From: Pseudomonadota bacterium
Lineage (GTDB): Bacteria > Pseudomonadota > Alphaproteobacteria > Micropepsales > Micropepsaceae
Direction of reading: 5' to 3'
Length of the DNA: 64,000 nucleotides
Assembly (NCBI GenBank): GCA_021804785.1
Contig: JAJZGY010000001.1
Span: 62,001 to 126,000 of the forward strand
Shown: positions 1-64,000 of the stretch, piece after piece
Numbering within the stretch: the first letter of the stretch is position 1
Layout of the letters: every line of letters starts with the position of its first letter
The notes under the pieces: model-generated
Databases searched by the model: none
Seen by the model: the letters and a program-made list of their open reading frames with translations, nothing else
What the model was told of the DNA's origin: nothing
Translations under genes and position numbers: made by a program

Positions 1-1
1 T

Positions 2-262
2 TTGCGCCAATGCTGGCAGGAATGTGTGCTGTTGACTGCACTGTTGAGCGGGATTGCGTCAATGATCCTGGTGACGATGCCGCAGAGTATGCGTGGGTTC
101 AATGATCCGGCGTCCGTGTTGTGGACCAGCATGCTGGCCATCCAGTCGCTGCCTTATCTTGCGACAGTGATAACGGCCGCCATCAGCGCCTGGTCCTATG
201 GCCATCCTGGACGTAAGAAAGCTCCGGCTTTGGACAGTTCGGAACTTGCCGAGGCGGCCTGA
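2..262 (+). CDS. C-terminal end of an unidentified membrane protein (cut by window edge)
   Basis: The reading frame is open from the first bases of the window to a TGA at 262, so this is the tail of a gene starting upstream; the ORF-track start at base 2 is only the edge. Two hydrophobic stretches suited to membrane helices are visible (around residues 9-27 and 42-63), followed by a short polar, charged tail ending in an Ala/Glu-rich segment, as expected for a cytoplasmic C-terminus. No catalytic motif is visible and I do not recognise the family. A multi-helix transporter or permease is plausible, but that is inference. Confidence 0.5.
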   Translation: MRQCWQECVLLTALLSGIASMILVTMPQSMRGFNDPASVLWTSMLAIQSLPYLATVITAAISAWSYGHPGRKKAPALDSSELAEAA

Positions 263-291
263 ACAGTTGGAAGATAACCCTGTCGCAAATA

Positions 292-1701
292 CTAAAGCGC
301 CAGGACCTTTCCGGGATTGAGTATATTATTGGGATCCAGCGCGCGCTTCAGAAGCGCCATGGTGCCAAGTTCAGCCGACGACTTATATCGGGTTATCTCC
401 AAGACCTTCATCACGCCAAGGCCATGCTCGGCGCTGATCGATCCGCCGAAATCGGCTACAATGTCGTGCACGATCCGGCTGATTTCCTCCCACCGAGCAA
501 GAAACGCAGCGCTGTCGGCTCCCACGGGTACCGACAGGTTAAAATGAAGATTGCCATCTCCTATGTGACCAAAGGGAACGGGACGGATTCCGGGTACCAG
601 TGCCCGCACCCTTTCTTCGGCTAGCTCAAGAAAGTCCGGTATCCGGGAAAGCGGCACGGAAACGTCGTGCTTGATCGATCCGCCTTCATATTTTTGCGCT
701 TCAGACATGTCCTCCCGCAATCGCCACAGCGCTAACCGCTGTGCTTCGCTGTCGGCAAACACAGCGTCTTCAACGAGTTTCTCCTGCGATGCGGAGACAA
801 GGGCCGTCTCAATGCTTTCACGCAGGGGAATCTGCGCGCCGCTCTGAGCTTCGACAAGCACATACCATCCGTGAGGACTGGTAAGCGGATCCCGTACACC
901 TTGCATATGTCGCAGAACAAATTCGAGTCCAATCCGGGGCATAATCTCAAACGCCGTGATTAAACCTCCGGTAGCAGCGTTAAGGCGATGAAGGAGATGA
1001 ACTGCAGCAGCCGGGCCCGGAACCGCGCAAAGCGCTGTCACGTGCTGGTCGGGCTTGGGATAGAGCTTGAGCACTGCCGCAGTGATTATGCCAAGCGTAC
1101 CTTCAGCGCCGATAAACAGGTGTTTGAGGTCGTAGCCAGTGTTGTCCTTGCGCAAACTACGCAGCATGTTGAGCACGGTACCGTTGGCAAGCACAGCTTC
1201 AATACCCAGTACCTGTTCACGGGCATTGCCGTAACGCAGCACGTTGACACCACCTGCGTTGGTCGAAAGATTGCCACCAATGGTGCAGCTGCCTTCGGAG
1301 GCAAGGCTGAGCGGGAAATAGCATCCCACTGCGGCGGCGGCCTGCTGTACTTCAGCAAGGATGGTACCGGCCTCCACCGTCACAGACATGGTTTGGGAAT
1401 CGATTTGACGGATGGCGTTCATGCGTGCCAGCGATAGCAGTATCTCCCCGTGAAACGGAATCTGACCGCCGACCAGGCCAGTATTTCCTCCCTGCGGTAC
1501 AACAGCAGTTTTTGTTTGATCGCAGAGCGACAGAACTGCTGCGAGCTCCTCTGTGCACTTGGGTCTGATGAGGAGTGCACAATGGCCGTGATAACGTCCA
1601 CGCCATTCCTCGAGATGAGGTGCGATCTGCTGTGGATCTTCAGAAAATCCATCAGCACCGAGAATGGCTTTGAGCCGCTCTAAGGTGTCGGTCGCTATCA
1701 T
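292..1701 (-). CDS. FAD-linked oxidase (GlcD/D-2-hydroxyacid dehydrogenase family)
   Basis: 469 residues, the usual length for GlcD/DLD-type flavoenzymes that oxidise D-2-hydroxy acids such as D-lactate, glycolate or D-2-hydroxyglutarate. The N-terminal half holds the FAD_binding_4 (PCMH) signature, including VVPQGGNTGLVGGQ and SLASEGSCTIGGNLSTNAGG. The C-terminal half holds the substrate/FAD-oxidase_C signatures PFGHIGDGNLHFN and GGSISAEHGLGV. It starts at 1701, sharing ATGA with the stop of tsaC, so the two are translationally coupled. The exact substrate cannot be read from sequence; D-2-hydroxyglutarate or D-lactate are the likely choices. Electrons would pass to a quinone or cytochrome acceptor, which is family knowledge rather than something seen here. 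Confidence 0.9.
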   Translation of the reverse strand: MIATDTLERLKAILGADGFSEDPQQIAPHLEEWRGRYHGHCALLIRPKCTEELAAVLSLCDQTKTAVVPQGGNTGLVGGQIPFHGEILLSLARMNAIRQIDSQTMSVTVEAGTILAEVQQAAAAVGCYFPLSLASEGSCTIGGNLSTNAGGVNVLRYGNAREQVLGIEAVLANGTVLNMLRSLRKDNTGYDLKHLFIGAEGTLGIITAAVLKLYPKPDQHVTALCAVPGPAAAVHLLHRLNAATGGLITAFEIMPRIGLEFVLRHMQGVRDPLTSPHGWYVLVEAQSGAQIPLRESIETALVSASQEKLVEDAVFADSEAQRLALWRLREDMSEAQKYEGGSIKHDVSVPLSRIPDFLELAEERVRALVPGIRPVPFGHIGDGNLHFNLSVPVGADSAAFLARWEEISRIVHDIVADFGGSISAEHGLGVMKVLEITRYKSSAELGTMALLKRALDPNNILNPGKVLAL

Positions 1702-2645
1702 GAAGCATCCTTAGGTGCGGCCGCGCGTGTCAGACGGTCATTGATCGCTTCGCCCAGCCCGTGGGCGGGGATGGGTACAACTGCGATCTTTGCCGACACC
1801 GCGTCAGCGGCGCGCAGCATTGCGAAAAGATTGGCTGCAGCCTCGCGCAGATCTGCCCCTGCGCTCAAGTTGAAGACATGGCTGGCGCCGGAAGGAAGAT
1901 CGCCTCCAAAGCCTATCAGTGCCTCACTGCTATCGACGCTGCGCGCACCAAGACGCAACTTCGCTTTGGGTGCGTAATGACTGGCCAGCTGACCGGGGGA
2001 CTGGATGCCCCCCTGAGCCCGTGCAAGAGGTCCCGCGATGGCTTCGATCGCTTCGCGGGCAATGGCACCGGGCCGGAGCATGACCGGATCATCACCCACG
2101 CACCCGATAACTGTCGATTCGAGACCAAGTGGGCTCGCCCCTCCATCCAGGATGAGGTCCACCTGTGTCCCGAGGCTCTCCGCCACGTGTTCCGCGGCGG
2201 TTGGCGAGATCTGTCCAGAACGGTTGGCACTGGGGGCAGCGATCGGACGACGGCTTTCCGCCAGTAGGGCCCGAACCACAGGGGCCGATGGCACGCGCAA
2301 CGCCACGGTTTCAAGACCAGCGCTGACCAGAAGTGAGAGCTTTATTTGCGGACGGCGGGGGACGACCAGGGTGAGCGCTCCCGGCCAAAAATGCCGCGCG
2401 AGGCGCCGCGCGGTGTCGGAAAAAATGCCCAGCTGTTCGGCTTGGCTGAGGTCCGAAACGTGTACGATGAGGGGATTGAAGGAGGGCCGCCCCTTGGCAG
2501 CAAATATGCCCGCAACCGCAGTGTCATTGGTTGCATCTGCGCCAAGGCCATAGACAGTTTCAGTCGGAAAAGCGACGAGCCGCCCTGCGCTTAGCAGTTC
2601 GGCGGCCCTCGCAATTGTAGCCCGATCAGCGGCAAACACCGGCAT
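1698..2645 (-). CDS. tsaC: L-threonylcarbamoyladenylate synthase (Sua5/YrdC family)
   Basis: Makes threonylcarbamoyl-AMP from threonine, bicarbonate and ATP, the first step of t6A37 modification in ANN-decoding tRNAs. At 315 residues it is the long Sua5 form: an N-terminal YrdC domain (GRLVAFPTETVYGLGADA near residue 21, then KGRPSFNPLIVHV and the SANRSGQ loop) followed by a C-terminal Sua5 domain containing the SPGQLASHYAPKAKLRL signature. The short TsaC form would lack that second domain. The gene overlaps the downstream FAD oxidase by four bases (ATGA), so they form an operon. Confidence 0.95.
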   Translation of the reverse strand: MPVFAADRATIARAAELLSAGRLVAFPTETVYGLGADATNDTAVAGIFAAKGRPSFNPLIVHVSDLSQAEQLGIFSDTARRLARHFWPGALTLVVPRRPQIKLSLLVSAGLETVALRVPSAPVVRALLAESRRPIAAPSANRSGQISPTAAEHVAESLGTQVDLILDGGASPLGLESTVIGCVGDDPVMLRPGAIAREAIEAIAGPLARAQGGIQSPGQLASHYAPKAKLRLGARSVDSSEALIGFGGDLPSGASHVFNLSAGADLREAAANLFAMLRAADAVSAKIAVVPIPAHGLGEAINDRLTRAAAPKDAS

Positions 2646-2690
2646 GGCAATGAACTTAGGCCAGCACGCGCCAAAGCGCGAGCCCGTTCG

Positions 2691-3281
2691 TCACAGCCAA
2701 GGCACCATGCGTGCGAGGAGGCCATCGCGCCGAATGAACTGATGGTACAATGCCGCTAGGACGTGCAGAACAATCAGGACAATCATGACCCAGGCCAACG
2801 TCACGTGCACCTGGGCAAAATTCTCGGCCAGATGGTGGCGGTCCGGTGCTGCCATGCCCTGATAGAACCAGAATTTGGGCCAATTGAAGAGGCCGAACCA
2901 GGACAAGGGCTTTGGGGCTCCCGAAGTCAGCAGCCAGCCGGCCAGGGGCGTGGCGATGATCAGCACGTAGAAAAGCAGGTGGGTGGCGCGTGCCGCCAGG
3001 CGCAAGGGCGCGGCTAGACCTTCCGGCGGAGGCAGGAACGGGTTCATCAGGCGCCAAATCACTCGCAGGACACTTACCGCAAGCACCGTCAGGCCAACTG
3101 ATTCGTGAAGGTCAAGGAAGGCCCCTCTCATCGGGTCCTGGCGTGGAAAGTCGCCCATGGTAAGTCCAAGGACGATATTGAGCACGACCAGCGCCGCTAT
3201 CAGCCAATGGAGGGTCATTGCGACCAAATCATAACGCAGCTGTGTGTCATTGGGCACCCGGCGCGCGGGGATCGTGCTCAT
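2691..3281 (-). CDS. Cytochrome b561 family protein
   Basis: 196 residues with four strongly hydrophobic helices, the layout of the bacterial diheme cytochrome b561 (CybB-like) family in the inner membrane. Family His residues that could ligate heme are visible in TLHWLIAALV (helix 1), FLDLHESVGLTVL (helix 2) and near LIVLHVLAALYHQF (helix 4). Such proteins shuttle electrons between quinones and partner proteins. A GAGGAT ribosome-binding site lies six to eight bases before the ATG at 3281, supporting this start. It is separated from tsaC by about 45 bases and could be co-transcribed with it. The redox partner is not evident from the neighbours. Confidence 0.9.
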   Translation of the reverse strand: MSTIPARRVPNDTQLRYDLVAMTLHWLIAALVVLNIVLGLTMGDFPRQDPMRGAFLDLHESVGLTVLAVSVLRVIWRLMNPFLPPPEGLAAPLRLAARATHLLFYVLIIATPLAGWLLTSGAPKPLSWFGLFNWPKFWFYQGMAAPDRHHLAENFAQVHVTLAWVMIVLIVLHVLAALYHQFIRRDGLLARMVPWL

Positions 3282-3425
3282 TCTATCCTCGTACTATGTG
3301 TGGATATTGCGAGGATCGATTTTAGGCGGAGGGGAGGGGAGTTGTCACCTTGGCATTCTGTGATCTGCGCTTGACCGCTGCGCTCATAGCTTTTCATAGT
3401 TCAAATGAGCAACCTGAGGATCGTC

Positions 3426-4484
3426 ATGACTGAAACGGCAGCCCGGACCCGACCGGGTCAGAATCTGGACTACCCTTTTTCGGATCGTCCCGAAACTGGC
3501 GCCTATATTGAAGTCGTTAAGGGGGTCTATTGGGTACGCATGCGTTTGCCCTTTCAGCTCAACCATATCAACTTATGGCTGCTCGCGGACGGGGATGGCT
3601 GGACGGTTGTAGACACCGGCGTGCGTGACGAACCCACGGCTCAGGCCTGGACGGAGCTGTTCGACAAGGTGATGCTGGGAAAACCCGTAAAGCGGGTGAT
3701 CGTGACCCATCTGCACCCGGATCACGTGGGTATGGCCGGATGGTTGGTACGCCGCTTTGGCTGCATGTTATGGATGAGCCGCACCGATTATCTTATGTGC
3801 CGCAACTTATGCTTCGATACCGGACTCGAGGCACCAGAAGAGGGTATTCGGTTCTATAAGGCCGCGGGCTTTCCTGAAGATGCGCTGGAGCAGTACCGCA
3901 CGCGCTTTGGCGGCTTCGGCAAGGGCGTTTACCGACTGCCAAACTCCTATCACCGCATGATTGACGGCGATCAGATTGAGATCGGAGATTATTCTTGGGA
4001 GGTTGTTGTAGGGCGGGGACATGCCCCAGAGCATGTGTGTCTGTGGTGTAAAGAAGCGGGTGTATTTATTTCGGGGGATCAGATTTTACCCCGTATTTCC
4101 TCCAATGTTTCCCTTTTCCCTACTGAACCAGAGGCCAATCCTCTACAGGACTGGCTTGATTCCTGCGCCAAGCTTGAAGGCATGGTCGGCGATGATGTGC
4201 TCATTCTACCCTCCCACAATGAGCCCTTTCGAGGTGCAAGGATGCGTTTGCGCGAGCTCATCGAGGGGCATGAGACCAGTCTCTCGGCACTGCACGTGCT
4301 GTGTAGAGAACCCAAGCGTGCGGTTGACTGCTTCCCAGCACTTTTCCGAAGCCGCATTACGGCCGGAAATTTTGGCATGGCCACAGGCGAAAGCCTGGCT
4401 CATCTCAGTTGCTTGATCGCACGGGATCAGATGCGACGCGAACGCGACAAGCACGGCGTGGATTGGTACACCAGTCTCGACTGA
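3426..4484 (+). CDS. MBL-fold metallo-hydrolase
   Basis: Metallo-beta-lactamase superfamily protein of 352 residues. The metal-binding signature THLHPDHVG is present, with later ligands in VVGRGHAPEHVCLW (His), FISGDQILP (Asp) and LPSHNEPF (His), so the dinuclear centre looks complete. The C-terminal portion after the SHNEPF motif (helical, with HLSCLIARDQM) is typical of the longer MBL hydrolases related to the LACTB2/hydroxyacylglutathione hydrolase group. The ORF opens at 3405, but the second ATG at 3426 has AGGA five bases ahead, so I use it. The substrate is unknown; a thioester or a lactone is only a guess. Confidence 0.88.
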   Translation: MTETAARTRPGQNLDYPFSDRPETGAYIEVVKGVYWVRMRLPFQLNHINLWLLADGDGWTVVDTGVRDEPTAQAWTELFDKVMLGKPVKRVIVTHLHPDHVGMAGWLVRRFGCMLWMSRTDYLMCRNLCFDTGLEAPEEGIRFYKAAGFPEDALEQYRTRFGGFGKGVYRLPNSYHRMIDGDQIEIGDYSWEVVVGRGHAPEHVCLWCKEAGVFISGDQILPRISSNVSLFPTEPEANPLQDWLDSCAKLEGMVGDDVLILPSHNEPFRGARMRLRELIEGHETSLSALHVLCREPKRAVDCFPALFRSRITAGNFGMATGESLAHLSCLIARDQMRRERDKHGVDWYTSLD

Positions 4485-4551
4485 TGAGGAGCTGGCGACA
4501 TGCTCGTCGGCAACTCTTTGCTGAACTCCGCTCGGCCTATGGCTCGTCGCG

Positions 4552-5469
4552 TCAGCGCGGCGGAGTTGACTTTGGCATGAGCTCCGCTTGTGGGGATAAA
4601 GAAGGAGTACTGGCGCCTGACACGTCCCGAAACTGGACGACGTGTTGAGGGTAGGGAATGGTAATTCCGGCTTTGTCGAGCGCGAGCTTGACCTTCTTTT
4701 GCAGATCAAAAAGTACGGTCCAGTAATCTGAAGTTGCAGTCCAGCAACGCACGATGATGTCGACCGATGACGCCCCCAAAGAGCCGACAGGGGTTATTGG
4801 AGCCGGATCGTGCAAAATTCGTGGATCGGAGGTGAGCAGGTCAAGAATGATAGCCTGAGCTCTTTCGATATCGTCGCCGTAATCGATACCAACCGTGAAG
4901 TTTATTCGCCGTATAGGTTCACGAGAGTAGTTGATGATAGTACTGGAAAAGATCTTAGAGTTAGGTACTGAAATGTAAATCAGGTCAGCATCGACAAGAA
5001 CCGTGGTAAAAAGACCAATTTCACGTACTGTACCGCCTGCATCAGCGGCACTGATGTAATCGCCAACCCGAAATGGTCGCAAAAACAGGAGCATTGCTCC
5101 AGCCGCTACGTTGGAAAGCGTCCCTTGCAGCGCAAGACCCACAGCAAGGCCAGCTGCACCTAATACGGCAATCAGGCTCGTAGTCTGCACGCCAAAGCGG
5201 CCGAGTACAGCGATCAGCGTTACTGCAATGATGCCATAACGAACAGTAGTGGTTGAAACCGGGACTAGCGTGGCATCGATGCGCCGACTGTGGGTCAAAG
5301 TGCGCTCCAGCCACCGTCCCATCCAGCGCGAGAGCACAAAACCGAAAATAAGAATGACGACGGCTGCGACGAGATTGCTCGCAGCGCCAAAGAGAAAATC
5401 CTCGAGCCGATCGGGGGTGGACAGCACTGGGGCAAGTGGCAGCGCCGCGACAAGGGCTTTGGGGGACAT
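4552..5469 (-). CDS. mscS: MscS-family mechanosensitive ion channel
   Basis: Small-conductance mechanosensitive channel releasing solutes under hypo-osmotic shock, in the inner membrane. Three N-terminal hydrophobic segments precede the conserved pore helix TM3 (GAAGLAVGLALQGTLSNVAAG), followed by the beta domain (LRPFRVGDYI, then VGIDYGDDIERA) and the alpha/beta vestibule. From the start used here it has 305 residues, close to E. coli MscS (286). The ORF extends to 5547, but GGAGG sits five bases before the ATG at 5469 and the upstream part is not MscS-like. It converges on the MBL gene. Confidence 0.93.
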   Translation of the reverse strand: MSPKALVAALPLAPVLSTPDRLEDFLFGAASNLVAAVVILIFGFVLSRWMGRWLERTLTHSRRIDATLVPVSTTTVRYGIIAVTLIAVLGRFGVQTTSLIAVLGAAGLAVGLALQGTLSNVAAGAMLLFLRPFRVGDYISAADAGGTVREIGLFTTVLVDADLIYISVPNSKIFSSTIINYSREPIRRINFTVGIDYGDDIERAQAIILDLLTSDPRILHDPAPITPVGSLGASSVDIIVRCWTATSDYWTVLFDLQKKVKLALDKAGITIPYPQHVVQFRDVSGASTPSLSPQAELMPKSTPPR

Positions 5470-5596
5470 CGCAACCTCCGGGGTTATGCAGCTCTTAGGT
5501 ACATGCAGAACGAACCATACGGGCATGGACTGCCCAGATGTGGTCAACCGACCTTACAGGAGAAAATGCGAATTAGCTCCGTGCACCCTGCAAGCA

Positions 5597-5625
5597 ACAA
5601 AAAGCCCGGGCAAAGCCCGGGCTTT
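5597..5625 (-). terminator. Rho-independent terminator of carD
   Basis: A perfect 11-base inverted repeat (AAAGCCCGGGC, three-base loop, GCCCGGGCTTT at 5601-5625) lies 20 bases beyond the carD stop. On the minus strand the stem is followed by TTTTTGTTG. This is a textbook intrinsic terminator for carD. Confidence 0.9.
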
Positions 5626-5644
5626 GGGGTATCTGGATATGGTA

Positions 5645-6199
5645 TCAGGCTGCCTTTTTAAGCAGCACGGTTTCGACGCGCTTGATTGCCGCCTGTTCAT
5701 CAATGCGCTCTACCGCCGCAACTTCGCGGGCCATGCGGGCCAGGGCGGCCTCATAAAGCTGACGTTCAGAGTAGGACTGCTCAGGCTGCCCTGACGCCCG
5801 GTGCAGATCCCGCACCACTTCGGCGATAGAAACCAAATCGCCCGAATTGATCTTGGCTTCATATTCCTGCGCGCGACGCGACCACATGGTGCGCTTTACC
5901 CGGGCCCTTCCCTTGAGGGTATTCAGCGCCGTCGCCACCACGTCCGGTGAGGATAGTTTACGCATGCCCACGGACTTGGCCTTGGCGACAGGAACCCGAA
6001 GGGTCATCTTGTCTTTTTCGAAGGTAATGACAAACAGCTCAAGCTTGAGGCCGGCAACTTCCTGCTCCTCAATTCGCATAATTTTGCCAACGCCGTGGGT
6101 TGGGTAAACCACGTGATCATTGGACTTGAATTCGGGCTTCTTGTTGGAGTTGGCAGGAACTTTCTTCTTAGTTGTCGCTGCAGCGGTCGTCATATCCAT
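5645..6199 (-). CDS. carD: CarD/CdnL-family RNA polymerase-binding regulator
   Basis: 184-residue CarD_CdnL_TRCF protein. It binds the RNA polymerase beta subunit and stabilises open complexes, notably at rRNA and housekeeping promoters (known for the family). A Lys-rich disordered N-terminus of about 25 residues precedes the RNAP-interaction domain (DHVVYPTHGVGKIMRIEEQE, then LELFVITFEKDKMTLRVPV), and the rest is the helical DNA-binding domain with the conserved WSRRAQEYEAKI. It is monocistronic: its own terminator follows and a long leader of about 300 bases with a promoter-like motif precedes it. GAGGAT lies ahead of the ATG. Confidence 0.95.
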   Translation of the reverse strand: MDMTTAAATTKKKVPANSNKKPEFKSNDHVVYPTHGVGKIMRIEEQEVAGLKLELFVITFEKDKMTLRVPVAKAKSVGMRKLSSPDVVATALNTLKGRARVKRTMWSRRAQEYEAKINSGDLVSIAEVVRDLHRASGQPEQSYSERQLYEAALARMAREVAAVERIDEQAAIKRVETVLLKKAA

Positions 6200-6513
6200 C
6201 CATATCCTCGCGAAAAAAAGCGCTCCGCCCGATCAGCCGCCCAACCGCTGCGAAGTGCGTCGCATTTGAAGGCGCCGCATGCTGCAGCGCAAAAGACCCC
6301 GCTTTTCAGAAACACGGCACGCATCGATTTGCGCTAGGTCCTGGGTTCAGGATTCGGGGACGTCCTGAGGTCAAACACACAAATCTGGCGGGACAGATGC
6401 CTGGGGCGCACGTATTGTGCCGGTCGGACTGCCAAATGCCAATAATGAAGACTATCACGATCCTGGGAAAAAGGGAAGGACGAATCATCGAAGCCGTTGA
6501 AAATACGGCCTTA

Positions 6514-6540
6514 ATTATAGCTTTCGGCGAATTCCCTCAA
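6514..6540 (-). promoter_or_regulatory. Putative sigma-70 promoter in the fdxA-carD gap
   Basis: On the minus strand CTTGAG/TTGAGG (about 6535-6541) and a perfect TATAAT (6514-6519) are spaced 15-16 bases apart. It would fire toward carD, whose start is about 310 bases away, giving a long leader. The remainder of the gap 6200-6606 shows no convincing gene; the 336-residue plus-strand ORF crossing it is a shadow of carD, fdxA and the S4 gene. Confidence 0.45.
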
Positions 6541-6606
6541 GGATTACGGCAGCTTGGCAGTCAGCCCCATCACGCGGCAGCGTTCCTTAAGCCCCCGGCG
6601 CGTGGC

Positions 6607-6945
6607 TTAGCTACCCGTTCCCGGGTTGGGACTAAAGTGTGCCTCGAACTTACCCTCGACCCCATCCCACTCCTTCGCATCTGCGGGAGGAGTGCCCTTC
6701 TGAGTAATGTTGGGCCAGGCCTTGGAATATTCCGCATTGAGACTCAGCCATTTCTCCAAACCCGGCTCAGTATCCGGCTTTATGGCCTCGGGCGGGCATT
6801 CCGGCTCGCAGACGCCGCAATCGATACAAACTTCCGGATCGATCACCAGCATGTTCTCACCCTCGTAGAAGCAGTCCACCGGGCAGACCTCGACGCAATC
6901 CATGAATTTGCATTTGATGCAGGCATCCGTGACGACGAAGGTCAT
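6607..6945 (-). CDS. fdxA: 7Fe (3Fe-4S/4Fe-4S) ferredoxin
   Basis: Soluble electron carrier of the FdxA family, 112 residues. The N-terminal half has the seven-iron cluster pattern: [17 protein letters not shown] (with the Cys spacing typical of one 3Fe-4S plus one 4Fe-4S cluster) and [15 protein letters not shown]. The C-terminal half ([16 protein letters not shown]) is the conserved extension of alphaproteobacterial FdxA. The ORF opens at 6963, but the ATG at 6945 gives the canonical [13 protein letters not shown] start with GGAG upstream. It may be co-transcribed with the S4 and helicase genes upstream, as in many alphaproteobacteria. Confidence 0.95.
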
Positions 6946-6987
6946 AAGGCGACTCCGAAGCAAAGGGTGAGGGGCGCGGCAAGCTCC

Positions 6988-7278
6988 TTAAGGCGCTGTC
7001 GCGCTCGGATCAAGCACCGTTTCGACCATCACCTCATAGAGCTGCCTGGCTTCAGGCGCAGACCCGCGACGCTCTCCAAGTCCGAGGACCCTTATCGCCG
7101 CAACCTCGCGACCCAGAGGCAGTGTGACGATGTCCCCACAGCGCAAAATAACAGCAGGCTTTTCCACACGTTGGCCGTTTAGGCGAATGAACCCGGCCAT
7201 GCAGGCGCGCTGGGCCAAAGGCCGGGTGCGGTAAAACCTGGCATGCCATAGCCATTTGTCGATGCGCATGTGGTCCAT
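6988..7278 (-). CDS. S4-domain RNA-binding protein (Hsp15-like)
   Basis: 96-residue protein with an S4 fold at its N-terminus (MRIDKWLWHARFYRTRPLAQ, then GFIRLNGQRVEKPA). It resembles Hsp15, which binds stalled 50S subunits carrying nascent chains; that function is family knowledge. The track ORF starts at 7683, but its first 135 residues only shadow the helicase gene. The credible start is the ATG at 7278 (MDHMRIDKWL), five bases after the helicase TGA, or the in-frame ATG at 7269. The close spacing points to an operon with the helicase. Confidence 0.88.
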   Translation of the reverse strand: MDHMRIDKWLWHARFYRTRPLAQRACMAGFIRLNGQRVEKPAVILRCGDIVTLPLGREVAAIRVLGLGERRGSAPEARQLYEVMVETVLDPSATAP

Positions 7279-7282
7279 TGCG

Positions 7283-9892
7283 TCAATCCGCCGCAATAAG
7301 TGCCCGAAGTTCCGCGAACGGAGAATCGGCAGCGCGCTCAGCACCTGCTCGGCTTGAACCTGGACGCCCATGGCCGCGCTTGTCCGACTGTGACTTTGGC
7401 AATGCTTCGCGCCCGCGCGACCGTCGCCATACAGGCTCGCTTCCGGCAACTTCGACCCGCCGCCAGCCAAGACCATCGAGGACATCCTCGACTGCTCTTC
7501 GGTCACAGCCGAGCAATGAGGCAAGGCGTGGCATCGCCGCCTGTGCTGACTGTCCGCCGGCCGCAGCGTCTTCCAGCGTCTCTTCCAGCCGCTCGAGTAT
7601 ATCCAGGCGAATGATGCGGGCGCGGATACGTCGAAACCCGGCCGCGGCCAAAAAATCCTTCGGCAGTTCATCATCGTTTGCAAATGAGGTCACTCCGGCG
7701 GCCGGGGGACGGGGGATGGCGGTCAGTCCCCTCGAAACCGACCACAGCAAGGCCAGCAGGTGTGCACTGTCCGGGCGCAGAAGTCGCGGCACGAAGATGG
7801 CGTGACGCCCAAAGCTGATGCCGAATGGGCGCAGTGCGTGCGCGACCGCTCGCTCGTCTGCGTGCAATGAGGCCTGACTTCGATCCACGGCTCCTAGATG
7901 TTCGACGAGCAGATAGGCCAGTCCGCGTGCTGCAGCTGGAAGGGGGCGCGCCGCATTAGGTCGAGCCTCGCTTGCATCCCTGAGAGCAAATAGGACCGAC
8001 AGGTGATCATGGAGATAGCTTTCCAGCCACTGAACAAGCCTTAGGCTTAGGCGGTTGCGCGTTTCGGCACGCAGGTGTTCGTCGACCACCAGGGAAATTC
8101 GTGGCGCGAGTACCGAGGAACCCGCCTCGAGCTGACCAATAACCGCGCCCTCCCACCAGATGCGACCGTGTTCGCTCAAGCTCAGTGCGTTGTCGCCAGC
8201 ACCCAAGAGCGCCCGTTCGCGACGGGCAAATTCCCCCTCCAATGCTTTTAGAGCTGCCGCTCTCAGAGTACGCCCCTGAAACGAGCGCTCACGGTCACCG
8301 GGAACGAAGACAAAGCCTTCCAATTTGCCGACATTTTCTCCGTCGACCGTAACAGCGCCGGACTCGTCGACACTGAGATCGCAGTCATCGTCCTTAAGCG
8401 ATTTCATCAATATCGCCGTGCGTCGATCGATGAAGCGTTGTGTCAGGCGCTCATGCAGGGCATCCGAAAGCCGATCTTCTACCGATCGGGTCTGAGCTTG
8501 CCAGAATGGTGCGTCCTTGAGCCAGTTCGGGCGGTTTGCCGTATAGGTCCAGGTACGAATCGCAGCCAACCGTCCCGACAAGGTGGCAACATCGCCATCG
8601 ACCGTATCGAGCCGACCGATTTGGTTGGCAAACCAGTCTTCGGGCAAAACCCCCTCGGAACTCATGAGGTATCGGTAGATCTGCCCGACAAGGCGGACAT
8701 GATCCTCATCGGAAAGCCGTCGAAAATCGGGAAGCTGACAGGTCTCCCACAACAGGCGTACGGCAGCGGAGGAGTCTGCCATCGCACGGATGTCGGCATG
8801 ACTTGCAAGAATGCGTAGCGCTATCACATCCTGTGCCGCACGAGCTTTAATGAGACCACGCTGAGGCGCTGCAGCGTCCAGCGCGCTCAAAAGTCCGTCC
8901 AGGGAATGATATGGGAGACTGGAATTTCGCCACTGAAGCAGACGAACTGGGTCGTAGTGGTGATTTTCAATGCGCTTTATTAGCTCTGGTTCGAGCGTCT
9001 CCGCATCGGCAGTCATACCAAAAGTTCCATCATTCATATGACGACCGGCACGACCAGCTATCTGACCAATCTCATCGGCCCGAAGGGCGCGAAAGCCAAC
9101 GCCATCGAATTTACTTAATGACGAAAACGCGACATGGTCGATTTCCATATTTAGACCCATGCCAATCGCATCGGTCGCCACTAGAAAATCGACCTCTCCA
9201 CTTTGATAGAGCCCAACTTGGGCATTACGTGTGCGCGGAGAAAGCGCGCCCAGAACCACTGCAGCACCGCCGCGTTGGCGACGGATGAGTTCGGCGATTC
9301 CGTATACCTCTTCGACAGAGAATGCGATTACAGCCGAACGCCGGGGCAGTCGCGTGAGTTTTTTGCTGCCCGAAAAGGCAAGGTCAGAAAACCGCGGGCG
9401 AGTTATGAACTGGGCGTGCGGAATGAAGCGCTGGATCACTCCACGCATGGTCTCTGCACCAAGCAGAATGGTTTCTTCTCGTCCCCGCGCGAAGAGGAGG
9501 CGGTCGGTGAAAATGTGGCCGCGTTCGAGGTCAGCACAGAGCTGGATCTCATCGATCACGAGACAGGCAACATCGAGGTCCAGCGGCATCGCTTCGACGG
9601 TGCATACAAAATACTGCGCGGAACCAGGAACGATTTTTTCTTCCCCCGTGACGAGGGCTACGGTCTGCGCGCCTTTAAGCTGGACGATGCGCTCGTAGAC
9701 CTCGCGGGCCAAAAGTCTCAATGGCAGACCAATGATTCCCGAGCGGTGCGCCGTCATCCGCTCAATGGCAAAATGGGTCTTCCCGGTGTTTGTGGGACCC
9801 AGCACAGCGGTTACCCGCCCGCCGCCCTGCATGGGCGCTGTCCAGTTGGGAGGATGTGGGCTCACCCTGGGCCGTGGCTGGTGCTGCATCAT
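7283..9892 (-). CDS. SUV3-like superfamily 2 RNA helicase
   Basis: ATP-dependent RNA helicase related to mitochondrial SUV3, common in alphaproteobacteria beside an S4 gene. Motifs in order: Walker A GPTNTGKTH, motif Ia LPLRLLAREVY, Walker B VIDEIQ (a DEIQ variant), then motifs V/VI ATDAIGMGLNMEID and QIAGRAGRH. A long C-terminal portion follows, ending in a basic, low-complexity tail. It is likely involved in RNA turnover. The ORF is open to 10024, but the first 44 residues are basic and unlike the family; I use the ATG at 9892 (MMQHQ), and the ATG at 9832 just ahead of RVTAVLGPT is another option. No strong ribosome-binding site decides it. Confidence 0.85.
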   Translation of the reverse strand: MMQHQPRPRVSPHPPNWTAPMQGGGRVTAVLGPTNTGKTHFAIERMTAHRSGIIGLPLRLLAREVYERIVQLKGAQTVALVTGEEKIVPGSAQYFVCTVEAMPLDLDVACLVIDEIQLCADLERGHIFTDRLLFARGREETILLGAETMRGVIQRFIPHAQFITRPRFSDLAFSGSKKLTRLPRRSAVIAFSVEEVYGIAELIRRQRGGAAVVLGALSPRTRNAQVGLYQSGEVDFLVATDAIGMGLNMEIDHVAFSSLSKFDGVGFRALRADEIGQIAGRAGRHMNDGTFGMTADAETLEPELIKRIENHHYDPVRLLQWRNSSLPYHSLDGLLSALDAAAPQRGLIKARAAQDVIALRILASHADIRAMADSSAAVRLLWETCQLPDFRRLSDEDHVRLVGQIYRYLMSSEGVLPEDWFANQIGRLDTVDGDVATLSGRLAAIRTWTYTANRPNWLKDAPFWQAQTRSVEDRLSDALHERLTQRFIDRRTAILMKSLKDDDCDLSVDESGAVTVDGENVGKLEGFVFVPGDRERSFQGRTLRAAALKALEGEFARRERALLGAGDNALSLSEHGRIWWEGAVIGQLEAGSSVLAPRISLVVDEHLRAETRNRLSLRLVQWLESYLHDHLSVLFALRDASEARPNAARPLPAAARGLAYLLVEHLGAVDRSQASLHADERAVAHALRPFGISFGRHAIFVPRLLRPDSAHLLALLWSVSRGLTAIPRPPAAGVTSFANDDELPKDFLAAAGFRRIRARIIRLDILERLEETLEDAAAGGQSAQAAMPRLASLLGCDRRAVEDVLDGLGWRRVEVAGSEPVWRRSRGREALPKSQSDKRGHGRPGSSRAGAERAADSPFAELRALIAAD

Positions 9893-10301
9893 GGGCGCTT
9901 TTACGAGGAGCCAAGGACGTCGACAAGGCCGAGCCTTGAGCCCATACCGCAAAGCCAAACGGTTGCTAAGCCGTTGTTCTACATATGAAAGAATGGAGTT
10001 GCCCTGTGGATGGCATGCACGCAACTGAGAACAGTGACCGAACGAATCGTGTTCGAATCACTAACCCTGTTCGATTCGGTCTTTGTTCTCATACTAGCAG
10101 TGTAAAGTCAACGATTCGTTTTTCCATATGTAGGGGGCGCCACACAGACTGGCGGTAGAGGACGTGGAGTTGTGGATATCCGCCCCAGGCGCAGGACTGT
10201 CCACATTTGCGGGGCTGAGCGGTGGCTTGGTACCAAATCTGCAGTTTGACGATGATTTCGCAACTGCGATACTGGCCCATCAGAACTGGCCTGGAGGGCC
10301 C
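9893..10301. promoter_or_regulatory. Divergent intergenic region, helicase/methylmalonyl-CoA mutase
   Basis: Divergent spacer holding promoters for both genes. Around 10040-10080 a short motif is repeated as TTCGAATC and TTCGATTC, with a third related copy ACGATTCG at about 10110; this may be a binding site, but the repeats are imperfect. ORFs here (plus to 10028, minus 10089-10661) show no recognisable protein. I see no RNA gene. Confidence 0.35.
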
Positions 10302-12449
10302 ATGAGTACCAATGACGTGAAGCTGCCTCACGAATGGGCGGCGCTGGCGTGCAAAGAGTTGAAGACCGACAAGGTCGATAGCCTCAACTGGACGACGCCC
10401 GAGGGATTCGTCGTCAAGCCGCTTTACACCGCCGCTGATCTCGAAGGTCTGAACGCCGACACCCTGCCAGGAATGGCGCCCTTCACCCGCGGCGTCCGTG
10501 CCACCATGTATTCTGGCCGTCCGTGGACCATCCGCCAGTACGCGGGTTTCTCCACCGCCGAAGAAAGCAACGCATTTTACCGAGCTAATCTGGCAGCCGG
10601 ACAGATGGGACTGTCGGTGGCTTTCGACCTGGCCACCCATCGCGGCTACGACAGTGACCATCCACGAGTTGCCGGAGATGTGGGTAAGGCCGGTGTCGCC
10701 ATCGACTCCGTCGAAGACATGAAAGTTCTGTTCAGGGGGATACCTCTCGACAAAATGAGCGTGTCGATGACCATGAACGGGGCAGTTATACCAATCATGG
10801 CCAATTTCATCGTCGCGGCAGAAGAGCAGGGGGTCAGTGCGGAGAAACTATCCGGTACCATTCAAAACGACATTCTTAAAGAATTTATGGTGCGAAATAC
10901 CTACATTTACCCGCCCGCACCGTCTATGCGAATCATTGCCGATATCATTGAATTTACGGCAAAGAAGATGCCCAAATTCAATTCGATCTCGATTTCCGGC
11001 TATCACATGCACGAAGCCGGAGCGACCGCTGTACAGGAACTCGCGTACACCTTAGCGGATGGCATGGAGTATGTACGTGCTGCGATGAAAAAAGGTCTAG
11101 CGGTGGATGATTTTGCACCACGGCTATCCTTTTTCTTCGGCATCGGCATGAATTTCTTTATGGAAATTGCCAAGTTGCGTGCAGCCCGCACGTTGTGGGC
11201 GCAAATCATGAGTGATTTCGGAACACATGCGCCCAACTCTCTGATGCTCCGCACGCATTGCCAGACTAGCGGTGTCTCACTGACCGAGCAGGACCCCTAT
11301 AATAATATTGTACGCACCGCGTTCGAAGCCCTTTCAGCAGTGCTCGGTGGCACTCAATCCCTGCATACCAATTCCTTTGATGAAGCGATCGCTCTGCCTA
11401 CGGATTTTTCCGCCCGCATCGCGCGCAACACCCAACTGATCCTCCAGCACGAGAGCCAGGTGACACGCGTTATTGATCCCTTGGCAGGGTCTTATTATCT
11501 CGAGTCGCTTACCGCATCGCTTGCCAGAGAGGCACGCGGAATCATCGATGAGGTTGAAGCGATGGGGGGAATGACCCGCGCTGTCGAAGCCGGCATTCCA
11601 AAACTACGGATCGAGGAAGCTGCGGCCAAACGTCAAGCGCGCGTTGACCGCGGTGAAGACGTTATCGTCGGCGTTAATCGGTTCAAGCTAAAAGATGAGC
11701 CACCCGTAGACGTGCGCGATATCGACAATGCGGCAGTTCGCGAGGCGCAGATTGGCCGCCTCAAGAAGATCCGTGGCGAACGGGATCAAAGCCAGTGTGA
11801 TGCAGCGCTTGCGGCGCTCAGCAATGGTGCCAGCGGCGACGCCAACCTACTGGCGTTGGCAGTGGAGGCGGCACGGGCCCGTGCCACAGTGGGAGAGATC
11901 TCTGCTGCGATGGAAAAAGTTTTTGGCCGTCATCGTGCGGAAATTCGATCCATAGCTGGTGTCTATGGCAAGGCCTATGAAGGCGATGCTGATTTCACCT
12001 CTGTTCAACGCGAAGTCGAACGGTTCGAGGCCGATGCTGGACGGCGCCCGCGCATTCTTGTTGCCAAGATGGGCCAGGATGGCCATGACCGCGGTGCCAA
12101 AGTTATTGCAACCGCATTCGCCGATTTAGGCTTTGACGTCGACATTGGCCCCTTGTTTCAAACCCCGGAGGAGGTCGCTAAGGACGCCATAGAGGCTGAC
12201 GTACACGTCGTCGGCATCTCAAGTCAGGCTGCGGGCCACAAGACGCTGGTACCGCAGCTGATTGATGCCCTCGAGCGCCAAGGTGGTGACGATATCCTAG
12301 TGATCGTGGGCGGCGTGATACCACCACAGGATTATGCATTTCTGCAGCAGATAGGCGTAGCAGCGATTTTTGGACCAGGTACCAATATTGTCGAAGCAGC
12401 AGACAAGGTTTTGCGCCTCATACGTAGCCGCGCTAAAATCGCAGCTTGA
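10302..12449 (+). CDS. scpA: Methylmalonyl-CoA mutase (single-chain, B12-dependent)
   Basis: Interconverts methylmalonyl-CoA and succinyl-CoA using adenosylcobalamin, the last step of propionyl-CoA assimilation. At 715 residues it is the full-length catalytic chain: TIM-barrel domain with the substrate-binding stretch [13 protein letters not shown] and [11 protein letters not shown], and a C-terminal cobalamin-binding domain with the His ligand in [16 protein letters not shown], plus the later [13 protein letters not shown] and GGVIPPQD. The ORF opens at 10164; GGAGG directly before the ATG at 10302 (MSTNDVKLP) fixes the start. Its GTPase partner meaB lies 5 kb downstream on the other strand. 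No methylmalonyl-CoA epimerase or propionyl-CoA carboxylase is in the window. Confidence 0.97.
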
Positions 12450-12459
12450 TTATGAGCCT

Positions 12460-12930
12460 CTAAGGCGGCTCACCTGGGTGCATCCGGTCAGCATCAATCT
12501 CACGCGCCCGGGCTTCGAAGGCATCGCTCATGCGTGTCAGAACATGGGTGAATGCCTGACCAGCGATCACGCCAAGCAGGCGGTTCTTGAATTCAAACTC
12601 GATGGCAAAGTTTACCTGACAACGCTCACCATCCGGTACAAACGCCCAGTCGTTACGCAGATAACGGAAAACGCCCTCGGTTTGTGAAACAACAATAGTC
12701 CTGGCGACTGGATCGAGCACAATCCGGCTCGTGTAGCGTTCACGAAATGCTTTAAACCCGACGATCATCTCGGCCCTGATGATCTCACGCGGATCCTCGT
12801 ATTGGCGTGAAAGAACGCGCAGGCCGATGCACCAAGGCAGAAATTGCGGATATCGCTCGACATCCGCAACGACCGCATACATGAGGTCGGCTGAGTATGG
12901 AACGGTTCGCGTTTCGTTGTGTGCAGTCAC
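12460..12930 (-). CDS. COQ10/RatA-type START-domain protein (ubiquinone-binding)
   Basis: 156-residue polyketide cyclase/START protein. The family includes mitochondrial COQ10, a ubiquinone chaperone, and E. coli RatA. Conserved start of the fold: ETRTVPYSADLMYAVVADVERYPQFLPWC; later GERCQVNFAIEFEFKNRLLG and ARARE. The ORF opens at 12996 inside lipA; the GTG at 12930 gives the canonical N-terminus and lies ten bases past the lipA stop, so I choose it. Coupling to lipA suggests co-transcription. In alphaproteobacteria a COQ10-like quinone role is more likely than a toxin role, which is inference. Confidence 0.87.
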   Translation of the reverse strand: MTAHNETRTVPYSADLMYAVVADVERYPQFLPWCIGLRVLSRQYEDPREIIRAEMIVGFKAFRERYTSRIVLDPVARTIVVSQTEGVFRYLRNDWAFVPDGERCQVNFAIEFEFKNRLLGVIAGQAFTHVLTRMSDAFEARAREIDADRMHPGEPP

Positions 12931-12940
12931 GTGCAGGCTA

Positions 12941-13900
12941 TCAGTTCTGACGCGCGGCCTGGGCGGCTCGCAAGCGCGCAAAGTCCGCATCTGCATGGTA
13001 CGAAGATCGCGTCAGCGGGCTTGCAGAAACCATCAGAAATCCCTTGGCACGTGCGATAGCTTCTAACCCCTGAAATTCTTCCGGTGTCCAGTAGCGTTCA
13101 AGCGATGCATGGCGCCTGGTTGGCTGCAGGTATTGGCCGATCGTCAAGAAGTCGACACCCGCGGTACGCAGATCGTCCATGACCTGCATGATCTCATCAC
13201 GGCTCTCACCTAGCCCAACCATAAGTCCTGATTTGGTGAACACCTTGGGGGTGAGTTCCTTGGCTCGTTCCAGAAGGCGAAGGCTTGCAAAATAGCGCGC
13301 CCCGGGACGCACCTTGAGATACAATCGGGGCACGGTTTCCAGATTGTGGTTAAAGACATCCGGGGGCGTTTGCATAAGGCGCTCGATGGCCCCCATCTTC
13401 CGCAAAAAGTCCGGGGTCAATACCTCGATGGTGGTCCCTGGACTAGCCTCGCGGATTGCCAGAATCGTAGCGGAAAAGTGTCCCGCTCCGCCGTCAGCCA
13501 GATCATCTCGGTCCACAGACGTGACCACCACGTGTTTCAGCCCAAGCTCCGCCACTGCTTTGGCAACGTTTGCTGGTTCCAGGGCATCAAGTGCCTGAGG
13601 CAGCCCGGTCTTTACGTTGCAGAAGGCACAGGCCCGGGTACAGGTGTCCCCCATGATCATCATCGTGGCGTGATGCTGGCTCCAGCACTCACCGATATTG
13701 GGGCATCCTGCCTCCTCGCATACCGTGTGAAGGTTGTTGGTGCGCACAATTGCCTTGGTTTCACCGTAGACGGGGCTACCAGGCGCCTTTACGCGGATCC
13801 AGTCGGGTTTGCGCAACACCGCGCTTTCGGGCCGGTGAGCCTTTTCCGGGTGACGGAGGGTGCGCCGCTCGGCGGCGGCCTGATCGAATACGGTAGTCAT
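12941..13900 (-). CDS. lipA: Lipoyl synthase
   Basis: Radical-SAM enzyme inserting two sulfurs into octanoyl groups on lipoyl domains of 2-oxoacid dehydrogenases and GcvH. 319 residues, the normal length. The auxiliary cluster cysteines are in [13 protein letters not shown], the radical-SAM CxxxCxxC is in [13 protein letters not shown], and the C-terminal RSSYHAD carries the conserved Ser ligand. The substrate comes from LipB, not in the window. It heads a two-gene unit with the COQ10-type gene. Its role is not specific to neighbours. Confidence 0.98.
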
Positions 13901-14026
13901 GACCCTACATAGAGCGACGGAACAAGAAAATCACCTGCCTGTCAGACCTAACAGGGCATTTTGTCCGGCCAGGGGCTAGGCTAACCTGTCGCAGAGTCGG
14001 CCGTGGGATATGCCAAAGGAGCAACC

Positions 14027-15622
14027 TTGACTGTCGCCAGTGTCGCTGCAGCCTCCGGCGAGGAGGCATTCGGGTTTGACCGCAACCGGGTCGAAAGGCC
14101 GGTTTTTCATGCCCTTATGGAGGCGCGAGCGAGGTTCGGCGGGCAGCGGCCGATCCTCGTGGACGGCGATGAACGAGTACTCGTCTACGACGAAGTCGTG
14201 CGGGCGGCCTTGGCTCTTGGTCACGCATTGCGCCGAGGTAGCCTCCCGGGTGAGGCGGTAGGGGTCATGCTTCCCACCAGTGCCGCATCCATAATCGCCT
14301 TTTTCGCTCTTTCAGCCTATGGCCGCGTACCCGCTATGCTGAATTTTACGGCGGGGATTAACGGCGTAATTTCGGCGACGCGAATTGCCAAGGTGCGACG
14401 TGTGATCACCGCGCGTCGCTTCATTGAATTGGGAAAGCTCGACGATTTCATCCCCGCACTCAGTAAAGAGGTTGAAGTTGTTTATCTTGAGGATGTCCGC
14501 GAACAACTGAACCTTGCCAACAAGGGTGCAGCGGCAATTGGCCAATTTGCCCCTGCGCTGATCGCAGCGCGCCCGGACCACGACAAACCTGCGGTTCTGC
14601 TCTTTACCTCAGGAACAGAGGGAGAGCCTAAAGGTGTTGCACTCAGTCATCGCAATCTATTGAGCAATGTTGAACAAGTCCGGCTTCATATTGCTCTCTA
14701 TGAGAACGACATTTTGTTCAATCCTCTGCCGACATTCCATTGCTTTGGGCTCACGGTCGGAGCCCTGATGCCAATGATGTTGGGTATCAAGGTTGTGTGT
14801 CATCCCACACCGCTGCAACCCAAGGAGATTGTTCGGCGCGTTCGAGCCTGTGGAGCAACCATTTTGCTTTCAACAGATACTTTTATTTCACAATATGGCC
14901 GCGCAGGTGAAGCGGGGGATCTTAATTCATTGCGTCTGGCCGTTTGCGGGGCCGAACGACTACGCGATGAAACGCGCGCATTGTTGCGCAAGAAATACGC
15001 TATTGAGCTACTTGAGGGCTACGGGGTTACAGAGGCTTCACCGGTTATTGCCGCCAATCAACCGGGCGCTAACCGCTCTGGTACCGTGGGCCGCCTTATG
15101 CATGGAATGCAATACCGTCTTGAGCCGGTCGAAGGTATTCCTAACGCGGGGCGGCTCTTTGTACGTGGCCCCAATGTCATGCTTGGCTACATATCTGGAC
15201 AAAACCCTGGTGTCATCATGCCACCCAAAGATGGCTGGCACGATACGGGAGACGTCGTCAGTATTGACGAAGAGGGATTTATTGCCATTCGTGGAAGGCT
15301 CAAGCGCTTCGCGAAGGTCGGTGGTGAGGTCGTATCCCTCGCTGCAGTCGAAAGCTGTGCCTATGCGCTATGGCCTGATCATAACCATGCGGCGATCGCC
15401 ATAGCAGATGCCCGCAAAGGTGAACAAATCATTCTGGTGACCACAAATCCTCAGGCTGAACGTTCGGATCTGCTTGGATGGGCCCACAATCATGGGGTGC
15501 CTGAGCTCAGTGTCCCGAGACGTGTGGTTGTCACGGATGAGATTCCCGTGCTCGGTACTGGCAAGACAGACTACAGCAAAGTGCAAAAGTTCGTTGCCGC
15601 GCTTCCAGCCCCATGCGGTTGA
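14027..15622 (+). CDS. AMP-forming acyl-CoA/acyl-ACP synthetase (Aas-like)
   Basis: Adenylate-forming enzyme of 531 residues that activates a carboxylic acid, probably a fatty acid. Signature motifs: P-loop-like LLFTSGTEGEPKGVALSHRN (A3), the GYGVTEASPV A5 region, and DGWHDTGDVVSIDEEGF (A7), then KRFAKVGGEVVSL (A8) and the catalytic Lys in GTGKTDYSKV (A10). The A8 form and overall similarity suggest the acyl-ACP synthetase half of Aas without its acyltransferase domain. The ORF opens at 14003 (GTG), but AAGGAG lies six bases before an in-frame TTG at 14027, which I prefer. Acyl-CoA versus acyl-ACP cannot be settled from sequence. Confidence 0.85.
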   Translation: MTVASVAAASGEEAFGFDRNRVERPVFHALMEARARFGGQRPILVDGDERVLVYDEVVRAALALGHALRRGSLPGEAVGVMLPTSAASIIAFFALSAYGRVPAMLNFTAGINGVISATRIAKVRRVITARRFIELGKLDDFIPALSKEVEVVYLEDVREQLNLANKGAAAIGQFAPALIAARPDHDKPAVLLFTSGTEGEPKGVALSHRNLLSNVEQVRLHIALYENDILFNPLPTFHCFGLTVGALMPMMLGIKVVCHPTPLQPKEIVRRVRACGATILLSTDTFISQYGRAGEAGDLNSLRLAVCGAERLRDETRALLRKKYAIELLEGYGVTEASPVIAANQPGANRSGTVGRLMHGMQYRLEPVEGIPNAGRLFVRGPNVMLGYISGQNPGVIMPPKDGWHDTGDVVSIDEEGFIAIRGRLKRFAKVGGEVVSLAAVESCAYALWPDHNHAAIAIADARKGEQIILVTTNPQAERSDLLGWAHNHGVPELSVPRRVVVTDEIPVLGTGKTDYSKVQKFVAALPAPCG

Positions 15623-15928
15623 GCATTGGGGAGCTTCCATCGACCGGCGAATCACAAGACATCCGAGCTGCACACATTATCTGATGCGATCAAGTCATTA
15701 TCGCTAAACCGTGCGCCCATGCTTCCACTTCAGAATAATGTAATCATAGAAAACATCGAAATCCGGATGGCGACCGGTGTGGCCACCGGGGTGATTAACC
15801 TGACAGGGAACATTTCGGTCTATGACTCCTGCAGAAATCATTTCGCCATGCAGCACGAATAGCCTAGCCTGAATCGAACGTCATATTCCGCCGGCACGCC
15901 GCACACTTCTAACAAACCAGGAACATCG
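15623..15928. other. Intergenic region before phaZ
   Basis: About 300 bases with no convincing gene. A 78-codon plus-strand ORF (15626-15862) looks random. A short hairpin, CCGGTG-TGGC-CACCGG near 15774-15789, lacks a T-run and is not a clear terminator. AGGAA sits five bases ahead of the phaZ ATG. Confidence 0.4.
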
Positions 15929-17146
15929 ATGCTGTATGCAACCTATCAAAGCTCCAACGATCTGCTCACCCCTTGGCGCAGGGCCGCCGAACTTCTCGAG
16001 CATAGTATTCGGGGGTCTGCACCGTTTTGGTGGATGGAGCACGGGCTGCGGAGCGTAGGAGCAGCTGCGGAATTGCTCAGCAGATACCGGCTCCGGCATG
16101 ACCGCCCAGAGTTTGGCATCAGCCAGATTGCGGCTGGCGGGCGCACTCTGCGGGTAGAGGAAGAAGTGGTTCAGTCAGGTGACTTTTCCCAATTGCTGCA
16201 TTTTCATAAGGAGACAGACGCAGCCCAACCACGCGTATTACTGATTGCGCCCTGGGCGGGTCATTTTTCTACTTTGCTGCGGGACACTGCGACAACGCTG
16301 CTTGCGGATCATGATGTGTACCTCACGGATTGGCGAAATGCTCGCGATGTTCCGCGCTCGGCTGGATCCTTCGGCCTTGATGACTACATCGCCCAGCTGA
16401 TCACCTACCTCGCATATTTGGGCCCGGACACACATGTGGTTGCGGTATGCCAACCCTGTCCTGCAGCTCTGGCGGCGGTCGCGGCGATGGCTGCCGCAGA
16501 TCATCCTGGCCAGCCGCGCAGCATGACCCTGATGGCGGGACCAATCGATACACGTGTTAATCCAACCGTAGTCAACGAACTCGCGACATCCCACCCGATC
16601 TCTTGGTTTGAGCGTAATCTGATTTCAACTGTGCCATATCGCTATCCCGGTGCAACAAGGCGGGTTTATCCTGGTTTCATGCAGGTCGGGGCATTTATGT
16701 CGATGAATCCGCTGCGTCACTGGCAAGCCCATATGGACCTCTTCGCGCAGGCATCCCGAGGTAATGCCGGGAGTGCCAAGTCGATACGGGAATTTTACGA
16801 CGAATATTTATCGGTTCTTGATTTGCCAGCGGAATTTTATCTGGAAACCGTGGAGCGTGTGTTTCAGGATTTCCAGCTGCCGCGAGGGCATTTCATCTGG
16901 AAAGGTGATCGAATTGAACCGGCCGCAATTAGAAACACGGCACTACTCACCGTTGAGGGCGGACGTGACGATATCTGTGGTGTAGGACAGACCAGCGCTG
17001 CACACGCACTGTGCACGTCAGTGCCAGCCACACGCAAGCAACACTATTTTCAGCCAGAGGCTGGTCATTACGGCGTATTTTCGGGTCGCCGCTGGCAGCA
17101 AGACATATACCCGACGATTAGGCACTTCATCGCCCGCAACGCATAA
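15929..17146 (+). CDS. phaZ: Intracellular polyhydroxyalkanoate depolymerase
   Basis: 405-residue alpha/beta-hydrolase of the intracellular PhaZ family, which mobilises stored poly-3-hydroxybutyrate. Recognisable pieces: N-terminal MLYATYQSSNDLLTPWR, WAGHFSTLLRD, the conserved TDWRNARDVP, and the nucleophile elbow VVAVCQPCPAAL, where the family uses Cys instead of a lipase-box Ser. The acid and base would be the Asp in VEGGRDDICG and the His in EAGHYGVFSGRRW. It implies the cell stores PHA; no synthase is in the window. It converges on meaB with three bases between stops. Confidence 0.93.
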   Translation: MLYATYQSSNDLLTPWRRAAELLEHSIRGSAPFWWMEHGLRSVGAAAELLSRYRLRHDRPEFGISQIAAGGRTLRVEEEVVQSGDFSQLLHFHKETDAAQPRVLLIAPWAGHFSTLLRDTATTLLADHDVYLTDWRNARDVPRSAGSFGLDDYIAQLITYLAYLGPDTHVVAVCQPCPAALAAVAAMAAADHPGQPRSMTLMAGPIDTRVNPTVVNELATSHPISWFERNLISTVPYRYPGATRRVYPGFMQVGAFMSMNPLRHWQAHMDLFAQASRGNAGSAKSIREFYDEYLSVLDLPAEFYLETVERVFQDFQLPRGHFIWKGDRIEPAAIRNTALLTVEGGRDDICGVGQTSAAHALCTSVPATRKQHYFQPEAGHYGVFSGRRWQQDIYPTIRHFIARNA

Positions 17147-17149
17147 TTT

Positions 17150-18133
17150 TCAAGAATGCTGAAATGCTTCGACCAGATTACGTGCCGCGGCATGAGGCAG
17201 CACCCGGCTGGCGAGGACGTCCTCTTCGATACGCCTTGCTGCCTCGGCACTGCGCGGATCATGGAGGATCTTTTCAGTGAGAGCACTCCGGACCTCACTC
17301 CAAAACCAGCCGCGGGCCTGCTCCTGGCGTAACTGCTGCAGGTGGCCTTCTCGCGATAGCCTGCTGTGAAGGGCTTCAATCGCTGTCCATGTTTCCCCGA
17401 TAGCGACACCTTCATGGGATGAAATCGCCAGTACGTCGGGCGCGATTGATGGATATTTAGGACGCATCAGGTGCAAAGCCATGCGGTAATCCGCGACAGC
17501 TCTGCGGGCCGCCGGCGCAAGATCGCCATCGGCTTTGGTTACGAGCACCAGATCAGCTAATTCCATCGCCCCCCGCTTGATACCTTGGAGTTCGTCTCCT
17601 CCTCCAGGGTTCGCCAGCAAAACAAAAACATCCACCATTTCAGATACGGCGGTTTCGGACTGTCCGACTCCAACCGTCTCAATTATGACCACATCGAAGC
17701 CCGCCGCTTCCGTGAGCAGCATCGCCTCGCGTGTACGGCGAGCAACGCCACCCAGCGTTGTACCCGCCGGGGAGGCACGGATGAAGGCGTCGGGATCCCG
17801 CGACAGGTTTGCCATTCTTGTCTTGTCGCCAAGGATGGAACCTCCGGAGCGCTGCGACGAAGGGTCGATCGCCAGCACAGCAACCTTATGTCCCAAACCG
17901 GTCAAGTGCTTACCAAATACCTCGATGAAACTTGACTTGCCTGCACCAGGGGCTCCCGAAATACCGAGGCGGCAGGCGTTCCCGGTCCGTGGTAGCAATC
18001 CGGTCAGCAAGTTCTCGGCATCGCTCGCATCGCCCGGGCGCCTCGATTCGACGAGCGTAATGGCCCGTGCCAGCGCCCTGCGGTCACCGGAACGAATTTG
18101 TAACGCCAGGTCGTGAAGGCCTCTATCGGTCAC
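17150..18133 (-). CDS. meaB: Methylmalonyl-CoA mutase-associated GTPase
   Basis: G3E P-loop GTPase (MeaB/ArgK) of 327 residues that protects and reloads methylmalonyl-CoA mutase with intact B12. Motifs: Walker A GAPGAGKSSFIE, switch region AIDPSSQRSGGSILGDKTRM, DVVIIETVGVGQSE (Walker B) and the base-specificity NKxD counterpart LVTKADGDL. The start is a GTG at 18133 with no strong ribosome-binding site. Its partner, the mutase at 10302-12449, is on the opposite strand, with lipA, the acyl-activating enzyme and phaZ between them. Confidence 0.96.
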   Translation of the reverse strand: MTDRGLHDLALQIRSGDRRALARAITLVESRRPGDASDAENLLTGLLPRTGNACRLGISGAPGAGKSSFIEVFGKHLTGLGHKVAVLAIDPSSQRSGGSILGDKTRMANLSRDPDAFIRASPAGTTLGGVARRTREAMLLTEAAGFDVVIIETVGVGQSETAVSEMVDVFVLLANPGGGDELQGIKRGAMELADLVLVTKADGDLAPAARRAVADYRMALHLMRPKYPSIAPDVLAISSHEGVAIGETWTAIEALHSRLSREGHLQQLRQEQARGWFWSEVRSALTEKILHDPRSAEAARRIEEDVLASRVLPHAAARNLVEAFQHS

Positions 18134-18210
18134 GCTAGAACCACAATCCCTTGCCTAAGATTTTTCCCGGGCCCCAGTGTGGCCAATCGAAAGCTTGAAC
18201 GGAAGCGCAA

Positions 18211-19062
18211 ATGCGGCAAATTCTGTGGGCGGTCGCGACACTGCTGGCTATAGTCTCTTCAGTCTCGGCGGGTGCAGCAAGGTCCAAAACCCAGCTGCTG
18301 CCTAACACCACTAGCCGGGTCGACATCAGCTATGAACTGCGCTTCTGGTTCATGCCATTTGGACATACCAATTATCACGTTACCTACGAGAACCGAGCCT
18401 ACCAAGCTACATCCCAGTTTAACACCAGCGGGCTTGTTAGCGTGTTCTGGCAGGCCCAGATCAATGCTGGTGTCAGCGGCTGGCTTAGCGGCCATAAACT
18501 TTTACCCTTTATTTATGAGTCCTTCTCACGTCGTTCGTCGGGAAAAATTCAGCAGGTCAAACTTTCCTTTCAACAGCATGGTCCTCCGCTATTGTTAGCT
18601 AATCCGCCTTACAACACTAAGCGGTATCCAGTTTCAGCAAAGGAGCAGGAAGCGGGAATTGATCCGATGAGTGCAATTAGCTTTGTCCTGACTGGTGCAT
18701 CGGCCACGTCTGAGCAACCGTGCGGGAAAATTGTGCATGTGTTTGACGGACGCAGAAGGTACGACATCGTATTCACCTACCTTCATGACGAAAAATCTAA
18801 CCACGACCGATTTCCGGGGGCGGGCCCGGTGCATATCTGCGCTCTGCATTATTTCCAGATCGCCGGGTTCAAACCTAATCTGCTACGTGGCAAAAATCAC
18901 TGGCCCCCCATCTATGCACGTGTTGCTGACATTGCGAGACCAACTGCGCCACTGGGAAACTATGTCATCCCTCTGCAAATATGGGCAGACACGGAATGGG
19001 GTGAGGTAAGCGCGCACCTCACAAATCTACGTATTGATGGCCGGACCATGTTGAAACACTAG
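18211..19062 (+). CDS. DUF3108 envelope protein
   Basis: 283 residues with an N-terminal signal peptide (hydrophobic core LWAVATLLAIVSSVSAGA with Ala at the likely cleavage site), so probably periplasmic or envelope-associated. The body is mostly predicted beta strands with the DUF3108 pattern (YELRFWFMPFGHTNYHVTY; later HVFDGRRRYDIVF and YARVADIARP). The molecular function of the family is not established. GGAAG lies five bases before the ATG. Its TAG stop overlaps the reverse-strand stop of pncC in the sequence CTAG. Confidence 0.75.
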   Translation: MRQILWAVATLLAIVSSVSAGAARSKTQLLPNTTSRVDISYELRFWFMPFGHTNYHVTYENRAYQATSQFNTSGLVSVFWQAQINAGVSGWLSGHKLLPFIYESFSRRSSGKIQQVKLSFQQHGPPLLLANPPYNTKRYPVSAKEQEAGIDPMSAISFVLTGASATSEQPCGKIVHVFDGRRRYDIVFTYLHDEKSNHDRFPGAGPVHICALHYFQIAGFKPNLLRGKNHWPPIYARVADIARPTAPLGNYVIPLQIWADTEWGEVSAHLTNLRIDGRTMLKH

Positions 19063-19547
19063 AGCATCGTAAGCAAAAGTTGCAGCGCGGCTTCCATCGT
19101 CTTTATTCTCACTTGGCCGCGACCGATGTCGCCAAATCGGTGAGCTTCATGTCGTATCGATCGGTTCTCGCGGGCAACCGCAATGTGAACAAGGCCTATG
19201 GGCTTGAGCGGCGTCCCCCCGGAGGGTCCTGCAATGCCAGTAACGGCGACAGCCAGGTGAGCGTTAGAATTTGATAACGCGCCTTCCGCCATCAAACGGG
19301 CCACCGGCTCCGAAACCGCGCCCATGTCCGCAATGATGTCTCCTGGCACACCAAGCAGATCTTTCTTCGCACGATTGGAGTACGCGATGAAACCTCGATC
19401 GATAACATCAGATGAGCCTGGGATTTCGGTCAGTAATCCACCTATCAGTCCGCCCGTACAGCTCTCGGCAGTAGCAATACGTACGCCTTGGTCACGGGCC
19501 TCAGCCAGTACCCGCTCGGCTAACCGCAGCTGGGATGAAGTAAACAT
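19059..19547 (-). CDS. pncC: Nicotinamide-nucleotide amidase (CinA C-terminal family)
   Basis: 162-residue stand-alone CinA C-domain. It deamidates NMN to nicotinate mononucleotide, recycling the pyridine ring. Motifs: IATAESCTGGLIGGLLTEIPGSS (active-site Ser region), FIAYSNRAKKDLLGV, and AVTGIAGPSGGTPLKPIGLV. The N-terminal molybdopterin-like half of long CinA is absent, as in PncC. The ORF opens at 19586, but a perfect AAGGAGG six bases upstream fixes the ATG at 19547. It follows pgpA by 19 bases in the ispDF-pgpA-pncC operon. Confidence 0.95.
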   Translation of the reverse strand: MFTSSQLRLAERVLAEARDQGVRIATAESCTGGLIGGLLTEIPGSSDVIDRGFIAYSNRAKKDLLGVPGDIIADMGAVSEPVARLMAEGALSNSNAHLAVAVTGIAGPSGGTPLKPIGLVHIAVARENRSIRHEAHRFGDIGRGQVRIKTMEAALQLLLTML

Positions 19548-19566
19548 GGAAAGCCTCCTTGCAGAC

Positions 19567-20019
19567 TCACACCAACCCCGTGGCATGAATCGCCGCTACT
19601 AAAATTGCGGCCATCAAGCCGGCGACCAGATCGTCCAGCATGACGCCGAGCCCACCGGGCGCACGTTCAGCCGCGCTCGCTGGCCACGGCTTCAAGATAT
19701 CAAACAGACGGAAGGCGCCGAACGCCAGAACATATCCGGGCAATGTGAGGGGGGCTGCCATGCACGCAAGCAATTGGCCTGCGACCTCATCAATGACGCA
19801 CTCAGAAGGGTCGTGCCGGCCGGTGGCTCGCACATGGATGTCACAAACCCAAATTCCCAGGACACTCACTGCAGCTACCGCTGCACCTAAGAACCCCAAA
19901 CCGCCAGCATGCATCAGCCCGAATGCCGGGACGAGGGCAAGCATACTTCCAAACGTTCCAGAGGCAAATGGGATGTAGCCGACCCCAAACACCGATGCTA
20001 TGAACGAAGCAAGTTTCAT
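19567..20019 (-). CDS. pgpA: Phosphatidylglycerophosphatase A
   Basis: 150-residue inner-membrane lipid phosphatase that removes the phosphate from phosphatidylglycerol-phosphate. Typical features: GVGYIPFASGTFGSMLAL near the N-terminus, DPSECVIDEVAGQLLA (conserved acidic catalytic segment), and RLFDILKPWPASAAERAPGGLGVMLDDLVAG at the end, with three to four hydrophobic helices between. The ATG overlaps the stop of ispDF by four bases (ATGA), indicating translational coupling. Confidence 0.95.
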   Translation of the reverse strand: MKLASFIASVFGVGYIPFASGTFGSMLALVPAFGLMHAGGLGFLGAAVAAVSVLGIWVCDIHVRATGRHDPSECVIDEVAGQLLACMAAPLTLPGYVLAFGAFRLFDILKPWPASAAERAPGGLGVMLDDLVAGLMAAILVAAIHATGLV

Positions 20020-21167
20020 ATTGGCATCTTCACTGTAACCAAAGATTCCGCGGCGAGCCCTTCACGGCGTCCAGTGAATCCAAGCCCTTCTGTAGTGGTA
20101 GCTTTGACTGATATCCGTCCGATACTAACACCAAGAATTTCGGCCATGCGCGTGCGCATAGCCTCCCGGTGCGGACCAATCTTGGGGCGCTCGCAAATCA
20201 GTGTTACGTCGCCATGTACGAATTGCCCGCCGGCTGCACGCAGCAAGGACATCGCATGAGCGAGAAAGCGATCTGATGATGCGTTTCGCCAGCGGTCGTC
20301 CGTTGGCGGGAAATGTTGGCCTATATCTCCAGCTCCGATTGCACCCAAGATTGCGTCAGTCAATGCGTGGAGGCCTGCATCAGCATCGGAATGGCCCTCC
20401 AAGGCATGGCTGTGGGCTATGCGGACACCGCAAAGCCAGACATGATCGCCCTCTTTAAAGCGATGAACATCAAATCCGGACCCAGTGCGAAACTCAAAGC
20501 CCCCCGCCAGAAGACGTTCGGCAATGACGAGGTCATCCTGGGTTGTGATTTTCATATTGCTCTCTTCGCCATCTACTCTCGTGATGGTCAGGCTGGCGGC
20601 TTCAGCTAAAGCCATATCGTCGGTGACGGGCACGGCTTTGAACTGACGGTGCGCGTTCAAGATTTCAGCAAAGTGGAAGCCCTGTGGTGTTTGTGCCCGC
20701 CAGACGCCGTCGCGTGGTACCAACGACCAGCTGCCGTCCGCAGCCTGCCGACGCAGCGTGTCAGCGACGGCGACCATGGGGATCGCAGCCGATGCCCCGC
20801 CTTCAAGCGCCGAAAGGATTCGCGCGATGAGTGCGTGGCTGATCAAAGGCCTGGCAGCATCGTGAATAAGGACAAAATCTGGGGACATCGCGGTCAGAGA
20901 TTCGAGCCCATAACGGACCGATTCCTGACGCGTCGCACCACCTAGGACCGGCTCTGGCAATTCCAGGCCGGCGGTAGCCGTATTGTAATTTTCCAGATGA
21001 TCTGGATTTACGACGACGTGAATGAGGCCATTGGCGATACCGGACAAGGCCTGAATCGTACGGCGCAGGACCGGCTGACCAGCCAGCAGGCGGTATTGTT
21101 TGGGCAAACCACCGCCGAAGCGTTCGCCTCTACCGGCAGAGACAATCAAAATGGCAACCGAGGACAT
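20016..21167 (-). CDS. ispDF: Bifunctional IspD-IspF, MEP isoprenoid pathway
   Basis: Fusion of 2-C-methyl-D-erythritol 4-phosphate cytidylyltransferase (IspD) and 2-C-methyl-D-erythritol 2,4-cyclodiphosphate synthase (IspF), a fusion seen in many alphaproteobacteria. IspD: VSAGRGERFGGGLPKQY and LIHDAARPLI, then RAQTPQGFHF. IspF starts near FRTGSGFDVHRFKEGDHV and has LEGHSDADAGLHALTDA (zinc His/Asp) and the C-terminal KATTTEGLGFTGRREG. The ORF opens at 21296, but the first 43 residues do not resemble IspD, so I use the ATG at 21167 (383 residues); the ATG at 21176 is equally possible. Confidence 0.95.
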   Translation of the reverse strand: MSSVAILIVSAGRGERFGGGLPKQYRLLAGQPVLRRTIQALSGIANGLIHVVVNPDHLENYNTATAGLELPEPVLGGATRQESVRYGLESLTAMSPDFVLIHDAARPLISHALIARILSALEGGASAAIPMVAVADTLRRQAADGSWSLVPRDGVWRAQTPQGFHFAEILNAHRQFKAVPVTDDMALAEAASLTITRVDGEESNMKITTQDDLVIAERLLAGGFEFRTGSGFDVHRFKEGDHVWLCGVRIAHSHALEGHSDADAGLHALTDAILGAIGAGDIGQHFPPTDDRWRNASSDRFLAHAMSLLRAAGGQFVHGDVTLICERPKIGPHREAMRTRMAEILGVSIGRISVKATTTEGLGFTGRREGLAAESLVTVKMPI

Positions 21168-21340
21168 GGGACCCATCGCAGCTGGACGGGCGTTTCTAGC
21201 AGAAGCGGGGACCATGTCTGTAGCCGCCAGGTTCCAGGTAAGAGCAGTCTTCCATGAGGGTGTATTTGGCAGGAGGCCTGAGAAAGGCCCTTGCACTAGA
21301 AATTGCCTAGTTTATGATCAATTTATGAAATGCCTATTTT

Positions 21341-22444
21341 GTGAGCACGATGCTATCTCGACACACCGTAGAGCAAGCGCAACAGACCTACGCCCGCCAT
21401 ATCGCGGTGGCGCTACCGTCCGCTTTGCTCATGGTGAGCCTTGACGATGCGATCATTTACGCCAATCCGGCGGCTGAACAGTTCTTTGGACTAGGCCTTC
21501 CATTATTGTTGAAGCAGCCATTCCATACTCTACTGCCATTTGGCTCGCCGCTACTGCCCCTCCTCGAGCAGGCGCGTGAGCGTGGTGCGACAGTCGGCGA
21601 ACGGGACCTCGACCTTTCAACCCCAAAGCTCGGCGAGAGACTAGCCGACGTGACCGCGACACCCCTGCCGGAACCTCCGGGTGCGGTCGTGCTAATGCTT
21701 CAGGAACGGGGGCTTGCACACCGGCTTGACCGCCAAATCCTGCATCGTGGTGCAGTGCGCTCACTTTCCGGCATGGCGGCAGTTCTGGCCCATGAAATCA
21801 AAAACCCCCTCGCAGGCATCCGGGGCGCCGCTCAACTCCTGGAGGAGGCGGTTCCAGTACAGGAACGGAACCTTACCGAGCTGATTTGTGCTGAAAGCGA
21901 TCGTATTCGGGGCCTGATTGATCGCATGGAGGCGTTCGGAGATACCCATGTCGCTGCCCAAGACGCCGTCAACATTCATGAGGTCTTGGATCGCGTCCGC
22001 AAGGTAGCCATCTCTGGCTTCGCGCGTCACATCAGATTTACCGAGTCATTTGATCCATCCTTACCGCCCGTTCTGGGCGACTTCGACAGCTTGGTACAGG
22101 CGTTTCTTAACCTTGTAAGAAATGCGTCCGATGCCGTGGCAGACGACGGTGGAGAAATAGTGCTGACGAGCGCCTATCGACCGGGGATGCGGATGCGCGC
22201 GGGACCAGGCAGCATCAGTGTCCCGCTAGAAGTGACTGTTCGCGATAATGGCAGCGGTATCCCAGCCGATCTTTTACCGCACATCTTCGATCCCTTTGTG
22301 ACAACAAAATTAAGGGGTTCCGGGCTTGGCCTCGCCTTGGTGGCCAAAATCATCGGGGACCACGGTGGGGTCATAGAATGTGACTCCGGACCAGGGCGAA
22401 CCCAGTTTCGCATTCTTTTACCTAAAGCAGGTGAGCCCCGATGA
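21341..22444 (+). CDS. ntrB: Nitrogen-regulation sensor histidine kinase NtrB
   Basis: Cytosolic kinase/phosphatase for NtrC, controlled by PII in known systems. 367 residues: N-terminal PAS domain ([19 protein letters not shown]), dimerisation/His domain with the phospho-acceptor in [23 protein letters not shown], and an HATPase_c domain with N box ([11 protein letters not shown]), G1 (VRDNGSGIP), F box and G2 (GSGLGLALV). No transmembrane segments. Starts GTG (or ATG at 21350). It overlaps ntrC by four bases (ATGA). The usual alphaproteobacterial dusB upstream is absent; ispDF is divergent instead. Confidence 0.96.
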
Positions 22445-23886
22445 CCAAAGGTCAAGTCCTAGTTGCCGACGACGACTCCGCCATCCGAACCGTGGTTTCT
22501 CAAGCCCTGGGACGGGCAGGCTATGACGTCCGAACAACATCCACCGCTGCCGGCCTCTGGCGCTGGGTGGCGGCCGGCGAGGGCAATGTCGTGATCAGTG
22601 ATGTCGTGCTTCCGGACGAAAACGGGTTTGATCTCATTCCCCGTATCAAGCGCAATCGTCCGGAATTACCGGTCATTATGATGAGCGCTCAAAATACCAT
22701 TTTGACAGCGATCACGGCAGCCGAACGCGGCGCGTTTGACTACCTACCAAAACCATTTGATCTCAAAGACTTAATATCCGTTGTTCAAAGAGCACTTGAA
22801 TTACCTCAGGCCCAGCGCAGCAGCCCTTCAGAGGAGGGCGCTGAAGAACGGCTACCGCTGATTGGGCGCTCTCCGGCGATGCAGGAGATCTACCGCATCA
22901 TCGCTCGCCTGACCCAAACGGACTTAACCGTAATGATCACTGGGGAAAGTGGTACGGGAAAAGAGCTGGTCGCGCGTGCACTCCACGATTACGGCAAGCG
23001 CCGTAGGGGGAGCTTTGTCGCTGTAAATATGGCGGCAATTCCAAAGGAGCTCGTAGAAAGCGAGCTCTTCGGTTATGAGCGCGGAGCCCTCGCCGGCGCC
23101 ACACACAGAGGAATAGGGCGCTTCGAGCAGGCCGAAGGAGGCACTCTTTTCCTCGACGAAATCGGCGACATGCCCTTGGAGGCCCAGACCCGGTTGCTCA
23201 GGGTTTTACAGCAGGGCGAATACACCACGGTCGGTGGACGATTGGCGATCAGGACCGATGTCCGTATTATTGCCGCGACCAATCGCGATCTGCGGCAGCT
23301 TATTGCCCAAGGGCTCTTTCGAGAGGATCTTTATTACCGGCTCAACGTGGTACCCTTGCGCCTGCCACCCTTGCGGGAACGCGCTGAAGACATCCCGGAC
23401 CTCGTGCGACACTTCCTCCGCAAGGCCGAAGAGGAAAACTTGCCCACCAAAAGGCTGGATGCGGATGGCCTCGAGCTTTTGAAGCGCTACCGCTGGCCGG
23501 GCAATGTCCGAGAGCTCGAAAATGTCATTCGGCGCCTTGCTGTTTTGCATACTGGGGAGACGATCACTGCCGATGTCGTCTCTGGTGAGCTGAATGAGCC
23601 GGTGCGCCCACGTGCTGCGGAGGACACGGAGGTTACGACCCTGGCCGAACTCCTGGAGAAGCGGCTAGCAGATGTTTTCGCTGAATATGCGCCACAATTA
23701 CCTCCGCCCGGCCTCTATGACCGGGTACTGGTAGAAATGGAACGGCCACTCTTCTCCCTGGCACTCGCGGCGACGAGAGGTAACCAGATAAAGGCTGCCC
23801 ATCTGCTTGGCCTTAACCGCAATACCCTGCGCAAGAAGTTGCGCGAGCTCGGATTGGACGTGGTGAGGGGCGTCAAGAGCGCTTGA
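22441..23886 (+). CDS. ntrC: Nitrogen-regulation response regulator NtrC with altered GAFTGA motif
   Basis: 481 residues. Receiver domain with phospho-acceptor Asp54 ([13 protein letters not shown]) and K in YLPKPFD; AAA+ domain with Walker A GESGTGKE and Walker [15 protein letters not shown]-terminal Fis-type helix-turn-helix ([22 protein letters not shown]). It activates nitrogen-assimilation genes when phosphorylated by NtrB. The L1 loop motif that contacts sigma-54, normally GAFTGA, reads GALAGA at residues 215-220 (23083-23100), while flanking ELFGYERG and GRFEQAEGG are normal. Loss of the key Phe and Thr may weaken sigma-54 activation. A sequencing error is unlikely because it would need substitutions in two codons. 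Confidence 0.95.
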
Positions 23887-23995
23887 CTAGGGCGCCTTCC
23901 CCCGGCAGGCCTGTTGCGATTGAGGCACGCAGCATTCTTGCAACACGCTGTGTCTTCGCTACACTAAGCCTTCCACTATAGTTTCACGCTGTGGC

Positions 23996-26284
23996 GTGAA
24001 TAGGAACTGGATGGCAGCGACCAGCACGATTGAGGGCCCACGGGGTAAGATTTTGGCCCAGTTGGCGACGGCCTCCCGGCCTTCGTTGATTGCGTTTGCG
24101 GTCGCCATCTTAAGCGTCCTGTCTGGCATGGCGACCTACGGGTTGCTTACCGGCCTCATTCCATTCTCGCTGAGTACGGCCGGTCTGATTGCGGTCATGC
24201 TCGTCAATTTTGTACTCGTCCTGACATTGGGGGGGCTCATAGCGTGGCGCCTCGCCAAATTGTGGGCGGAACGGCGTTCTGGAATCGCTGGAGCGCGACT
24301 GCACGTACGACTGGTGGCTTTGTTTGCCGCGGTTGCCATTGTCCCGACCATTCTTGTTGCGGTCTTCGCGGCCGTAACACTCAACCTCGGAATGGAGGCA
24401 TGGTTCTCAACGCGGGTTCAGTCCGCACTGAGCAGTGCCATTCAGGTGGCAGAGGATTATGAGCACGACCACGAGACGGTGATCTCAACTGATGCTGTAG
24501 CCACTGCCAATGCGATTGCTCAGGATCAGCAGCTTTACCAGGGAGGTAAAGTCAACACTCCACTTCTGTTCGCCAAACTCCAGGACATTACCAATGACCG
24601 TGGGATCCTGGCTTCATACATTCTGAGTTCCAAAGGCAGGATTATCGGGAGCACGATACCCATCCAATCCACCCAGGCACTCAAAAAGCCTACGCTGCCC
24701 TCGCCGGGAAATTTTGCCGAAGCCGCCAAAGGTAAGGTGGTGATTGATGCCAGCAGCAGGTTGGGAATCGAACGGGCCCTGATCCGTTTGCCGATGTTCA
24801 CCGACGCCTATTTGCTTGTAGTACGGCCGATCGATCCACAGGTTCTGAACTATTTCCAGCGCACGACGGATACTGTCGCCGAATATAACCGGTTGAAGCA
24901 AAATCGGGCCGACGTAGAACTGGTATTTGCCTTACTTTACGGAATCGCGTCGCTGCTCATCCTTCTCGTCGCAGTCTGGCTGGGGATTTGGGCTGCGAAA
25001 GAACTCGTTAATCCAATTTCGCAACTTATCGGTGCAGCCCAGCGCGTCTCTGAAGGTGATCTGCGAGCTCAGGTTGCTGTGACACATCAGGATGATGAGC
25101 TTGGGCGTCTTGGACATGCGTTTAACCGGATGACAATGCAGATATCCGCGCAGCGCGATGAGCTCATCGCCGCGAGTCATCAGATTGATGCCCGAAGACG
25201 CTTTATGGAAGCGGTCCTGACCGGAGTTTCGGCAGGTGTCATAGGCCTCAATTCCGAAGGATTAATCACGCTTGTTAACCGAGCTGCGGCGCGTCTTCTC
25301 AACGCAACACCTGAAGAAATGGAAGGTCATCATTACTCTGAGGCGGTGCCGGAACTTGCAGGACTGATTCGAAGGGCAATGGGCGAACCTGTTGGTCGGG
25401 CCAGCGGCGAGGTGGTTGTCAAACGCGCTGGAGCAACGCAGACGCTGAGCGTGCAGGTTGACAGCGATTCAGCCGGTGATTTCGTAGCGACCTTCGATGA
25501 CATAACAGATTTGGTCTCGGCCCAACGAACCGCGGCATGGGCAGATGTAGCTCGCCGCATAGCCCACGAAATCAAAAATCCGCTGACGCCCATTCAGCTA
25601 TCGGCTGAACGATTGAAGCGCAAATACACGCGCGAGGTGGAAACCGACCCGGAAATCTTCGCGCAGTGCACTGACACCATCATTCGCCAGGTCGGTGACA
25701 TTGGACGTATGGTCGATGAATTCTCGTCGTTTGCACGCATGCCAGCACCGGTAATGGCAACGCAAAATTTCCAGGAATTGCTGCAACAGTCCGTGTTTTT
25801 GCAGCGAGTCGCAAATTCCCAGATCGAATTTTCGATAACGGCGCCAGCCGATCCAATCCGCATTGTCTGCGATGGGCGGCTGCTTTCACAGGCGCTCACC
25901 AACGTCCTCAAGAATGCGACTGAGGCTATTAGTGCCCGCCTTGCAAAAGGAGAGGAATTTTCTCCCCGTATCGACGTCATCGCAAGCGCACTTGACACGC
26001 AGCTTCGGTTGCAAATCTCCGATAACGGCATCGGACTTCCTACAGAGCACCGCAACAGGCTAACCGAGCCCTACGTAACGACGCGGGCGAAAGGTACGGG
26101 GCTTGGTCTTGCCATAGTACGCAAGATAATTGAGGACCATGGTGGCGAAATTGCGCTCGGCGACCGGTCTGATGATGGAGTCGGGGCGCAAGTTAATATC
26201 ACCCTACCGCTACAACGTCCTTTGGGGCGGATAGTGGAAATGGAAGGCGAGCATGAGCAAGCACGGATCGCGGATCGCGCCTGA
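23996..26284 (+). CDS. ntrY: Membrane sensor histidine kinase NtrY
   Basis: 762-residue NtrY. The N-terminal third has transmembrane helices (two near residues 30-85, one near 105-135) and a periplasmic segment, then another helix around 305-330. HAMP (KELVNPISQLIGAAQRVSEGDL) and PAS (GVIGLNSEGLITLVNRAAARLL) follow. HisKA has the phospho-His in [22 protein letters not shown], and HATPase_c has LTNVLKNATEAI and GTGLGLAIV. It signals nitrogen or redox status to NtrX in related species. The GTG at 23996 is the ORF start; ATG at 24011 has GGAA nearby and may be the true one. The 3' end overlaps ntrX by 32 bases. Confidence 0.95.
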   Translation: MNRNWMAATSTIEGPRGKILAQLATASRPSLIAFAVAILSVLSGMATYGLLTGLIPFSLSTAGLIAVMLVNFVLVLTLGGLIAWRLAKLWAERRSGIAGARLHVRLVALFAAVAIVPTILVAVFAAVTLNLGMEAWFSTRVQSALSSAIQVAEDYEHDHETVISTDAVATANAIAQDQQLYQGGKVNTPLLFAKLQDITNDRGILASYILSSKGRIIGSTIPIQSTQALKKPTLPSPGNFAEAAKGKVVIDASSRLGIERALIRLPMFTDAYLLVVRPIDPQVLNYFQRTTDTVAEYNRLKQNRADVELVFALLYGIASLLILLVAVWLGIWAAKELVNPISQLIGAAQRVSEGDLRAQVAVTHQDDELGRLGHAFNRMTMQISAQRDELIAASHQIDARRRFMEAVLTGVSAGVIGLNSEGLITLVNRAAARLLNATPEEMEGHHYSEAVPELAGLIRRAMGEPVGRASGEVVVKRAGATQTLSVQVDSDSAGDFVATFDDITDLVSAQRTAAWADVARRIAHEIKNPLTPIQLSAERLKRKYTREVETDPEIFAQCTDTIIRQVGDIGRMVDEFSSFARMPAPVMATQNFQELLQQSVFLQRVANSQIEFSITAPADPIRIVCDGRLLSQALTNVLKNATEAISARLAKGEEFSPRIDVIASALDTQLRLQISDNGIGLPTEHRNRLTEPYVTTRAKGTGLGLAIVRKIIEDHGGEIALGDRSDDGVGAQVNITLPLQRPLGRIVEMEGEHEQARIADRA

Positions 26285-27692
26285 GATTTTGGTTGTCGAC
26301 GACGAAGAGGACATCCGCGATCTCATTGCGGGCATACTGAAGGATGAGGGGTTTGAGACCCGGGTGGCTGGCGATTCAGATTCGGCGCTGAACGCTGTAC
26401 GGCAACGCCGTCCTCAACTCGTAATCCTCGATATTTGGCTACAAGGAAGCCGCCATGACGGAATTCAGATTCTTGACAATCTAAAGCGGGATTACCCGGA
26501 CTTACCGATCGTCATGATTTCCGGGCACGGCACAATTGAGACGGCTGTTTCCTCGATCAAGAAAGGCGCTTACGACTTTATCGAAAAGCCGTTCAAATCC
26601 GATCGGCTCATTCATGTATGCGAACGTGCACTTGAGTCGGCCCGCCTCAAACGTGAGATCGAAGAACTGAAGCTGCGCGCCGGCGATGATATGGACATGA
26701 TTGGTCAATCTTCCTCTATGTCGCAACTACGCCAGACCATTGACAAGATTGCCCCTACCGGTAGTCGGATACTGATCACCGGTCCCTCTGGCTCTGGCAA
26801 AGAAATGGTCGCCCGACTGATCCACGCCCACTCTCGAAGGAGCGCAAATGCATTCGTGGCAATCAACTGTGCCACAATGGCGCCCGAGCGCATCGAAGTG
26901 GAGCTTTTCGGAGAGGAGGGCGGAGACGGCCCGCGCAAGATCGGTTTATTCGAATTAGCCCATAACGGTACGCTGTTTCTTGACGAAGTCTCCGATATGC
27001 CGATGGAAACGCAAGGAAAAATCTTGCGTGTTCTCGTAGAACAAACGTTTCAGCGGGTGGGAGGTAACTCACGCGTTCAGGTTGATGTTCGAGTGGTATC
27101 GTCAACAGTACGAGATCTGCGTTCAGAAATAGTCTCGGGGCGATTCCGAGAAGATCTTTATCACCGGCTTAACGTTGTACCTGTGCGAGTACCATCGCTT
27201 GCTGAACGGCGCGATGATATCCCATTGCTCGTGAGCCATTTTATGAAGCGTTTATCAGTGGGCGGTGGCCTGCCGCTTCGCGATATTGGTGATGACGCTA
27301 TGGCCGTCCTTCAGGCTCATGACTGGCCAGGAAATGTCCGGCAATTGCGCAATGTCGTGGAACGTCTTTTGATTCTTGCCAGTGATGATGCCACACAGGC
27401 AATTTCGGCAGATCTTCTGCCGGCAGATCTGGGAACGGCTGCGCCATGGAATAATGGTGGTAAGGGTGATCTCGTGATCTCACTTCCCTTGCGCGAGGCC
27501 AGAGAGATTTTTGAGCGGGAATATCTTCTAGCTCAGATCAACCGCTTCGGAGGAAACATCTCGCGGACTGCGGCATTTATCGGGATGGAGCGGTCGGCCT
27601 TGCACCGTAAGCTCAAATCGCTTGGCGTGGGCACCAATGGAGCGACAGCGCAGATCGCTGGTGGGCCTCGCGATCAGCTTGCGAATGCATGA
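26253..27692 (+). CDS. ntrX: Response regulator NtrX (NtrC family, no GAFTGA)
   Basis: 479 residues: receiver (PEILVVDDEEDIRDLIAG; acceptor Asp in LVILDIWLQGSRHDG), AAA+ domain (GPSGSGKE Walker A, GTLFLDEVSDMP Walker B, LNVVPVRVPSLAERR), and Fis-type HTH (GNISRTAAFIGMERSALHRKL). Where NtrC carries GAFTGA, this protein has VELFGEEGGDGPRKIG, so it lacks the sigma-54 contact loop, as reported for alphaproteobacterial NtrX; the arginine-bearing AAA+ core is otherwise intact. It overlaps ntrY by 32 bases and dat by four. Confidence 0.95.
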   Translation: MSKHGSRIAPEILVVDDEEDIRDLIAGILKDEGFETRVAGDSDSALNAVRQRRPQLVILDIWLQGSRHDGIQILDNLKRDYPDLPIVMISGHGTIETAVSSIKKGAYDFIEKPFKSDRLIHVCERALESARLKREIEELKLRAGDDMDMIGQSSSMSQLRQTIDKIAPTGSRILITGPSGSGKEMVARLIHAHSRRSANAFVAINCATMAPERIEVELFGEEGGDGPRKIGLFELAHNGTLFLDEVSDMPMETQGKILRVLVEQTFQRVGGNSRVQVDVRVVSSTVRDLRSEIVSGRFREDLYHRLNVVPVRVPSLAERRDDIPLLVSHFMKRLSVGGGLPLRDIGDDAMAVLQAHDWPGNVRQLRNVVERLLILASDDATQAISADLLPADLGTAAPWNNGGKGDLVISLPLREAREIFEREYLLAQINRFGGNISRTAAFIGMERSALHRKLKSLGVGTNGATAQIAGGPRDQLANA

Positions 27693-28600
27693 ACATGACG
27701 AAATCCCGATTTCACGGCTGGCCACAGCGAATGCCATCGGCGCGCTGGGCATATGTCAATGGCGAATATCTCCCGCATGCGATGGCTGGAGTTCACGTTG
27801 AGGACCGCGGCCTGCAATTCGCCGATGCAGTATACGAGGTCTGCGCCATCATCGATCAGCGGCTTATGGATGAAGAAGAGCACCTAGACCGCCTAGAACG
27901 TTCATTGCGTGAGCTCGAAATCCCAATGCCAATGGCTCGAGCCCCGCTGAAGCTAGTGTTCCGCGAATTGGTTCGCCGCAATGGCTTGCGCAATGGCATC
28001 ATTTATCTTCAGGTAACACGCGGTATCGCTCGCCGCGATCACGCTGCACCTTCGGGACTTCGGCCGACACTCATTCTGACGGCCCGCCCGGTGAACGCCG
28101 CCGCACTCGTGAGCCGGCGACAACATGGGGTGATTGCCATCAGCCATCCGGACGAGCGTTGGGCGCGCTGCGATATCAAATCGACAGCCTTGCTCCCCAA
28201 TACCCTCGCCAAAACAGCAGCTCGCCGGCAGGGCGCCTTTGAGGCCATCCTTGTGGACGGGGAGGGGTATGTGACCGAGGGCGCATCAACCAATGTCTGG
28301 ATCGTGACCAAAGAGGGGGAGATTGTAACCCGCGACCTATCGCATGACATTTTACCTGGGGTAACGCGCAGAGTGATTTTCGACGCCGCGGCCGAAGCGC
28401 AAATGCGAATCACTGAACGCAAATTCACCCTCGAAGAGGCAAAATCGGCGCGAGAAATCTTCCTAACCGCGGCCACTCTGGGCGCGACCGCGGTCGTGGA
28501 GCTAGATCTGGTCGCGGTCGGGGAGCGTCGCCCGGGCCCGATAAGTCAACGAATTCAAGGTCTTTACGCGGATCTGGCGCAGCGCAGGTCAGTCCCCTGA
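27689..28600 (+). CDS. dat: D-amino acid (D-alanine) aminotransferase
   Basis: Class IV PLP-dependent aminotransferase, 303 residues, interconverting D-alanine and D-glutamate with 2-oxo acids, supplying D-amino acids for peptidoglycan. Markers: AYVNGEYLPHAMAGVHVEDRGLQFADAVYEV, the YLQVTRGIARRDHA segment typical of D-amino-acid enzymes, the PLP lysine in RCDIKSTALLPNTLAK, and EGASTNVWIV. It starts four bases inside ntrX (ATGA), so it is part of the ntrBCYX transcript. This coupling is conserved in several alphaproteobacteria. Confidence 0.93.
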   Translation: MNMTKSRFHGWPQRMPSARWAYVNGEYLPHAMAGVHVEDRGLQFADAVYEVCAIIDQRLMDEEEHLDRLERSLRELEIPMPMARAPLKLVFRELVRRNGLRNGIIYLQVTRGIARRDHAAPSGLRPTLILTARPVNAAALVSRRQHGVIAISHPDERWARCDIKSTALLPNTLAKTAARRQGAFEAILVDGEGYVTEGASTNVWIVTKEGEIVTRDLSHDILPGVTRRVIFDAAAEAQMRITERKFTLEEAKSAREIFLTAATLGATAVVELDLVAVGERRPGPISQRIQGLYADLAQRRSVP

Positions 28601-28705
28601 GGCCTGCGGTGCATCTAACCCTTTCGCTTCTGCAGCAAATCACCCTATGCTGACCTATATATGCTTTGACCCGCTCCCTGGCGGGTGAGGCAACAGGCCG
28701 GAAAA

Positions 28706-28969
28706 ATGGGCTCACCCATGAGTGAAAAACAACAAAATCTGCAGGACACCTTCCTCAACGCCGTGCGTAAAGCAAAGGCACCTGTCACCATCTTTTTGGT
28801 CAATGGGGTAAAACTGCAGGGCAACATAACTTGGTTCGACAATTTTTGCGTTCTGCTTCGCCGGGACGGCCAAGTGCAGCTCGTTTACAAGCATGCGATC
28901 TCGACCGTCATGCCGCTGGCTCCCATCCAGTTGCAGGAAGCCGAGATCTCCGCACTGGAATCGGCCTGA
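28706..28969 (+). CDS. hfq: RNA chaperone Hfq
   Basis: Hexameric Sm-like RNA chaperone pairing small RNAs with mRNAs. 87 residues from ATG 28706, or 83 from the ATG at 28718 ([10 protein letters not shown]), the commonest start. Sm1 motif: [27 protein letters not shown]; Sm2 motif: [12 protein letters not shown], which is the Hfq signature. The short C-terminus ([12 protein letters not shown]) is normal in alphaproteobacteria. GGA three to four bases before 28706 is weak. It precedes hflX, the usual order. Confidence 0.96.
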
Positions 28970-29046
28970 ACCAGCTTGGCCCACATAACCCATCCCGCGC
29001 ACGTCGGGCGATCGTCCTGCATGTAGCCTTCAAGGGCCGCAGCGCG

Positions 29047-30306
29047 ATGGAGCTAGCTTGGCGAGACTCCCAAGCTCGCCTCGAAGAGGCGGTTGGTTTG
29101 ACCGCTGCAATTGGACTTGTTGTTGTTTCCGCTCAGATCGCAAATATTGCCCGGCCGGTCCCGGCCACGCTGATCGGGAGTGGCAAGTTGGATGAAATTG
29201 CCCAAGCCGTACGTGAGTTCGATCCGGAGGTTGTCATTGTCAACGCCCAATTGACTCCGGTGCAGCAACGCAACCTAGAGCGTGCTTGGCAGACCAAGGT
29301 GGTCGATCGTACTGCACTAATCCTGGAGATTTTTGGCGAGCGGGCAAGTACCCGGGAGGGCCGTCTGCAGGTCGAATTGGCTCATTTGACCTATCAGCGC
29401 AGCCGCCTTGTTCGGAGCTGGACCCATCTTGAGCGACAACGCGGTGGATTTGGCTTTCTTGGAGGACCAGGTGAAACCCAGATCGAAACCGACCGCCGGC
29501 TAATCGGGGAACGTCTGGCCAAGATCCGGAAGGAGCTGGAAAGCGTCAAACGTACGCGTGGCCTGCACCGGGAGGCGCGCCGACGCGTACCGTACCCCGT
29601 TGTCGCGCTGGTCGGCTACACCAATGCGGGTAAGTCCACACTCTTTAACACTCTGACCAAGGCACAAGTAATAGCCGAGAACCTTCTCTTTGCCACACTC
29701 GACCCCACCATGCGCGCGATCAAATTACCTGACCGTCGTCAGATCATTCTGTCCGATACAGTAGGATTTATCTCAGATCTACCTACCGAACTTGTGGCTG
29801 CATTCCGCGCAACCCTCGAGGAGGTGCTGGAGGCAAATCTGATCGTGCATGTACGTGATACCTCACACCGCGAAAGCGAGGCGCAAAAAGCTGATGTACT
29901 CAAGGTCCTTTCCGATCTGGGAATTGATGCGGGGGGCGAGCGGTTGCTCATTGAGGCCTTAAACAAAATCGATCTGCTACCTGAGGAAGCGCGAGAGGGG
30001 CTCCTGGCGCAGAACCGGATCAATTCGGATGCCCCCATTGCCATATCAGCGGTTAGTGGTCTTGGTCTTGATATATTGCTTGAACGTATAGCGCTAATAC
30101 TCGGTAAAGAAAGAATTATTCTTTTCTTGAAACTTGATGCAGCCGACGGCGAGGGCCTCGCGTGGAGCTACGCGCACGCCCACGTACTCTCGCGCCGCGA
30201 CACGGAAAATGGCCCGCACCTCGAGATTGCTGTAGATCCTTACGAGCTGGAGCGCTTCTCCATGAAGTTTGGAGAAAGGCTAAAAGCAGTGCCGACATCT
30301 GTCTGA
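29047..30306 (+). CDS. hflX: GTPase HflX (start uncertain)
   Basis: Ribosome-associated GTPase that splits stalled 70S ribosomes (family knowledge). N-terminal HflX domain: RPVPATLIGSGKLDEIAQ and the RLQVELAHLTYQRSRLVRSWTHLERQRGG helix region, with GFGFLGGPGETQIETDRR. GTPase domain: G1 GYTNAGKST, G3 DTVGFISDLP, G4 NKID. The ORF track starts at 28831 (TTG) inside hfq, which would overlap by 139 bases. The first ATG after hfq, 29047, trims family-like residues (RARRAIVLHVAFKGR) just upstream, and no ATG, GTG or TTG lies between the hfq stop and 29047. The real start is therefore either non-canonical or within hfq. Confidence 0.88.
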   Translation: MELAWRDSQARLEEAVGLTAAIGLVVVSAQIANIARPVPATLIGSGKLDEIAQAVREFDPEVVIVNAQLTPVQQRNLERAWQTKVVDRTALILEIFGERASTREGRLQVELAHLTYQRSRLVRSWTHLERQRGGFGFLGGPGETQIETDRRLIGERLAKIRKELESVKRTRGLHREARRRVPYPVVALVGYTNAGKSTLFNTLTKAQVIAENLLFATLDPTMRAIKLPDRRQIILSDTVGFISDLPTELVAAFRATLEEVLEANLIVHVRDTSHRESEAQKADVLKVLSDLGIDAGGERLLIEALNKIDLLPEEAREGLLAQNRINSDAPIAISAVSGLGLDILLERIALILGKERIILFLKLDAADGEGLAWSYAHAHVLSRRDTENGPHLEIAVDPYELERFSMKFGERLKAVPTSV

Positions 30307-30410
30307 CGTCCAGACCGACGGCGAGGACGGCACCAGACTGAACTCGGTGAAGCACCCATTACCCGCTACAGTCTCAACTTAAGTATGCCAGATCAGGCAA
30401 GAGGGCCCCT

Positions 30411-31211
30411 TTACTCGCTGAGTTTAGCCTGTTGCCAGATTGCTTCCATTTCGGAAAGCTCGGCCTCATCCAAACGCCGCCCTTGCTCGCGCAGTGTCCG
30501 CTCAATTACTGAGAACCGTCTGATAAATTTGGAATTTGTGCGCCTCAGTGCATCTTCTGGGTCAACCTTCAGATGACGTGCAAGGTTGACAATGACAAAT
30601 AGCAGGTCACCAATTTCGCCTGCCACTTGTTCTTCGGACGCACCATCACGACACGCCGCCACAATTTCATCAGCTTCCTCGCGTACCTTATCCAGCACCC
30701 GCTCAGGACTGTCCCAATCGAAACCTACTGTCGCGGCACGCTTTTGCAGTTTCAGCGCGCGCATGAGCGCGGGCAGGGCGACAGGAACATCATCGAGCAA
30801 GCCTTTGCCATGAGGGGATCTTTCCTGACGCTCAAGCGCCTTATGCTCCTCCCAAGCGATGGCCTGCGCTTCAGCACTTTCGATGCCCGCCACCTGGCCA
30901 AATACATGCGGATGGCGTCGTATCATCTTCGTTACGACCGTTTCTACGACATCCGCAAAATTAAAGACGCCAAGTTCCTCTGCCATACGGGCATGGAAGA
31001 CGGTCTGAAACAGAAGGTCGCCGAGTTCCTCCCTTAATCCCGCCCAATCCTTGTCCTCAATCGCCCCGGCGACTTCGTATGCTTCTTCAATAGTGTAAGG
31101 TACGATCGAGGAAAAATTTTGGGCAAGGTCCCAGGGGCAACCGCCGGTGGGGTCGCGTAAGCGCGCCATGATGGAGACAAGCGTGGCGATGTCACGGGAA
31201 TTATCTGTCAT
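30411..31211 (-). CDS. mazG: Nucleoside triphosphate pyrophosphohydrolase MazG
   Basis: Housecleaning NTP pyrophosphatase, 266 residues with two MazG domains in tandem. Domain 1: LRDPTGGCPWDLAQNFSSIVPYTIEEAYEVAGAIE with EELGDLLFQTVFHARMAEE (EExxE..ExxD metal motif). Domain 2: VGFDWDSPERVLDKVREEADEIVAA and EIGDLLFVIVNLARHLK. The ORF opens at 31265; the ATG at 31211 (MTDNSRDI) fits family starts. It converges on hflX, leaving about 100 bases with no clear hairpin terminator. Confidence 0.93.
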   Translation of the reverse strand: MTDNSRDIATLVSIMARLRDPTGGCPWDLAQNFSSIVPYTIEEAYEVAGAIEDKDWAGLREELGDLLFQTVFHARMAEELGVFNFADVVETVVTKMIRRHPHVFGQVAGIESAEAQAIAWEEHKALERQERSPHGKGLLDDVPVALPALMRALKLQKRAATVGFDWDSPERVLDKVREEADEIVAACRDGASEEQVAGEIGDLLFVIVNLARHLKVDPEDALRRTNSKFIRRFSVIERTLREQGRRLDEAELSEMEAIWQQAKLSE

Positions 31212-31266
31212 GACCCGGTTGGACCATGAGGATAGGGGCCAGCGCAAGATCACCAAAGCAAACAAG

Positions 31267-32037
31267 CTAAAGTCCGGCAGCGGTCATCGCCCTCCCTATA
31301 AAGGCAAAGATCTCGGCATTGAGCGGCAACCGAGCCGCTACCGCCGGATCGGCCAAGGCGTCCTTCCAGACAGCACCGGCCCGCGAAAGCATCTGCGGGT
31401 CGCCATCGGTGAAGAGGTCAATCAGGGCTTTCCAGCGACGGGCCAATTCCACGGCCTCCTTAGAAGCCGGATCATCAAGTTTACTCAACCGCTTAGCTTC
31501 GGTCATTAAAATGTTCCATTGCTTACTCACCTCGGCCTGGTCATACGCCCTTTGGTCCAAGACGCTGCGCTCCACGCGTGAGAAATGGCGATTGATGATC
31601 GGTTTAAAAATCGCCTCGAGCTCGGTATCGCTGAATTTGGAGGTCCGTGCCGTTTCTCTGCCGAGATTCACTAGGGCCTCGAGCGACAGCTCCTCGCCAG
31701 CGTTCAAGCGATGTCGCGCCTTGCGAACCAATTTTAACGCGCCGGTCAAGCGTGCGCGCTCCTCTAGGAGTGCGCGTTCCTGGACCTCGAGGATCTCGCC
31801 AAGAGAGGATCCACGCAAGAGGTCCGCAATACGGGTAAGGCTGAGGCCTAAGGCCTTGAGAGCAAGAACCTGATGCAACCGTGCGACCTGTTCTGGGCTG
31901 TAGACACGCCAGCCAGACGCCGATCGTTGAGGGGAAAGAAGGCCATACCGCTCGTATAGTCTCAAGGCCTTGATACTGACGCCAAGCAGCTTCCGGAGCT
32001 CAGCCGGACTGAGGTGAGGCCCAGACACTGGGCTCAC
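31267..32037 (-). CDS. MerR-family regulator with TipAS-type ligand domain
   Basis: 256 residues. N-terminal MerR winged-HTH (SPAELRKLLGVSIKALRLYERYGLLSPQRSASGWRVYSPEQVARL), a linking coiled-coil (residues about 75-115), then a C-terminal helical domain of about 120 residues resembling TipAS, which in Streptomyces binds thiopeptide antibiotics (WNILMTEAKRLSKL, ARRWKALIDLFTDGDPQMLSR). It probably senses a small hydrophobic molecule. It overlaps the VOC gene by four bases, so the two form one operon. The likely operator is the palindrome at 32580-32604 ahead of the operon, now next to an IS insertion. Confidence 0.85.
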   Translation of the reverse strand: MSPVSGPHLSPAELRKLLGVSIKALRLYERYGLLSPQRSASGWRVYSPEQVARLHQVLALKALGLSLTRIADLLRGSSLGEILEVQERALLEERARLTGALKLVRKARHRLNAGEELSLEALVNLGRETARTSKFSDTELEAIFKPIINRHFSRVERSVLDQRAYDQAEVSKQWNILMTEAKRLSKLDDPASKEAVELARRWKALIDLFTDGDPQMLSRAGAVWKDALADPAVAARLPLNAEIFAFIGRAMTAAGL

Positions 32038-32468
32038 GGCAGAATGGTCTCGCGCATCACGGCCTCAAATTCGCGCTGTTTAAGCGGTCCGAAGGTGAAG
32101 GTGAGGGCAAAACCATCCGGGTCGAGGAGTGTGAAATCACGCGCATTCCAGGGCCGGTCGCCAATATCATTGAAAAATGTCGCGCCAATATTCTTGGCGC
32201 GTACTGCCAGGGCGTCAATATCATGCTCAACCATGAAATTGAGCGTCATTCCACGGCCCCTTGCGCCTTGTGATGTCGAAGTTGGGCGCAAGAGCACATC
32301 CGCATAGCGGATCCAGCGCATATGGGCGAATACCAGGGCGCTGTCCGGGCCGGGCATCGCAAACACCGTCGTAAACCCTATGGCTTCGTACCAGCGCTGC
32401 GAGGCGACCATGTCTGCCACTTCGAGGGTTACGAACAGCGGCATGGGGTAGGTTTCTGGCGTGCTCAT
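32034..32468 (-). CDS. VOC/glyoxalase-bleomycin resistance-like protein
   Basis: 144-residue vicinal-oxygen-chelate protein with a single domain made of two beta-alpha-beta-beta-beta modules: PMPLFVTLEVADMVASQRWYEAIGFTTVF, then HDIDALAVRAKNIGATFFNDIGDRPWNARDFTLLDPDGFALTFTF. Family members bind bleomycin-like drugs or perform metal-dependent isomerase/dioxygenase chemistry; the specific role is unknown. The ORF opens at 32543, but the ATG at 32468 (MSTPETYP) fits best. Coupled to a TipAS-type MerR gene, it is plausibly a drug-sequestering protein induced by its ligand. This is inference. Confidence 0.85.
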   Translation of the reverse strand: MSTPETYPMPLFVTLEVADMVASQRWYEAIGFTTVFAMPGPDSALVFAHMRWIRYADVLLRPTSTSQGARGRGMTLNFMVEHDIDALAVRAKNIGATFFNDIGDRPWNARDFTLLDPDGFALTFTFGPLKQREFEAVMRETILP

Positions 32469-32579
32469 GGAGGGCTCTCGGCTCAGCTTCGTTAGACCTT
32501 GTGAGGCCGGTCCTTGGGGCCGGTGCAATGCCCATTTGTGCACCTTTTGCTGGCTTTGGCATCAAGAAATTTCGTATAA

Positions 32580-32604
32580 GCTATATTATGAGAACTAATA
32601 TAGC
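32580..32604. promoter_or_regulatory. Palindrome between VOC/MerR operon and S10 peptidase, at IS edge
   Basis: GCTATATTA-TGAGAAC-TAATATAGC is a perfect 9-7-9 inverted repeat. The host part is TATATTA-N7-TAATATA (32582-32602); the final GC comes from the IS end. It lies upstream of the VOC-MerR operon, and before the insertion would have lain between that operon and the S10 peptidase gene. MerR proteins bind dyads of this kind, so this is a candidate operator (inference). Confidence 0.6.
32595..32602 (+). repeat. Target site duplication, left copy
   Basis: CTAATATA, identical to the right copy at 34530-34537. It also forms the right arm of the host palindrome. Confidence 0.85.
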
Positions 32605-32626
32605 GATTGTATACTTGACACATGCA
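32603..32626 (+). repeat. IS1595 left inverted repeat
   Basis: GCGATTGTATACTTGACACA followed by TGCA; 19 of 24 positions match the reverse complement of 34504-34527. It contains a TTGACA box (32615-32620) that could serve as the -35 element for the transposase gene; no good -10 is visible at the right distance. Confidence 0.8.
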
Positions 32627-32666
32627 ATGGCGGTGCTTACTTAAGCTTCATAAGGAGTTAACCGCC

Positions 32667-33620
32667 ATGGTTGCCAAACTGCCAAAGCGATTTACCGACG
32701 AAGCCGCTGCCCGCGCGCACCTTGAAGCGCTCCAGTGGCCAGATGGTCCGGTTTGTCCGCATTGTGGCACCTTGGACCGCGCGTCGCGCATTGCTGGCGG
32801 TCGTGCTGGCCTCTTGTTCTGCAATGCCTGCCGCAAGCAATTCTCGGTCACGGTCGGCACCGTCTTTGAGGGCTCCAAAGTTCCGCTCAACATATGGCTT
32901 TATGCCACGCACCTGCTTTGCAGTTCCAAGAAAGGCATTTCCAGCCAGCAACTTAGCCGTATGCTTGGCGTCACCTATAAGACCGCTTGGTTTATGGCTC
33001 ATCGTATCCGCGAAGCCATGTCGCCTGTTGGGTCCGATGCTGGCCCGCTTGGGGGCGAAGGAAAGGTCGTTGAAGCCGACGAAACCTATATTGGCAAGAA
33101 AGACGGCAAGCGTGCCAAAACTGGCGGATATGGCCATAAGCGCGCCGTCCTAAGTCTTGTTGAGCGCGGCGGCAAAATACGTTCCTTCAAGATCGGAGCG
33201 CCTACCCGCGACGAAATCGGCCCCGCTATTTGCCAGAACGTGGACCGCACCAGCGTCCTGCATACCGACGGCGCCCAAGTTTATCGTGGCGTGTTTTCGG
33301 TCGCGGCTCACGAGGCCGTAGACCATTCCAAGGAATATGTCCGCCAGTCAGACATTCCAAACCTGACGGGCGCCGAGTGGCCGAAGGTCCATACAAACAC
33401 CGCAGAAGGCTTCTTTTCGGTCTTTAAGCGCGGCATGGTCGGGACCTACCAGCACTGCGGCGAGCAGCATTTGCAGCGCTATCTGGCGGAATTTGACTTC
33501 CGCATGAACCACCGCATCAAGCTCGGCTATTCCGACGACATGCGTACCGACAAGGCGCTGGAAGGCATCAAGGGCAAGCGTTTGACCTATCGGCGGACTA
33601 ACGAAGCCGCAGTCGGTTAG
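32667..33620 (+). CDS. tnp: IS1595-family transposase (ISXO2-like)
   Basis: 317 residues from the ATG at 32667, which follows AAGGAG; the ORF opens earlier at 32622 with no matching family sequence. An N-terminal zinc ribbon (CPHCGTLDRASRIAGGRAG, then CNACRKQFSVTVGT) precedes a helical DNA-binding part (KKGISSQQLSRMLGVTYKTAWFMAHRIREAM) and the ISXO2-like catalytic domain. The candidate acidic residues are D in VEADETYIGKK, D in VLHTDGAQVYRG and the final residue in VHTNTAEGFFSVFKRG. The frame is undisturbed and motifs look complete, so the enzyme may be active. Downstream are the element's passenger genes. Confidence 0.95.
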   Translation: MVAKLPKRFTDEAAARAHLEALQWPDGPVCPHCGTLDRASRIAGGRAGLLFCNACRKQFSVTVGTVFEGSKVPLNIWLYATHLLCSSKKGISSQQLSRMLGVTYKTAWFMAHRIREAMSPVGSDAGPLGGEGKVVEADETYIGKKDGKRAKTGGYGHKRAVLSLVERGGKIRSFKIGAPTRDEIGPAICQNVDRTSVLHTDGAQVYRGVFSVAAHEAVDHSKEYVRQSDIPNLTGAEWPKVHTNTAEGFFSVFKRGMVGTYQHCGEQHLQRYLAEFDFRMNHRIKLGYSDDMRTDKALEGIKGKRLTYRRTNEAAVG

Positions 33621-33670
33621 ACAGCAGGCGCTGGCCTTTATCCGCTGGCGCCGTGCCCGAGGCTACGAAG

Positions 33671-33838
33671 TTACTCCTTTTCGCCGTCCGTTTTGGGGGC
33701 GTCATGGCTGGAAGAAGTAGCCGAATCATCCCGACTCGGCTTCTTCTTACCCTCAGCTTTGTGAGGCGTCGGTGGTGTTTTGAGTAGCCGCCGAATTACT
33801 TCGTCCTCTTGGGAATTTTGATCAGGTTCGTCGGCCAT
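33671..33838 (-). CDS. Small basic/acidic ORF inside the IS1595 element
   Basis: 55-codon ORF, too short for the track. It starts ATG at 33838 with GGAG eight bases upstream and ends TAA at 33671. The product is very polar: an acidic head (ADEPDQNSQEDEVIRRLL), a KTPPTPHK stretch, then Lys/Arg- and Ser-rich residues. Similar short 'DEVxxxxLxTPPxPH' proteins accompany IS1595-type elements in alphaproteobacteria, as I recall, but the function is unknown. Its start codon overlaps that of the passenger gene on the other strand within CCATGG, so only one start can be used at a time. Probably disordered. Confidence 0.6.
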   Translation of the reverse strand: MADEPDQNSQEDEVIRRLLKTPPTPHKAEGKKKPSRDDSATSSSHDAPKTDGEKE

Positions 33839-34487
33839 GGTAGTGCTCCAACATCGAGAAAAACTCAGAATGTCTCGGCGGTGGGGTCCGAGACAACACG
33901 ATATGATTCAGCGCTATTCCAAGGAGGTAGGAGAAGTAGCCGTAGCATGGAATAGCTTCCACTTTCTTCTGCAATGCATTTTCTGCGCCCTTGTGGAACG
34001 AGAAAACATGGCTCCAGGGGTCGCCATTTGGAATGCTATCAAAGCTGATGCTTTGCAGCGAGACCTTCTTGTAGCCCTTGCAAAAACGCGGCTTACATCC
34101 AATAGCCGTCTTTTTAAAAACATAATCTGGGTAACAGCCCAAGCCACTGAACTGGCGAAATTCCGCAACGACGCTATTCACATGCCCGTCGAAACTCCTG
34201 AAGTGTCCAGAGACGTCGTTCCGTGGCACATAGCTCGCCCAGCTTCCATGGAGCGCGTCACAAAACACGGCTACAAGAAACTGTTTCGAACTCTAGTAGG
34301 CGACCTCAACCAATTGTACGTTTACTCTGTGTATCTGAATGAAGTGCTTGCTGGTCGCGGCAATGAGCTAGCATCGCTACGAAGACCTCTACTGCGATGT
34401 TCTCAGCTATTTCAGGAGAAATCCCGTAAAAGCGGTCCTCGTCGGCAGAAACCAAGGCGCCGGCGCCAGCCGAACGCATCTCCTTAG
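33837..34487 (+). CDS. IS passenger protein with HEPN-like motif
   Basis: 216 residues, all predicted helical, with a very basic C-terminal tail (PRRQKPRRRRQP). No close family is recognised. The segment AKFRNDAIHMP (residues 108-117) has R110 and H115 spaced as R-x4-H with a polar Asn after the Arg, the pattern of HEPN ribonucleases, which serve as toxins and phage-defence effectors. HEPN is an inference from one motif and helical content. The start may be 33837 (ATG, overlapping the opposite-strand ORF) or ATG 33870 (MSRRWGP). The gene ends 16 bases inside the right inverted repeat. It appears lower in GC than the transposase by eye, hinting at a separate origin. Confidence 0.7.
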   Translation: MVVLQHREKLRMSRRWGPRQHDMIQRYSKEVGEVAVAWNSFHFLLQCIFCALVERENMAPGVAIWNAIKADALQRDLLVALAKTRLTSNSRLFKNIIWVTAQATELAKFRNDAIHMPVETPEVSRDVVPWHIARPASMERVTKHGYKKLFRTLVGDLNQLYVYSVYLNEVLAGRGNELASLRRPLLRCSQLFQEKSRKSGPRRQKPRRRRQPNASP

Positions 34488-34503
34488 TTATTTTGACCGA
34501 ATC

Positions 34504-34527
34504 TGCATTTCTCATGTACATAATCGC
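34504..34527 (-). repeat. IS1595 right inverted repeat
   Basis: Reads CGATTATGTACATGAGAAATG from the outside in; matches the left repeat at 19 of 24 positions. The two bases CA (34528-34529) separate it from the target duplication. Confidence 0.8.
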
Positions 34528-34529
34528 CA

Positions 34530-34537
34530 CTAATATA
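34530..34537 (+). repeat. Target site duplication, right copy
   Basis: CTAATATA, identical to the left copy at 32595-32602. Host sequence TGGGTGCGG resumes after it. Confidence 0.85.
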
Positions 34538-34615
34538 TGGGTGCGGAAGGTTGCCAGTCACTGCGCACCTCCCGTAGCTTCGTCGCTCGTAGCTCATCAC
34601 TCGGACTTAACCCGT

Positions 34616-36175
34616 ATGAAATCCGCCTTTGCCGCCGCATTTGTCTTGCTGCTCACACTGTCAACGCGTGCGATGGCCGCAGACGCAACCGGGCCATTCA
34701 AACCGACGTCCGTAAAAAGTACAGGGTCTGTAGTTATCGGTGGGCACAGGATCGATTATCAGGCGGTAGCGGGCACGCTGGTGGTCCATGCCAAGAGATG
34801 GAGCCATACCCCGGCTACAAAGACTGACGATAAGGCCGGGACCTCCGACGCCGAGGCCTCAATGTTCTACGTCGCCTATTTTCGGAGAGACACAAATTTA
34901 GTTCACCGGCCTATCACATTCATCTTCAACGGCGGCCCTGGCTCATCGAGTGTATGGCTGCACATGGGTGCGTTTGGTCCTGTGCGCGTAGTCACTGCCG
35001 ACCACACGCACACTCCCGCCGCACCGTACACGGTTGTCAACAATGGCCAGAGCCTGCTTGATGCCTCAGATCTTGTGTTTATAGACGCACCAGGTACGGG
35101 GTATTCCCGCATAACCGGTAAGGATGCGGACAAGCAGTTTTACGGCGTCGATCAGGACATACGCGCCTTTGCGGAGTTCATTCGTGAATTTCTGAGCAGA
35201 TATAACCGTTGGAATTCGCCTAAGTTCCTGATCGGCGAGAGTTACGGAACAATGCGCGCCGCGGGCCTACCGTTGGCACTGGAACGCGAAGACATTGACC
35301 TCAACGGCGTTGGCCTTCTGTCGTGCATTCTTGATTGGGACCTGATGCCGGATAATCCGGAACTTAATCCGTCAGTTGATCTTCCTTATGAAGTAGCCCT
35401 CCCCAGCTATGCTGCAACGGCATGGTATCACCACAAATTATCTCTAAAATACAAATCCCTGAATCAGCTCATGAAGAGCGTCGAGCATTTCGCCATGAAT
35501 GACTATGCATTGGCGCTACAAGAGGGTAACAGTCTATCATCGCAGCATCGACTTGCTATTGCCCAACGCCTGTCAGCCTATACTGGATTGTCAGTCTCCT
35601 ATCTGCTGCGTGCAAATCTGCGCATACCGTATGGAGCATTCCAAAAGGCGCTGCTTGAGAATCAGGACCTTACTACAGGAACTCTCGATACGCGTTTCAC
35701 TGGACCAACGATGGATCCGCTATCCAAACTTGCGGAATATGACCCGCAAAGTGCCGCTATAGGCTCGGCGTATGTCTCATCCTTCAATCGATATGCGAGA
35801 ACGACGCTGCATTACAGAACATCAGAAACCTATAGGCCAGAAATCCCGATTTACAGCAGCTGGGATTACAAACATAAGCCACCAGGTGCCAGCCATCCTC
35901 TGATTATGCTCCCAAACGTGTTACCGGATCTGGCCGCCGCCATGAAGCGCAACCCAGATCTTAAAATTTTTGTTAACGGCGGATATTTTGATATATCAAC
36001 GCCCTTCTACGAAGGTTGGTTTGAAACACATCATCTGCAAATTCCGCCGTCTTTGCAGAAAAACATCACATACCGGTATTATCGAACCGGACACATGATC
36101 TATGTTCATGTGCCAGCTCTCAAGGAGCTTCATCGCAGTATGGCTGCGTTCATCAAAAGCGCGTCCAAACACTGA
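34616..36175 (+). CDS. Secreted S10-family serine carboxypeptidase
   Basis: 519 residues with an N-terminal signal peptide (FAAAFVLLLTLSTRAMAAD). The catalytic triad is visible: Ser in FLIGESYGTMRAAG, Asp in FVNGGYFDISTPF and His in YRTGHMIYVH. The oxyanion/substrate motif FIFNGGPGSSSVWLHMGAFGPV is canonical. It removes C-terminal residues from peptides in the periplasm, or outside if exported further. The track start at 34493 lies inside the IS inverted repeat and would be an artefact; the ATG at 34616 gives the signal peptide. The IS sits just upstream and may have cut the native promoter, so expression may be changed. Confidence 0.92.
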   Translation: MKSAFAAAFVLLLTLSTRAMAADATGPFKPTSVKSTGSVVIGGHRIDYQAVAGTLVVHAKRWSHTPATKTDDKAGTSDAEASMFYVAYFRRDTNLVHRPITFIFNGGPGSSSVWLHMGAFGPVRVVTADHTHTPAAPYTVVNNGQSLLDASDLVFIDAPGTGYSRITGKDADKQFYGVDQDIRAFAEFIREFLSRYNRWNSPKFLIGESYGTMRAAGLPLALEREDIDLNGVGLLSCILDWDLMPDNPELNPSVDLPYEVALPSYAATAWYHHKLSLKYKSLNQLMKSVEHFAMNDYALALQEGNSLSSQHRLAIAQRLSAYTGLSVSYLLRANLRIPYGAFQKALLENQDLTTGTLDTRFTGPTMDPLSKLAEYDPQSAAIGSAYVSSFNRYARTTLHYRTSETYRPEIPIYSSWDYKHKPPGASHPLIMLPNVLPDLAAAMKRNPDLKIFVNGGYFDISTPFYEGWFETHHLQIPPSLQKNITYRYYRTGHMIYVHVPALKELHRSMAAFIKSASKH

Positions 36176-36306
36176 CTTCAGTTCCTGGGTAAGTGGCATA
36201 GCCTTAGAGATATGTTGCGATCGACGGTTGTTTCGGTTCATATGCGTCCGCATTGGCTCTGCGGGGCATTGGGTAGATCGCCTCGTTATCAGCCGCGTCG
36301 GCTTAC

Positions 36307-36960
36307 TCACGATGTTAGATTAACCGCCGCGTTGACTGCCATTGCTATGATCGCCGTATTGAAAAAAAACGATACCATAGAATGAGCGAGCGCAGCTCTG
36401 CGCAGCCGTGTAGATGCGATTTGTACGTCGGATACCTGGAAGGTCATGCCGATCACGAAAGAGAAGTAGACAAAATCCCACGTGCCCGGCGTCTCTGTAC
36501 CAGGAAATATGAGCCCCTGCGACTCATCAGATGAATTGCCGTTGTGCACGGGTCCGTAAAAGAGATTGGCATAGTGGTATGCCGCAACCGTGTGTAACGT
36601 TGCCCAGCCCAACGGTATGGCTGCAATTGCCAGCACGGATGGCACGGCTCCAAGCGCTGTCTTAAGGCTCAATACAGAAAATACGGCCGCACAGCTAAAG
36701 CTGATAGCCAGGAGCACCACCAAGAAAATGAGCGCCATGCCTTCGTCTTCATCCCAGGCCCTCGCCCTGAGTTCCTCTGACGTCATCGCTATCGTGGTTA
36801 CAGTGGTTGCCACGAGATAGCTGGCGAAGAAAGCGTCTCCCGCGGCTAGTGCGCGGACGTCTCCCGAAACAGGGGCAACAGCAAAGCAGGCCGCTCCAAG
36901 CAGAGCAGCAAAATAAAAGCGTAAATGATGGCGCAGATGCGCGCGGGATTTCCCGAGCAC
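36307..36960 (-). CDS. DUF1345 integral membrane protein
   Basis: 217 residues with about six hydrophobic helices and the DUF1345 layout: helix pairs around residues 15-60, then GMALIFLVVLLAISFSCAAVF, the cytosolic/periplasmic HTVAAYHYANLFYGP, and GTWDFVYFSFVIGMTFQVSDVQI near the C-terminus, the most conserved block. Function is unknown for the family; it may have an envelope or transport role. It is 69 bases beyond the MarR gene in the same direction and could be transcribed with it. Confidence 0.85.
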   Translation of the reverse strand: MLGKSRAHLRHHLRFYFAALLGAACFAVAPVSGDVRALAAGDAFFASYLVATTVTTIAMTSEELRARAWDEDEGMALIFLVVLLAISFSCAAVFSVLSLKTALGAVPSVLAIAAIPLGWATLHTVAAYHYANLFYGPVHNGNSSDESQGLIFPGTETPGTWDFVYFSFVIGMTFQVSDVQIASTRLRRAALAHSMVSFFFNTAIIAMAVNAAVNLTS

Positions 36961-37028
36961 CCACCTCTCCTACCGGCGATTCACCCCTTCATGCCATGAG
37001 TCGGCCAATTCGCGCAGAAGGTATGTGC

Positions 37029-37538
37029 TCAAAGACGGAAGCGGATCTGATCAATCCAGAAGCGCTCCAAACGGCGTAGACTGGAATTCACCGCTTCAAG
37101 CTCTGGGAGGCCAACATTACCAACTGGCTCCAACGCACCCAAATGTCGCTCAAAAAGTCCCCTGAGCATATCGCGAACGGCTTCGCCTTTCCGTGTTAGG
37201 CGAACCAACACCGAGCGGCGATCCGATTCTGAGCGCTCATGATGTACATAACCTTCCTCAACCAGCTTCTTCAGATTGTAGGACACGTTCGATCCCAGAT
37301 AGTGTCCGCGTGTGCGCAACTCGCCTGCCGTCAATTCCTGGTCCCCGACATTGAACAGCAAGAGTGCCTGGACACTGTTGATGTCACGCTCATCCTTGCG
37401 ATCAAGTTCATCCTTGATCACATCAAGCAGCTGACGATGAAGCCGTTCGATTAAATTTAAGGCCTCGAGGTATTGTCTGCTCATGCTCTGCGTAGAATTG
37501 AACGCTGCCGCCTCTTGCGGTTTAGCCAACGCCGTCAT
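37029..37538 (-). CDS. MarR-family regulator, LdtR-like
   Basis: 169-residue MarR protein from the ATG at 37538, which has AGGGG eight bases ahead; the ORF opens earlier at 37628 with a Cys-rich stretch unlike the family. The N-terminal helix pair (MSRQYLEALNLIERLHRQLLDVIKDELDRK) and a wing-HTH (LTAGELRTRGHYLGSNVSYNLKKLVEEGYV, RSESDRRSVLVRLT) match the alphaproteobacterial LdtR group, which in Liberibacter and Sinorhizobium controls an L,D-transpeptidase gene. That link is family knowledge; no transpeptidase is adjacent here. Confidence 0.85.
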   Translation of the reverse strand: MTALAKPQEAAAFNSTQSMSRQYLEALNLIERLHRQLLDVIKDELDRKDERDINSVQALLLFNVGDQELTAGELRTRGHYLGSNVSYNLKKLVEEGYVHHERSESDRRSVLVRLTRKGEAVRDMLRGLFERHLGALEPVGNVGLPELEAVNSSLRRLERFWIDQIRFRL

Positions 37539-37654
37539 CGCTTTTCCCCTGCGGTTTGCGCAGGGCCCACCTGTTGTGCAGTTGGCGCACGTTGGCACCA
37601 ACCCGTTATCACACAAGGTTACGTCCAAGGTTTTAAGAGGTCGTAAATGGCTTT

Positions 37655-38278
37655 TCAGACAGGGCCAAAGTTAACCAGAAGCATGCGAACTGCGTACGCA
37701 ACATTACTGCGAATGAGCGTGTCATCAGGTTTTGGCCCGATATTAAACAGACGCTTCTGGTGCAGATCGGCTAAGCAAAGATGTATAAACATCCGTGCCA
37801 TAGCAAGCGTGTCGGTCGGACGCAGTAGTTTTTTCTCGATCGCATCTCGGAAAAAGATCGACAGCTTAGTTTGTCCCAAAGCGGGACCCGACTCATAGAA
37901 AGTTTGGCCGATTTTGGGAAAACGGGCGCATTCGCCGATCATCATACGATAGCTCGCCACTGCGTTGTCGGCGAGCACAAGGTTTAAAAATTGTTCACCA
38001 AAGCGCTGGAGCTGTAACTCTAGATCCTCCGCTACGTCCAACTCCTGGTCAAATAGTATAGCAATCTGGTCACAGCGATCGCGGACGACTGCAAGGAATA
38101 GTTCTTCTTTTGAAGGAAAATAATTGTAGAGCGTGGCTTTAGAGCCCCCGCAACGCGCCGCGATGGTAGACATCGAGGTCGCCGCATAGCCTTCCGACAG
38201 AAAGGCATCGTGGGCGATTTTCAATATCGCAGCCCGCCTTTCATCTTTGCCGGGCTTGAGTCCACGATCTGAATCCAT
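37655..38278 (-). CDS. TetR-family repressor of the efflux operon
   Basis: 207 residues. TetR HTH (RRAAILKIAHDAFLSEGYAATSMSTIAARCGGSKATLYNYFPSKEELFLAVV) followed by an AcrR-type ligand domain (CARFPKIGQTFYESGPALG is conserved in AcrR/TetR_C). It is divergent from the NodT-EmrA-EmrB genes, with two inverted operator-like sites in the gap, one overlapping its own ATG, so it most likely represses both itself and the efflux operon. The ATG at 38278 (MDSDRGLKP) is preferred over 38311. Confidence 0.9.
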   Translation of the reverse strand: MDSDRGLKPGKDERRAAILKIAHDAFLSEGYAATSMSTIAARCGGSKATLYNYFPSKEELFLAVVRDRCDQIAILFDQELDVAEDLELQLQRFGEQFLNLVLADNAVASYRMMIGECARFPKIGQTFYESGPALGQTKLSIFFRDAIEKKLLRPTDTLAMARMFIHLCLADLHQKRLFNIGPKPDDTLIRSNVAYAVRMLLVNFGPV

Positions 38279-38295
38279 AACCGTACCGTACAGTT
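38278..38295. promoter_or_regulatory. TetR operator-like site O1
   Basis: TAACCGTACCGTACAGTT covers the tetR start codon; reverse complement AACTGTACGGTACGGTTA is nearly the same as the site at 38334-38350. A TTGACA box (38294-38299) overlaps its edge and faces the efflux genes. Confidence 0.65.
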
Positions 38296-38333
38296 GACAA
38301 AGGTGTTGCACAGACTTAACCGATAGATATATG

Positions 38334-38350
38334 ACTGTACTGTACGGTTA
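38334..38350. promoter_or_regulatory. TetR operator-like site O2
   Basis: ACTGTACTGTACGGTTA lies 22 bases before the start of the outer-membrane gene and is an inverted copy of O1 with one base different across 17. Binding here would block transcription of the efflux operon. Confidence 0.65.
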
Positions 38351-38371
38351 CGTATTGGTCCAGAGGGCTGG

Positions 38372-39826
38372 ATGAAAGAACGCATTCGAACGCTCCGCCT
38401 GGCTGCGTTGGGGGTTATTGGTCTGGTAGCGGCCTGCGCACCCAATTTGGGTCCATTGCCGACCTTGCCGGACGCATCTGGCTTTGCCACGACTCGCAGC
38501 TTCTCGGTCGCCAAGGCTCCTTGGCCCACCAGCAATTGGTGGGTGCAGTTCCATGATCCTGAGTTGACCGCACTTATCACGGAGGGCTTGAAAGGCGCAC
38601 CCGATCTAAAAATTGCCGCGGCGCGGCTGAGGTTGGCAGCAGCTGCAGCCGAAGAGGCAGGTGCCTCGGAACTACCCTCACTGAACGGCACGGCGTCCGT
38701 GATGGAAACCAAACCCAACGTCAACAATGGCTTTCCTCAGTCTATCAAGCCCTACCTGCCACATAGCTGGCATACCGAGATCAGCACCTCGCTGAATTTT
38801 AGTTACGACTTTGATTTTTGGGGAAAAAACCGTGCAGCGTTGGCTGCCGCCACATCCCAAGAAGAAGCTGCAGCTGCCGACGTCGCCGAGGCACGGTTAA
38901 GCCTGTCGACAGCCATAGCCAGCTCCTATGCCCATCTCGTGGCGCTTGAAACGGACCTGCGCACACAGCAGCAGGCGGTTCGCGTACGAGAGCAAAGTGC
39001 CAACCTGGTCCAGCGCCGAGTCGCACACGGCCTGGAGAATGAGGGTCCGCTGGCCCAGGCAAGGGCAGAAGTCGCCATTGCGAAAGGCCAGTTGGCGCAG
39101 ATCACTGACGAGATAGCGCGCGCACGTCACCAAATCGCCGCCTTACTGGGAAAGGGGCCGGACGCTGGCCTTGCGATTTCTCCCCAGGAGACCGTGCAGT
39201 CGTTGGCCTATGGTCTGCCCCCTGCCCTGCCGGCCGACTTGATAGGGCGGCGACCTGATGTCGTTGCTGCACGACTCGACACAGAAGCAGCTGCCCAGCG
39301 CATAAAAGTGGCGAGGGCCGGCTTCTATCCTGATATCAATCTAAGCGCTGAAATCGGCAACGAATCGCTCGATCCTCGAGACTTTTTCGACAAGGGGTCG
39401 ATCATGGGTGCGGTCGGGCCCGCGATCCATCTGCCAATTTTTGAGGGTGGTCAGCTTGAAGGTGCCTATCGCGGAGCTCGGGCTCGCTATGAGGAAGCCG
39501 TCGCAAGCTACGATAAAACCCTGTCCCATGCACTTGAGCAGGTGGCAGACGCACTCACGGATGCCAAGGCGCTTTCCGAGCAAATTTCCGATGCCGGCGT
39601 AGCGCTAAAGGAAAGCTTGCGTGCTTACCAGGTCGCAAAGATTCGTTACCGCGGCGGTCTTTCACGTTACCTGAATGTTTTGACCGCGGAAAATACAGTG
39701 CTCCAGCAGCGACGCGCGCTGGCCGACCTCAAATCCGAAGCCTTTTTACAGAACATCGCGCTGATCCGTGCCCTTGGTGGTGGCTTCAATGTCCATGCCT
39801 CGGTGCATGCTAGTCGCACAGATTGA
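38372..39826 (+). CDS. Outer-membrane efflux lipoprotein (NodT/OprM-type)
   Basis: 484-residue TolC-like channel. N-terminal lipoprotein signal with lipobox VAAC (cleavage before Cys21), then two outer-membrane efflux (OEP) repeats: WWVQFHDPELTALITEGLKGAPDLKIAAARLRLA and later LPADLIGRRPDVVAARLDTEAAAQRIKVARAGFYPDINL. It forms the exit duct for the adjacent EmrA-EmrB pump. It is the first gene of the operon under the TetR repressor and has 18 bases to the next gene. Confidence 0.92.
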   Translation: MKERIRTLRLAALGVIGLVAACAPNLGPLPTLPDASGFATTRSFSVAKAPWPTSNWWVQFHDPELTALITEGLKGAPDLKIAAARLRLAAAAAEEAGASELPSLNGTASVMETKPNVNNGFPQSIKPYLPHSWHTEISTSLNFSYDFDFWGKNRAALAAATSQEEAAAADVAEARLSLSTAIASSYAHLVALETDLRTQQQAVRVREQSANLVQRRVAHGLENEGPLAQARAEVAIAKGQLAQITDEIARARHQIAALLGKGPDAGLAISPQETVQSLAYGLPPALPADLIGRRPDVVAARLDTEAAAQRIKVARAGFYPDINLSAEIGNESLDPRDFFDKGSIMGAVGPAIHLPIFEGGQLEGAYRGARARYEEAVASYDKTLSHALEQVADALTDAKALSEQISDAGVALKESLRAYQVAKIRYRGGLSRYLNVLTAENTVLQQRRALADLKSEAFLQNIALIRALGGGFNVHASVHASRTD

Positions 39827-39844
39827 TAGCCCAGGAGCTTTTCC

Positions 39845-40903
39845 ATGGCCGATGCTCAAGCTGAGCCCAGTACGCGTGCGGAATCCACTCAGCCGCGCCG
39901 CCTAAGAATGCGCCAGCGCCTCCTTATCGGGCTCGGTACGTTTGTCGCGATCGCCGCGATTGCATACGGGTTATATTGGTACCTCGTAGGCTCACATTAC
40001 GTCTCGACAGACGATGCCTATGTCCATGCGTCGCTGGCTCAGATCACGCCGCGCATTAGCGGAACGGTGATCCTCGTACCAGTTTACAACACCGAACACG
40101 TTAAGGCTGGTCAAATTCTTGTCAAACTAGACCCTGCAGATGCGCGCATCGCACTCGATCAGGCTGAAGCCAACTATCAGCTCGCACGCCGTCAGGTTGA
40201 GCAAAGCACAGCGAGCAAGGCTGCCGCTCAGGCTGAAGTGTCAGCCCGTCAGGCCGACCTCATACGTGCGCGCCTGGACTATCGTCGACGCGCAGCCCTG
40301 GCCCGCACTGGCGCCGTATCCGCTGATGAAATAACCGCGGCCCGCCAAGCCTATGCGGCAGCCCGGGCCAATCTCATTGCGGCACAACAAAGGGAAGCCG
40401 CGCTCGCGGCTATCGTCGGAAACACTGATGTGGATCACAATCCCACAGTACTGGCGGCCAAGGCCGCTCTTGATACGGCTAGGCTGGATCTCGAACGCAC
40501 TGTCATCCGTGCACCAATATCGGGTGTCATCGCTCAAAAGCAAATCCACGTTGGTCAACACGTTGACGCTGGCGCTAGGCTCATGAGTGTGGTCCCCATC
40601 TCGAAGGTGTATGTTGATGCAAATTTTAAAGAAAGTGAGCTGAATGACGTACACATTGGGCAACCTGCAACGCTTACCTCAGACCTCTATGGTTCGGGAG
40701 TAGTGTTTCATGGTCGCGTCGCTGGACTTGCCGGAGGAACAGGAGCTGCATTCGCCATTATCCCTGCCCAGAATGCCACTGGAAACTGGATCAAGGTAGT
40801 TCAGCGTCTTCCGGTCCGTATCGCGATCAATCCGAGAGACCTGGCCAGGAATCCCTTGCGCGTGGGCTTGTCGATGAGCGTGACTATTAAGATATCTCCC
40901 TAG
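39845..40903 (+). CDS. emrA: HlyD/EmrA-family membrane fusion protein
   Basis: 352 residues. One N-terminal membrane helix (LLIGLGTFVAIAAIAYGLYWYLV), then the barrel-sandwich (lipoyl-like) halves flanking a helical hairpin: YVSTDDAYVHASLAQITPRISGTV, the coiled-coil (residues about 100-195), and TVIRAPISGVIAQKQIHVGQHVDAGARLM. It bridges the MFS pump to the NodT channel. A second emrA homologue lies at 48566-49708. Confidence 0.93.
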   Translation: MADAQAEPSTRAESTQPRRLRMRQRLLIGLGTFVAIAAIAYGLYWYLVGSHYVSTDDAYVHASLAQITPRISGTVILVPVYNTEHVKAGQILVKLDPADARIALDQAEANYQLARRQVEQSTASKAAAQAEVSARQADLIRARLDYRRRAALARTGAVSADEITAARQAYAAARANLIAAQQREAALAAIVGNTDVDHNPTVLAAKAALDTARLDLERTVIRAPISGVIAQKQIHVGQHVDAGARLMSVVPISKVYVDANFKESELNDVHIGQPATLTSDLYGSGVVFHGRVAGLAGGTGAAFAIIPAQNATGNWIKVVQRLPVRIAINPRDLARNPLRVGLSMSVTIKISP

Positions 40904-40911
40904 GCCGCGTA

Positions 40912-42459
40912 ATGAACGAACCCCTTCAGAGAAGCACACCTGAGGACTCTGTCTACGTCACGGGCTTCATACTCTGGCCGACAATAATCGTGCTCGCGTT
41001 GTCGAATTTCATGGCTGTTCTGGACATGACGATCGTCAATGTTGCGGTACCCCATATTGCCGGAAGCCTGGCGGTATCCCCCAATGAAGGCACCTGGGTA
41101 ATCACCTCCTACGCCGTTGCCGAAGCGATCACCGTTCCCCTTACTGGCTGGCTTGCTGCCCGCTTTGGCGCTTTACGCATGTTTCTGCTCTCAGCCTTTG
41201 GCTTTGGCGCTATGTCTATGATGTGCGGCCTGGCACCATCGCTTACCTCGCTCGTCATATTTCGCATCCTGCAGGGACTTGCCGGTGGGCCATTAATGCC
41301 AATGTCCCAGACGCTGATTATGAGGATTGCACCACCCGACAAGCAGACCATGGGATTGGGAATTTGGACCATGACCACGATCATCGCACCCATTGCCGGC
41401 CCGCTGATTGGAGGTACGATTTCTGACTCAATTGGTTGGCCCTGGGCGTTCTTCATCAATGTGCCGGTCGCGATTTTCATTGTTGCGGGAGCGTCGTTCT
41501 TGCTCGCTGGCAGGGAAACCCCCATCGTTCGACGCCCTATTGATTACGTAGGTCTGATTCTCCTTGTCATCTGGGTGGGATCACTCCAGATGGTCCTCGA
41601 CAATGGACAGAACAAGGATTGGTTTGGTTCAGCTGAGATTGTAGCGTTGACCATTATCGCAGTAATCGGCTTTGCTGCATTTCTGATTTGGGAGCTCACC
41701 GACGCCCATCCGATCGTTGATCTGCGGGTATTTCGGCATCGTGGATTCGCTGCTGCATCCGTGGCAATGACGCTAAATTTTGGCGCGTTCTTTGCGACAG
41801 TTGTTCTCATTCCCCTTTGGCTGCAGGCAAATCTCAACTACACAGCAAGTTGGGCCGGTTACGTAACTTCCTTCAACGGCGTACTTGGAGTATTTATGGC
41901 GCCTGTGGTTGCGATTCTGATGAACTATTTTGACCCACGAAAACTTATCACCTTCGGCTTATCCATAGTTTCAGCAACAGTGCTCGTCCGCGTGTATTTC
42001 AATACCGACATGGCGCTTTGGCAATTGATCTTGCCTCAGCTCATACAGGGTATCGGAATGCCGTTTTTCTTTGTGCCATTGATTGGCATGGCCATGAGTT
42101 TCGTCCGACCTGAGGAGACCGCGTCAGCCGCTGGCCTGATAAATTTTCAACGCTCCATGGCAGCCGCTTTCGGCACCGCTCTTGTGACGACTGCGTGGTC
42201 AAACGCCACCATTACCAGCCACTCGGATCTTATCGGTATTCTGCATGACCCAACCGGAACTCTTAGCCAATTGCAGCACCTTGGCATGTCACCATCCCAG
42301 GCACTCGATGCCCTCAATGGCATGGTACAGAACCAGTCAATTATGCTCGCGGCCATCCACGTCTTTTTCCTGGCGGGTATATGTGTACTAGTCGCAGCGG
42401 TATCTGTATGGCTCGCTCCCAAGCCTCCTGGTCCGGTTAGGATGGGTCCCGGCCACTAA
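40912..42459 (+). CDS. emrB: DHA2-family MFS multidrug efflux pump (EmrB-like)
   Basis: 515 residues, 14 predicted membrane helices, in the DHA2/QacA-EmrB subfamily of proton antiporters. Motifs: motif D1 LDMTIVNVAVPHIAGSLAVSP, motif A-like GWLAARFGALRMF, motif C GPLIGGTISDSIGWPWAFFINVPVAI. It follows emrA by eight bases. Exports a hydrophobic toxic compound; the substrate is unknown. Confidence 0.93.
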   Translation: MNEPLQRSTPEDSVYVTGFILWPTIIVLALSNFMAVLDMTIVNVAVPHIAGSLAVSPNEGTWVITSYAVAEAITVPLTGWLAARFGALRMFLLSAFGFGAMSMMCGLAPSLTSLVIFRILQGLAGGPLMPMSQTLIMRIAPPDKQTMGLGIWTMTTIIAPIAGPLIGGTISDSIGWPWAFFINVPVAIFIVAGASFLLAGRETPIVRRPIDYVGLILLVIWVGSLQMVLDNGQNKDWFGSAEIVALTIIAVIGFAAFLIWELTDAHPIVDLRVFRHRGFAAASVAMTLNFGAFFATVVLIPLWLQANLNYTASWAGYVTSFNGVLGVFMAPVVAILMNYFDPRKLITFGLSIVSATVLVRVYFNTDMALWQLILPQLIQGIGMPFFFVPLIGMAMSFVRPEETASAAGLINFQRSMAAAFGTALVTTAWSNATITSHSDLIGILHDPTGTLSQLQHLGMSPSQALDALNGMVQNQSIMLAAIHVFFLAGICVLVAAVSVWLAPKPPGPVRMGPGH

Positions 42460-42558
42460 AGACGGGATGCGTCTCAGTTGAGCTGCCCTTGGCAGGTTGG
42501 AGGCTTGCCATCTCAGTGTTCAAATGGCTAGATCTGGTTTGGCCATTAACCTATGTAA

Positions 42559-43557
<999 letters not shown>

Positions 43558-45018
43558 CTAGTGTCCAATTACGGACGTCGCTTCCGCAGTAGTATCTCGA
43601 TTACGATCTGGATGCGCCTGCGCGATCACGCGTTCAAGTAATGCGTCATAGATCGGAGTTGTCCGCAGCAGGTGGGCAATAAGCATCGCAGAAAAGCACG
43701 CCGCCAGCATCGGAAGCAGTGTTGTGAAGGCTGCCGTCATTTCGGTAACAAGCACAATGCCTGTCACTGGAGCCTGAACCATACCGGTGAAAAATGCAGC
43801 CATGCCAACGATGGCAAAGGCCTCTGGCTGAATGCCGAGATGTGGAAACAGCCTGGCGGAAATGAGGCCGCAGAATAGGCCCAGTTGGGCGCCCAGAACT
43901 AAAAGTGGGGCGAAAAGACCCCCAGGCGTGCGAGCTGCGTAGGACAGAGGACCAAGTACAAAGCGGACCAGAAACGCCAGTGGGATTGCGCTAAAGACCA
44001 CGCCTCCCGAAAGGACACTTTGTGTAATAGAGTCACCCCCGCCGATGAGGTTAGGGGAAAACCAGCCAACTATACCAACCACCGCGCCAACGGCTGCCGC
44101 TTTTGCCTCAACTGGAACGCGATCGAGCCGCTGATTGAGAGTTAGAGCACCAAGAATGCCACGATTGTATATGCTCGCCGCGACTCCAGTGACGATACCG
44201 AGGACAATGAAAAGTATCCAGCTGGCTTCCGGAATGTACGGAAGCGATCCTGTACCCGTCAGCATGGGTACCTTGATCGCGACGTGGAAATCCGGTTCAT
44301 CCCCGAGGAAGAAACGTGAAACAAGAATCGCAGTTGAAGACGCGCCCAGTGCCACGATTGTCATGCGCGCCTCAAAGCGACGCACGAGCTCTTCCAGCAC
44401 AAATACAGCGCCAGCGATCGGTGCATTAAATGCTACCGCAAGCCCTGCACCGGCCCCGGCGGCAAGTAATAGCCGGAGTTCCTCCTCCGAGTGACGAAAC
44501 CATTGACCAACAAGGTGGGCAACCACCGCTCCCATCTGCACACTGGGTCCTTCTCGGCCCAATGCAAGGCCCCCACCGATGGCAGAGAGACCGCCAAGAA
44601 ACTTTACAGGAAGGAGTCCCGGGGGTGTCGGAGTTAGTTCATTGTTGAGTGCGGCTTCAACTTGAGGGATGCCACTACCCGACGCGTGGGGCGATAAACG
44701 GCGGACAAGAAGGGCTCCAAACCCGGCAGTCAGGGAGCAGCCTGCAACCACCAGTATAAACCCAATCACCGGGGTACCGTGGGCGAGCGCGATCAGAGAA
44801 TTGCGCAGACCATCAGCTTGTTCCAACGCGATTCGAAAGATGACATCAACTAAACCCGCGCCGGCGCCCACAACCGGGGCCAGAAGTGAAACCATGAGCA
44901 AGCGACGCAAACTGCGATCGCGACGACGCATCCGATGCCGGGCTTCAGTATACCCTTCACGCTTCTCAGCTTCTGGGTTTACTCCCGGAGTATAGGGTGT
45001 TGGCGACGGCTCACTCAT
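43558..45018 (-). CDS. clcA: ClC-family chloride channel/antiporter
   Basis: 486 residues, about ten or more membrane helices. The three ClC selectivity motifs are intact: GSGIPQVEAAL, GREGPSVQMG (its Glu is the gating residue; Gly-Arg-Glu-Gly-Pro) and GLFAPLLVLGAQLG. EcClC transports 2 Cl-/H+; the glutamate in GREGP favours the antiporter type. No C-terminal CBS domains are present. Its N-terminus is basic. It is divergent from an untranscribed region upstream and converges on hemB. Confidence 0.94.
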   Translation of the reverse strand: MSEPSPTPYTPGVNPEAEKREGYTEARHRMRRRDRSLRRLLMVSLLAPVVGAGAGLVDVIFRIALEQADGLRNSLIALAHGTPVIGFILVVAGCSLTAGFGALLVRRLSPHASGSGIPQVEAALNNELTPTPPGLLPVKFLGGLSAIGGGLALGREGPSVQMGAVVAHLVGQWFRHSEEELRLLLAAGAGAGLAVAFNAPIAGAVFVLEELVRRFEARMTIVALGASSTAILVSRFFLGDEPDFHVAIKVPMLTGTGSLPYIPEASWILFIVLGIVTGVAASIYNRGILGALTLNQRLDRVPVEAKAAAVGAVVGIVGWFSPNLIGGGDSITQSVLSGGVVFSAIPLAFLVRFVLGPLSYAARTPGGLFAPLLVLGAQLGLFCGLISARLFPHLGIQPEAFAIVGMAAFFTGMVQAPVTGIVLVTEMTAAFTTLLPMLAACFSAMLIAHLLRTTPIYDALLERVIAQAHPDRNRDTTAEATSVIGH

Positions 45019-45507
45019 GCAAATATCCTGCCGAGATCCATCTTCACCGCGTTATCCATGCCCTAGCCCACCGACTGACCAGTACAGGCGAAGTCCATGC
45101 ATTGGGCCAAAGTCGGACCCGGACCGCTGGAACGCGCGGTAGCCCTGCCAGCCGATTTGAGTCTTCACCCTTCTGCGGAAGACAGGCGGGCACACGACAA
45201 CACGCGAGAAAATGTGGCGTTGCGTATAAGCGGTCCCAAAGTGACCTTGCCAGTCCAAATCCGCCTAAATCCTGCAGGAAACGTCCGCGTTAACATCGAT
45301 TCATTATTTAGAAAGTTTTCAGACATGTTAATTTCATCGAGATCGGACATTATGCAACCTCCCTTCCCCACATCGGCCTGAGACAGTATCGCCTAAGTTC
45401 ACCCGAGCCCCCACCCTCGCGCGCCCGGAGGCACACCCCAGCCTTAGGCGGGTGCACACCCTGCCTCAAGCTCCCAACTATCAGCGCACCATCGTCTCCG
45501 AGGGCGC
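45019..45507. other. Intergenic region upstream of clcA / downstream of TetR gene
   Basis: About 490 bases without a convincing gene. Several overlapping ORFs (45097-45381 plus, 45165-45371 minus) have no recognisable protein. The 7-base pair GCCTAAG (45391) and CTTAGGC (45443) could form a long-range hairpin, but the loop is too large for a terminator. The clcA promoter should be near 45019-45100. Confidence 0.4.
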
Positions 45508-46080
45508 CTAGGCAACAAGACTGCGCAAAAGAATTTCAGCACGCGAGGGGAGGATTTCAAAACCCGTCCGACGTTGGCCAAGATCTACCACATCTTCAAG
45601 TACAAGCATCGCCAGGCCGTGGACGGCTCCCCACACGGCGAGCCCCTGCGCGGCATCACCCACCGCGGCACCGATCGCCTCTCCAACACCGTCCGCAGCA
45701 GCCTTCAACTCTTCGAACGCATTACGCTTCGACATTTGAGGTCCGAACATCAGACGCGCCAGCGCAGGTCTGCGGGCGACAAATCGCATGTAGGCTGCGC
45801 CGATGCTCGCGATTCGATCGGCGCGAGCTCCTAGCGCAGATGCGGCATTCACCAGGTCTTCTCGCAGCTCAATGAAACCCTCTGTAGCCAATTCAGCCAA
45901 CAGTGCCTCGTGATTGGGAAAGTGCCGATATGGAGCTGCGTGACTCACGCCGACCCGTCGCGCGACTGCACGCAGACTCAACGCTTCGAGCCCCTCCTCT
46001 TCTAGAATTGCACGGGCTGAACTGCGCAAGGCATTACGCAGATCTCCATGATGATACGCACCGTTACGCTGCTCACTCAT
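45508..46080 (-). CDS. TetR/AcrR-family regulator with WHG domain
   Basis: 190 residues from ATG 46080, which has AAGGGA ahead; the ORF opens at 46134. The HTH segment (YHHGDLRNALRSSARAILEEEGLEALSLRAVARRVGVSHAAPYRHFPNHEALLAELA) is the YHHGDL-type found with TetR_C_33/WHG ligand domains. The C-terminal WHG-type core runs FVARRPALARLMFG to AVWGAVHGLAMLVLED. It is the last gene in the MarR-EmrAB-dehydrogenase operon, overlapping the dehydrogenase stop by four bases. Confidence 0.85.
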   Translation of the reverse strand: MSEQRNGAYHHGDLRNALRSSARAILEEEGLEALSLRAVARRVGVSHAAPYRHFPNHEALLAELATEGFIELREDLVNAASALGARADRIASIGAAYMRFVARRPALARLMFGPQMSKRNAFEELKAAADGVGEAIGAAVGDAAQGLAVWGAVHGLAMLVLEDVVDLGQRRTGFEILPSRAEILLRSLVA

Positions 46081-46958
46081 ACTCGTCCCTTCCTCAACAT
46101 CTCCATGCGCGCGAACAAGCTGGACGTATCCCAACGGGCGCCATTCATTCGTTCAACTTCGGCGTAAAACTGATCCACAAGGGCTGTCAAAGGTAAAGAC
46201 GCGCCATTGGAGCGAGCCTCCTGAAGACATATCCCCAAATCCTTGCGCATCCACTCCACAGCAAAGCCATGATCATAATGCCCTTCCAGCATGGTTTTAT
46301 GCCGGTTTTCCATTTGCCACGACTGAGCCGCGCCTTTTGAAATCACATCTACAACTGCCTGAACGTCGAGACCTGCTGCCCTTGCAAAGCTCATCGCTTC
46401 TGAGAGGCCCTGCACCACACCCGCAATACAGATCTGGTTGACCATCTTTGTGAGCTGACCAGAGCCCACTGGCCCCAAAAGACTAGTCTGTCGCGCATAG
46501 GCGGCCATCACTGGCTGCGCTTTAGCATAAGAATCGCTTCCACCTCCGCACATGATCGTGAGCTGACCATTCTTTGCGCCCTGCTCACCTCCAGACACCG
46601 GTGCGTCGATAAAGCTAAATCCGTTCTCTTCCGCGACACTGCCGAGCCTACGGGCAAGCTCTGCTGACGCAGTCGTGTGATCAACAAAAACAGATCCCTT
46701 GGCCATGGTTTCAAAGGCTCCATCAGAGCCGATAGTTACGGCCTCCACATCCTCATCGCGCCCCACACAGGCGAAGACGATCGCTGCACCTCTCGCAGCC
46801 TCAGCCGGCGTCGTCGCACCTCGCCCGCCATACATATTAATCCAAGAATCACGCCTCAAAGGTCTGCGATTGTAAACCGTAACGTCATGGCCCTTCGCCG
46901 CAAGATGACCCGCCATAGGGAAGCCCATAACTCCAAGTCCAATGAATGCCACGTGCAT
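46077..46958 (-). CDS. 3-hydroxyisobutyrate dehydrogenase/GarR-family oxidoreductase
   Basis: 293-residue beta-hydroxyacid dehydrogenase. Rossmann signature HVAFIGLGVMGFPMAGHLAAKGHDVTVYNR at the N-terminus, FIDAPVSGGEQGAKNGQLTIMCGG in the middle, and the catalytic Lys in GSGQLTKMVNQICIAG. Candidates are 3-hydroxyisobutyrate or tartronate-semialdehyde reduction. It sits between emrB and tetR, so it may modify the exported compound or simply be carried with the operon. GAGACG lies ahead of the ATG; emrB stop is 14 bases upstream. Confidence 0.88.
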   Translation of the reverse strand: MHVAFIGLGVMGFPMAGHLAAKGHDVTVYNRRPLRRDSWINMYGGRGATTPAEAARGAAIVFACVGRDEDVEAVTIGSDGAFETMAKGSVFVDHTTASAELARRLGSVAEENGFSFIDAPVSGGEQGAKNGQLTIMCGGGSDSYAKAQPVMAAYARQTSLLGPVGSGQLTKMVNQICIAGVVQGLSEAMSFARAAGLDVQAVVDVISKGAAQSWQMENRHKTMLEGHYDHGFAVEWMRKDLGICLQEARSNGASLPLTALVDQFYAEVERMNGARWDTSSLFARMEMLRKGRV

Positions 46959-46972
46959 TTGTACGTCTCCAA

Positions 46973-48526
46973 TTACTCGATGAGTTCGGCTGTTTCCAAC
47001 GCAGCAACTTTGGGTGGAGCCTTCATAATCAAAATCACTATTAAAATTGGAATGCAGGTCAAAAACATAAAAAAGAAATCGTCCGCATAGGCGATTACCG
47101 CTGCATTCTTTTGAACCATTGCATTAAGACCCATCAATCCCGTCGGGAGCTGTGTATTCCAAAACAAGCTCGGCCCATTGAGAAAGAGCGCTCGGTTGAA
47201 AGGGGTAATTTGGCTCGCAAGACTGGCATGAGCGATCTGCATGTTATCCGCAAGCAGCGTTGTTGTCACAGATACTCCTATGGCGCTGCCAATGTTGCGG
47301 ATCAGGTTCAAAAAAGCCGACGCATCGGTTCGTAAGCTCCCTTCGAGTGTTGCGAACGCCACGAGATTGGCCGGGATGAATACGAATCCAAGGCCGATTC
47401 CCTGGGTAAAGCTTACTGAAACCAGAGTATAAACGGAGACTGACGGGTTCCAGTGCGCCATGCTCCACATCGTCCCCAGGATTACCATGGTCCCGAATCC
47501 CAGTAGCAGCCGTGCATCAACACGGTTGGAAATCCTGCCGACGATCATCATCGCGAACATGGTGCCAATTCCGCGTGGAGCCATCAAAAGCCCTGTGTCG
47601 GTTACAGAATACCCAGACAGGTTTTGCAGGTAAGGCGGAAGCAACGCCGAGCTCGCCAGAAGAACTAGCCCAATCAGAAACATTAGCGCTAAAGCTGAGA
47701 CGAAATTGCGATCCTTAAACAGAGGCTTGGGTATAAATGGCTTCGAAGTAGTCACCATATGAACGATGAAGAGATAGAGCCCCAATCCTGCGACCACTGC
47801 CTCTGCCAAGATTTCTACGGAGCTGAACCAGTTCTTGGTCTGACCACGATCAAGCATCAGCTGTAAGGCGCCAATGCCAAACGCGAGGACGACGAATCCA
47901 GACCAATCGAAGCGTAACTTGGTATTGCGTACGGTATCCTTCAGGTAAAGCCAAATGCCAGTGGATGCAGCTACACCAAACGGTACATTGACGTAAAAAA
48001 CCCAGCGCCAAGTGTAATGATCCGTCAGGTAGCCGCCTAAAGTGGGCCCGAGAATGGGTCCTACCATGATACCCATGCCCCAAATTGCCATAACCTGACC
48101 ACGTTTCTCGGCCGGGTAGAGATCGAGCATGATGGACTGCGACAGCGGCGCCAGTGCGGCGCCAAACACTCCCTGCAGTAAGCGGAAGGTGACAATCTGA
48201 TCCAGGTTCTGCGCCATCCCACAGAGCATCGACGTCACGGTGAAGCCCAGGAGACTGATGATGACAAACTTCTTGCGACCGAAACGCGCAGCGAACCAGC
48301 CCACGGGCGCCGTCATGATGGCAGCCGCGACGATATAAGACGTGAGAACCCAGGTGATCTGATCCCGGCTCGCCTGTAGCGAACCTTGCATGTAAGGAAG
48401 CGCTACATTGGCAATAGTCGTATCGAGCGCCTGCATCAACGTGCCAGCCATGGCACAGAGCAGAACGATCATCAGTTCAAACTTGTTTTCATACGCCTCG
48501 GACGATCCGAGCGTACTTGACATCAA
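46973..48526 (-). CDS. emrB: DHA2-family MFS efflux pump (EmrB-like), second copy
   Basis: 517 residues, 14 predicted membrane helices. Motifs: LDTTIANVALPYMQGSLQASRDQITWVLTSYI, GWFAARFGRKKFVIISLLGF, and GPILGPTLGGYLTDHYTWRWVFYVNVPFG. The N-terminus is MMSSTLGSS, and the second Met is an equal choice. It follows its emrA by 39 bases. It is distinct in sequence from the 40912-42459 pump. No outer-membrane component is nearby, so it may share the NodT-type channel 9 kb away or another TolC-like protein. Confidence 0.93.
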   Translation of the reverse strand: MMSSTLGSSEAYENKFELMIVLLCAMAGTLMQALDTTIANVALPYMQGSLQASRDQITWVLTSYIVAAAIMTAPVGWFAARFGRKKFVIISLLGFTVTSMLCGMAQNLDQIVTFRLLQGVFGAALAPLSQSIMLDLYPAEKRGQVMAIWGMGIMVGPILGPTLGGYLTDHYTWRWVFYVNVPFGVAASTGIWLYLKDTVRNTKLRFDWSGFVVLAFGIGALQLMLDRGQTKNWFSSVEILAEAVVAGLGLYLFIVHMVTTSKPFIPKPLFKDRNFVSALALMFLIGLVLLASSALLPPYLQNLSGYSVTDTGLLMAPRGIGTMFAMMIVGRISNRVDARLLLGFGTMVILGTMWSMAHWNPSVSVYTLVSVSFTQGIGLGFVFIPANLVAFATLEGSLRTDASAFLNLIRNIGSAIGVSVTTTLLADNMQIAHASLASQITPFNRALFLNGPSLFWNTQLPTGLMGLNAMVQKNAAVIAYADDFFFMFLTCIPILIVILIMKAPPKVAALETAELIE

Positions 48527-48565
48527 CCTACTCCAATTGCTAGCGACGATTTGCGACTGAGAGCG

Positions 48566-49708
48566 TTACTTTCCGAGTAGACGCTGCCAACGGTAACGTC
48601 CTGTATCGACGGTGACGACCGCGCTCATGCCTACCCTCAAGGGGGGATCATCAGCTTGGTGATCAATGGCGATCTTGACAGGAATGCGCTGAACGACCTT
48701 GACCCAGTTGCCGCTGGCATTTTCCGCGGGCAGCACGGAAAATGCTGCCCCCGTGCTCGCACTAATGGCAAGAACATGTCCGCGCCAAGTGTGTTCAGGA
48801 TAAGTATCGAGTGTGAAGGTGACCGGTTCGCCGACACGGACGTGGGTCAGATCGGTTTCCTTCATGTGGGCGGTAACCCAATCATCTTGCGTAGACACGA
48901 GTGCTACGGCACTTGTGGTGCTAAAGGAGCTCATTGCCGAAATTACGAGAGTACCGGGCTGCAAGGAATCGACCTCTGCCACCACTCCCGGAAATGGCGC
49001 GCGCACTATAGAATGGCGCAGCTGGCGCTCATCTTCCCTCACAACCGCCAGAGCCTGCTGATATTGAGGGTGGTCCTCGACAGGCAAATTGATGCTGCCT
49101 CCAAGCTTTGCCAATTGCGTCGCAGCTGTATCCTTAAGCGCAGCGAGTTGGTATTTGGCGCTCTGCAGCGTAGCCTCCGCCGTATCATAAGTAGATCTCG
49201 AAATCGCATTGGCATTTAGCAGCCTGACGTCGCGGGCATAATTGCGTTGGTCAAGATCAACCTGAGCCCTTTGCGCAGCCATTCCGGCAAGCATGCTCTG
49301 GTAATCCTTTTTCATTGAATCAATAGTCAAGCCTGTCAGCGCCAATTGAGCCTTGGCATTGGCCAATGCGATGCGAAAGGGTTTGGGGTTTAGGCGAAAC
49401 AGTACCTGGCCCTTCTTCACGTGTTCCCCGTTAACAACATCCACGTCCTTGACCAGACCGGAAACATCTGTGGAGACCATGAGTTTAGCTGCGCCCACAT
49501 ATGCGTCGTCGGTCGAAACGTAACGCCCTCCCATCAACCAGAAGCCACCCGCCGTGACCGCAACCAGCGCGACACCACCGATCATCAGAATTCGCCGCAA
49601 TAACGCGCGATCAGATTTCAAACGAGTAATAGCTCCGCCAGTTGGCTGCACGTAGTCGGGCGAGGCGGCCGAATAAGAGTTTGTGTTGCTAGAGTCCATC
49701 GACGCCAT
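48566..49708 (-). CDS. emrA: HlyD/EmrA-family membrane fusion protein, second copy
   Basis: 380 residues: a short cytosolic head, one membrane helix (RRILMIGGVALVAVTAGGFWLM), then GGRYVSTDDAYVGAAKLMVSTDVSGLVKDVDVVNGEHVKKGQVLFRLNP (lipoyl half), a coiled-coil (residues about 120-200), and SIVRAPFPGVVAEVDSLQPGTLV (second half). It links the EmrB-type pump to an outer-membrane channel. The marR stop is five bases upstream. It is more diverged from the 39845 copy than from E. coli EmrA by eye. Confidence 0.92.
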   Translation of the reverse strand: MASMDSSNTNSYSAASPDYVQPTGGAITRLKSDRALLRRILMIGGVALVAVTAGGFWLMGGRYVSTDDAYVGAAKLMVSTDVSGLVKDVDVVNGEHVKKGQVLFRLNPKPFRIALANAKAQLALTGLTIDSMKKDYQSMLAGMAAQRAQVDLDQRNYARDVRLLNANAISRSTYDTAEATLQSAKYQLAALKDTAATQLAKLGGSINLPVEDHPQYQQALAVVREDERQLRHSIVRAPFPGVVAEVDSLQPGTLVISAMSSFSTTSAVALVSTQDDWVTAHMKETDLTHVRVGEPVTFTLDTYPEHTWRGHVLAISASTGAAFSVLPAENASGNWVKVVQRIPVKIAIDHQADDPPLRVGMSAVVTVDTGRYRWQRLLGK

Positions 49709-49713
49709 CTTCT

Positions 49714-50181
49714 TTAGCCTTCAGCCGCCTGCAGTTTGGTGCCACCACTTACGTCCAAGGCCAGCTTCTCTTTAATATTGACCAGCATTTCAGTAATCTG
49801 AGACAGACCTTCCGCAGTCAAACCCTCAACCAGTTCTGCGTTCAGCTCGCTTCTATACGCGGTGATTTCCTCGATAATTGGGGCAGCTGCAGGCAGAAGC
49901 TTGAGACGCCAAACACGGCGGTCGGAGGGGTCAGAACAACGAGCCACCAGTTCGCGTGCTTCAAGCCGATCGACCAGCCGACCAATGGTTATGGGTTCGA
50001 CCTCGCAAATCGCAGCCAACTCGTTTTGTGATATTCCCGGCTGCTTAGAGAGCCGGGCCAAAATGATCCACTGCGCGCGTGTCATGCCATGCATGCGCGC
50101 AGCACGGTCCGTCCGCGTGCGCAGTATCCGCGCCACATCGTGCAAAAGGATCATCAAATCACGGTCGAAGCTTTGCTGCAT
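49714..50181 (-). CDS. MarR-family regulator of the second efflux operon
   Basis: 155-residue MarR protein. Winged helix: MTRAQWIILARLSKQPGISQNELAAICEVEPITIGRLVDRLEARELVARCSDPSDRRVWRLKLLP. It is the first gene of the operon marR-emrA-emrB-dehydrogenase-tetR, so it probably autoregulates the whole unit and is released by an exported drug, as with EmrR. The upstream gap 50182-50373 contains a run of GATAAGATAAG-like sequence near 50198 that may be its operator; the match to any known site is not established. Confidence 0.9.
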   Translation of the reverse strand: MQQSFDRDLMILLHDVARILRTRTDRAARMHGMTRAQWIILARLSKQPGISQNELAAICEVEPITIGRLVDRLEARELVARCSDPSDRRVWRLKLLPAAAPIIEEITAYRSELNAELVEGLTAEGLSQITEMLVNIKEKLALDVSGGTKLQAAEG

Positions 50182-50373
50182 CGCACAATCTCATAAGCGA
50201 TGATAAGATAAGCTACGTTACTTTTTCAGCAAGGACAGGCGACAAGCTGGCGCACCCTCCCTCAAAAGCCTAAGCATGCGTTTTAAATAGATAATTTTTA
50301 CCCTCACCCCTTAGCAATGATGCGCATGTCTGCCATGCAATTAACTCATATCTGTTCGGCTCGGCATTTGGGC

Positions 50374-50405
50374 AAAAAAAGGGGTGATACGCAGCGTATC
50401 ACCCC
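50374..50405 (-). terminator. Rho-independent terminator after the porin gene
   Basis: GGGGTGATACGC (50381-50392) and GCGTATCACCCC (50394-50405) form a perfect 12-base inverted repeat. On the minus strand the stem is followed by seven Ts. It lies about 40 bases after the porin stop. Confidence 0.93.
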
Positions 50406-50446
50406 CATCTGATTCGTAAATTTTGGCTGGGCCTTTAGCCTTCACC

Positions 50447-51547
50447 CTACCACAGGAATTGGCCCCACAAACCGATCTCGCTATAGCTGCCGCGGCCATT
50501 GGAATTCGGACCGACAATTCCGCCGATATTTCCGTTGGTGGTGGAGAGGAAACCGCCAGTGGCTTGGTCGTGCTTGTACACGAGCGCAAAGTTGATCATC
50601 TTGTATGGCGAATACTGGACACCGACGTTGTAATAGTCGTCCTTTACCGATGCGCCGGTTGTCTTGGGGTTTACGTAATCGTAGCGACCGAATACGCTCC
50701 ATTTGGGCATAAACTGATATGCCGCAAACGCAGAGTACCCGTCAGCCGAATCCGTCGTTGTCGATCTGACGCTCTTCCAATCGTTCGCCCTGAAATATTC
50801 CACGCCAATGCGCATGCCGTGGTCGATATATGCAGCCATCGCATCAAAGCGTGTGGCAGTATGATAGGTGGTAACACCTTGTGGCGCACCAAGCTTGCCA
50901 TCATAGCCGCCAACCGCCAGGTTGACGCCATGCCACTTCAGGCTCACGCGACCCGCAAAATCCATACCTTGGCCACGCGTGGGATTTTTGTAGCCGTTGC
51001 CGTTCACCGCCGCGATCTTGTACGATAACAGCCCGTGGGCAAATTGACCCAAAACAAACGCACCCCAGTCAACAGAATTTGCGAAGTGGGTGCGATCCAC
51101 CAAAGTATTCTCGACGTAACGGTATCCATAGATCCCTTCCATATACGGAATCCAGGGCATGTTGGCGGCGCCGACGCGAACGACAAAGGCCGGATTAAAG
51201 TGCGCCTGCAAGAATGCCGTCTTTATAAAAATCTGTGTCGCACCAGCGTTCTTGTCATAAAGAAAATCGGTCGTAATGTTGGCTGAAAAGATGTCATTGA
51301 ACTTGTGATTAATACCAACATAGAAGCGCTTGATATCGTAGCCGGTACCGTTCTGGTCTGCGCTAGATAGGGCACCTTTCTGCTTAACACCGGCGGCGTC
51401 ATAGTAGCTCTGGCTGATATTGGTGAGATCATAGAACATTTTTCCGCTGATGCTGGTGTTTTCCCACCACTGCGCGGCATTGGCTGGCACAGCAGCGCCA
51501 GCGGCGAGCGCAAATGCGCTGGCCCAAAGAATAGTCTTCCCCTTCAT
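50447..51547 (-). CDS. Outer-membrane porin (OprO/P-like)
   Basis: 366 residues with a signal peptide (ILWASAFALAAGAAVPANAAQ) and a beta-rich body with aromatic pairs. Conserved phrases: ISGKMFYDLTNIS, GTGYDIKRFYVGINHKFNDIFSANITTDFLYD, FLQAHFNPAFVVRVGAANMPW and the C-terminal GLWGQFLW ending in an aromatic residue, typical of outer-membrane barrels. Alphaproteobacterial homologues are often labelled phosphate-selective or carbohydrate porins; the solute is unknown. The terminator follows. Confidence 0.87.
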   Translation of the reverse strand: MKGKTILWASAFALAAGAAVPANAAQWWENTSISGKMFYDLTNISQSYYDAAGVKQKGALSSADQNGTGYDIKRFYVGINHKFNDIFSANITTDFLYDKNAGATQIFIKTAFLQAHFNPAFVVRVGAANMPWIPYMEGIYGYRYVENTLVDRTHFANSVDWGAFVLGQFAHGLLSYKIAAVNGNGYKNPTRGQGMDFAGRVSLKWHGVNLAVGGYDGKLGAPQGVTTYHTATRFDAMAAYIDHGMRIGVEYFRANDWKSVRSTTTDSADGYSAFAAYQFMPKWSVFGRYDYVNPKTTGASVKDDYYNVGVQYSPYKMINFALVYKHDQATGGFLSTTNGNIGGIVGPNSNGRGSYSEIGLWGQFLW

Positions 51548-51789
51548 GATCGACTCCGTTCTGAACCTATTTGACGGGGACGTAGGGGTCGGGGGGGAGC
51601 GCTTCTATGTGGCGCTTGGTCCAGACTTAAGTCCCGGTTGCGGAGCCATGCATGCCAACCAGCGTTGGCGCTTCTGTTACAGGTTTGCAAAGCTTTAATG
51701 ACGATGACTGGGATGGTCTACTTCGGGAGCTATCGTGGCAAAAAGGGCACGCTATCCACGCACGACTGCAGCCTCAAGCTGCCTTACCC

Positions 51790-52302
51790 CTAGGCCAGAG
51801 CCCCGTACTTTCCCTGGTAGAACACCAGTGGAGCGCCAGCTTGCCGGCGGGCAAAGCGTAACACATGGCCCAGCAGGATTGCGTGATCCCCCGCGTCGTG
51901 AATGCCATGCGCAGCACATTCGAATACTGCCAAGGCATCGGCGAGGGCCGGAGGACCCAATTCCGTGGGCAGCAGAGGGATATGGTCCAGACTGTGGGCT
52001 CCTGGGCGGGCAAGTTGTGAGGACACTTCCTCATGGGCGGTACCAAGGACAGAAATCACGAATGCTTCACTAGAGGTAAAGGTCGGATACCGTTCGGACC
52101 TCTTGTCCAGGCACCAGAGGACCAAAGGGGGATTGAGCGAGACTGAGGTAAATGAATTGACAGTCATGCCGATGGCCCCCCCTCTTTCTCCACGGGTGGT
52201 GACCACGGCAACTCCAGTTGGAAAACATCCCAGCGCCTGACGAAACGCCTTGGTATCAAACTCGCTCGAGCTCACATCGCCTCCGGTCATTGGCACGCGC
52301 AA
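51790..52302 (-). CDS. Flavin reductase-like (FMN-binding split-barrel) protein
   Basis: 170 residues. Family pattern: FRQALGCFPTGVAVVTTRGERGGAIGMTVNSFTSVSLNPPLVLWCLDKRSERYPTF, then FVISVLGTAHEEVSSQLARPG and LFECAAHGIHDAGDHAILLGHVLRF. It reduces FMN with NAD(P)H, usually for a partner monooxygenase or as a sulfur/aromatic reductase. The partner is not adjacent; the LLM enzyme at 59.6 kb could be one (inference). GGAGG four bases before a GTG at 52275 makes that an alternative start. Confidence 0.85.
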   Translation of the reverse strand: MRVPMTGGDVSSSEFDTKAFRQALGCFPTGVAVVTTRGERGGAIGMTVNSFTSVSLNPPLVLWCLDKRSERYPTFTSSEAFVISVLGTAHEEVSSQLARPGAHSLDHIPLLPTELGPPALADALAVFECAAHGIHDAGDHAILLGHVLRFARRQAGAPLVFYQGKYGALA

Positions 52303-52411
52303 CGAATGTTTAAGCCCTTCATGCGCATGATTTAAACAAAACTAGGCGAGGTTTAGGGTCTGGAAAAGCCCCGCTAGCTCTGCTCCCCGGACATTCTTGA
52401 TTGGGATTACC

Positions 52412-53344
52412 ATGGCCTCCGAAAATCCCATTATCATCAAACGCATAAAGAAGGGTGCCCATGGCGGACACCATGGTGGCGCTTGGAAAGTTGCCTACGC
52501 CGATTTTGTGACGGCGATGATGGCGTTCTTTCTGCTCATGTGGTTGATCAACACCACCACTCCGGAACAAAAACGGGGTATCGCCGATTACTTTGCAGCC
52601 CAGAGCATATCCCAGAGCACAAGCGGGGCCGGTGGCGTCCTCGGAGGAACTGTTCTTGGACCGGTTGGTGGCAAGGCCGGCGGCACCATGTCAGTGGTCC
52701 AAAATCAGAATCCGACCGTGCATAATACAGAGCATGCCCAAGCCCGCTCTCACTTACGGGGCGGAGCTACACAGGCCCAAGGTCAGGACCCAGCATCCCA
52801 AAGCCATAGTGCGGACCATCTTCAGCCAGCGCTCCCCTCGGCGCAGGATGGAGCCTTTGCGAGCGCCGCCGAAGCTATTCATCAGGCGATGCAGACTATG
52901 CCTGACATCGCCAAGCTCTCGCGCCAGGTTATAGTCGATCAGACACCCAAGGGGCTGCGGATCCAGCTTGTCGATCAGGACGGCCAGCCCATGTTTCGGG
53001 CCGGTTCTGCAACGCCAATGCCCTATACAGTCAAATTGCTCAGAGCCATTGCCAAGGTCATTGCAGCCCTGCCCAATCGTGTTGCAATCAGCGGCCATAC
53101 TGATGGGCGCAATATTGACGGACCCAATGGTATGACCAATTGGGAATTGTCGGCTGACCGGGCCAACGCTGCCCGGGCAATTCTGACCCAAAGCGGCATC
53201 CCCAATGACCAAGTATATGAAGTCGCTGGTAAAGCGGGGTCAGAGCCCCTGTTACCGGAAGATCCCGATGCCCCGGCCAATAGACGCATTTCTATTGTGG
53301 TCATGCGGGGTTCACCACCTGCCCCCCCCCATATCCACCCCTAA
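52412..53344 (+). CDS. motB: Flagellar motor stator protein MotB
   Basis: 310 residues. The N-terminal plug/TM helix has the invariant Asp: WKVAYADFVTAMMAFFLLMWLINTT, followed by EQKRGIADYFAAQS. A C-terminal OmpA-like peptidoglycan-binding domain follows: VAISGHTDGRNIDGPNGMTNWELSADRANAARAIL and VYEVAGKAGSEPLLPEDPDAPANRRI. Between them lies a Gln/His-rich linker. It anchors the MotA/B stator ring to the cell wall. No motA or other flagellar gene is in the window, so it is an orphan here, though the cell is probably motile. Confidence 0.95.
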   Translation: MASENPIIIKRIKKGAHGGHHGGAWKVAYADFVTAMMAFFLLMWLINTTTPEQKRGIADYFAAQSISQSTSGAGGVLGGTVLGPVGGKAGGTMSVVQNQNPTVHNTEHAQARSHLRGGATQAQGQDPASQSHSADHLQPALPSAQDGAFASAAEAIHQAMQTMPDIAKLSRQVIVDQTPKGLRIQLVDQDGQPMFRAGSATPMPYTVKLLRAIAKVIAALPNRVAISGHTDGRNIDGPNGMTNWELSADRANAARAILTQSGIPNDQVYEVAGKAGSEPLLPEDPDAPANRRISIVVMRGSPPAPPHIHP

Positions 53345-53448
53345 TTCTGTAGTCAGAACCCTGCCGAGCGGGCAAAGCCTATGGCGTAAACCCATTAGGT
53401 CTTGCCATACTCTGGCCTGGCAATAGCCGTGTTTGCGGACGGGACCCC

Positions 53449-54186
53449 TTGAACGAACAGCGCAGCAACCGCTTACCGCAGTTTTTTCTGACCCCAGGCG
53501 GCCCCTGCCCCTATTTGCCAGGCCGGGTCGAACGAAAGGTATTCGCCCGGCTTTCCGGCAGCCTTGCTCGCCCTCTCAACGATGCCCTCACCCACTCCGG
53601 GTTTCGTCGCAGTCAGATGATCGCCTACCGTCCTGCCTGTGATGGTTGTAACGCCTGCATCTCCGTACGTATCCCTGTCGCGGAATTTGACGTGTCGCGC
53701 AGTCAGAAGCGCATTCTCAAGCACAACCAGGATCTGCTGCGCCAGGAAGTGCCCGCGCAAGCCACGCGGGAACAATTTGCACTACTTCGCACCTACCTCG
53801 ATGCCCGGCACGCGGGAGGGGGCATGAGTGATATGGGTCTCTTCGATTACGTAGCAATGGTAGAGGAATCTCCCGTTCAGACCCACATCGTCGAATATCG
53901 CCGGATGCGTGCCGACGGTACTCCCGGGATGCTGATGGGATGCGCGCTCAGCGATGTCCTCGCCGATGGGTTGTCGATGGTCTATAGCTTCTACCATCCT
54001 GGCGAGACCGCGCGCAGCCTTGGAACACAGATGATCCTTGATCATATAGCCTCAGCGCGGGCACGTGGACTCGCTTACGTGTACCTCGGCTACTGGGTTC
54101 GCGGCAGCAACAAGATGGATTACAAAGCGCGCTTCAAACCGCTGGAGGCGCTTGGCCCAGAGGGATGGGTAGCCCTTCAGCTTTAG
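53449..54186 (+). CDS. bpt: Aspartate/glutamate leucyltransferase (N-end rule)
   Basis: 245 residues. Transfers leucine to proteins with N-terminal Asp or Glu, marking them for ClpAP degradation. N-terminal zinc-binding-like CNACISVRIPVAEF and YRPACDGC, then GGGMSDMGLFDYVAMVEESPVQTHIVEYR and the acetyltransferase-like fold LSMVYSFYHPGETARSLGTQMILDHIASARARGLAYVYLGYWVRGSNKMDYKARFKPLE. Starts with TTG at 53449. It converges on metG. Confidence 0.95.
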   Translation: MNEQRSNRLPQFFLTPGGPCPYLPGRVERKVFARLSGSLARPLNDALTHSGFRRSQMIAYRPACDGCNACISVRIPVAEFDVSRSQKRILKHNQDLLRQEVPAQATREQFALLRTYLDARHAGGGMSDMGLFDYVAMVEESPVQTHIVEYRRMRADGTPGMLMGCALSDVLADGLSMVYSFYHPGETARSLGTQMILDHIASARARGLAYVYLGYWVRGSNKMDYKARFKPLEALGPEGWVALQL

Positions 54187-54232
54187 CTGGCGGGCAGAAG
54201 CACAGGGTCCGGCAACCGGAGCAGCGGTGGCG

Positions 54233-55939
54233 TTATTCTCCGCCAAATCGCGCCTTCCACGCTTCGATCTGTTCGTCGCCAATTTTGGAAAATAGCACTT
54301 CGGGAACTGTAACCTTAAGACCCGGCTCAAGCTGGTTAAGCGCTTGTCCCATGTCACCATCGGGCCATGGGATCACCTCGGGAGAAGGCTGAATGGCATT
54401 ATGAATGATGCGCGCTGCATTTGGGATAAATGGCCATGCGTAATGCGCAAAAATGTGAACAAGATTCAGTCCCATGCGCACTGCTGCCGCGGCACGCGCG
54501 CGATCATGCTTTATATGTGTCCAGGGTGCAGCTTTCGTAAGGTACTCGTTACCAGCCACCCAAATGGCACGTAACTCGGCTGTCGCCTTACGAAATTCCA
54601 TCGCCTCCAAATAATTAGTATACTGATTAACTCGGACACTGAGTTCCTCTGCCACCGCGTGCTCGTCAGCACCATAGACGCCCTCATCCGGCACCCTGCC
54701 ATCGAAGCGGGCATGGGTGAACTTGAGGATCCGATTGACAAAGTTTCCTAATACATCAGCGAGATCCTTATTTACGACCGACGCAAAATGCTCCCAGGTA
54801 AAATTCGAATCTGCACCTTCCGGTGCATTAGCCATAAGATAGTAGCGCCAGTAGTCAGCGGGTAGTATTTCCAAAGCAGCGTCCATGAATACGCCACGTT
54901 TGGCCGACGTGGAGAACTTTCCACCATAATAGTTCAGCCAGTTGAAGCCCTTGATCTGATCTGCCAATTTCCAAGGCTGTTCGGAACCCATTATGGTGAC
55001 GGGGAATCCTACTGTGTGAAATGGTACGTTGTCCTTGCCCATGAATTGTACATATCTTACATCCTGGGCAGCCGCGCCAAACCACCAATCCTTCCAACGT
55101 CGATTGCTGGAAGCATTGGCCCATTCATGAGTCGCGCCGATATACTCAATCGGAGCATCAAACCATACATAGAACACTTTGCCGGACAGCTTTCCCTCGG
55201 CAATATCCTCTGGGACCGGAACACCCCATTGTAGGTCTCGAGTGATCCCTCGATCCTGAAGTCCTTCATCTAGCCACTTTCTTGCAATGGATAAAACCAG
55301 CGGTGACCAATCCAACGCGTGCGTGTCAATCCACTCCCGCAAGCGCGACACAAATGCTGACTGACGTAAAAACAGGTGCGCACTGTCACGTATCTCAATT
55401 TCAGCAGAACCCGACAAGGCGGAGCGCGGGCTTATCAGATCTGTAGGATCAAGCACACGCGTACAATTTTCACATTGATCGCCGCGTGCACGCTCATAAC
55501 CGCAGTGAGGGCAAGTTCCGATAACATAACGATCAGGTAAAAAACGCTTATCCGCGTGAGAATAGACTTGACGGGTGGTACGCACCTCCAAATAGCCATT
55601 ACGCCACAGCGCCCGCGCAAATTCCTGGGTAAGCGTCCGATTTTCTTCACTCGATGAACGACCAAACCAGTCCCATGAAAATCCAAATCCTTCGCCCAGC
55701 CGCTTTTGAATTTCATGTTGCTCAGCACAATATGTTGCCACTTCCTGGCCAGCTTCCAACGCGGCGAGTTCCGCCGGAGTCCCGTGCTCGTCCGTCGCAC
55801 AAACAAAGAGGGTGTCATGCCCAAGGGAGCGTTGGAAACGAGCATAAACATCGGCGGGCAACATCGATCCGACGAGGTTGCCTAAATGCTTGACGCCATT
55901 AATATAGGGAAGTGCGCTAGTGATAAGAATTCGTCTCAT
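54233..55939 (-). CDS. metG: Methionyl-tRNA synthetase
   Basis: 568 residues from the ATG at 55939 (the track start at 55951 is a TTG). Class I synthetase with HLGN as HIGH motif ([12 protein letters not shown]) and KFSTS as KMSKS motif ([18 protein letters not shown]). A zinc-binding knuckle [19 protein letters not shown] is intact, as in the MetG1 type. The anticodon-binding domain follows ([53 protein letters not shown]). It lacks the C-terminal Trbp111-like tRNA domain of E. coli MetG. Confidence 0.95.
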
Positions 55940-56017
55940 GTCTGCCGTCAAATTGAAAGGAACACCTTAAGATTACCGGCTCAGGAGCGCCGCTCCAAGC
56001 AGATCGCGGGATACCCC

Positions 56018-56404
56018 CTAAAGTCCGGCGACTACCGTGTGCGACAGAAAAGCCACAAGTGCAAATCCCAAGATTACAAGGAGCCCTGCCAGCGCCAGAT
56101 CCAGTCGAGCTCCTCCGGGGACCTCCTCCGCACTCTCGATCGCCTGCCTTAATCGCAAGAAGCGGATGGCTGCCAGTGCCACGATCAGCACGCCTGCCGC
56201 CGTCACTGCCACGCCCGCGACGCCACCCAATCCGCTGTTAGACAGGGGTGCTTGCCGGTATCCCCTCAGGCTAATTTGAGCGAGACTGAGGAAAACATTG
56301 AACTTAGCGATCAGAAAGCCGAATGCCATAATCGCTATTGCCGTCCGTACCCAAGCCAGAAAAGTCCGCTCATTTGCGGCGTGATCAGAGAAGTTTCGGA
56401 TCAT
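56018..56404 (-). CDS. DUF202 (YidH-like) membrane protein
   Basis: 128 residues with three membrane helices and the DUF202 signature [33 protein letters not shown]; the second and third helices are [19 protein letters not shown] and [20 protein letters not shown]. Function is unknown. The ATG at 56404 matches the family start; the ORF opens further upstream at 56479. Confidence 0.85.
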
Positions 56405-56632
56405 AGGTTTGGTCTCGCCTTTGACGGATCTTGGGGACACGGACTTACGTCGACCGCCACTTCTGTGACCAAGGCCCAACCCCCAATTTTGGCAGGCAAG
56501 ACGTTATTACCATGGACACAAGACGATACCAGGGAGATTTGTTGCATTGACGGTTGACGGGGAAGGTCGGCAACGTCATTTTCCCCACACCAGCCAATGC
56601 CCCCGTGTCCACGGCAAAACCTTGGGCAGATC

Positions 56633-56708
<76 letters not shown>

Positions 56709-56981
56709 TTACCTGGCGTTGTTGCCCCCTGTCACAAGGGTACCTAAGTCCGAGTGCACTCATCCACCAAGCGCAACAATGCGGATCAAGTCTGTTCATT
56801 TATGACTTCCCAAGGTAACTTCATCCCATAAGTCAGATCAAGCTTATCGCTCATTTAATTGGGTAATCGGCTAATCCGCGGCGGAGACTTTGGTTGCAGA
56901 GTAGTATCATTTCTGCCCTCGTGATCGACCGCTTCCAACAAAATAAACGGCACTTCTAGCCTGCGTGATATCGTAGACGAA

Positions 56982-57134
56982 TTGACGCCACAAGCTGACG
57001 ATCCGAGGCTGTACGCCCACCTCCTCGGCGATCGCACGCGTGCTCAAGCTGTCAGCTGCCAAAAGCACAATCCGAGCCCGCTTCAGATCACGCTGTATCG
57101 TCCGTGGTGAACGGCACCGAGCCTCCAGCTCCCT
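56982..57134 (-). pseudogene. IS630-family transposase relic (N-terminal HTH only)
   Basis: In the minus-strand ORF 56907-57179 the segment RELEARCRSPRTIQRDLKRARIVLLAADSLSTRAIAEEVGVQPRIVSLWRQ is clearly the N-terminal helix-turn-helix of an IS630-type transposase. After LWRQ the protein has no similarity and no catalytic DDE domain follows, so the remnant covers only about 50 residues. No inverted repeats are evident. It marks an old insertion next to the tRNA. Confidence 0.75.
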
Positions 57135-57253
57135 GCAGTCTCCACGGAAAAGTCGAACTTCTCTTGCTTCAAGTATCACCCTTATCTTGAATCACGGATC
57201 ACACTTTGTGAAAAGTTGGTACTAGTATAAAGCCGATCGATGCAAGGAAACCC

Positions 57254-57451
57254 ATGCGGCGCTACTATGCGCGCGAAGGGTTTTCTTATTATTCTGTGTC
57301 CGGTCGAGTACCCCACTCGGCGATGTCTAAAGTTATTGACTTTCAGACCTTGGTCCTGGGCCGGACGAGTGACTGGTCTAACGAGACTGCCTTTCGTCGG
57401 CAACTGCAGCAACATGCACTTTGGATTGCGCAACCACCACAGTTGAAATAA
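57254..57451 (+). CDS. Possible small hypothetical protein
   Basis: 65 codons starting ATG with AAGGAA four bases upstream; begins MRRYYAREGFSYYSVSGRV and has an RRQLQQHALWIAQPP end. It is not recognised. It could be genuine or part of old mobile DNA, since it lies beside the IS630 relic. Confidence 0.35.
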   Translation: MRRYYAREGFSYYSVSGRVPHSAMSKVIDFQTLVLGRTSDWSNETAFRRQLQQHALWIAQPPQLK

Positions 57452-57459
57452 ATATCAAC

Positions 57460-59337
57460 TCATAAGCGAGCGGCGAGTTCGGCGGGATCTGGCGTAACAT
57501 TCGCCGCCGCCGGAGGCGGCAGAGCTTTAAATGTACTAGCGGCCGCCTGTGCGGCCGCCACGTCCGCAGAACTCATGTGGGCTGCAAGCATATCAAGGCG
57601 GGCTTTCGACTGTGCATCGCCTTGGGCCGCTGCGATGGAGTACCACATGAATGCATTTTTAAGGCTCGGGGCCACACCAGAGCCTCGTTCAAAGAGCACA
57701 GCAAGGTTAAACTGTGCATCAACAACACCATACTGAGCCGCGGCCACAAACCATTTGGCTGCTGAGGTGAGGTCAGGTGTACCACCCCAACCTTCAGAGT
57801 ATCCTACGCCCAACCTATACATCGCCTTAGCGTTGCCGGCAGCAGCAGCCTTTGCGTACCATTGTTGCGCCAGAGCAAAATTTTGCGGCAGTCCCAGACC
57901 GCGTTCATAGAGTGTCCCCAGCCAATAATCGGCTACCGGCTGATTTTGCAGCGCAGCCTGCCGTAGCCAATAAGCTGCGCCGGGAATATCCGTCGCAGTG
58001 CCGTCACCGTTTAGCAATTTGAGGCCAACGACAAGTTCGGCATTTGCGCTCCCCGCCTTGGCCATGGCCACTATGCGGGCATCCACGGTCGTGCGCATCG
58101 GAACAGTGGTCACTTGCGATGCTGGGCCGAATCCTGGGGGGAGGAGATGCAAATCTATCAGTGCGCCAACAGCACCTATCGCCAGCAAAACTGTCAAAGA
58201 AAGTGCAACCACCCATTGCTTTCGCGGCAACCAGAGAGTGCGTCGTCCCGCGGTCTGCTTGGATTGACGACTCTTTGTCGAACGATCATGGCGAGCTGCG
58301 ATCGAGGAGGCCCCCTGGGTATGCGCCTCCTGTGAATTGAGCGACTGCGCCCCTTGGTCTTCAGCAGCGTTGGGTATTCTAGCTGTTCGCGCCAGCCAGT
58401 TTTCTACCGCGCTAATTCGACCCGTCAGTTCTTTGACATACATGCGAAGGTCTGCGACCACCAGCGCATGCTGCTCGTTGCGTTCCAAAAGTGAGCGATG
58501 GGAGGTTCCCAGGGCCTCGGCCATCTGGTTCGTCAGCCGACCCTGTTCTTCCTCGAGTTTTGCTCGTGTTTCTTCAGATTCTTGAACGAGGCGATCAATC
58601 CGTCCCTCTACAACGGTCAACCCTCTCTCGAGGCTGTCCAGACGTCGAACCAGTTCCACATGCACAGTTCCACGCTCTAGCCGATGGATGCGAGACTGAA
58701 GATGTACGATGCTCTGTTCAATATCCTGCGGATCCACCCTACCGGCTTTCTCTGTGCTGCCCTGCCAATCACCCCTTGGTTCCATCTCACGTAGACGCAC
58801 CTCCCCGAGTGCTGAAACGGACGCCTCCCCTTCCTGCACGATCTCCTCGGGAAATGCATCAGGAATGGGCTCGGGGTTGGAGCTGGGATCGGCAAGAAAC
58901 TCGTCCGCCGATTGACGTACGACGCCGAGCGCCTGTTCCAGTTCCACGAGAGATTGCGGCCCACGGGGCGAAGAAGCAGGGGGCTTAGAAAACGTCAGGG
59001 CATCGAAATTCGACCCTGAGATTGGCATAGAAGCACTCGGCTGCTGATCTTTTGCGTCCAGAGTAGGTCCGGTCCCCTTGCCAGTACCGTCGCGCATGAC
59101 CTCGGCGATGGTCTCCAGATCATCGGCAACCAGGGCAAGATGCAGATCGTCCTTTGTCACAAAATAGGTGTAGACGACAGTGGCGGCGAAGCCCGCTTCA
59201 GCCGCTACCCGGCCCAGGGTTACCGCATCGATACCTTCACGCGCGGACAGCCGCCGGGCCGCCGCCAGGATCGCCTGCCGGGTGTTATCCTTTTTCCAAT
59301 GATCGACGTCTTTTGGGTCTGCGCTGAGTTCGGACAT
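57460..59337 (-). CDS. TetR-HTH / coiled-coil / TM / Sel1-repeat fusion protein
   Basis: 625 residues from ATG 59337, behind GGTGG; the ORF opens at 59349. By ORF-track numbering: residues 22-69 are a TetR-type HTH (TRQAILAAARRLSAREGIDAVTLGRVAAEAGFAATVVYTYFVTKDDLHLALV); 90-205 are disordered, acidic and Pro-rich; 206-320 form a coiled-coil; 355-378 are basic; 379-401 form a single membrane helix; 433-585 hold about four Sel1 repeats (AAYWLRQAALQNQPVADYWLGTLYERGLGLPQN..., LAQQWYAKAAAAGNAKAMYRLGVGYSEG). Topology places the DNA-binding head in the cytosol and the repeats in the periplasm. The C-half resembles PodJ-type polarity factors. The HTH lacks the usual TetR ligand domain. Function unknown. 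Confidence 0.85.
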   Translation of the reverse strand: MSELSADPKDVDHWKKDNTRQAILAAARRLSAREGIDAVTLGRVAAEAGFAATVVYTYFVTKDDLHLALVADDLETIAEVMRDGTGKGTGPTLDAKDQQPSASMPISGSNFDALTFSKPPASSPRGPQSLVELEQALGVVRQSADEFLADPSSNPEPIPDAFPEEIVQEGEASVSALGEVRLREMEPRGDWQGSTEKAGRVDPQDIEQSIVHLQSRIHRLERGTVHVELVRRLDSLERGLTVVEGRIDRLVQESEETRAKLEEEQGRLTNQMAEALGTSHRSLLERNEQHALVVADLRMYVKELTGRISAVENWLARTARIPNAAEDQGAQSLNSQEAHTQGASSIAARHDRSTKSRQSKQTAGRRTLWLPRKQWVVALSLTVLLAIGAVGALIDLHLLPPGFGPASQVTTVPMRTTVDARIVAMAKAGSANAELVVGLKLLNGDGTATDIPGAAYWLRQAALQNQPVADYWLGTLYERGLGLPQNFALAQQWYAKAAAAGNAKAMYRLGVGYSEGWGGTPDLTSAAKWFVAAAQYGVVDAQFNLAVLFERGSGVAPSLKNAFMWYSIAAAQGDAQSKARLDMLAAHMSSADVAAAQAAASTFKALPPPAAANVTPDPAELAARL

Positions 59338-59629
59338 GGCAACCACCATAGATGATTCTCGGTGTTAACACGCCGCTAATCGCCTAAAAGAGATATACCC
59401 TCAACCGCTTAAGATGAAGTTAGACCAATAATCAGTTTTTAAATTGTTTTGTCAGAGTGCACCGATAAACCATCTAGAAAGCTGAATTTCCCTTTGTAAT
59501 CTCGGGTATTGAAGAGACAAAGCAGTTCCAGCATACCTTACGTACGCACCGGTCTGAACGAGCTTCAAACCTCGTCCTCGTTTTGTCCCCAGCAAGCCCT
59601 AGGTGCTGTCCCAAATCCTGAGCTTAGTA

Positions 59630-60853
59630 TCATGTTTGGCTGGCATTGGGCGGGGCTTCAGAGATTTGTCGCCCCAACGCCTCTACGATCGGAATAGCGT
59701 CGTCGGACAGCGGCATCATTTTTCTTTTGCGCGCAAAAGCCTGTTCAATATAGGGCGCAAGCTCTTCATCCTTTTGCAGCAATCTCGCCGCTTCATTCTC
59801 CTTGAATTCAGGCATGACCTCTGACGCAAAAAGTTCCAATGCTTCACAGATATGCTCATGGCGATTGCGCCCGCCTTGCTGGATGAATGCGACCTGATCA
59901 ACGCCGGATTCTGCAAATTTGCGCAGATGGGTGCGCATCACCTCAGGCGTGCCAATACCACGCGCTCCTGCGTTTTCAGGTAGCCTATCCTTGACCTGCT
60001 CGAATGCCTTCCAGATATCGGTGCGCCCAGGCTGGTGTTGTCCAAAAATATAATGATGTCCAAGAGCGTAGCCAAAGAAATTGAAGCCATCAATACCGCG
60101 GCGCACAGCTTCATCGTGGCTATGATGCACTGAAAAACCCGTCACCATACATACATTCGCATTTACCGCATGGCCGATCGGGACGCATTCCTCTTTAAGG
60201 ATGCGATAGTAGTCATCTACCCATTGACGTGCTTCAGCCGGATCAACAAAGGCAAAGGTTAGGGCCCCGATACCAAATCGTGCAGCCATCTTGATAGTCT
60301 CGCGGTTAGAACAAGCTACCCATACCGGTGGGTGAGGCCGCTGCACGGGTTTGGGAACAATGTTGCGACAGGGCATCTCGAAAAATTCGCCCTTGAAGCC
60401 GGGATAGGGGGCCATAGCAAGCATATTCAAGCACTGCTCGGTAGCCTCGCGCCACATCGCACGCTTTTTGTCTACAGGCACACGATAACCAGCCAATTCC
60501 AGTGCTGCCGATGATTCTCCTGTTCCGAATTCCACGCGACCACCAGACACCAAGTCGAGTGTCGCTATACGCTCGGCGACCCTGGCTGGATGATTATAGC
60601 CAGGAGGCATAAGCACGATGCCGTGCCCTAGACGGATGGTCTTGGTGCGCTGCGAGCAGGCTGCTAGAAACACCTCGGGCGCAGATGAATGAGAGTATTC
60701 CTCAAGAAAATGGTGTTCGACCTCCCACGCGTGATCGATACCCAGCCGGTCGGCCAGCTCTACCTGATCAAGCGCGTCCTGAAACAGTTTCAGCTCCGCG
60801 CCCTCTACCCACGGGCGCGGCAGCTGGTGTTCATAGAAAATGCCGAACCTCAC
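59630..60853 (-). CDS. LLM-class flavin-dependent monooxygenase
   Basis: 407-residue luciferase-like TIM-barrel enzyme. Family segments: MRFGIFYEHQLPRPWVEG, GIDHAWEVEHHFLEEYSHSSAPEVFLAACSQRTKTIRLGHGIVLMPPGYNHPARVAERIATLDLVSGGRVEFGTGESSA and PPVWVACSNRETIKMAARFGIGALTFAF. It uses reduced FMN and oxygen (or F420 in some subfamilies) on an unknown substrate, probably a xenobiotic. Starts with GTG, overlapping the SDR stop by four bases (GTGA). Confidence 0.9.
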   Translation of the reverse strand: MRFGIFYEHQLPRPWVEGAELKLFQDALDQVELADRLGIDHAWEVEHHFLEEYSHSSAPEVFLAACSQRTKTIRLGHGIVLMPPGYNHPARVAERIATLDLVSGGRVEFGTGESSAALELAGYRVPVDKKRAMWREATEQCLNMLAMAPYPGFKGEFFEMPCRNIVPKPVQRPHPPVWVACSNRETIKMAARFGIGALTFAFVDPAEARQWVDDYYRILKEECVPIGHAVNANVCMVTGFSVHHSHDEAVRRGIDGFNFFGYALGHHYIFGQHQPGRTDIWKAFEQVKDRLPENAGARGIGTPEVMRTHLRKFAESGVDQVAFIQQGGRNRHEHICEALELFASEVMPEFKENEAARLLQKDEELAPYIEQAFARKRKMMPLSDDAIPIVEALGRQISEAPPNASQT

Positions 60854-61743
60854 TTACGATCACCGGCCTGCACCGTTGGTATGGGCGCCCAACTTTTTAC
60901 CGCTGCCAATGCAGGACTACGTTCGGCCTGATCAAACGCCGACATAATCGCTGAAAACCTCGCAGCCAAAATCTCGCGCATACCCGGGTGGGTAAAGATG
61001 TAGAGCTCCCCCCCTCTCACAGCTTCAAGGACTCGCGCGCCTACCACGTCCGGATCGATTCCGGAGAGCACGGCCTGAGCGGATTCACTGCTGCCCTGCC
61101 CTAAGGCATCAACTTCGCCCGAGCCACCGTATTGCTTTTGACGAGCCCGTCCACTCTCATGAATTCGGGTACGCACAAAGCCAGGACACAGCACGGATAC
61201 ACCGATATTTTCCGGCGCAAGCTGCTGGGACCATCCTTCACTCATTGCGACAACCGCAAATTTTGTAGCGCAATAAGGTTCCATACCCGGCGGACTAACC
61301 ATGCCGGCCATAGATGCCGTATTGATGAAGTGCCCACCTTCCTTGTGGTTGCGTATGTGGGGCAGAAATACCTTCATCCCATGGACAACGCCCTTCAGAT
61401 TGACATCAATGATCCAATTCCAGTCTGAGTCACTGACACTGCTGATTTCACCGCCAACAGCCACTCCGGCATTGTTGCACACGACATGAACCTTACCGAA
61501 CACTGCTAAGGTCTGCGCCGCAGCCGCAGCTAGGCTATCGTGGTCGACGACATCACAGCTGACCGCATGGGTCCGGATTTGCTCCTTCGACAGGGTATGG
61601 GCAGCCTCCTCTGCGGCAGAACGATCGATGTCGGCTAGCACCACATTCATGCCTGCCCGTCCGAAACTTCTGGCCATAGCCAAACCGATGCCACTTCCGC
61701 CACCGGTAACAAATGCTGTCTTCCCATGAAATTCTTCAATCAT
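60850..61743 (-). CDS. Short-chain dehydrogenase/reductase
   Basis: 297 residues. Rossmann cofactor motif TGGGSGIGLAMARSFG and NNAGVAVGGEI; active-site Ser in NTASMAGMVSPPGMEPYCATK with the Tyr-x3-Lys pair (YCATK). The aspartate in VVLADIDRS suggests NAD preference. The ORF opens at 61896, but GGGAAGG seven bases before the ATG at 61743 fixes the start. Coupled with the LLM enzyme, it is likely part of a degradation pathway. Its substrate is not evident. Confidence 0.92.
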   Translation of the reverse strand: MIEEFHGKTAFVTGGGSGIGLAMARSFGRAGMNVVLADIDRSAAEEAAHTLSKEQIRTHAVSCDVVDHDSLAAAAAQTLAVFGKVHVVCNNAGVAVGGEISSVSDSDWNWIIDVNLKGVVHGMKVFLPHIRNHKEGGHFINTASMAGMVSPPGMEPYCATKFAVVAMSEGWSQQLAPENIGVSVLCPGFVRTRIHESGRARQKQYGGSGEVDALGQGSSESAQAVLSGIDPDVVGARVLEAVRGGELYIFTHPGMREILAARFSAIMSAFDQAERSPALAAVKSWAPIPTVQAGDRK

Positions 61744-62099
61744 CGGGCCTTCCCTCACTGTGTTATAATTAAGAGCTTGTCGTGCGACTGCGACGAGCCG
61801 GGTGGATCGGCGCTGAGAATTTGTCAGTTTTCGGTCTCTGTCAATCATGCTGGGAGGACGGGGAATCATTAGATTAATGCCTATAAAGGCCGCCAAGCCT
61901 TAGATGGGCTGAGCCATCACTTTCGCCGATCTGCCTACCAGGCGTCGGCCACGAGCGCCTCTATCCCGTGCACCCACCGTATGGCACTAAGCTACCATAC
62001 GCGCTTTCCAAATCGCACAGACAGATCGCCTCAGTGCTGGGGCATGCCCCTTTCACCGCGATTGACGCTACTTAACCTAACAAGCCAAACTTTTAAGCT
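61744..62099. promoter_or_regulatory. Intergenic region between SDR/LLM operon and TetR gene
   Basis: About 350 bases, no gene recognised (61981-62193 and similar ORFs look like shadows). It should contain the promoter for the SDR-LLM operon on the minus strand; no -10/-35 pair is clear. A TetR operator is expected here but I could not pick a palindrome with confidence. Confidence 0.35.
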
Positions 62100-62753
62100 T
62101 TATGGTTCCAGCGCACGCACAAGAAACCTTGCAAGATTATCAACGACCTCTGAGCGCGACCTACCTGCGCGCCACCCCTCGCTTGACGCCTGATGCACAG
62201 CACCAAGAATGGCCTGCCCGACGATGTGGGAATTATACCCCTTGGCCATGCGCCCTTCACCAACATTTTCGCGCACAAATTCTGCCCAGTCGTTACCCCA
62301 GCGTTGCAACAACGGTGTCGAAGGGTCCCCCTCAGCGTCGATGACTGCCTCGTCAGTCATCGCCGCATTAAGTACGCCTGGGTGACTCTCTGAATAATCG
62401 TAGATCGCATTGAGCAGACTCTCGATTAGAGAACGCAACGAGGAGGTAGCCGGTGTGCGCTCACGTACGTAGCTATCAAGTTCCGTCCGCGCGTCCTCAA
62501 CAAAGGCAAGGAAGCAGGCCCGCTTGTCCGGAAAGTGCAAATAAAATGTCCCGTGACCAACTCCAGCTTCGCGAGCAATATCTTGAGGCCGGGTGGCATG
62601 ATAGCCACGCTCGACAAAGAGCTTACGCGCCGCAAGTCGCAATTTTGCGAGACTTTCAGGCTTGCGACGAGTTGCCCGCGGATTGTCAGCCTTCGCTGGC
62701 TTCACGGCATCACGACTAGACATTGCCGCGGTCTTCTCCACTGCTCTGGCCAC
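62100..62753 (-). CDS. TetR-family regulator of the catabolic cluster
   Basis: 217 residues. HTH: KLRLAARKLFVERGYHATRPQDIAREAGVGHGTFYLHFPDKRACFLAFVEDARTELD, preceded by a Lys/Arg-rich tail of about 35 residues. The ligand domain is not specific enough to name a signal. The start is GTG at 62753 (AAAGG overlapping) or ATG at 62723. It is 12 bases after the molybdopterin-subunit stop and so likely shares its transcript. Confidence 0.85.
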   Translation of the reverse strand: MARAVEKTAAMSSRDAVKPAKADNPRATRRKPESLAKLRLAARKLFVERGYHATRPQDIAREAGVGHGTFYLHFPDKRACFLAFVEDARTELDSYVRERTPATSSLRSLIESLLNAIYDYSESHPGVLNAAMTDEAVIDAEGDPSTPLLQRWGNDWAEFVRENVGEGRMAKGYNSHIVGQAILGAVHQASSEGWRAGRSRSEVVDNLARFLVRALEP

Positions 62754-62765
62754 CTTTAAATAAAA

Positions 62766-64000
62766 TCACGCGAGAGCCGCAGTATTGAGCGCTCGCCATA
62801 CCTTTTCCGGTGTAGCAGGCATATCGATATGGGACACTCCGCAGGCATCAGCTACAGCGCTGATCACCGCAGGCATAGCGCCTACCGTACCAGCCTCACC
62901 ACAACCTTTAGCACCCAGTGGGTTAGTCTTGCAGGCGATCTCCTGGTACCCAAACACAATGTCCGGGACATCATCCGCGCGTGGCATAGCATAATCGCTG
63001 AAGCTTGCCGTCAACAACTGACCACTCTCCGGATCGTAGACACAGTTCTCAAGCAGAGCCTGACCGATTCCTTGCACTACGCCGCCTTGGACTTGTCCGC
63101 GGACAAGCATGGGATTGATCACGCGTCCAAAATCATCCAGGACGCTGTAACGGACAATTTCGACCTTCCCAGTTTCCCCATCAATTTCCACTTCGCAGAC
63201 ATGACAACCATTGGGAAAAGTGGATGCCTCGCCATTGAAAAGCCCATCGCTGTCCAACCCATCTTCAAAGCCCGGAAGGCGATCGCGCTTAAGGCCAATA
63301 GCCAACTCTGTCAGGCTCATGCTTTGCTCTGTACCACTGACAGAGAAACGCCCAAGCCCTTCGACGACGTCAAAGAAAACCTCACGGCTACCAGCCTGTA
63401 GCACCTGAGCCGCAGCTTGCTTGCCTTTGCGAATAACTTCATCAGACGTAACAAGGATCGCCCCTCCCGCCATGTTGAGCGAACGAGAGCCCCCTGTACC
63501 ACCGCCGTTGACCCAGTCTGTATCACCTTGTCGGATACTTACGCTCTCGAAGGGAACCCCCAGACGCTCCGCAACTACTTGAGCAAATGCGGTCTCGTGC
63601 CCCTGTCCATTTGACTGCGTACCAACGTAGACATCCACCCCACCATTATCAGTAAAACAGATCCGCGCTGGCTCCGAGCCGGCTGCGGCAGTGATCTCTA
63701 CGTAATACGCTATTCCAAGTCCGCGACGCTTACCGCGTGCCTCACTTTGTGCCTTGCGCGCTTCGTAGCCCTCAACGTCGGCCTGTTTGAGGCCCTCTTG
63801 CAGCATGTGAGGATAATCACCGGAATCAAAGGCTACGCCGTGCCAGTTTTTAAAGGGCAACTCTTGTGGCGTAGGTAGATTGCGTCGACGTAGCTCTACA
63901 CGATCGATGCCCGTAATCTCAGCGGCCGCATCCATCAGCCGCTCCATCAGATAGGCCGCCTCTGGACGACCTGCACCTCGATAGGCATCCACTGGTGCGG
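62766..64000 (-). CDS. Xanthine dehydrogenase-family molybdopterin-binding subunit (N-terminus cut by window edge)
   Basis: C-terminal 411 codons of a CoxL/XdhB-like large subunit; the frame is open to the window edge, so the listed 63992 GTG is internal. It contains the molybdenum-cofactor segment VDAYRGAGRPEA, the second cofactor segment YVGTQSNGQGHETAFAQVVAERLGV, and the active-site Glu in KTNPLGAKGCGEAGTVGAMPAV. It oxidises purine- or aldehyde-like substrates with partner FAD and 2Fe-2S subunits, which must lie beyond the window. It forms a likely operon with the TetR gene. Confidence 0.92.
   Translation of the reverse strand, partial: APVDAYRGAGRPEAAYLMERLMDAAAEITGIDRVELRRRNLPTPQELPFKNWHGVAFDSGDYPHMLQEGLKQADVEGYEARKAQSEARGKRRGLGIAYYVEITAAAGSEPARICFTDNGGVDVYVGTQSNGQGHETAFAQVVAERLGVPFESVSIRQGDTDWVNGGGTGGSRSLNMAGGAILVTSDEVIRKGKQAAAQVLQAGSREVFFDVVEGLGRFSVSGTEQSMSLTELAIGLKRDRLPGFEDGLDSDGLFNGEASTFPNGCHVCEVEIDGETGKVEIVRYSVLDDFGRVINPMLVRGQVQGGVVQGIGQALLENCVYDPESGQLLTASFSDYAMPRADDVPDIVFGYQEIACKTNPLGAKGCGEAGTVGAMPAVISAVADACGVSHIDMPATPEKVWRALNTAALA

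Follow-up and report, generated by a model that had tools for sequence, protein, structure and literature searches.

The window analysed here is a stretch of 64,000 nucleotides from an alphaproteobacterium of the Micropepsaceae. It contains an insertion sequence with two genes besides its transposase, and raises the questions of why the element lies where it does and what the additional genes are for. Our preferred answer, to which we give a probability of roughly 0.6, is that this is a dif-hunting IS1595 element bearing an exchangeable two-gene cassette. The original prediction, made from the letters of the window, had recognized the element and its passengers; the dif target, the overlapping start codons and the recurrence across Alphaproteobacteria with different cargo genes are points that it did not see.

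The element is complete and of the ISXO2 type

The transposase gene (32667-33620, plus strand, 317 aa) has the Shine-Dalgarno sequence AAGGAG immediately 5' of it. Its product matches the IS1595 DDE domain (PF12762, 7e-31), the N-terminal zinc ribbon (PF12760, 2e-12) and the NCBIfam model NF033547 (2e-52, 178 bits against a cut-off of 75). Terminal inverted repeats of 25 bp (19/25 identical, 6 mismatches) enclose the element. The left one, AGCGATTGTATACTTGACACATGCA, is located at 32602-32626 on the plus strand, and the right one, reading inward GGCGATTATGTACATGAGAAATGCA, at 34504-34528 on the minus strand. The left repeat contains a TTGACA that points inward, and many relatives have such a TTGACA at each of their two ends. 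The predicted completeness of this IS1595-family element, its target duplication and its passengers other than the transposase are borne out by the repeats, the Pfam and NCBIfam domains and the relatives. The predicted repeat pair (32603-32626 and 34504-34527, 19/24) is present, and so are the 55-residue minus-strand ORF (33671-33838) and the 216-residue helical ORF (33837-34487).

The perfect 8-bp duplication also exists, but its sequence is ACTAATAT and not CTAATATA as first read. Intact relatives with perfect 8-bp duplications begin with GGCGATT, which places the ends of the window element at 32602 and 34528 (1927 bp, plus strand) and makes ACTAATAT the duplicated sequence, at 32594-32601 and 34529-34536. 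The left tip base is by coincidence A instead of G, so that the direct repeat appears to be 9 bp long and the earlier register was off by one. The CTAATATA duplication with a 2-base overhang was accordingly replaced, and the relatives' register settled the two bases that had been left uncertain at the right end. An orthologous empty site, which the original prediction had proposed to look for, was found in a sister genome (G061, contig C822), and it agrees with the right copy of the duplication. There the two flanks are joined directly and no passenger is present; neither different flanks nor passengers without the transposase were seen at this allele.

With its 8-bp duplication and terminal repeats of about 24 bp, both of which are likewise found in its relatives, the window element is a real and complete ISXO2-type IS1595 element. 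It is single-copy in its own genome (G000:C38). Fifty-one related elements have the small ORF together with repeat-and-duplication boundaries, and the duplication is perfect in most of them, a recurrence far above what chance would produce. Passenger genes are already known within the IS1595 family.

A second reading frame runs across the transposase stop in the window (33620-33720) and in many relatives, with the conserved sequence PIGGLTKPxTxKQxAxxFxxWR.... The window version (...RQQALAFIRWRRARGYEVTPFRRPFWGRHGWKK) ends at about 33720; the frame may represent the tail of the transposase after a frameshift. At just this point the DNA of sister elements ceases to be homologous.

The insertion target is the chromosomal dif site

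The right flank was used as a query against 69 genomes of the same genus. This search returned orthologous S10 peptidase loci, with an IS1595 element beside the S10 gene in some of the species. When the orthologous loci were aligned, a 27-bp near-palindrome at 32570-32596 was conserved, whereas the neighbouring DNA was only about 70% identical. The near-palindrome has the 11-6-11 arrangement of dif, and the full site, ATTTCGTATAA-GCTATA-TTATGAGAACT, occupies 32569-32596 on the plus strand (XerC arm ATTTCGTATAA, 32569-32579; spacer GCTATA, 32580-32585; XerD arm TTATGAGAACT, 32586-32596). Of the 69 congeneric genomes, 64 have the dif motif exactly once, G061 has it twice and four lack it; a reversed control pattern was found in none of the 69. 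Consistently, the cumulative GC skew of the window stays about level to about 34 kb and falls steadily beyond that point (skew mostly negative), as expected at the terminus. The arm layout is the same as in the dif site of A. baumannii, TGTTCGTATAA-TGTATA-TTATGTTAAAT (PMC10132070).

The host genes around the site are also informative. The S10-type serine carboxypeptidase gene (34616-36175, plus strand, PF00450) is a conserved neighbour of dif, being near it also in G041, G054, G061 and G029. On the other side lie a glyoxalase-like (VOC) gene (32034-32468, minus strand, PF00903) and a MerR/TipAS-type regulator gene (31267-32037, minus strand, PF13411), the latter conserved near dif in G041, G054 and G061.

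Related elements insert at one fixed distance from dif

To read the target across the genus, 66 dif sites were inspected, the window included; two were too near a contig edge to judge. An IS1595 inverted-repeat end was found 5 bp past the XerD arm at 13 of these 66 sites (the window counted), and no IS1595 end was found at any other dif offset among the 66. The dif-adjacent elements occur in both orientations, and relatives of the window element use this position in a dozen further species. The ends of dif-adjacent elements adjoin sequences with 0-3 mismatches to the 23-position dif consensus, versus at least 9 in random 60-bp flanks. The final 3 bp of the XerD arm are also the first three bases of the left copy of the 8-bp duplication, and dif therefore remains whole after insertion, in the window on the left side of the element. 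Both states of the site were seen in the metagenome-assembled G061, in which dif is occupied on contig C871, by an element with an 87-88% identical transposase in the orientation opposite to the window, and empty on contig C822. Two distant relatives (L049 and L090) are on the XerC side of dif-like sites. Some related copies lie away from dif (G061:C354 and L013), so dif is a strong preference and not an absolute target. Judged from these sites, it is almost certain that this transposase lineage has a fixed insertion point, located 5 bp beyond the XerD arm of chromosomal dif, and uses it repeatedly.

At two places, G029:C8 (L217) and G040:C157 (L227), an IS1595 end has the dif offset and a transposase was not detected within the available flank. 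These ends are possibly relics, non-autonomous copies or contig breaks.

A small gene and a divergent cargo gene share their start

The 55-aa ORF (33671-33838, minus strand) is a real gene by the conservation of its coding sequence. With a profile built from relatives, 68 of 85 related elements were found to have it, 3' of the transposase and encoded on the other strand. It lies within the repeat-bounded element wherever boundaries were located, and a few extra copies lie outside. Conservation at the three codon positions was 0.47/0.57/0.35, with the third position lowest, and the conserved residues VLRRMLKTPPxP use all synonymous codons. These two results ruled out that the small ORF is an antisense artefact of the cargo frame. 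The protein has a helix motif, EDEVxRRxLKTPPxPHK, and a polar charged tail. It matched no Pfam, NCBIfam or PHROG family (one relative had a Pfam match at 0.055), and assignment to a known family was dropped. An independent search of 115 alphaproteobacterial genomes with the small protein, leaving the transposase aside, gave 14 matches apart from its own copy, of which 9 adjoined an IS1595 transposase; one small-plus-cargo pair, in G153, is apparently free-standing.

A single CATG at 33836-33839 contains the overlapping start codons of both genes, with the small gene read from the minus strand and the cargo gene from the plus strand. The same start overlap with a divergent cargo gene was found in 49 of the 68 relatives having the small gene, compared with roughly a tenth expected by chance for an in-frame overlap (our estimate). 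The Gs of the cargo Shine-Dalgarno sequence are at -10/-9 inside the small gene, and this position supports the assigned cargo start. In L049 the small/cargo pair is inverted as a unit, with CATG retained.

Comparison of sister elements indicates how the pair moves. The transposases of the window, G061:C354 and G061:C871 are 88-90% identical, and the DNA is 83-87% identical until about 100 bp past the transposase gene. Beyond that point the three elements are unrelated until the last 25-28 bp, which are the right repeat. In the other direction, related cargos sit on transposases that are no closer than average. A swapped block on near-identical transposases, together with related cargos on unrelated transposases, indicates that the cassette has been exchanged between element backbones. 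It is thus highly probable that the conserved small gene and the divergent cargo, with their overlapping starts, form an exchangeable cassette.

Near an IS1595 transposase, the closest congeneric relative of the window cargo is L003 in G049:C43 (34%). Its partner is a different small protein (MTTSKTRKSEFF...), and the CATG overlap is found there again.

The cargo is probably a HEPN-like protein

The cargo gene (33837-34487, plus strand) encodes 216 aa. Forty cargo proteins were aligned with a mean identity of 13%, and only R110 and H115 (window numbering; RNDAIH in the window) were invariant (40/40). The R-x4-H motif is a hallmark of HEPN RNases, and the cargo contains the R-x4-6-H motif of the HEPN superfamily. 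Weak family matches were obtained for the cargos of single relatives (HEPN_RiboL-PSP, 9e-6; HEPN_Apea, 0.009) and of two relatives (CARF_HEPN, 3e-4). Profile comparison of the cargo with RiboL-PSP HEPN gave E values of 0.001-0.002, centred on the motif, and about 1 for a shuffled control. AF2 models of two cargos were helical, with pLDDT of 75 (the window cargo) and 88. In these features, namely the predicted helical structure, the R-x4-H motif and the weak profile similarity at the motif, the cargo resembles RNases of the HEPN superfamily (HEPN_RiboL-PSP PF18735, Apea-HEPN, CARF-HEPN/Csx1). It differs from them in having no curated family match and no significant fold match.

The window cargo gave no significant Pfam, NCBIfam or PADLOC match, and its profile matched nothing meaningful among PDB sequences. 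The catalogued PADLOC defence models matched none of the window proteins; among relatives the matches were weak, several of them of HEPN type. Structure search of the two AF2 models found no match in the PDB at E<0.001 and nothing significant in viral libraries (best A0A4Y5TZQ9, unnamed, E 2e-3). The hhalign comparison gave no signal to DUF4145 or classical HEPN (PF05168), and known HEPN families also missed each other, which makes this comparison uninformative. As no solved structure was matched significantly, HEPN membership is likely but not proven; from motif and profile, we consider that the cargo probably belongs to HEPN.

Other elements carry other proteins. A few cargos are not HEPN-like (L061, L064, L066, L110, L013 and L054). 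In the IS1595 element L111 the cargo is a DUF3800 protein, its small partner is a different one, and the start is again CATG; a SocA/Panacea protein is found as cargo in or beside the L098 element. PIN-domain proteins together with small charged proteins are found on plasmids of Roseomonas (L303) and Methylobacterium (L305); element ends were found only for Roseomonas.

Alternative explanations of the insertion and of the cassette

Two explanations of the position do without dif hunting by a transposase. An ordinary insertion that fell near dif by chance would fit the related copies located elsewhere, but chance would hardly yield one exact base offset at 13 of 66 sites and no other offset, which makes this reading very improbable. 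A dif module mobilized by Xer (IMEX/pdif type), and not produced by transposition, would equally place a block against dif. The block is, however, flanked by an 8-bp duplication and inverted repeats and contains a DDE transposase; there is a single adjacent dif copy with no second, and either orientation occurs. We regard Xer mobilization as extremely unlikely. In the preferred reading, the transposase lineage lands 5 bp outside the XerD arm and the 8-bp duplication leaves dif whole, as the comparison of sites shows. The dif site may be a safe, always-present and non-coding target, so that hunting for it would cost the host little.

The role of the cassette is less clear-cut. It might act on behalf of the element, with transposition regulated by the small protein or by transcription over the overlapping starts, and with the cargo as an accessory factor for transposition or target choice. 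The small gene is conserved while the cargo varies and is mostly beside IS1595 transposases, and the inward TTGACA in the repeats also fits such a role. In contrast, elements at the identical dif offset have unrelated cargo, so cargo cannot determine the target; the L049 cassette was inverted as a unit with CATG kept; and the recurring cargo types (HEPN motif, PIN, DUF3800) are nuclease or toxin types. We find an element-serving cassette rather unlikely. Alternatively, cargo and small protein might form a true cognate toxin-antitoxin pair, with the HEPN-like cargo acting as a toxin that the small protein specifically neutralizes. In favour of this are the repeated joint occurrence of the two small neighbouring genes and their overlapping start codons, the RNase-type motif of the cargo, and the retention of the IS in the genome that addiction would bring. 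However, the Mantel correlation between small protein and cargo was -0.01, in a test of low power with saturated cargo distances; likewise, no correlation was seen among cargo, small protein and transposase, again with saturated cargo distances. That the small protein does not track the cargo argues, within the low power of the test, against a strictly cognate pair. Moreover, one small-protein family is joined to HEPN-like and unlike cargo, and the divergent overlap differs from the usual toxin-antitoxin operon layout. A cognate pair also seems rather unlikely.

For the dif-hunting element with an exchangeable cassette, we suggest that the cargo would be an effector of RNase type, namely HEPN in the window element and PIN or DUF3800 in relatives, and that cargo and small protein may together constitute a toxin/defence or addiction module. 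Owing to the shared start, the two transcripts would be mutually antisense, which may balance expression of the small and cargo genes. That the cassette serves as a toxin or in defence is possible, at slightly below even odds. More tentatively still, a widespread alphaproteobacterial IS1595 lineage may use dif as its landing site and spread new two-gene anti-phage or addiction cassettes, in which a promiscuous small-protein family is combined with interchangeable RNase-type effectors (HEPN, PIN, DUF3800) through CATG.

Comparison with known mobile elements

The ISAjo2/ISAba71 group of the IS1202 family has been described as 'dif site hunters' (PMC10132070). ISAjo2-type elements land 5 bp away from a Xer arm, either at dif on the chromosome or at pdif on plasmids, without disrupting the site; they are on the XerC side, in one orientation, with short duplications (5 bp, or 3-5 bp across the IS1202/ISAjo2 group) (PMC10132070). 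The window element likewise lies 5 bp from a Xer arm with dif intact. Its lineage differs in having an IS1595 transposase, the XerD side, both orientations and an 8-bp duplication, and by side, orientation, duplication and transposase the window element does not belong to the IS1202/ISAjo2 group. It shares the transposase domains, the 8-bp duplication and the inverted repeats of about 24 bp with the ISXO2-like IS1595 family, and differs in its fixed insertion by dif and in the CATG-linked small-protein/cargo cassette. Among open-licence PMC papers, none was found on IS1595 with a dif site, on ISXO2 with HEPN, or on this passenger set. Tn3-family transposons are reported to contain toxin-antitoxin pairs (PMC7157771). 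Compared with these pairs, the window lineage similarly has toxin-type genes inside the element body, but its transposase is of another family, its starts are divergent and overlapping, and one small family is combined with many cargos.

That dif hunting also occurs outside IS1202, with another geometry and in a DDE family unrelated to it, suggests that small mobile elements generally find a refuge at dif, and the target choice of IS1595 becomes directly testable. The cassette points to a minimal IS that shuttles rapidly diversifying nuclease-like genes between genomes while retaining its own ends. The HEPN-like proteins, so far uncharacterized, and their conserved tiny partner provide a set of candidates for assays of toxicity or of defence against phages. 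The divergent overlapping starts, with the cargo ribosome-binding site in the partner gene, are an unusual regulatory layout kept across many elements.

Other targets and plasmid-borne relatives

In different genomes, three elements (L043, L044/L015 and L098) lie at a distance of 7 bp from a TGCGGTATTATAATACCGCA-like palindrome, close to ribosomal protein genes resembling rplM/rpsI, and this palindrome is a second recurrent target. It hints at a general guidance of this transposase by inverted repeats. The Rhizobiales-type group (L058-L114), with inverted-repeat ends CCTAATTA, is found in TAGG-N8-CCTA-like sites. An Rfam search of the target flanks of this group matched no family; the sites often adjoin a recurrent GTCAAGG / CCTTGAC...GTGACGG.

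On the Roseomonas plasmid (L303, NZ_CP061092.1), positions 2915-5518 form a complete IS1595 element with the target duplication TATCTTTA. It encodes a 266-aa protein of unknown function, the PIN-domain protein and a charged protein of 61 aa. On the Methylobacterium plasmid (L305), a comparable set of genes adjoins the IS1595 transposase.

Follow-up and report, generated by a model that had tools for sequence, protein, structure and literature searches.

A TetR-type DNA-binding head on a predicted transmembrane Sel1-repeat protein, an apparently undescribed family from one uncultivated alphaproteobacterial group

TetR regulators are seen as soluble proteins that sense a ligand. The window, the whole 64,000-nucleotide stretch of DNA analysed here, contains a gene whose product combines a TetR-type helix-turn-helix (HTH) with a membrane helix and Sel1 repeats, and a preliminary description made from the letters alone had likened it both to ToxR/CadC-style one-component regulators and to PodJ-like polarity factors. 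We wondered where such a protein comes from, whether its head is still a DNA-binding domain, and what it could do at the membrane.

The gene is a single frame of 629 amino acids on the minus strand, uninterrupted by any internal stop (Table 1). The span given earlier, 57460-59337, lies in the same open reading frame, but position 59337 corresponds to the second in-frame methionine (M5) and the frame itself opens at 59349. Pfam recognised TetR_N at 44 bits, against a cut-off of 24, and Sel1 repeats over the C-terminal third of the protein. In NCBIfam, weak TetR-type matches fell on the N-terminal part and Sel1-type matches on the C-terminal part; no NCBIfam model scored above its own cut-off for the protein, and no model in either collection spans the full layout. 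Within its own genome the head ranks 11th of 27 TetR_N matches (48.0 bits, own-genome score), and is thus a typical TetR HTH.

Table 1. Positions of the TetR-TM-Sel1 gene and of its parts in the window
Feature	Positions	Strand	Basis or remark
Whole gene, 629 aa	57460..59349	(-)	alternative start M5 at 59337
TetR_N helix-turn-helix, residues 27-72	59134..59271	(-)	Pfam E 2e-11; PDB sequence matches AcnR, CprB, DesT, AcrR
Recognition helix, residues 56-62 (Y60, Y62; K66 immediately past it)	59164..59184	(-)	AlphaFold2 helix; contact positions compared with own-genome TetRs
Helix alpha4, residues 66-89, final element of TetR-like head	59083..59154	(-)	AlphaFold2
Acidic disordered linker, residues 90-206, net charge -10	58732..59082	(-)	AlphaFold2 and charge count
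Long coiled-coil helix, residues 228-322	58384..58668	(-)	AlphaFold2 and family alignment
Basic juxtamembrane linker, residues 323-376, net charge +5	58222..58383	(-)	charge count
Single transmembrane helix, residues 377-401, hydropathy peak 380-398	58147..58221	(-)	AlphaFold2 and hydropathy; N-in, C-out by charge
Sel1 repeat domain (predicted periplasmic), residues 424-591	57577..58080	(-)	Pfam E 1.3e-25; Foldseek to Sel1 structures LpnE 6deh, AlgK 3e4b
Upstream non-coding stretch, 280 nt, candidate own promoter/operator	59350..59629	.	without convincing palindrome

An AlphaFold2 model built with 35 family members placed head helices at residues 12-38, 45-52, 56-62 and 66-89 (pLDDT ∼95), the alpha1-4 pattern of a TetR DNA-binding domain. 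The rest of the model consists of a disordered stretch, a 95-residue helix with the family motif VDAWLERRLRVFE close to its start, the membrane helix, and Sel1 helices at pLDDT ∼98 that form a solenoid resembling known Sel1 structures in Foldseek. Residues N-terminal to the only hydrophobic segment carry a net charge of +4 and those C-terminal to it one of -1, so the head is predicted to be cytoplasmic and the repeats periplasmic; one transmembrane segment with positive charge on the N side was found in nearly all of the 58 members of the group. The predicted order of parts and their topology are therefore as the preliminary description had proposed, on the evidence of Pfam, AlphaFold2, the acidity of the linker and the flanking charges. 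A predicted DNA-binding domain and at least one transmembrane segment in one protein make this a transmembrane regulator by layout. It is not a TetR regulator of the usual build, a soluble protein of ∼200 amino acids with an all-helical C-terminal ligand/dimerisation domain: what comes after alpha4 is the linker, the coil, the membrane helix and the Sel1 repeats. Pfam found in it no Trans_reg_C winged helix, by which homology to ToxR and CadC would be recognised, no XRE domain of the RodZ kind and, C-terminal to the repeats, no peptidoglycan-binding domain as in PodJ.

Alongside the TetR-headed protein, its genomes encode a longer one (∼800-1000 amino acids) that begins with MRPDIPWNVAGIPxEAREAARAAARREGLSVGEWL and consists of coiled coil, disorder, one membrane helix and a Sel1 domain homologous to that of the TetR-headed protein. 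We call it PodJ-like by architecture, as no Caulobacter sequence entered the comparison. In a tree of the Sel1 region, the TetR-headed and PodJ-like proteins of the order grouped into a single clade (SH-aLRT 99), apart from the outgroups taken from other Alphaproteobacteria, and the TetR group was one side of a branch with a support of 78 once five doubtful or headless rows were left out. This topology is compatible with a single origin of the TetR group but falls short of proof. The simplest history consistent with the tree would be a duplication within the order, after which the N-terminus was exchanged for a TetR head. The likeness to PodJ suggested earlier thus goes beyond resemblance: the Sel1 half is paralogous to the PodJ-like scaffolds of the same order, with a homologous Sel1 domain behind one membrane helix, while a TetR head stands in place of the PodJ-type N-terminus and its cytoplasmic coils and the N-terminal motif of the PodJ-like proteins is absent.

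In the genome of the window the PodJ-like protein is itself reduced. It has 494 amino acids (contig C69 near 37.5-39 kb; locus L219, 256..1740, minus strand), carries coils and a membrane helix, and ends shortly past the latter without the Sel1 domain of its relatives. Since one short Sel1 fragment on contig C95 was all that was otherwise found in this genome, the window gene encodes the only full Sel1 domain of that type detected there. One PodJ-like protein from another family outside the order (L070) ends in a peptidoglycan-binding-like domain.

The N-terminal ∼45 residues of the PodJ-like proteins (PWNVxGIPxEAREAARAAARREGLSxGEWL in L112, L146, L099, L063 and others) look weakly like a ribbon-helix-helix. 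NikA-like matches to these N-termini were found in 10 of 25 members, at best with an E of 1.4e-5, below the cut-off, and the structural model was of low confidence; if the likeness is real, both paralogues bear heads of a DNA-binding type. The group also includes a Sel1 membrane protein (L188, 3042..4430) whose head, with ITNVPDDAKAAAREGARRAGVPVGAWVSERIL, recalls the N-terminus of the PodJ-like proteins and may be of a second kind.

We lean, with modest confidence, towards a transmembrane one-component regulator built on a PodJ-type scaffold, in which a TetR HTH would have replaced the cytoplasmic N-terminus after the duplication and the Sel1 repeats would serve as periplasmic input. The same ancestry can be read differently: the protein may have stayed a polarity or envelope scaffold of the PodJ type, its TetR head tying a chromosomal site or the whole nucleoid to the membrane or the pole, with control of transcription incidental. 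The paralogy of the Sel1 half, the match of disorder, coiled coil, membrane helix and periplasmic repeats to PodJ (PMC8980812), and the loss of Sel1 from the genome's own PodJ-like protein, which leaves the TetR-headed protein with the only full copy found, all speak for a scaffold; yet the gene neighbourhoods contain iron uptake genes, argC or metG rather than division or polarity genes, and the N-terminal coils that Caulobacter PodJ needs for its polar localisation are absent as such. We regard the scaffold as possible but on the whole unlikely. A more specific version, that a polarity scaffold became a membrane or pole anchor for one particular chromosomal site through its TetR head and so couples periplasmic state to the position of membrane and chromosome, seems to us improbable too, although worth keeping in view.

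Does the head retain the features of a DNA-binding domain? We compared intact heads, defined as those with at least 25 bits against the own-genome TetR profile, with 30 canonical TetR domains from the same genome at two positions, Y42 and K48, which we take to be contacts following the numbering of TetR-DNA complexes. The equivalent of Y42 was aromatic in 25 of the 28 heads scored, and Lys or Arg stood at the equivalent of K48 in 27 of the 28; the canonical domains had Tyr at the first position in 19/30 cases and Lys at the second in 28/30. The misaligned row of L156 was omitted from this count (its motif, read by eye, is AAVYRQFTRKEDL). By pairwise Nei-Gojobori estimates, most pairs of closely related members have a dN/dS of 0.03-0.2 in the HTH, values lower than those of the linker and often also than those of Sel1; the recognition helix was unchanged or nearly so in several of these pairs. 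The HTH is thus under purifying selection in most pairs by this sequence measure; constraint is not uniform, as values among L039, L041 and L071 reached 0.30-0.46.

Not all members have kept the head. In a 17-member sister clade the Tyr has become Arg in most scored heads, and scores are at most 27, several falling below detection. Other lineages have no head at all, and the DNA ahead of the headless genes L055, L056 and L057 contained no HTH remnants, so that these losses look real. By parsimony, the state of the head changed 11 times between intact and not intact. L035, the full-length homologue most similar to the window protein, carries Arg in place of the conserved Tyr and Thr in place of the conserved Lys, and thereby lacks both phosphate contacts. 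The preliminary description had held that homologues lacking DNA-contact residues in the HTH would speak against its proposal; such homologues exist in L035, the Tyr-to-Arg clade and the headless lineages, but the contact pattern persists in most of the 28 other intact-headed members. With the head degenerate or absent in so many members, the rest of the protein must have some function that does not involve binding DNA.

The loss of heads in several lineages and the missing contact residues of L035 invite another explanation, in which the HTH is a protein-protein module and binds no DNA. RodZ offers a precedent: it is bitopic, and its cytoplasmic HTH has MreB rather than DNA as its partner (PMC6946637). 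However, most intact-headed members keep the DNA-contact positions at least as well as ordinary TetRs do, several close pairs show strong conservation of the recognition helix, and the HTH of RodZ is of the XRE type, unrelated to TetR; we find this explanation doubtful.

How widespread is the fusion? An intact TetR head is joined in frame to the same TM-Sel1 part in 28 other genomes (for example 'Alphaproteobacteria bacterium' REEB43, UBA1303 and UBA1301), with a constant order of parts in independent assemblies, and Pfam detected TetR_N in 22 of the 26 members of a first alignment. A sequencing or assembly error that merged two genes, the danger raised in the preliminary description, has nothing in its favour and can be given virtually no credence, because the frame is free of stops and the identical in-frame fusion recurs in all these genomes. 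Searches at family and at order level returned the same 96 genomes, from seven genera of one family. TetR-headed members lie in the genus of the window and one sister genus (L168, L171); in the other five genera the matches listed cover the Sel1 part only, mostly from long frames. Head-starting matches occurred only inside the order in a sample of the class (385 genomes, 276 genera), and in a sample of the phylum (399 genomes) the only one at an E of 1e-70 or better came from the window's own genome; as both sets are samples, rare cases elsewhere are possible. A search of genome contigs with exact peptide patterns found no close relatives. Thus, the TetR-TM-Sel1 family is real and conserved in one uncultivated alphaproteobacterial group. 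It is also apparently undescribed, in agreement with the initial impression that no named family has this layout: Pfam and NCBIfam have no model for it, and we found no mention of such a protein in the literature searched, of which few subscription papers formed part.

We then asked what the neighbouring genes suggest. A gene for an LLM-type monooxygenase, itself preceded by SDR and TetR genes, stands 280 nt ahead of the window gene; on the other side are a tRNA, which was the only Rfam match near the gene, a DUF202 gene, metG and bpt (the last two named by eye). The metG side is common to L035, L036, L037, L048, L058, L059, L163 and L169, identifying the window gene as a positional orthologue. 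No neighbour is common to all members. A gene for an FTR1 iron permease lies upstream on the same strand in 24 of the ∼56 loci with enough flank, usually accompanied by a cupredoxin and sometimes by a P19-type Fe2+ transport gene. A conserved cassette of P19-type Fe2+ transport, cupredoxin, FTR1 and Sel1 genes, in that order, was seen in L060, L164, L165, L166, L173, L174 and L178-L180, in some cases preceded by a TetR gene. FTR1 was rejected as a universal partner, since none was matched in the genome of the window at 96% completeness; a role in iron uptake can therefore not hold for the whole family.

The state of the head varies with the distance to FTR1. Of 15 genes less than 200 nt from FTR1, 14 have no head or one of under 25 bits, whereas 8 of the 9 with a gap of at least 400 nt have an intact one. 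In the latter group the gap contains a divergent gene, which encodes a secreted YWYYC...GYYPYV protein in L036, L048, L158, L160 and L162 and reads as a serine beta-lactamase/esterase in L037, L156 and L159 (both by eye). The YWYYC..GYYPYV protein is rich in His, Trp and Tyr. This pattern is in keeping with a head whose target is its own or a divergent promoter and which decays once the gene joins an FTR1 operon, although it comprises 2-3 independent contrasts and is not significant; we rejected a statistical link between head decay and FTR1 proximity on account of these few independent events. A search for operators, by upstream inverted repeats in the window and 33 homologues and by shared 7-8-mers, yielded nothing clearly above chance. 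One stretch, CTTAAGCnGTTGA at window 59400-59413 read on the minus strand, precedes the gene in the window and in L035 only; it could be a promoter or operator element.

Taken together, the domains, predicted topology, conservation, paralogy and HTH constraint established by sequence comparison suggest how the putative transmembrane regulator could work. It would be a single-pass inner-membrane protein and a candidate DNA binder. The long coiled coil may dimerise the protein, as the ligand domain does for soluble TetRs, and the flexible acidic linker would let the pair of HTHs reach DNA near the membrane. In the periplasm, the Sel1 solenoid would bind a partner protein or a ligand; binding could alter the geometry, stability or position of the dimer and, through it, the occupancy of target promoters. 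Its own promoter region and a neighbouring or divergent envelope gene would be the likeliest targets, a suggestion we make tentatively. An HTH mounted on a polarity-type membrane scaffold, with the ligand domain absent, would give a very common HTH family a new route of input. Moreover, one scaffold with the head variously kept, decayed or lost in nature offers a ready comparison for what DNA binding contributes.

Several known systems share parts of this plan. Transmembrane transcription regulators of the same general build are widespread according to a survey covering more than 100 domains (PMC10269533). Among them ToxR, CadC and TcpP likewise have an N-terminal cytoplasmic DNA-binding domain, one membrane helix and a C-terminal periplasmic domain; their DNA-binding domain is of the winged OmpR/PhoB type, whereas the window protein has a TetR-type HTH, a long acidic linker, a coiled coil and a Sel1 solenoid. 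On sequence evidence it is ToxR/CadC-like in layout and not homologous, and a ToxR/CadC-type function is plausible. With the soluble regulators AcnR, CprB, DesT and AcrR it shares the TetR_N HTH, the alpha1-4 arrangement and the Tyr and Lys contact positions, but it has no ligand-binding/dimerisation domain, is predicted to be anchored in the membrane and is 629 rather than ∼200 amino acids long. RodZ is also bitopic, with an N-terminal cytoplasmic HTH and a periplasmic domain; it differs in the XRE-type, MreB-binding nature of the former and the kind of the latter. In Rhizobiales, ExoR is a periplasmic Sel1 protein that controls a signalling pathway and so feeds into gene regulation (PMC4550343); it is soluble and secreted, however, and acts through the ExoS/ChvI two-component system.

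By descent the protein belongs with the scaffolds. Caulobacter PodJ comprises coiled coils, a disordered region, a membrane helix, periplasmic repeats and a peptidoglycan-binding domain (PMC8980812). PodJ and the PodJ-like proteins agree with the window protein in a disordered and coiled-coil cytoplasmic part, one membrane helix and periplasmic Sel1/TPR repeats, but the window protein begins with a TetR HTH in place of the PWNVxGIPxEAREAARAAARREG motif of the order's PodJ-like paralogues, has a shorter coil and bears no peptidoglycan-binding domain. We therefore describe it as a new variant, a transmembrane regulator by layout and a PodJ-type scaffold by descent, and as a putative working member of either class.
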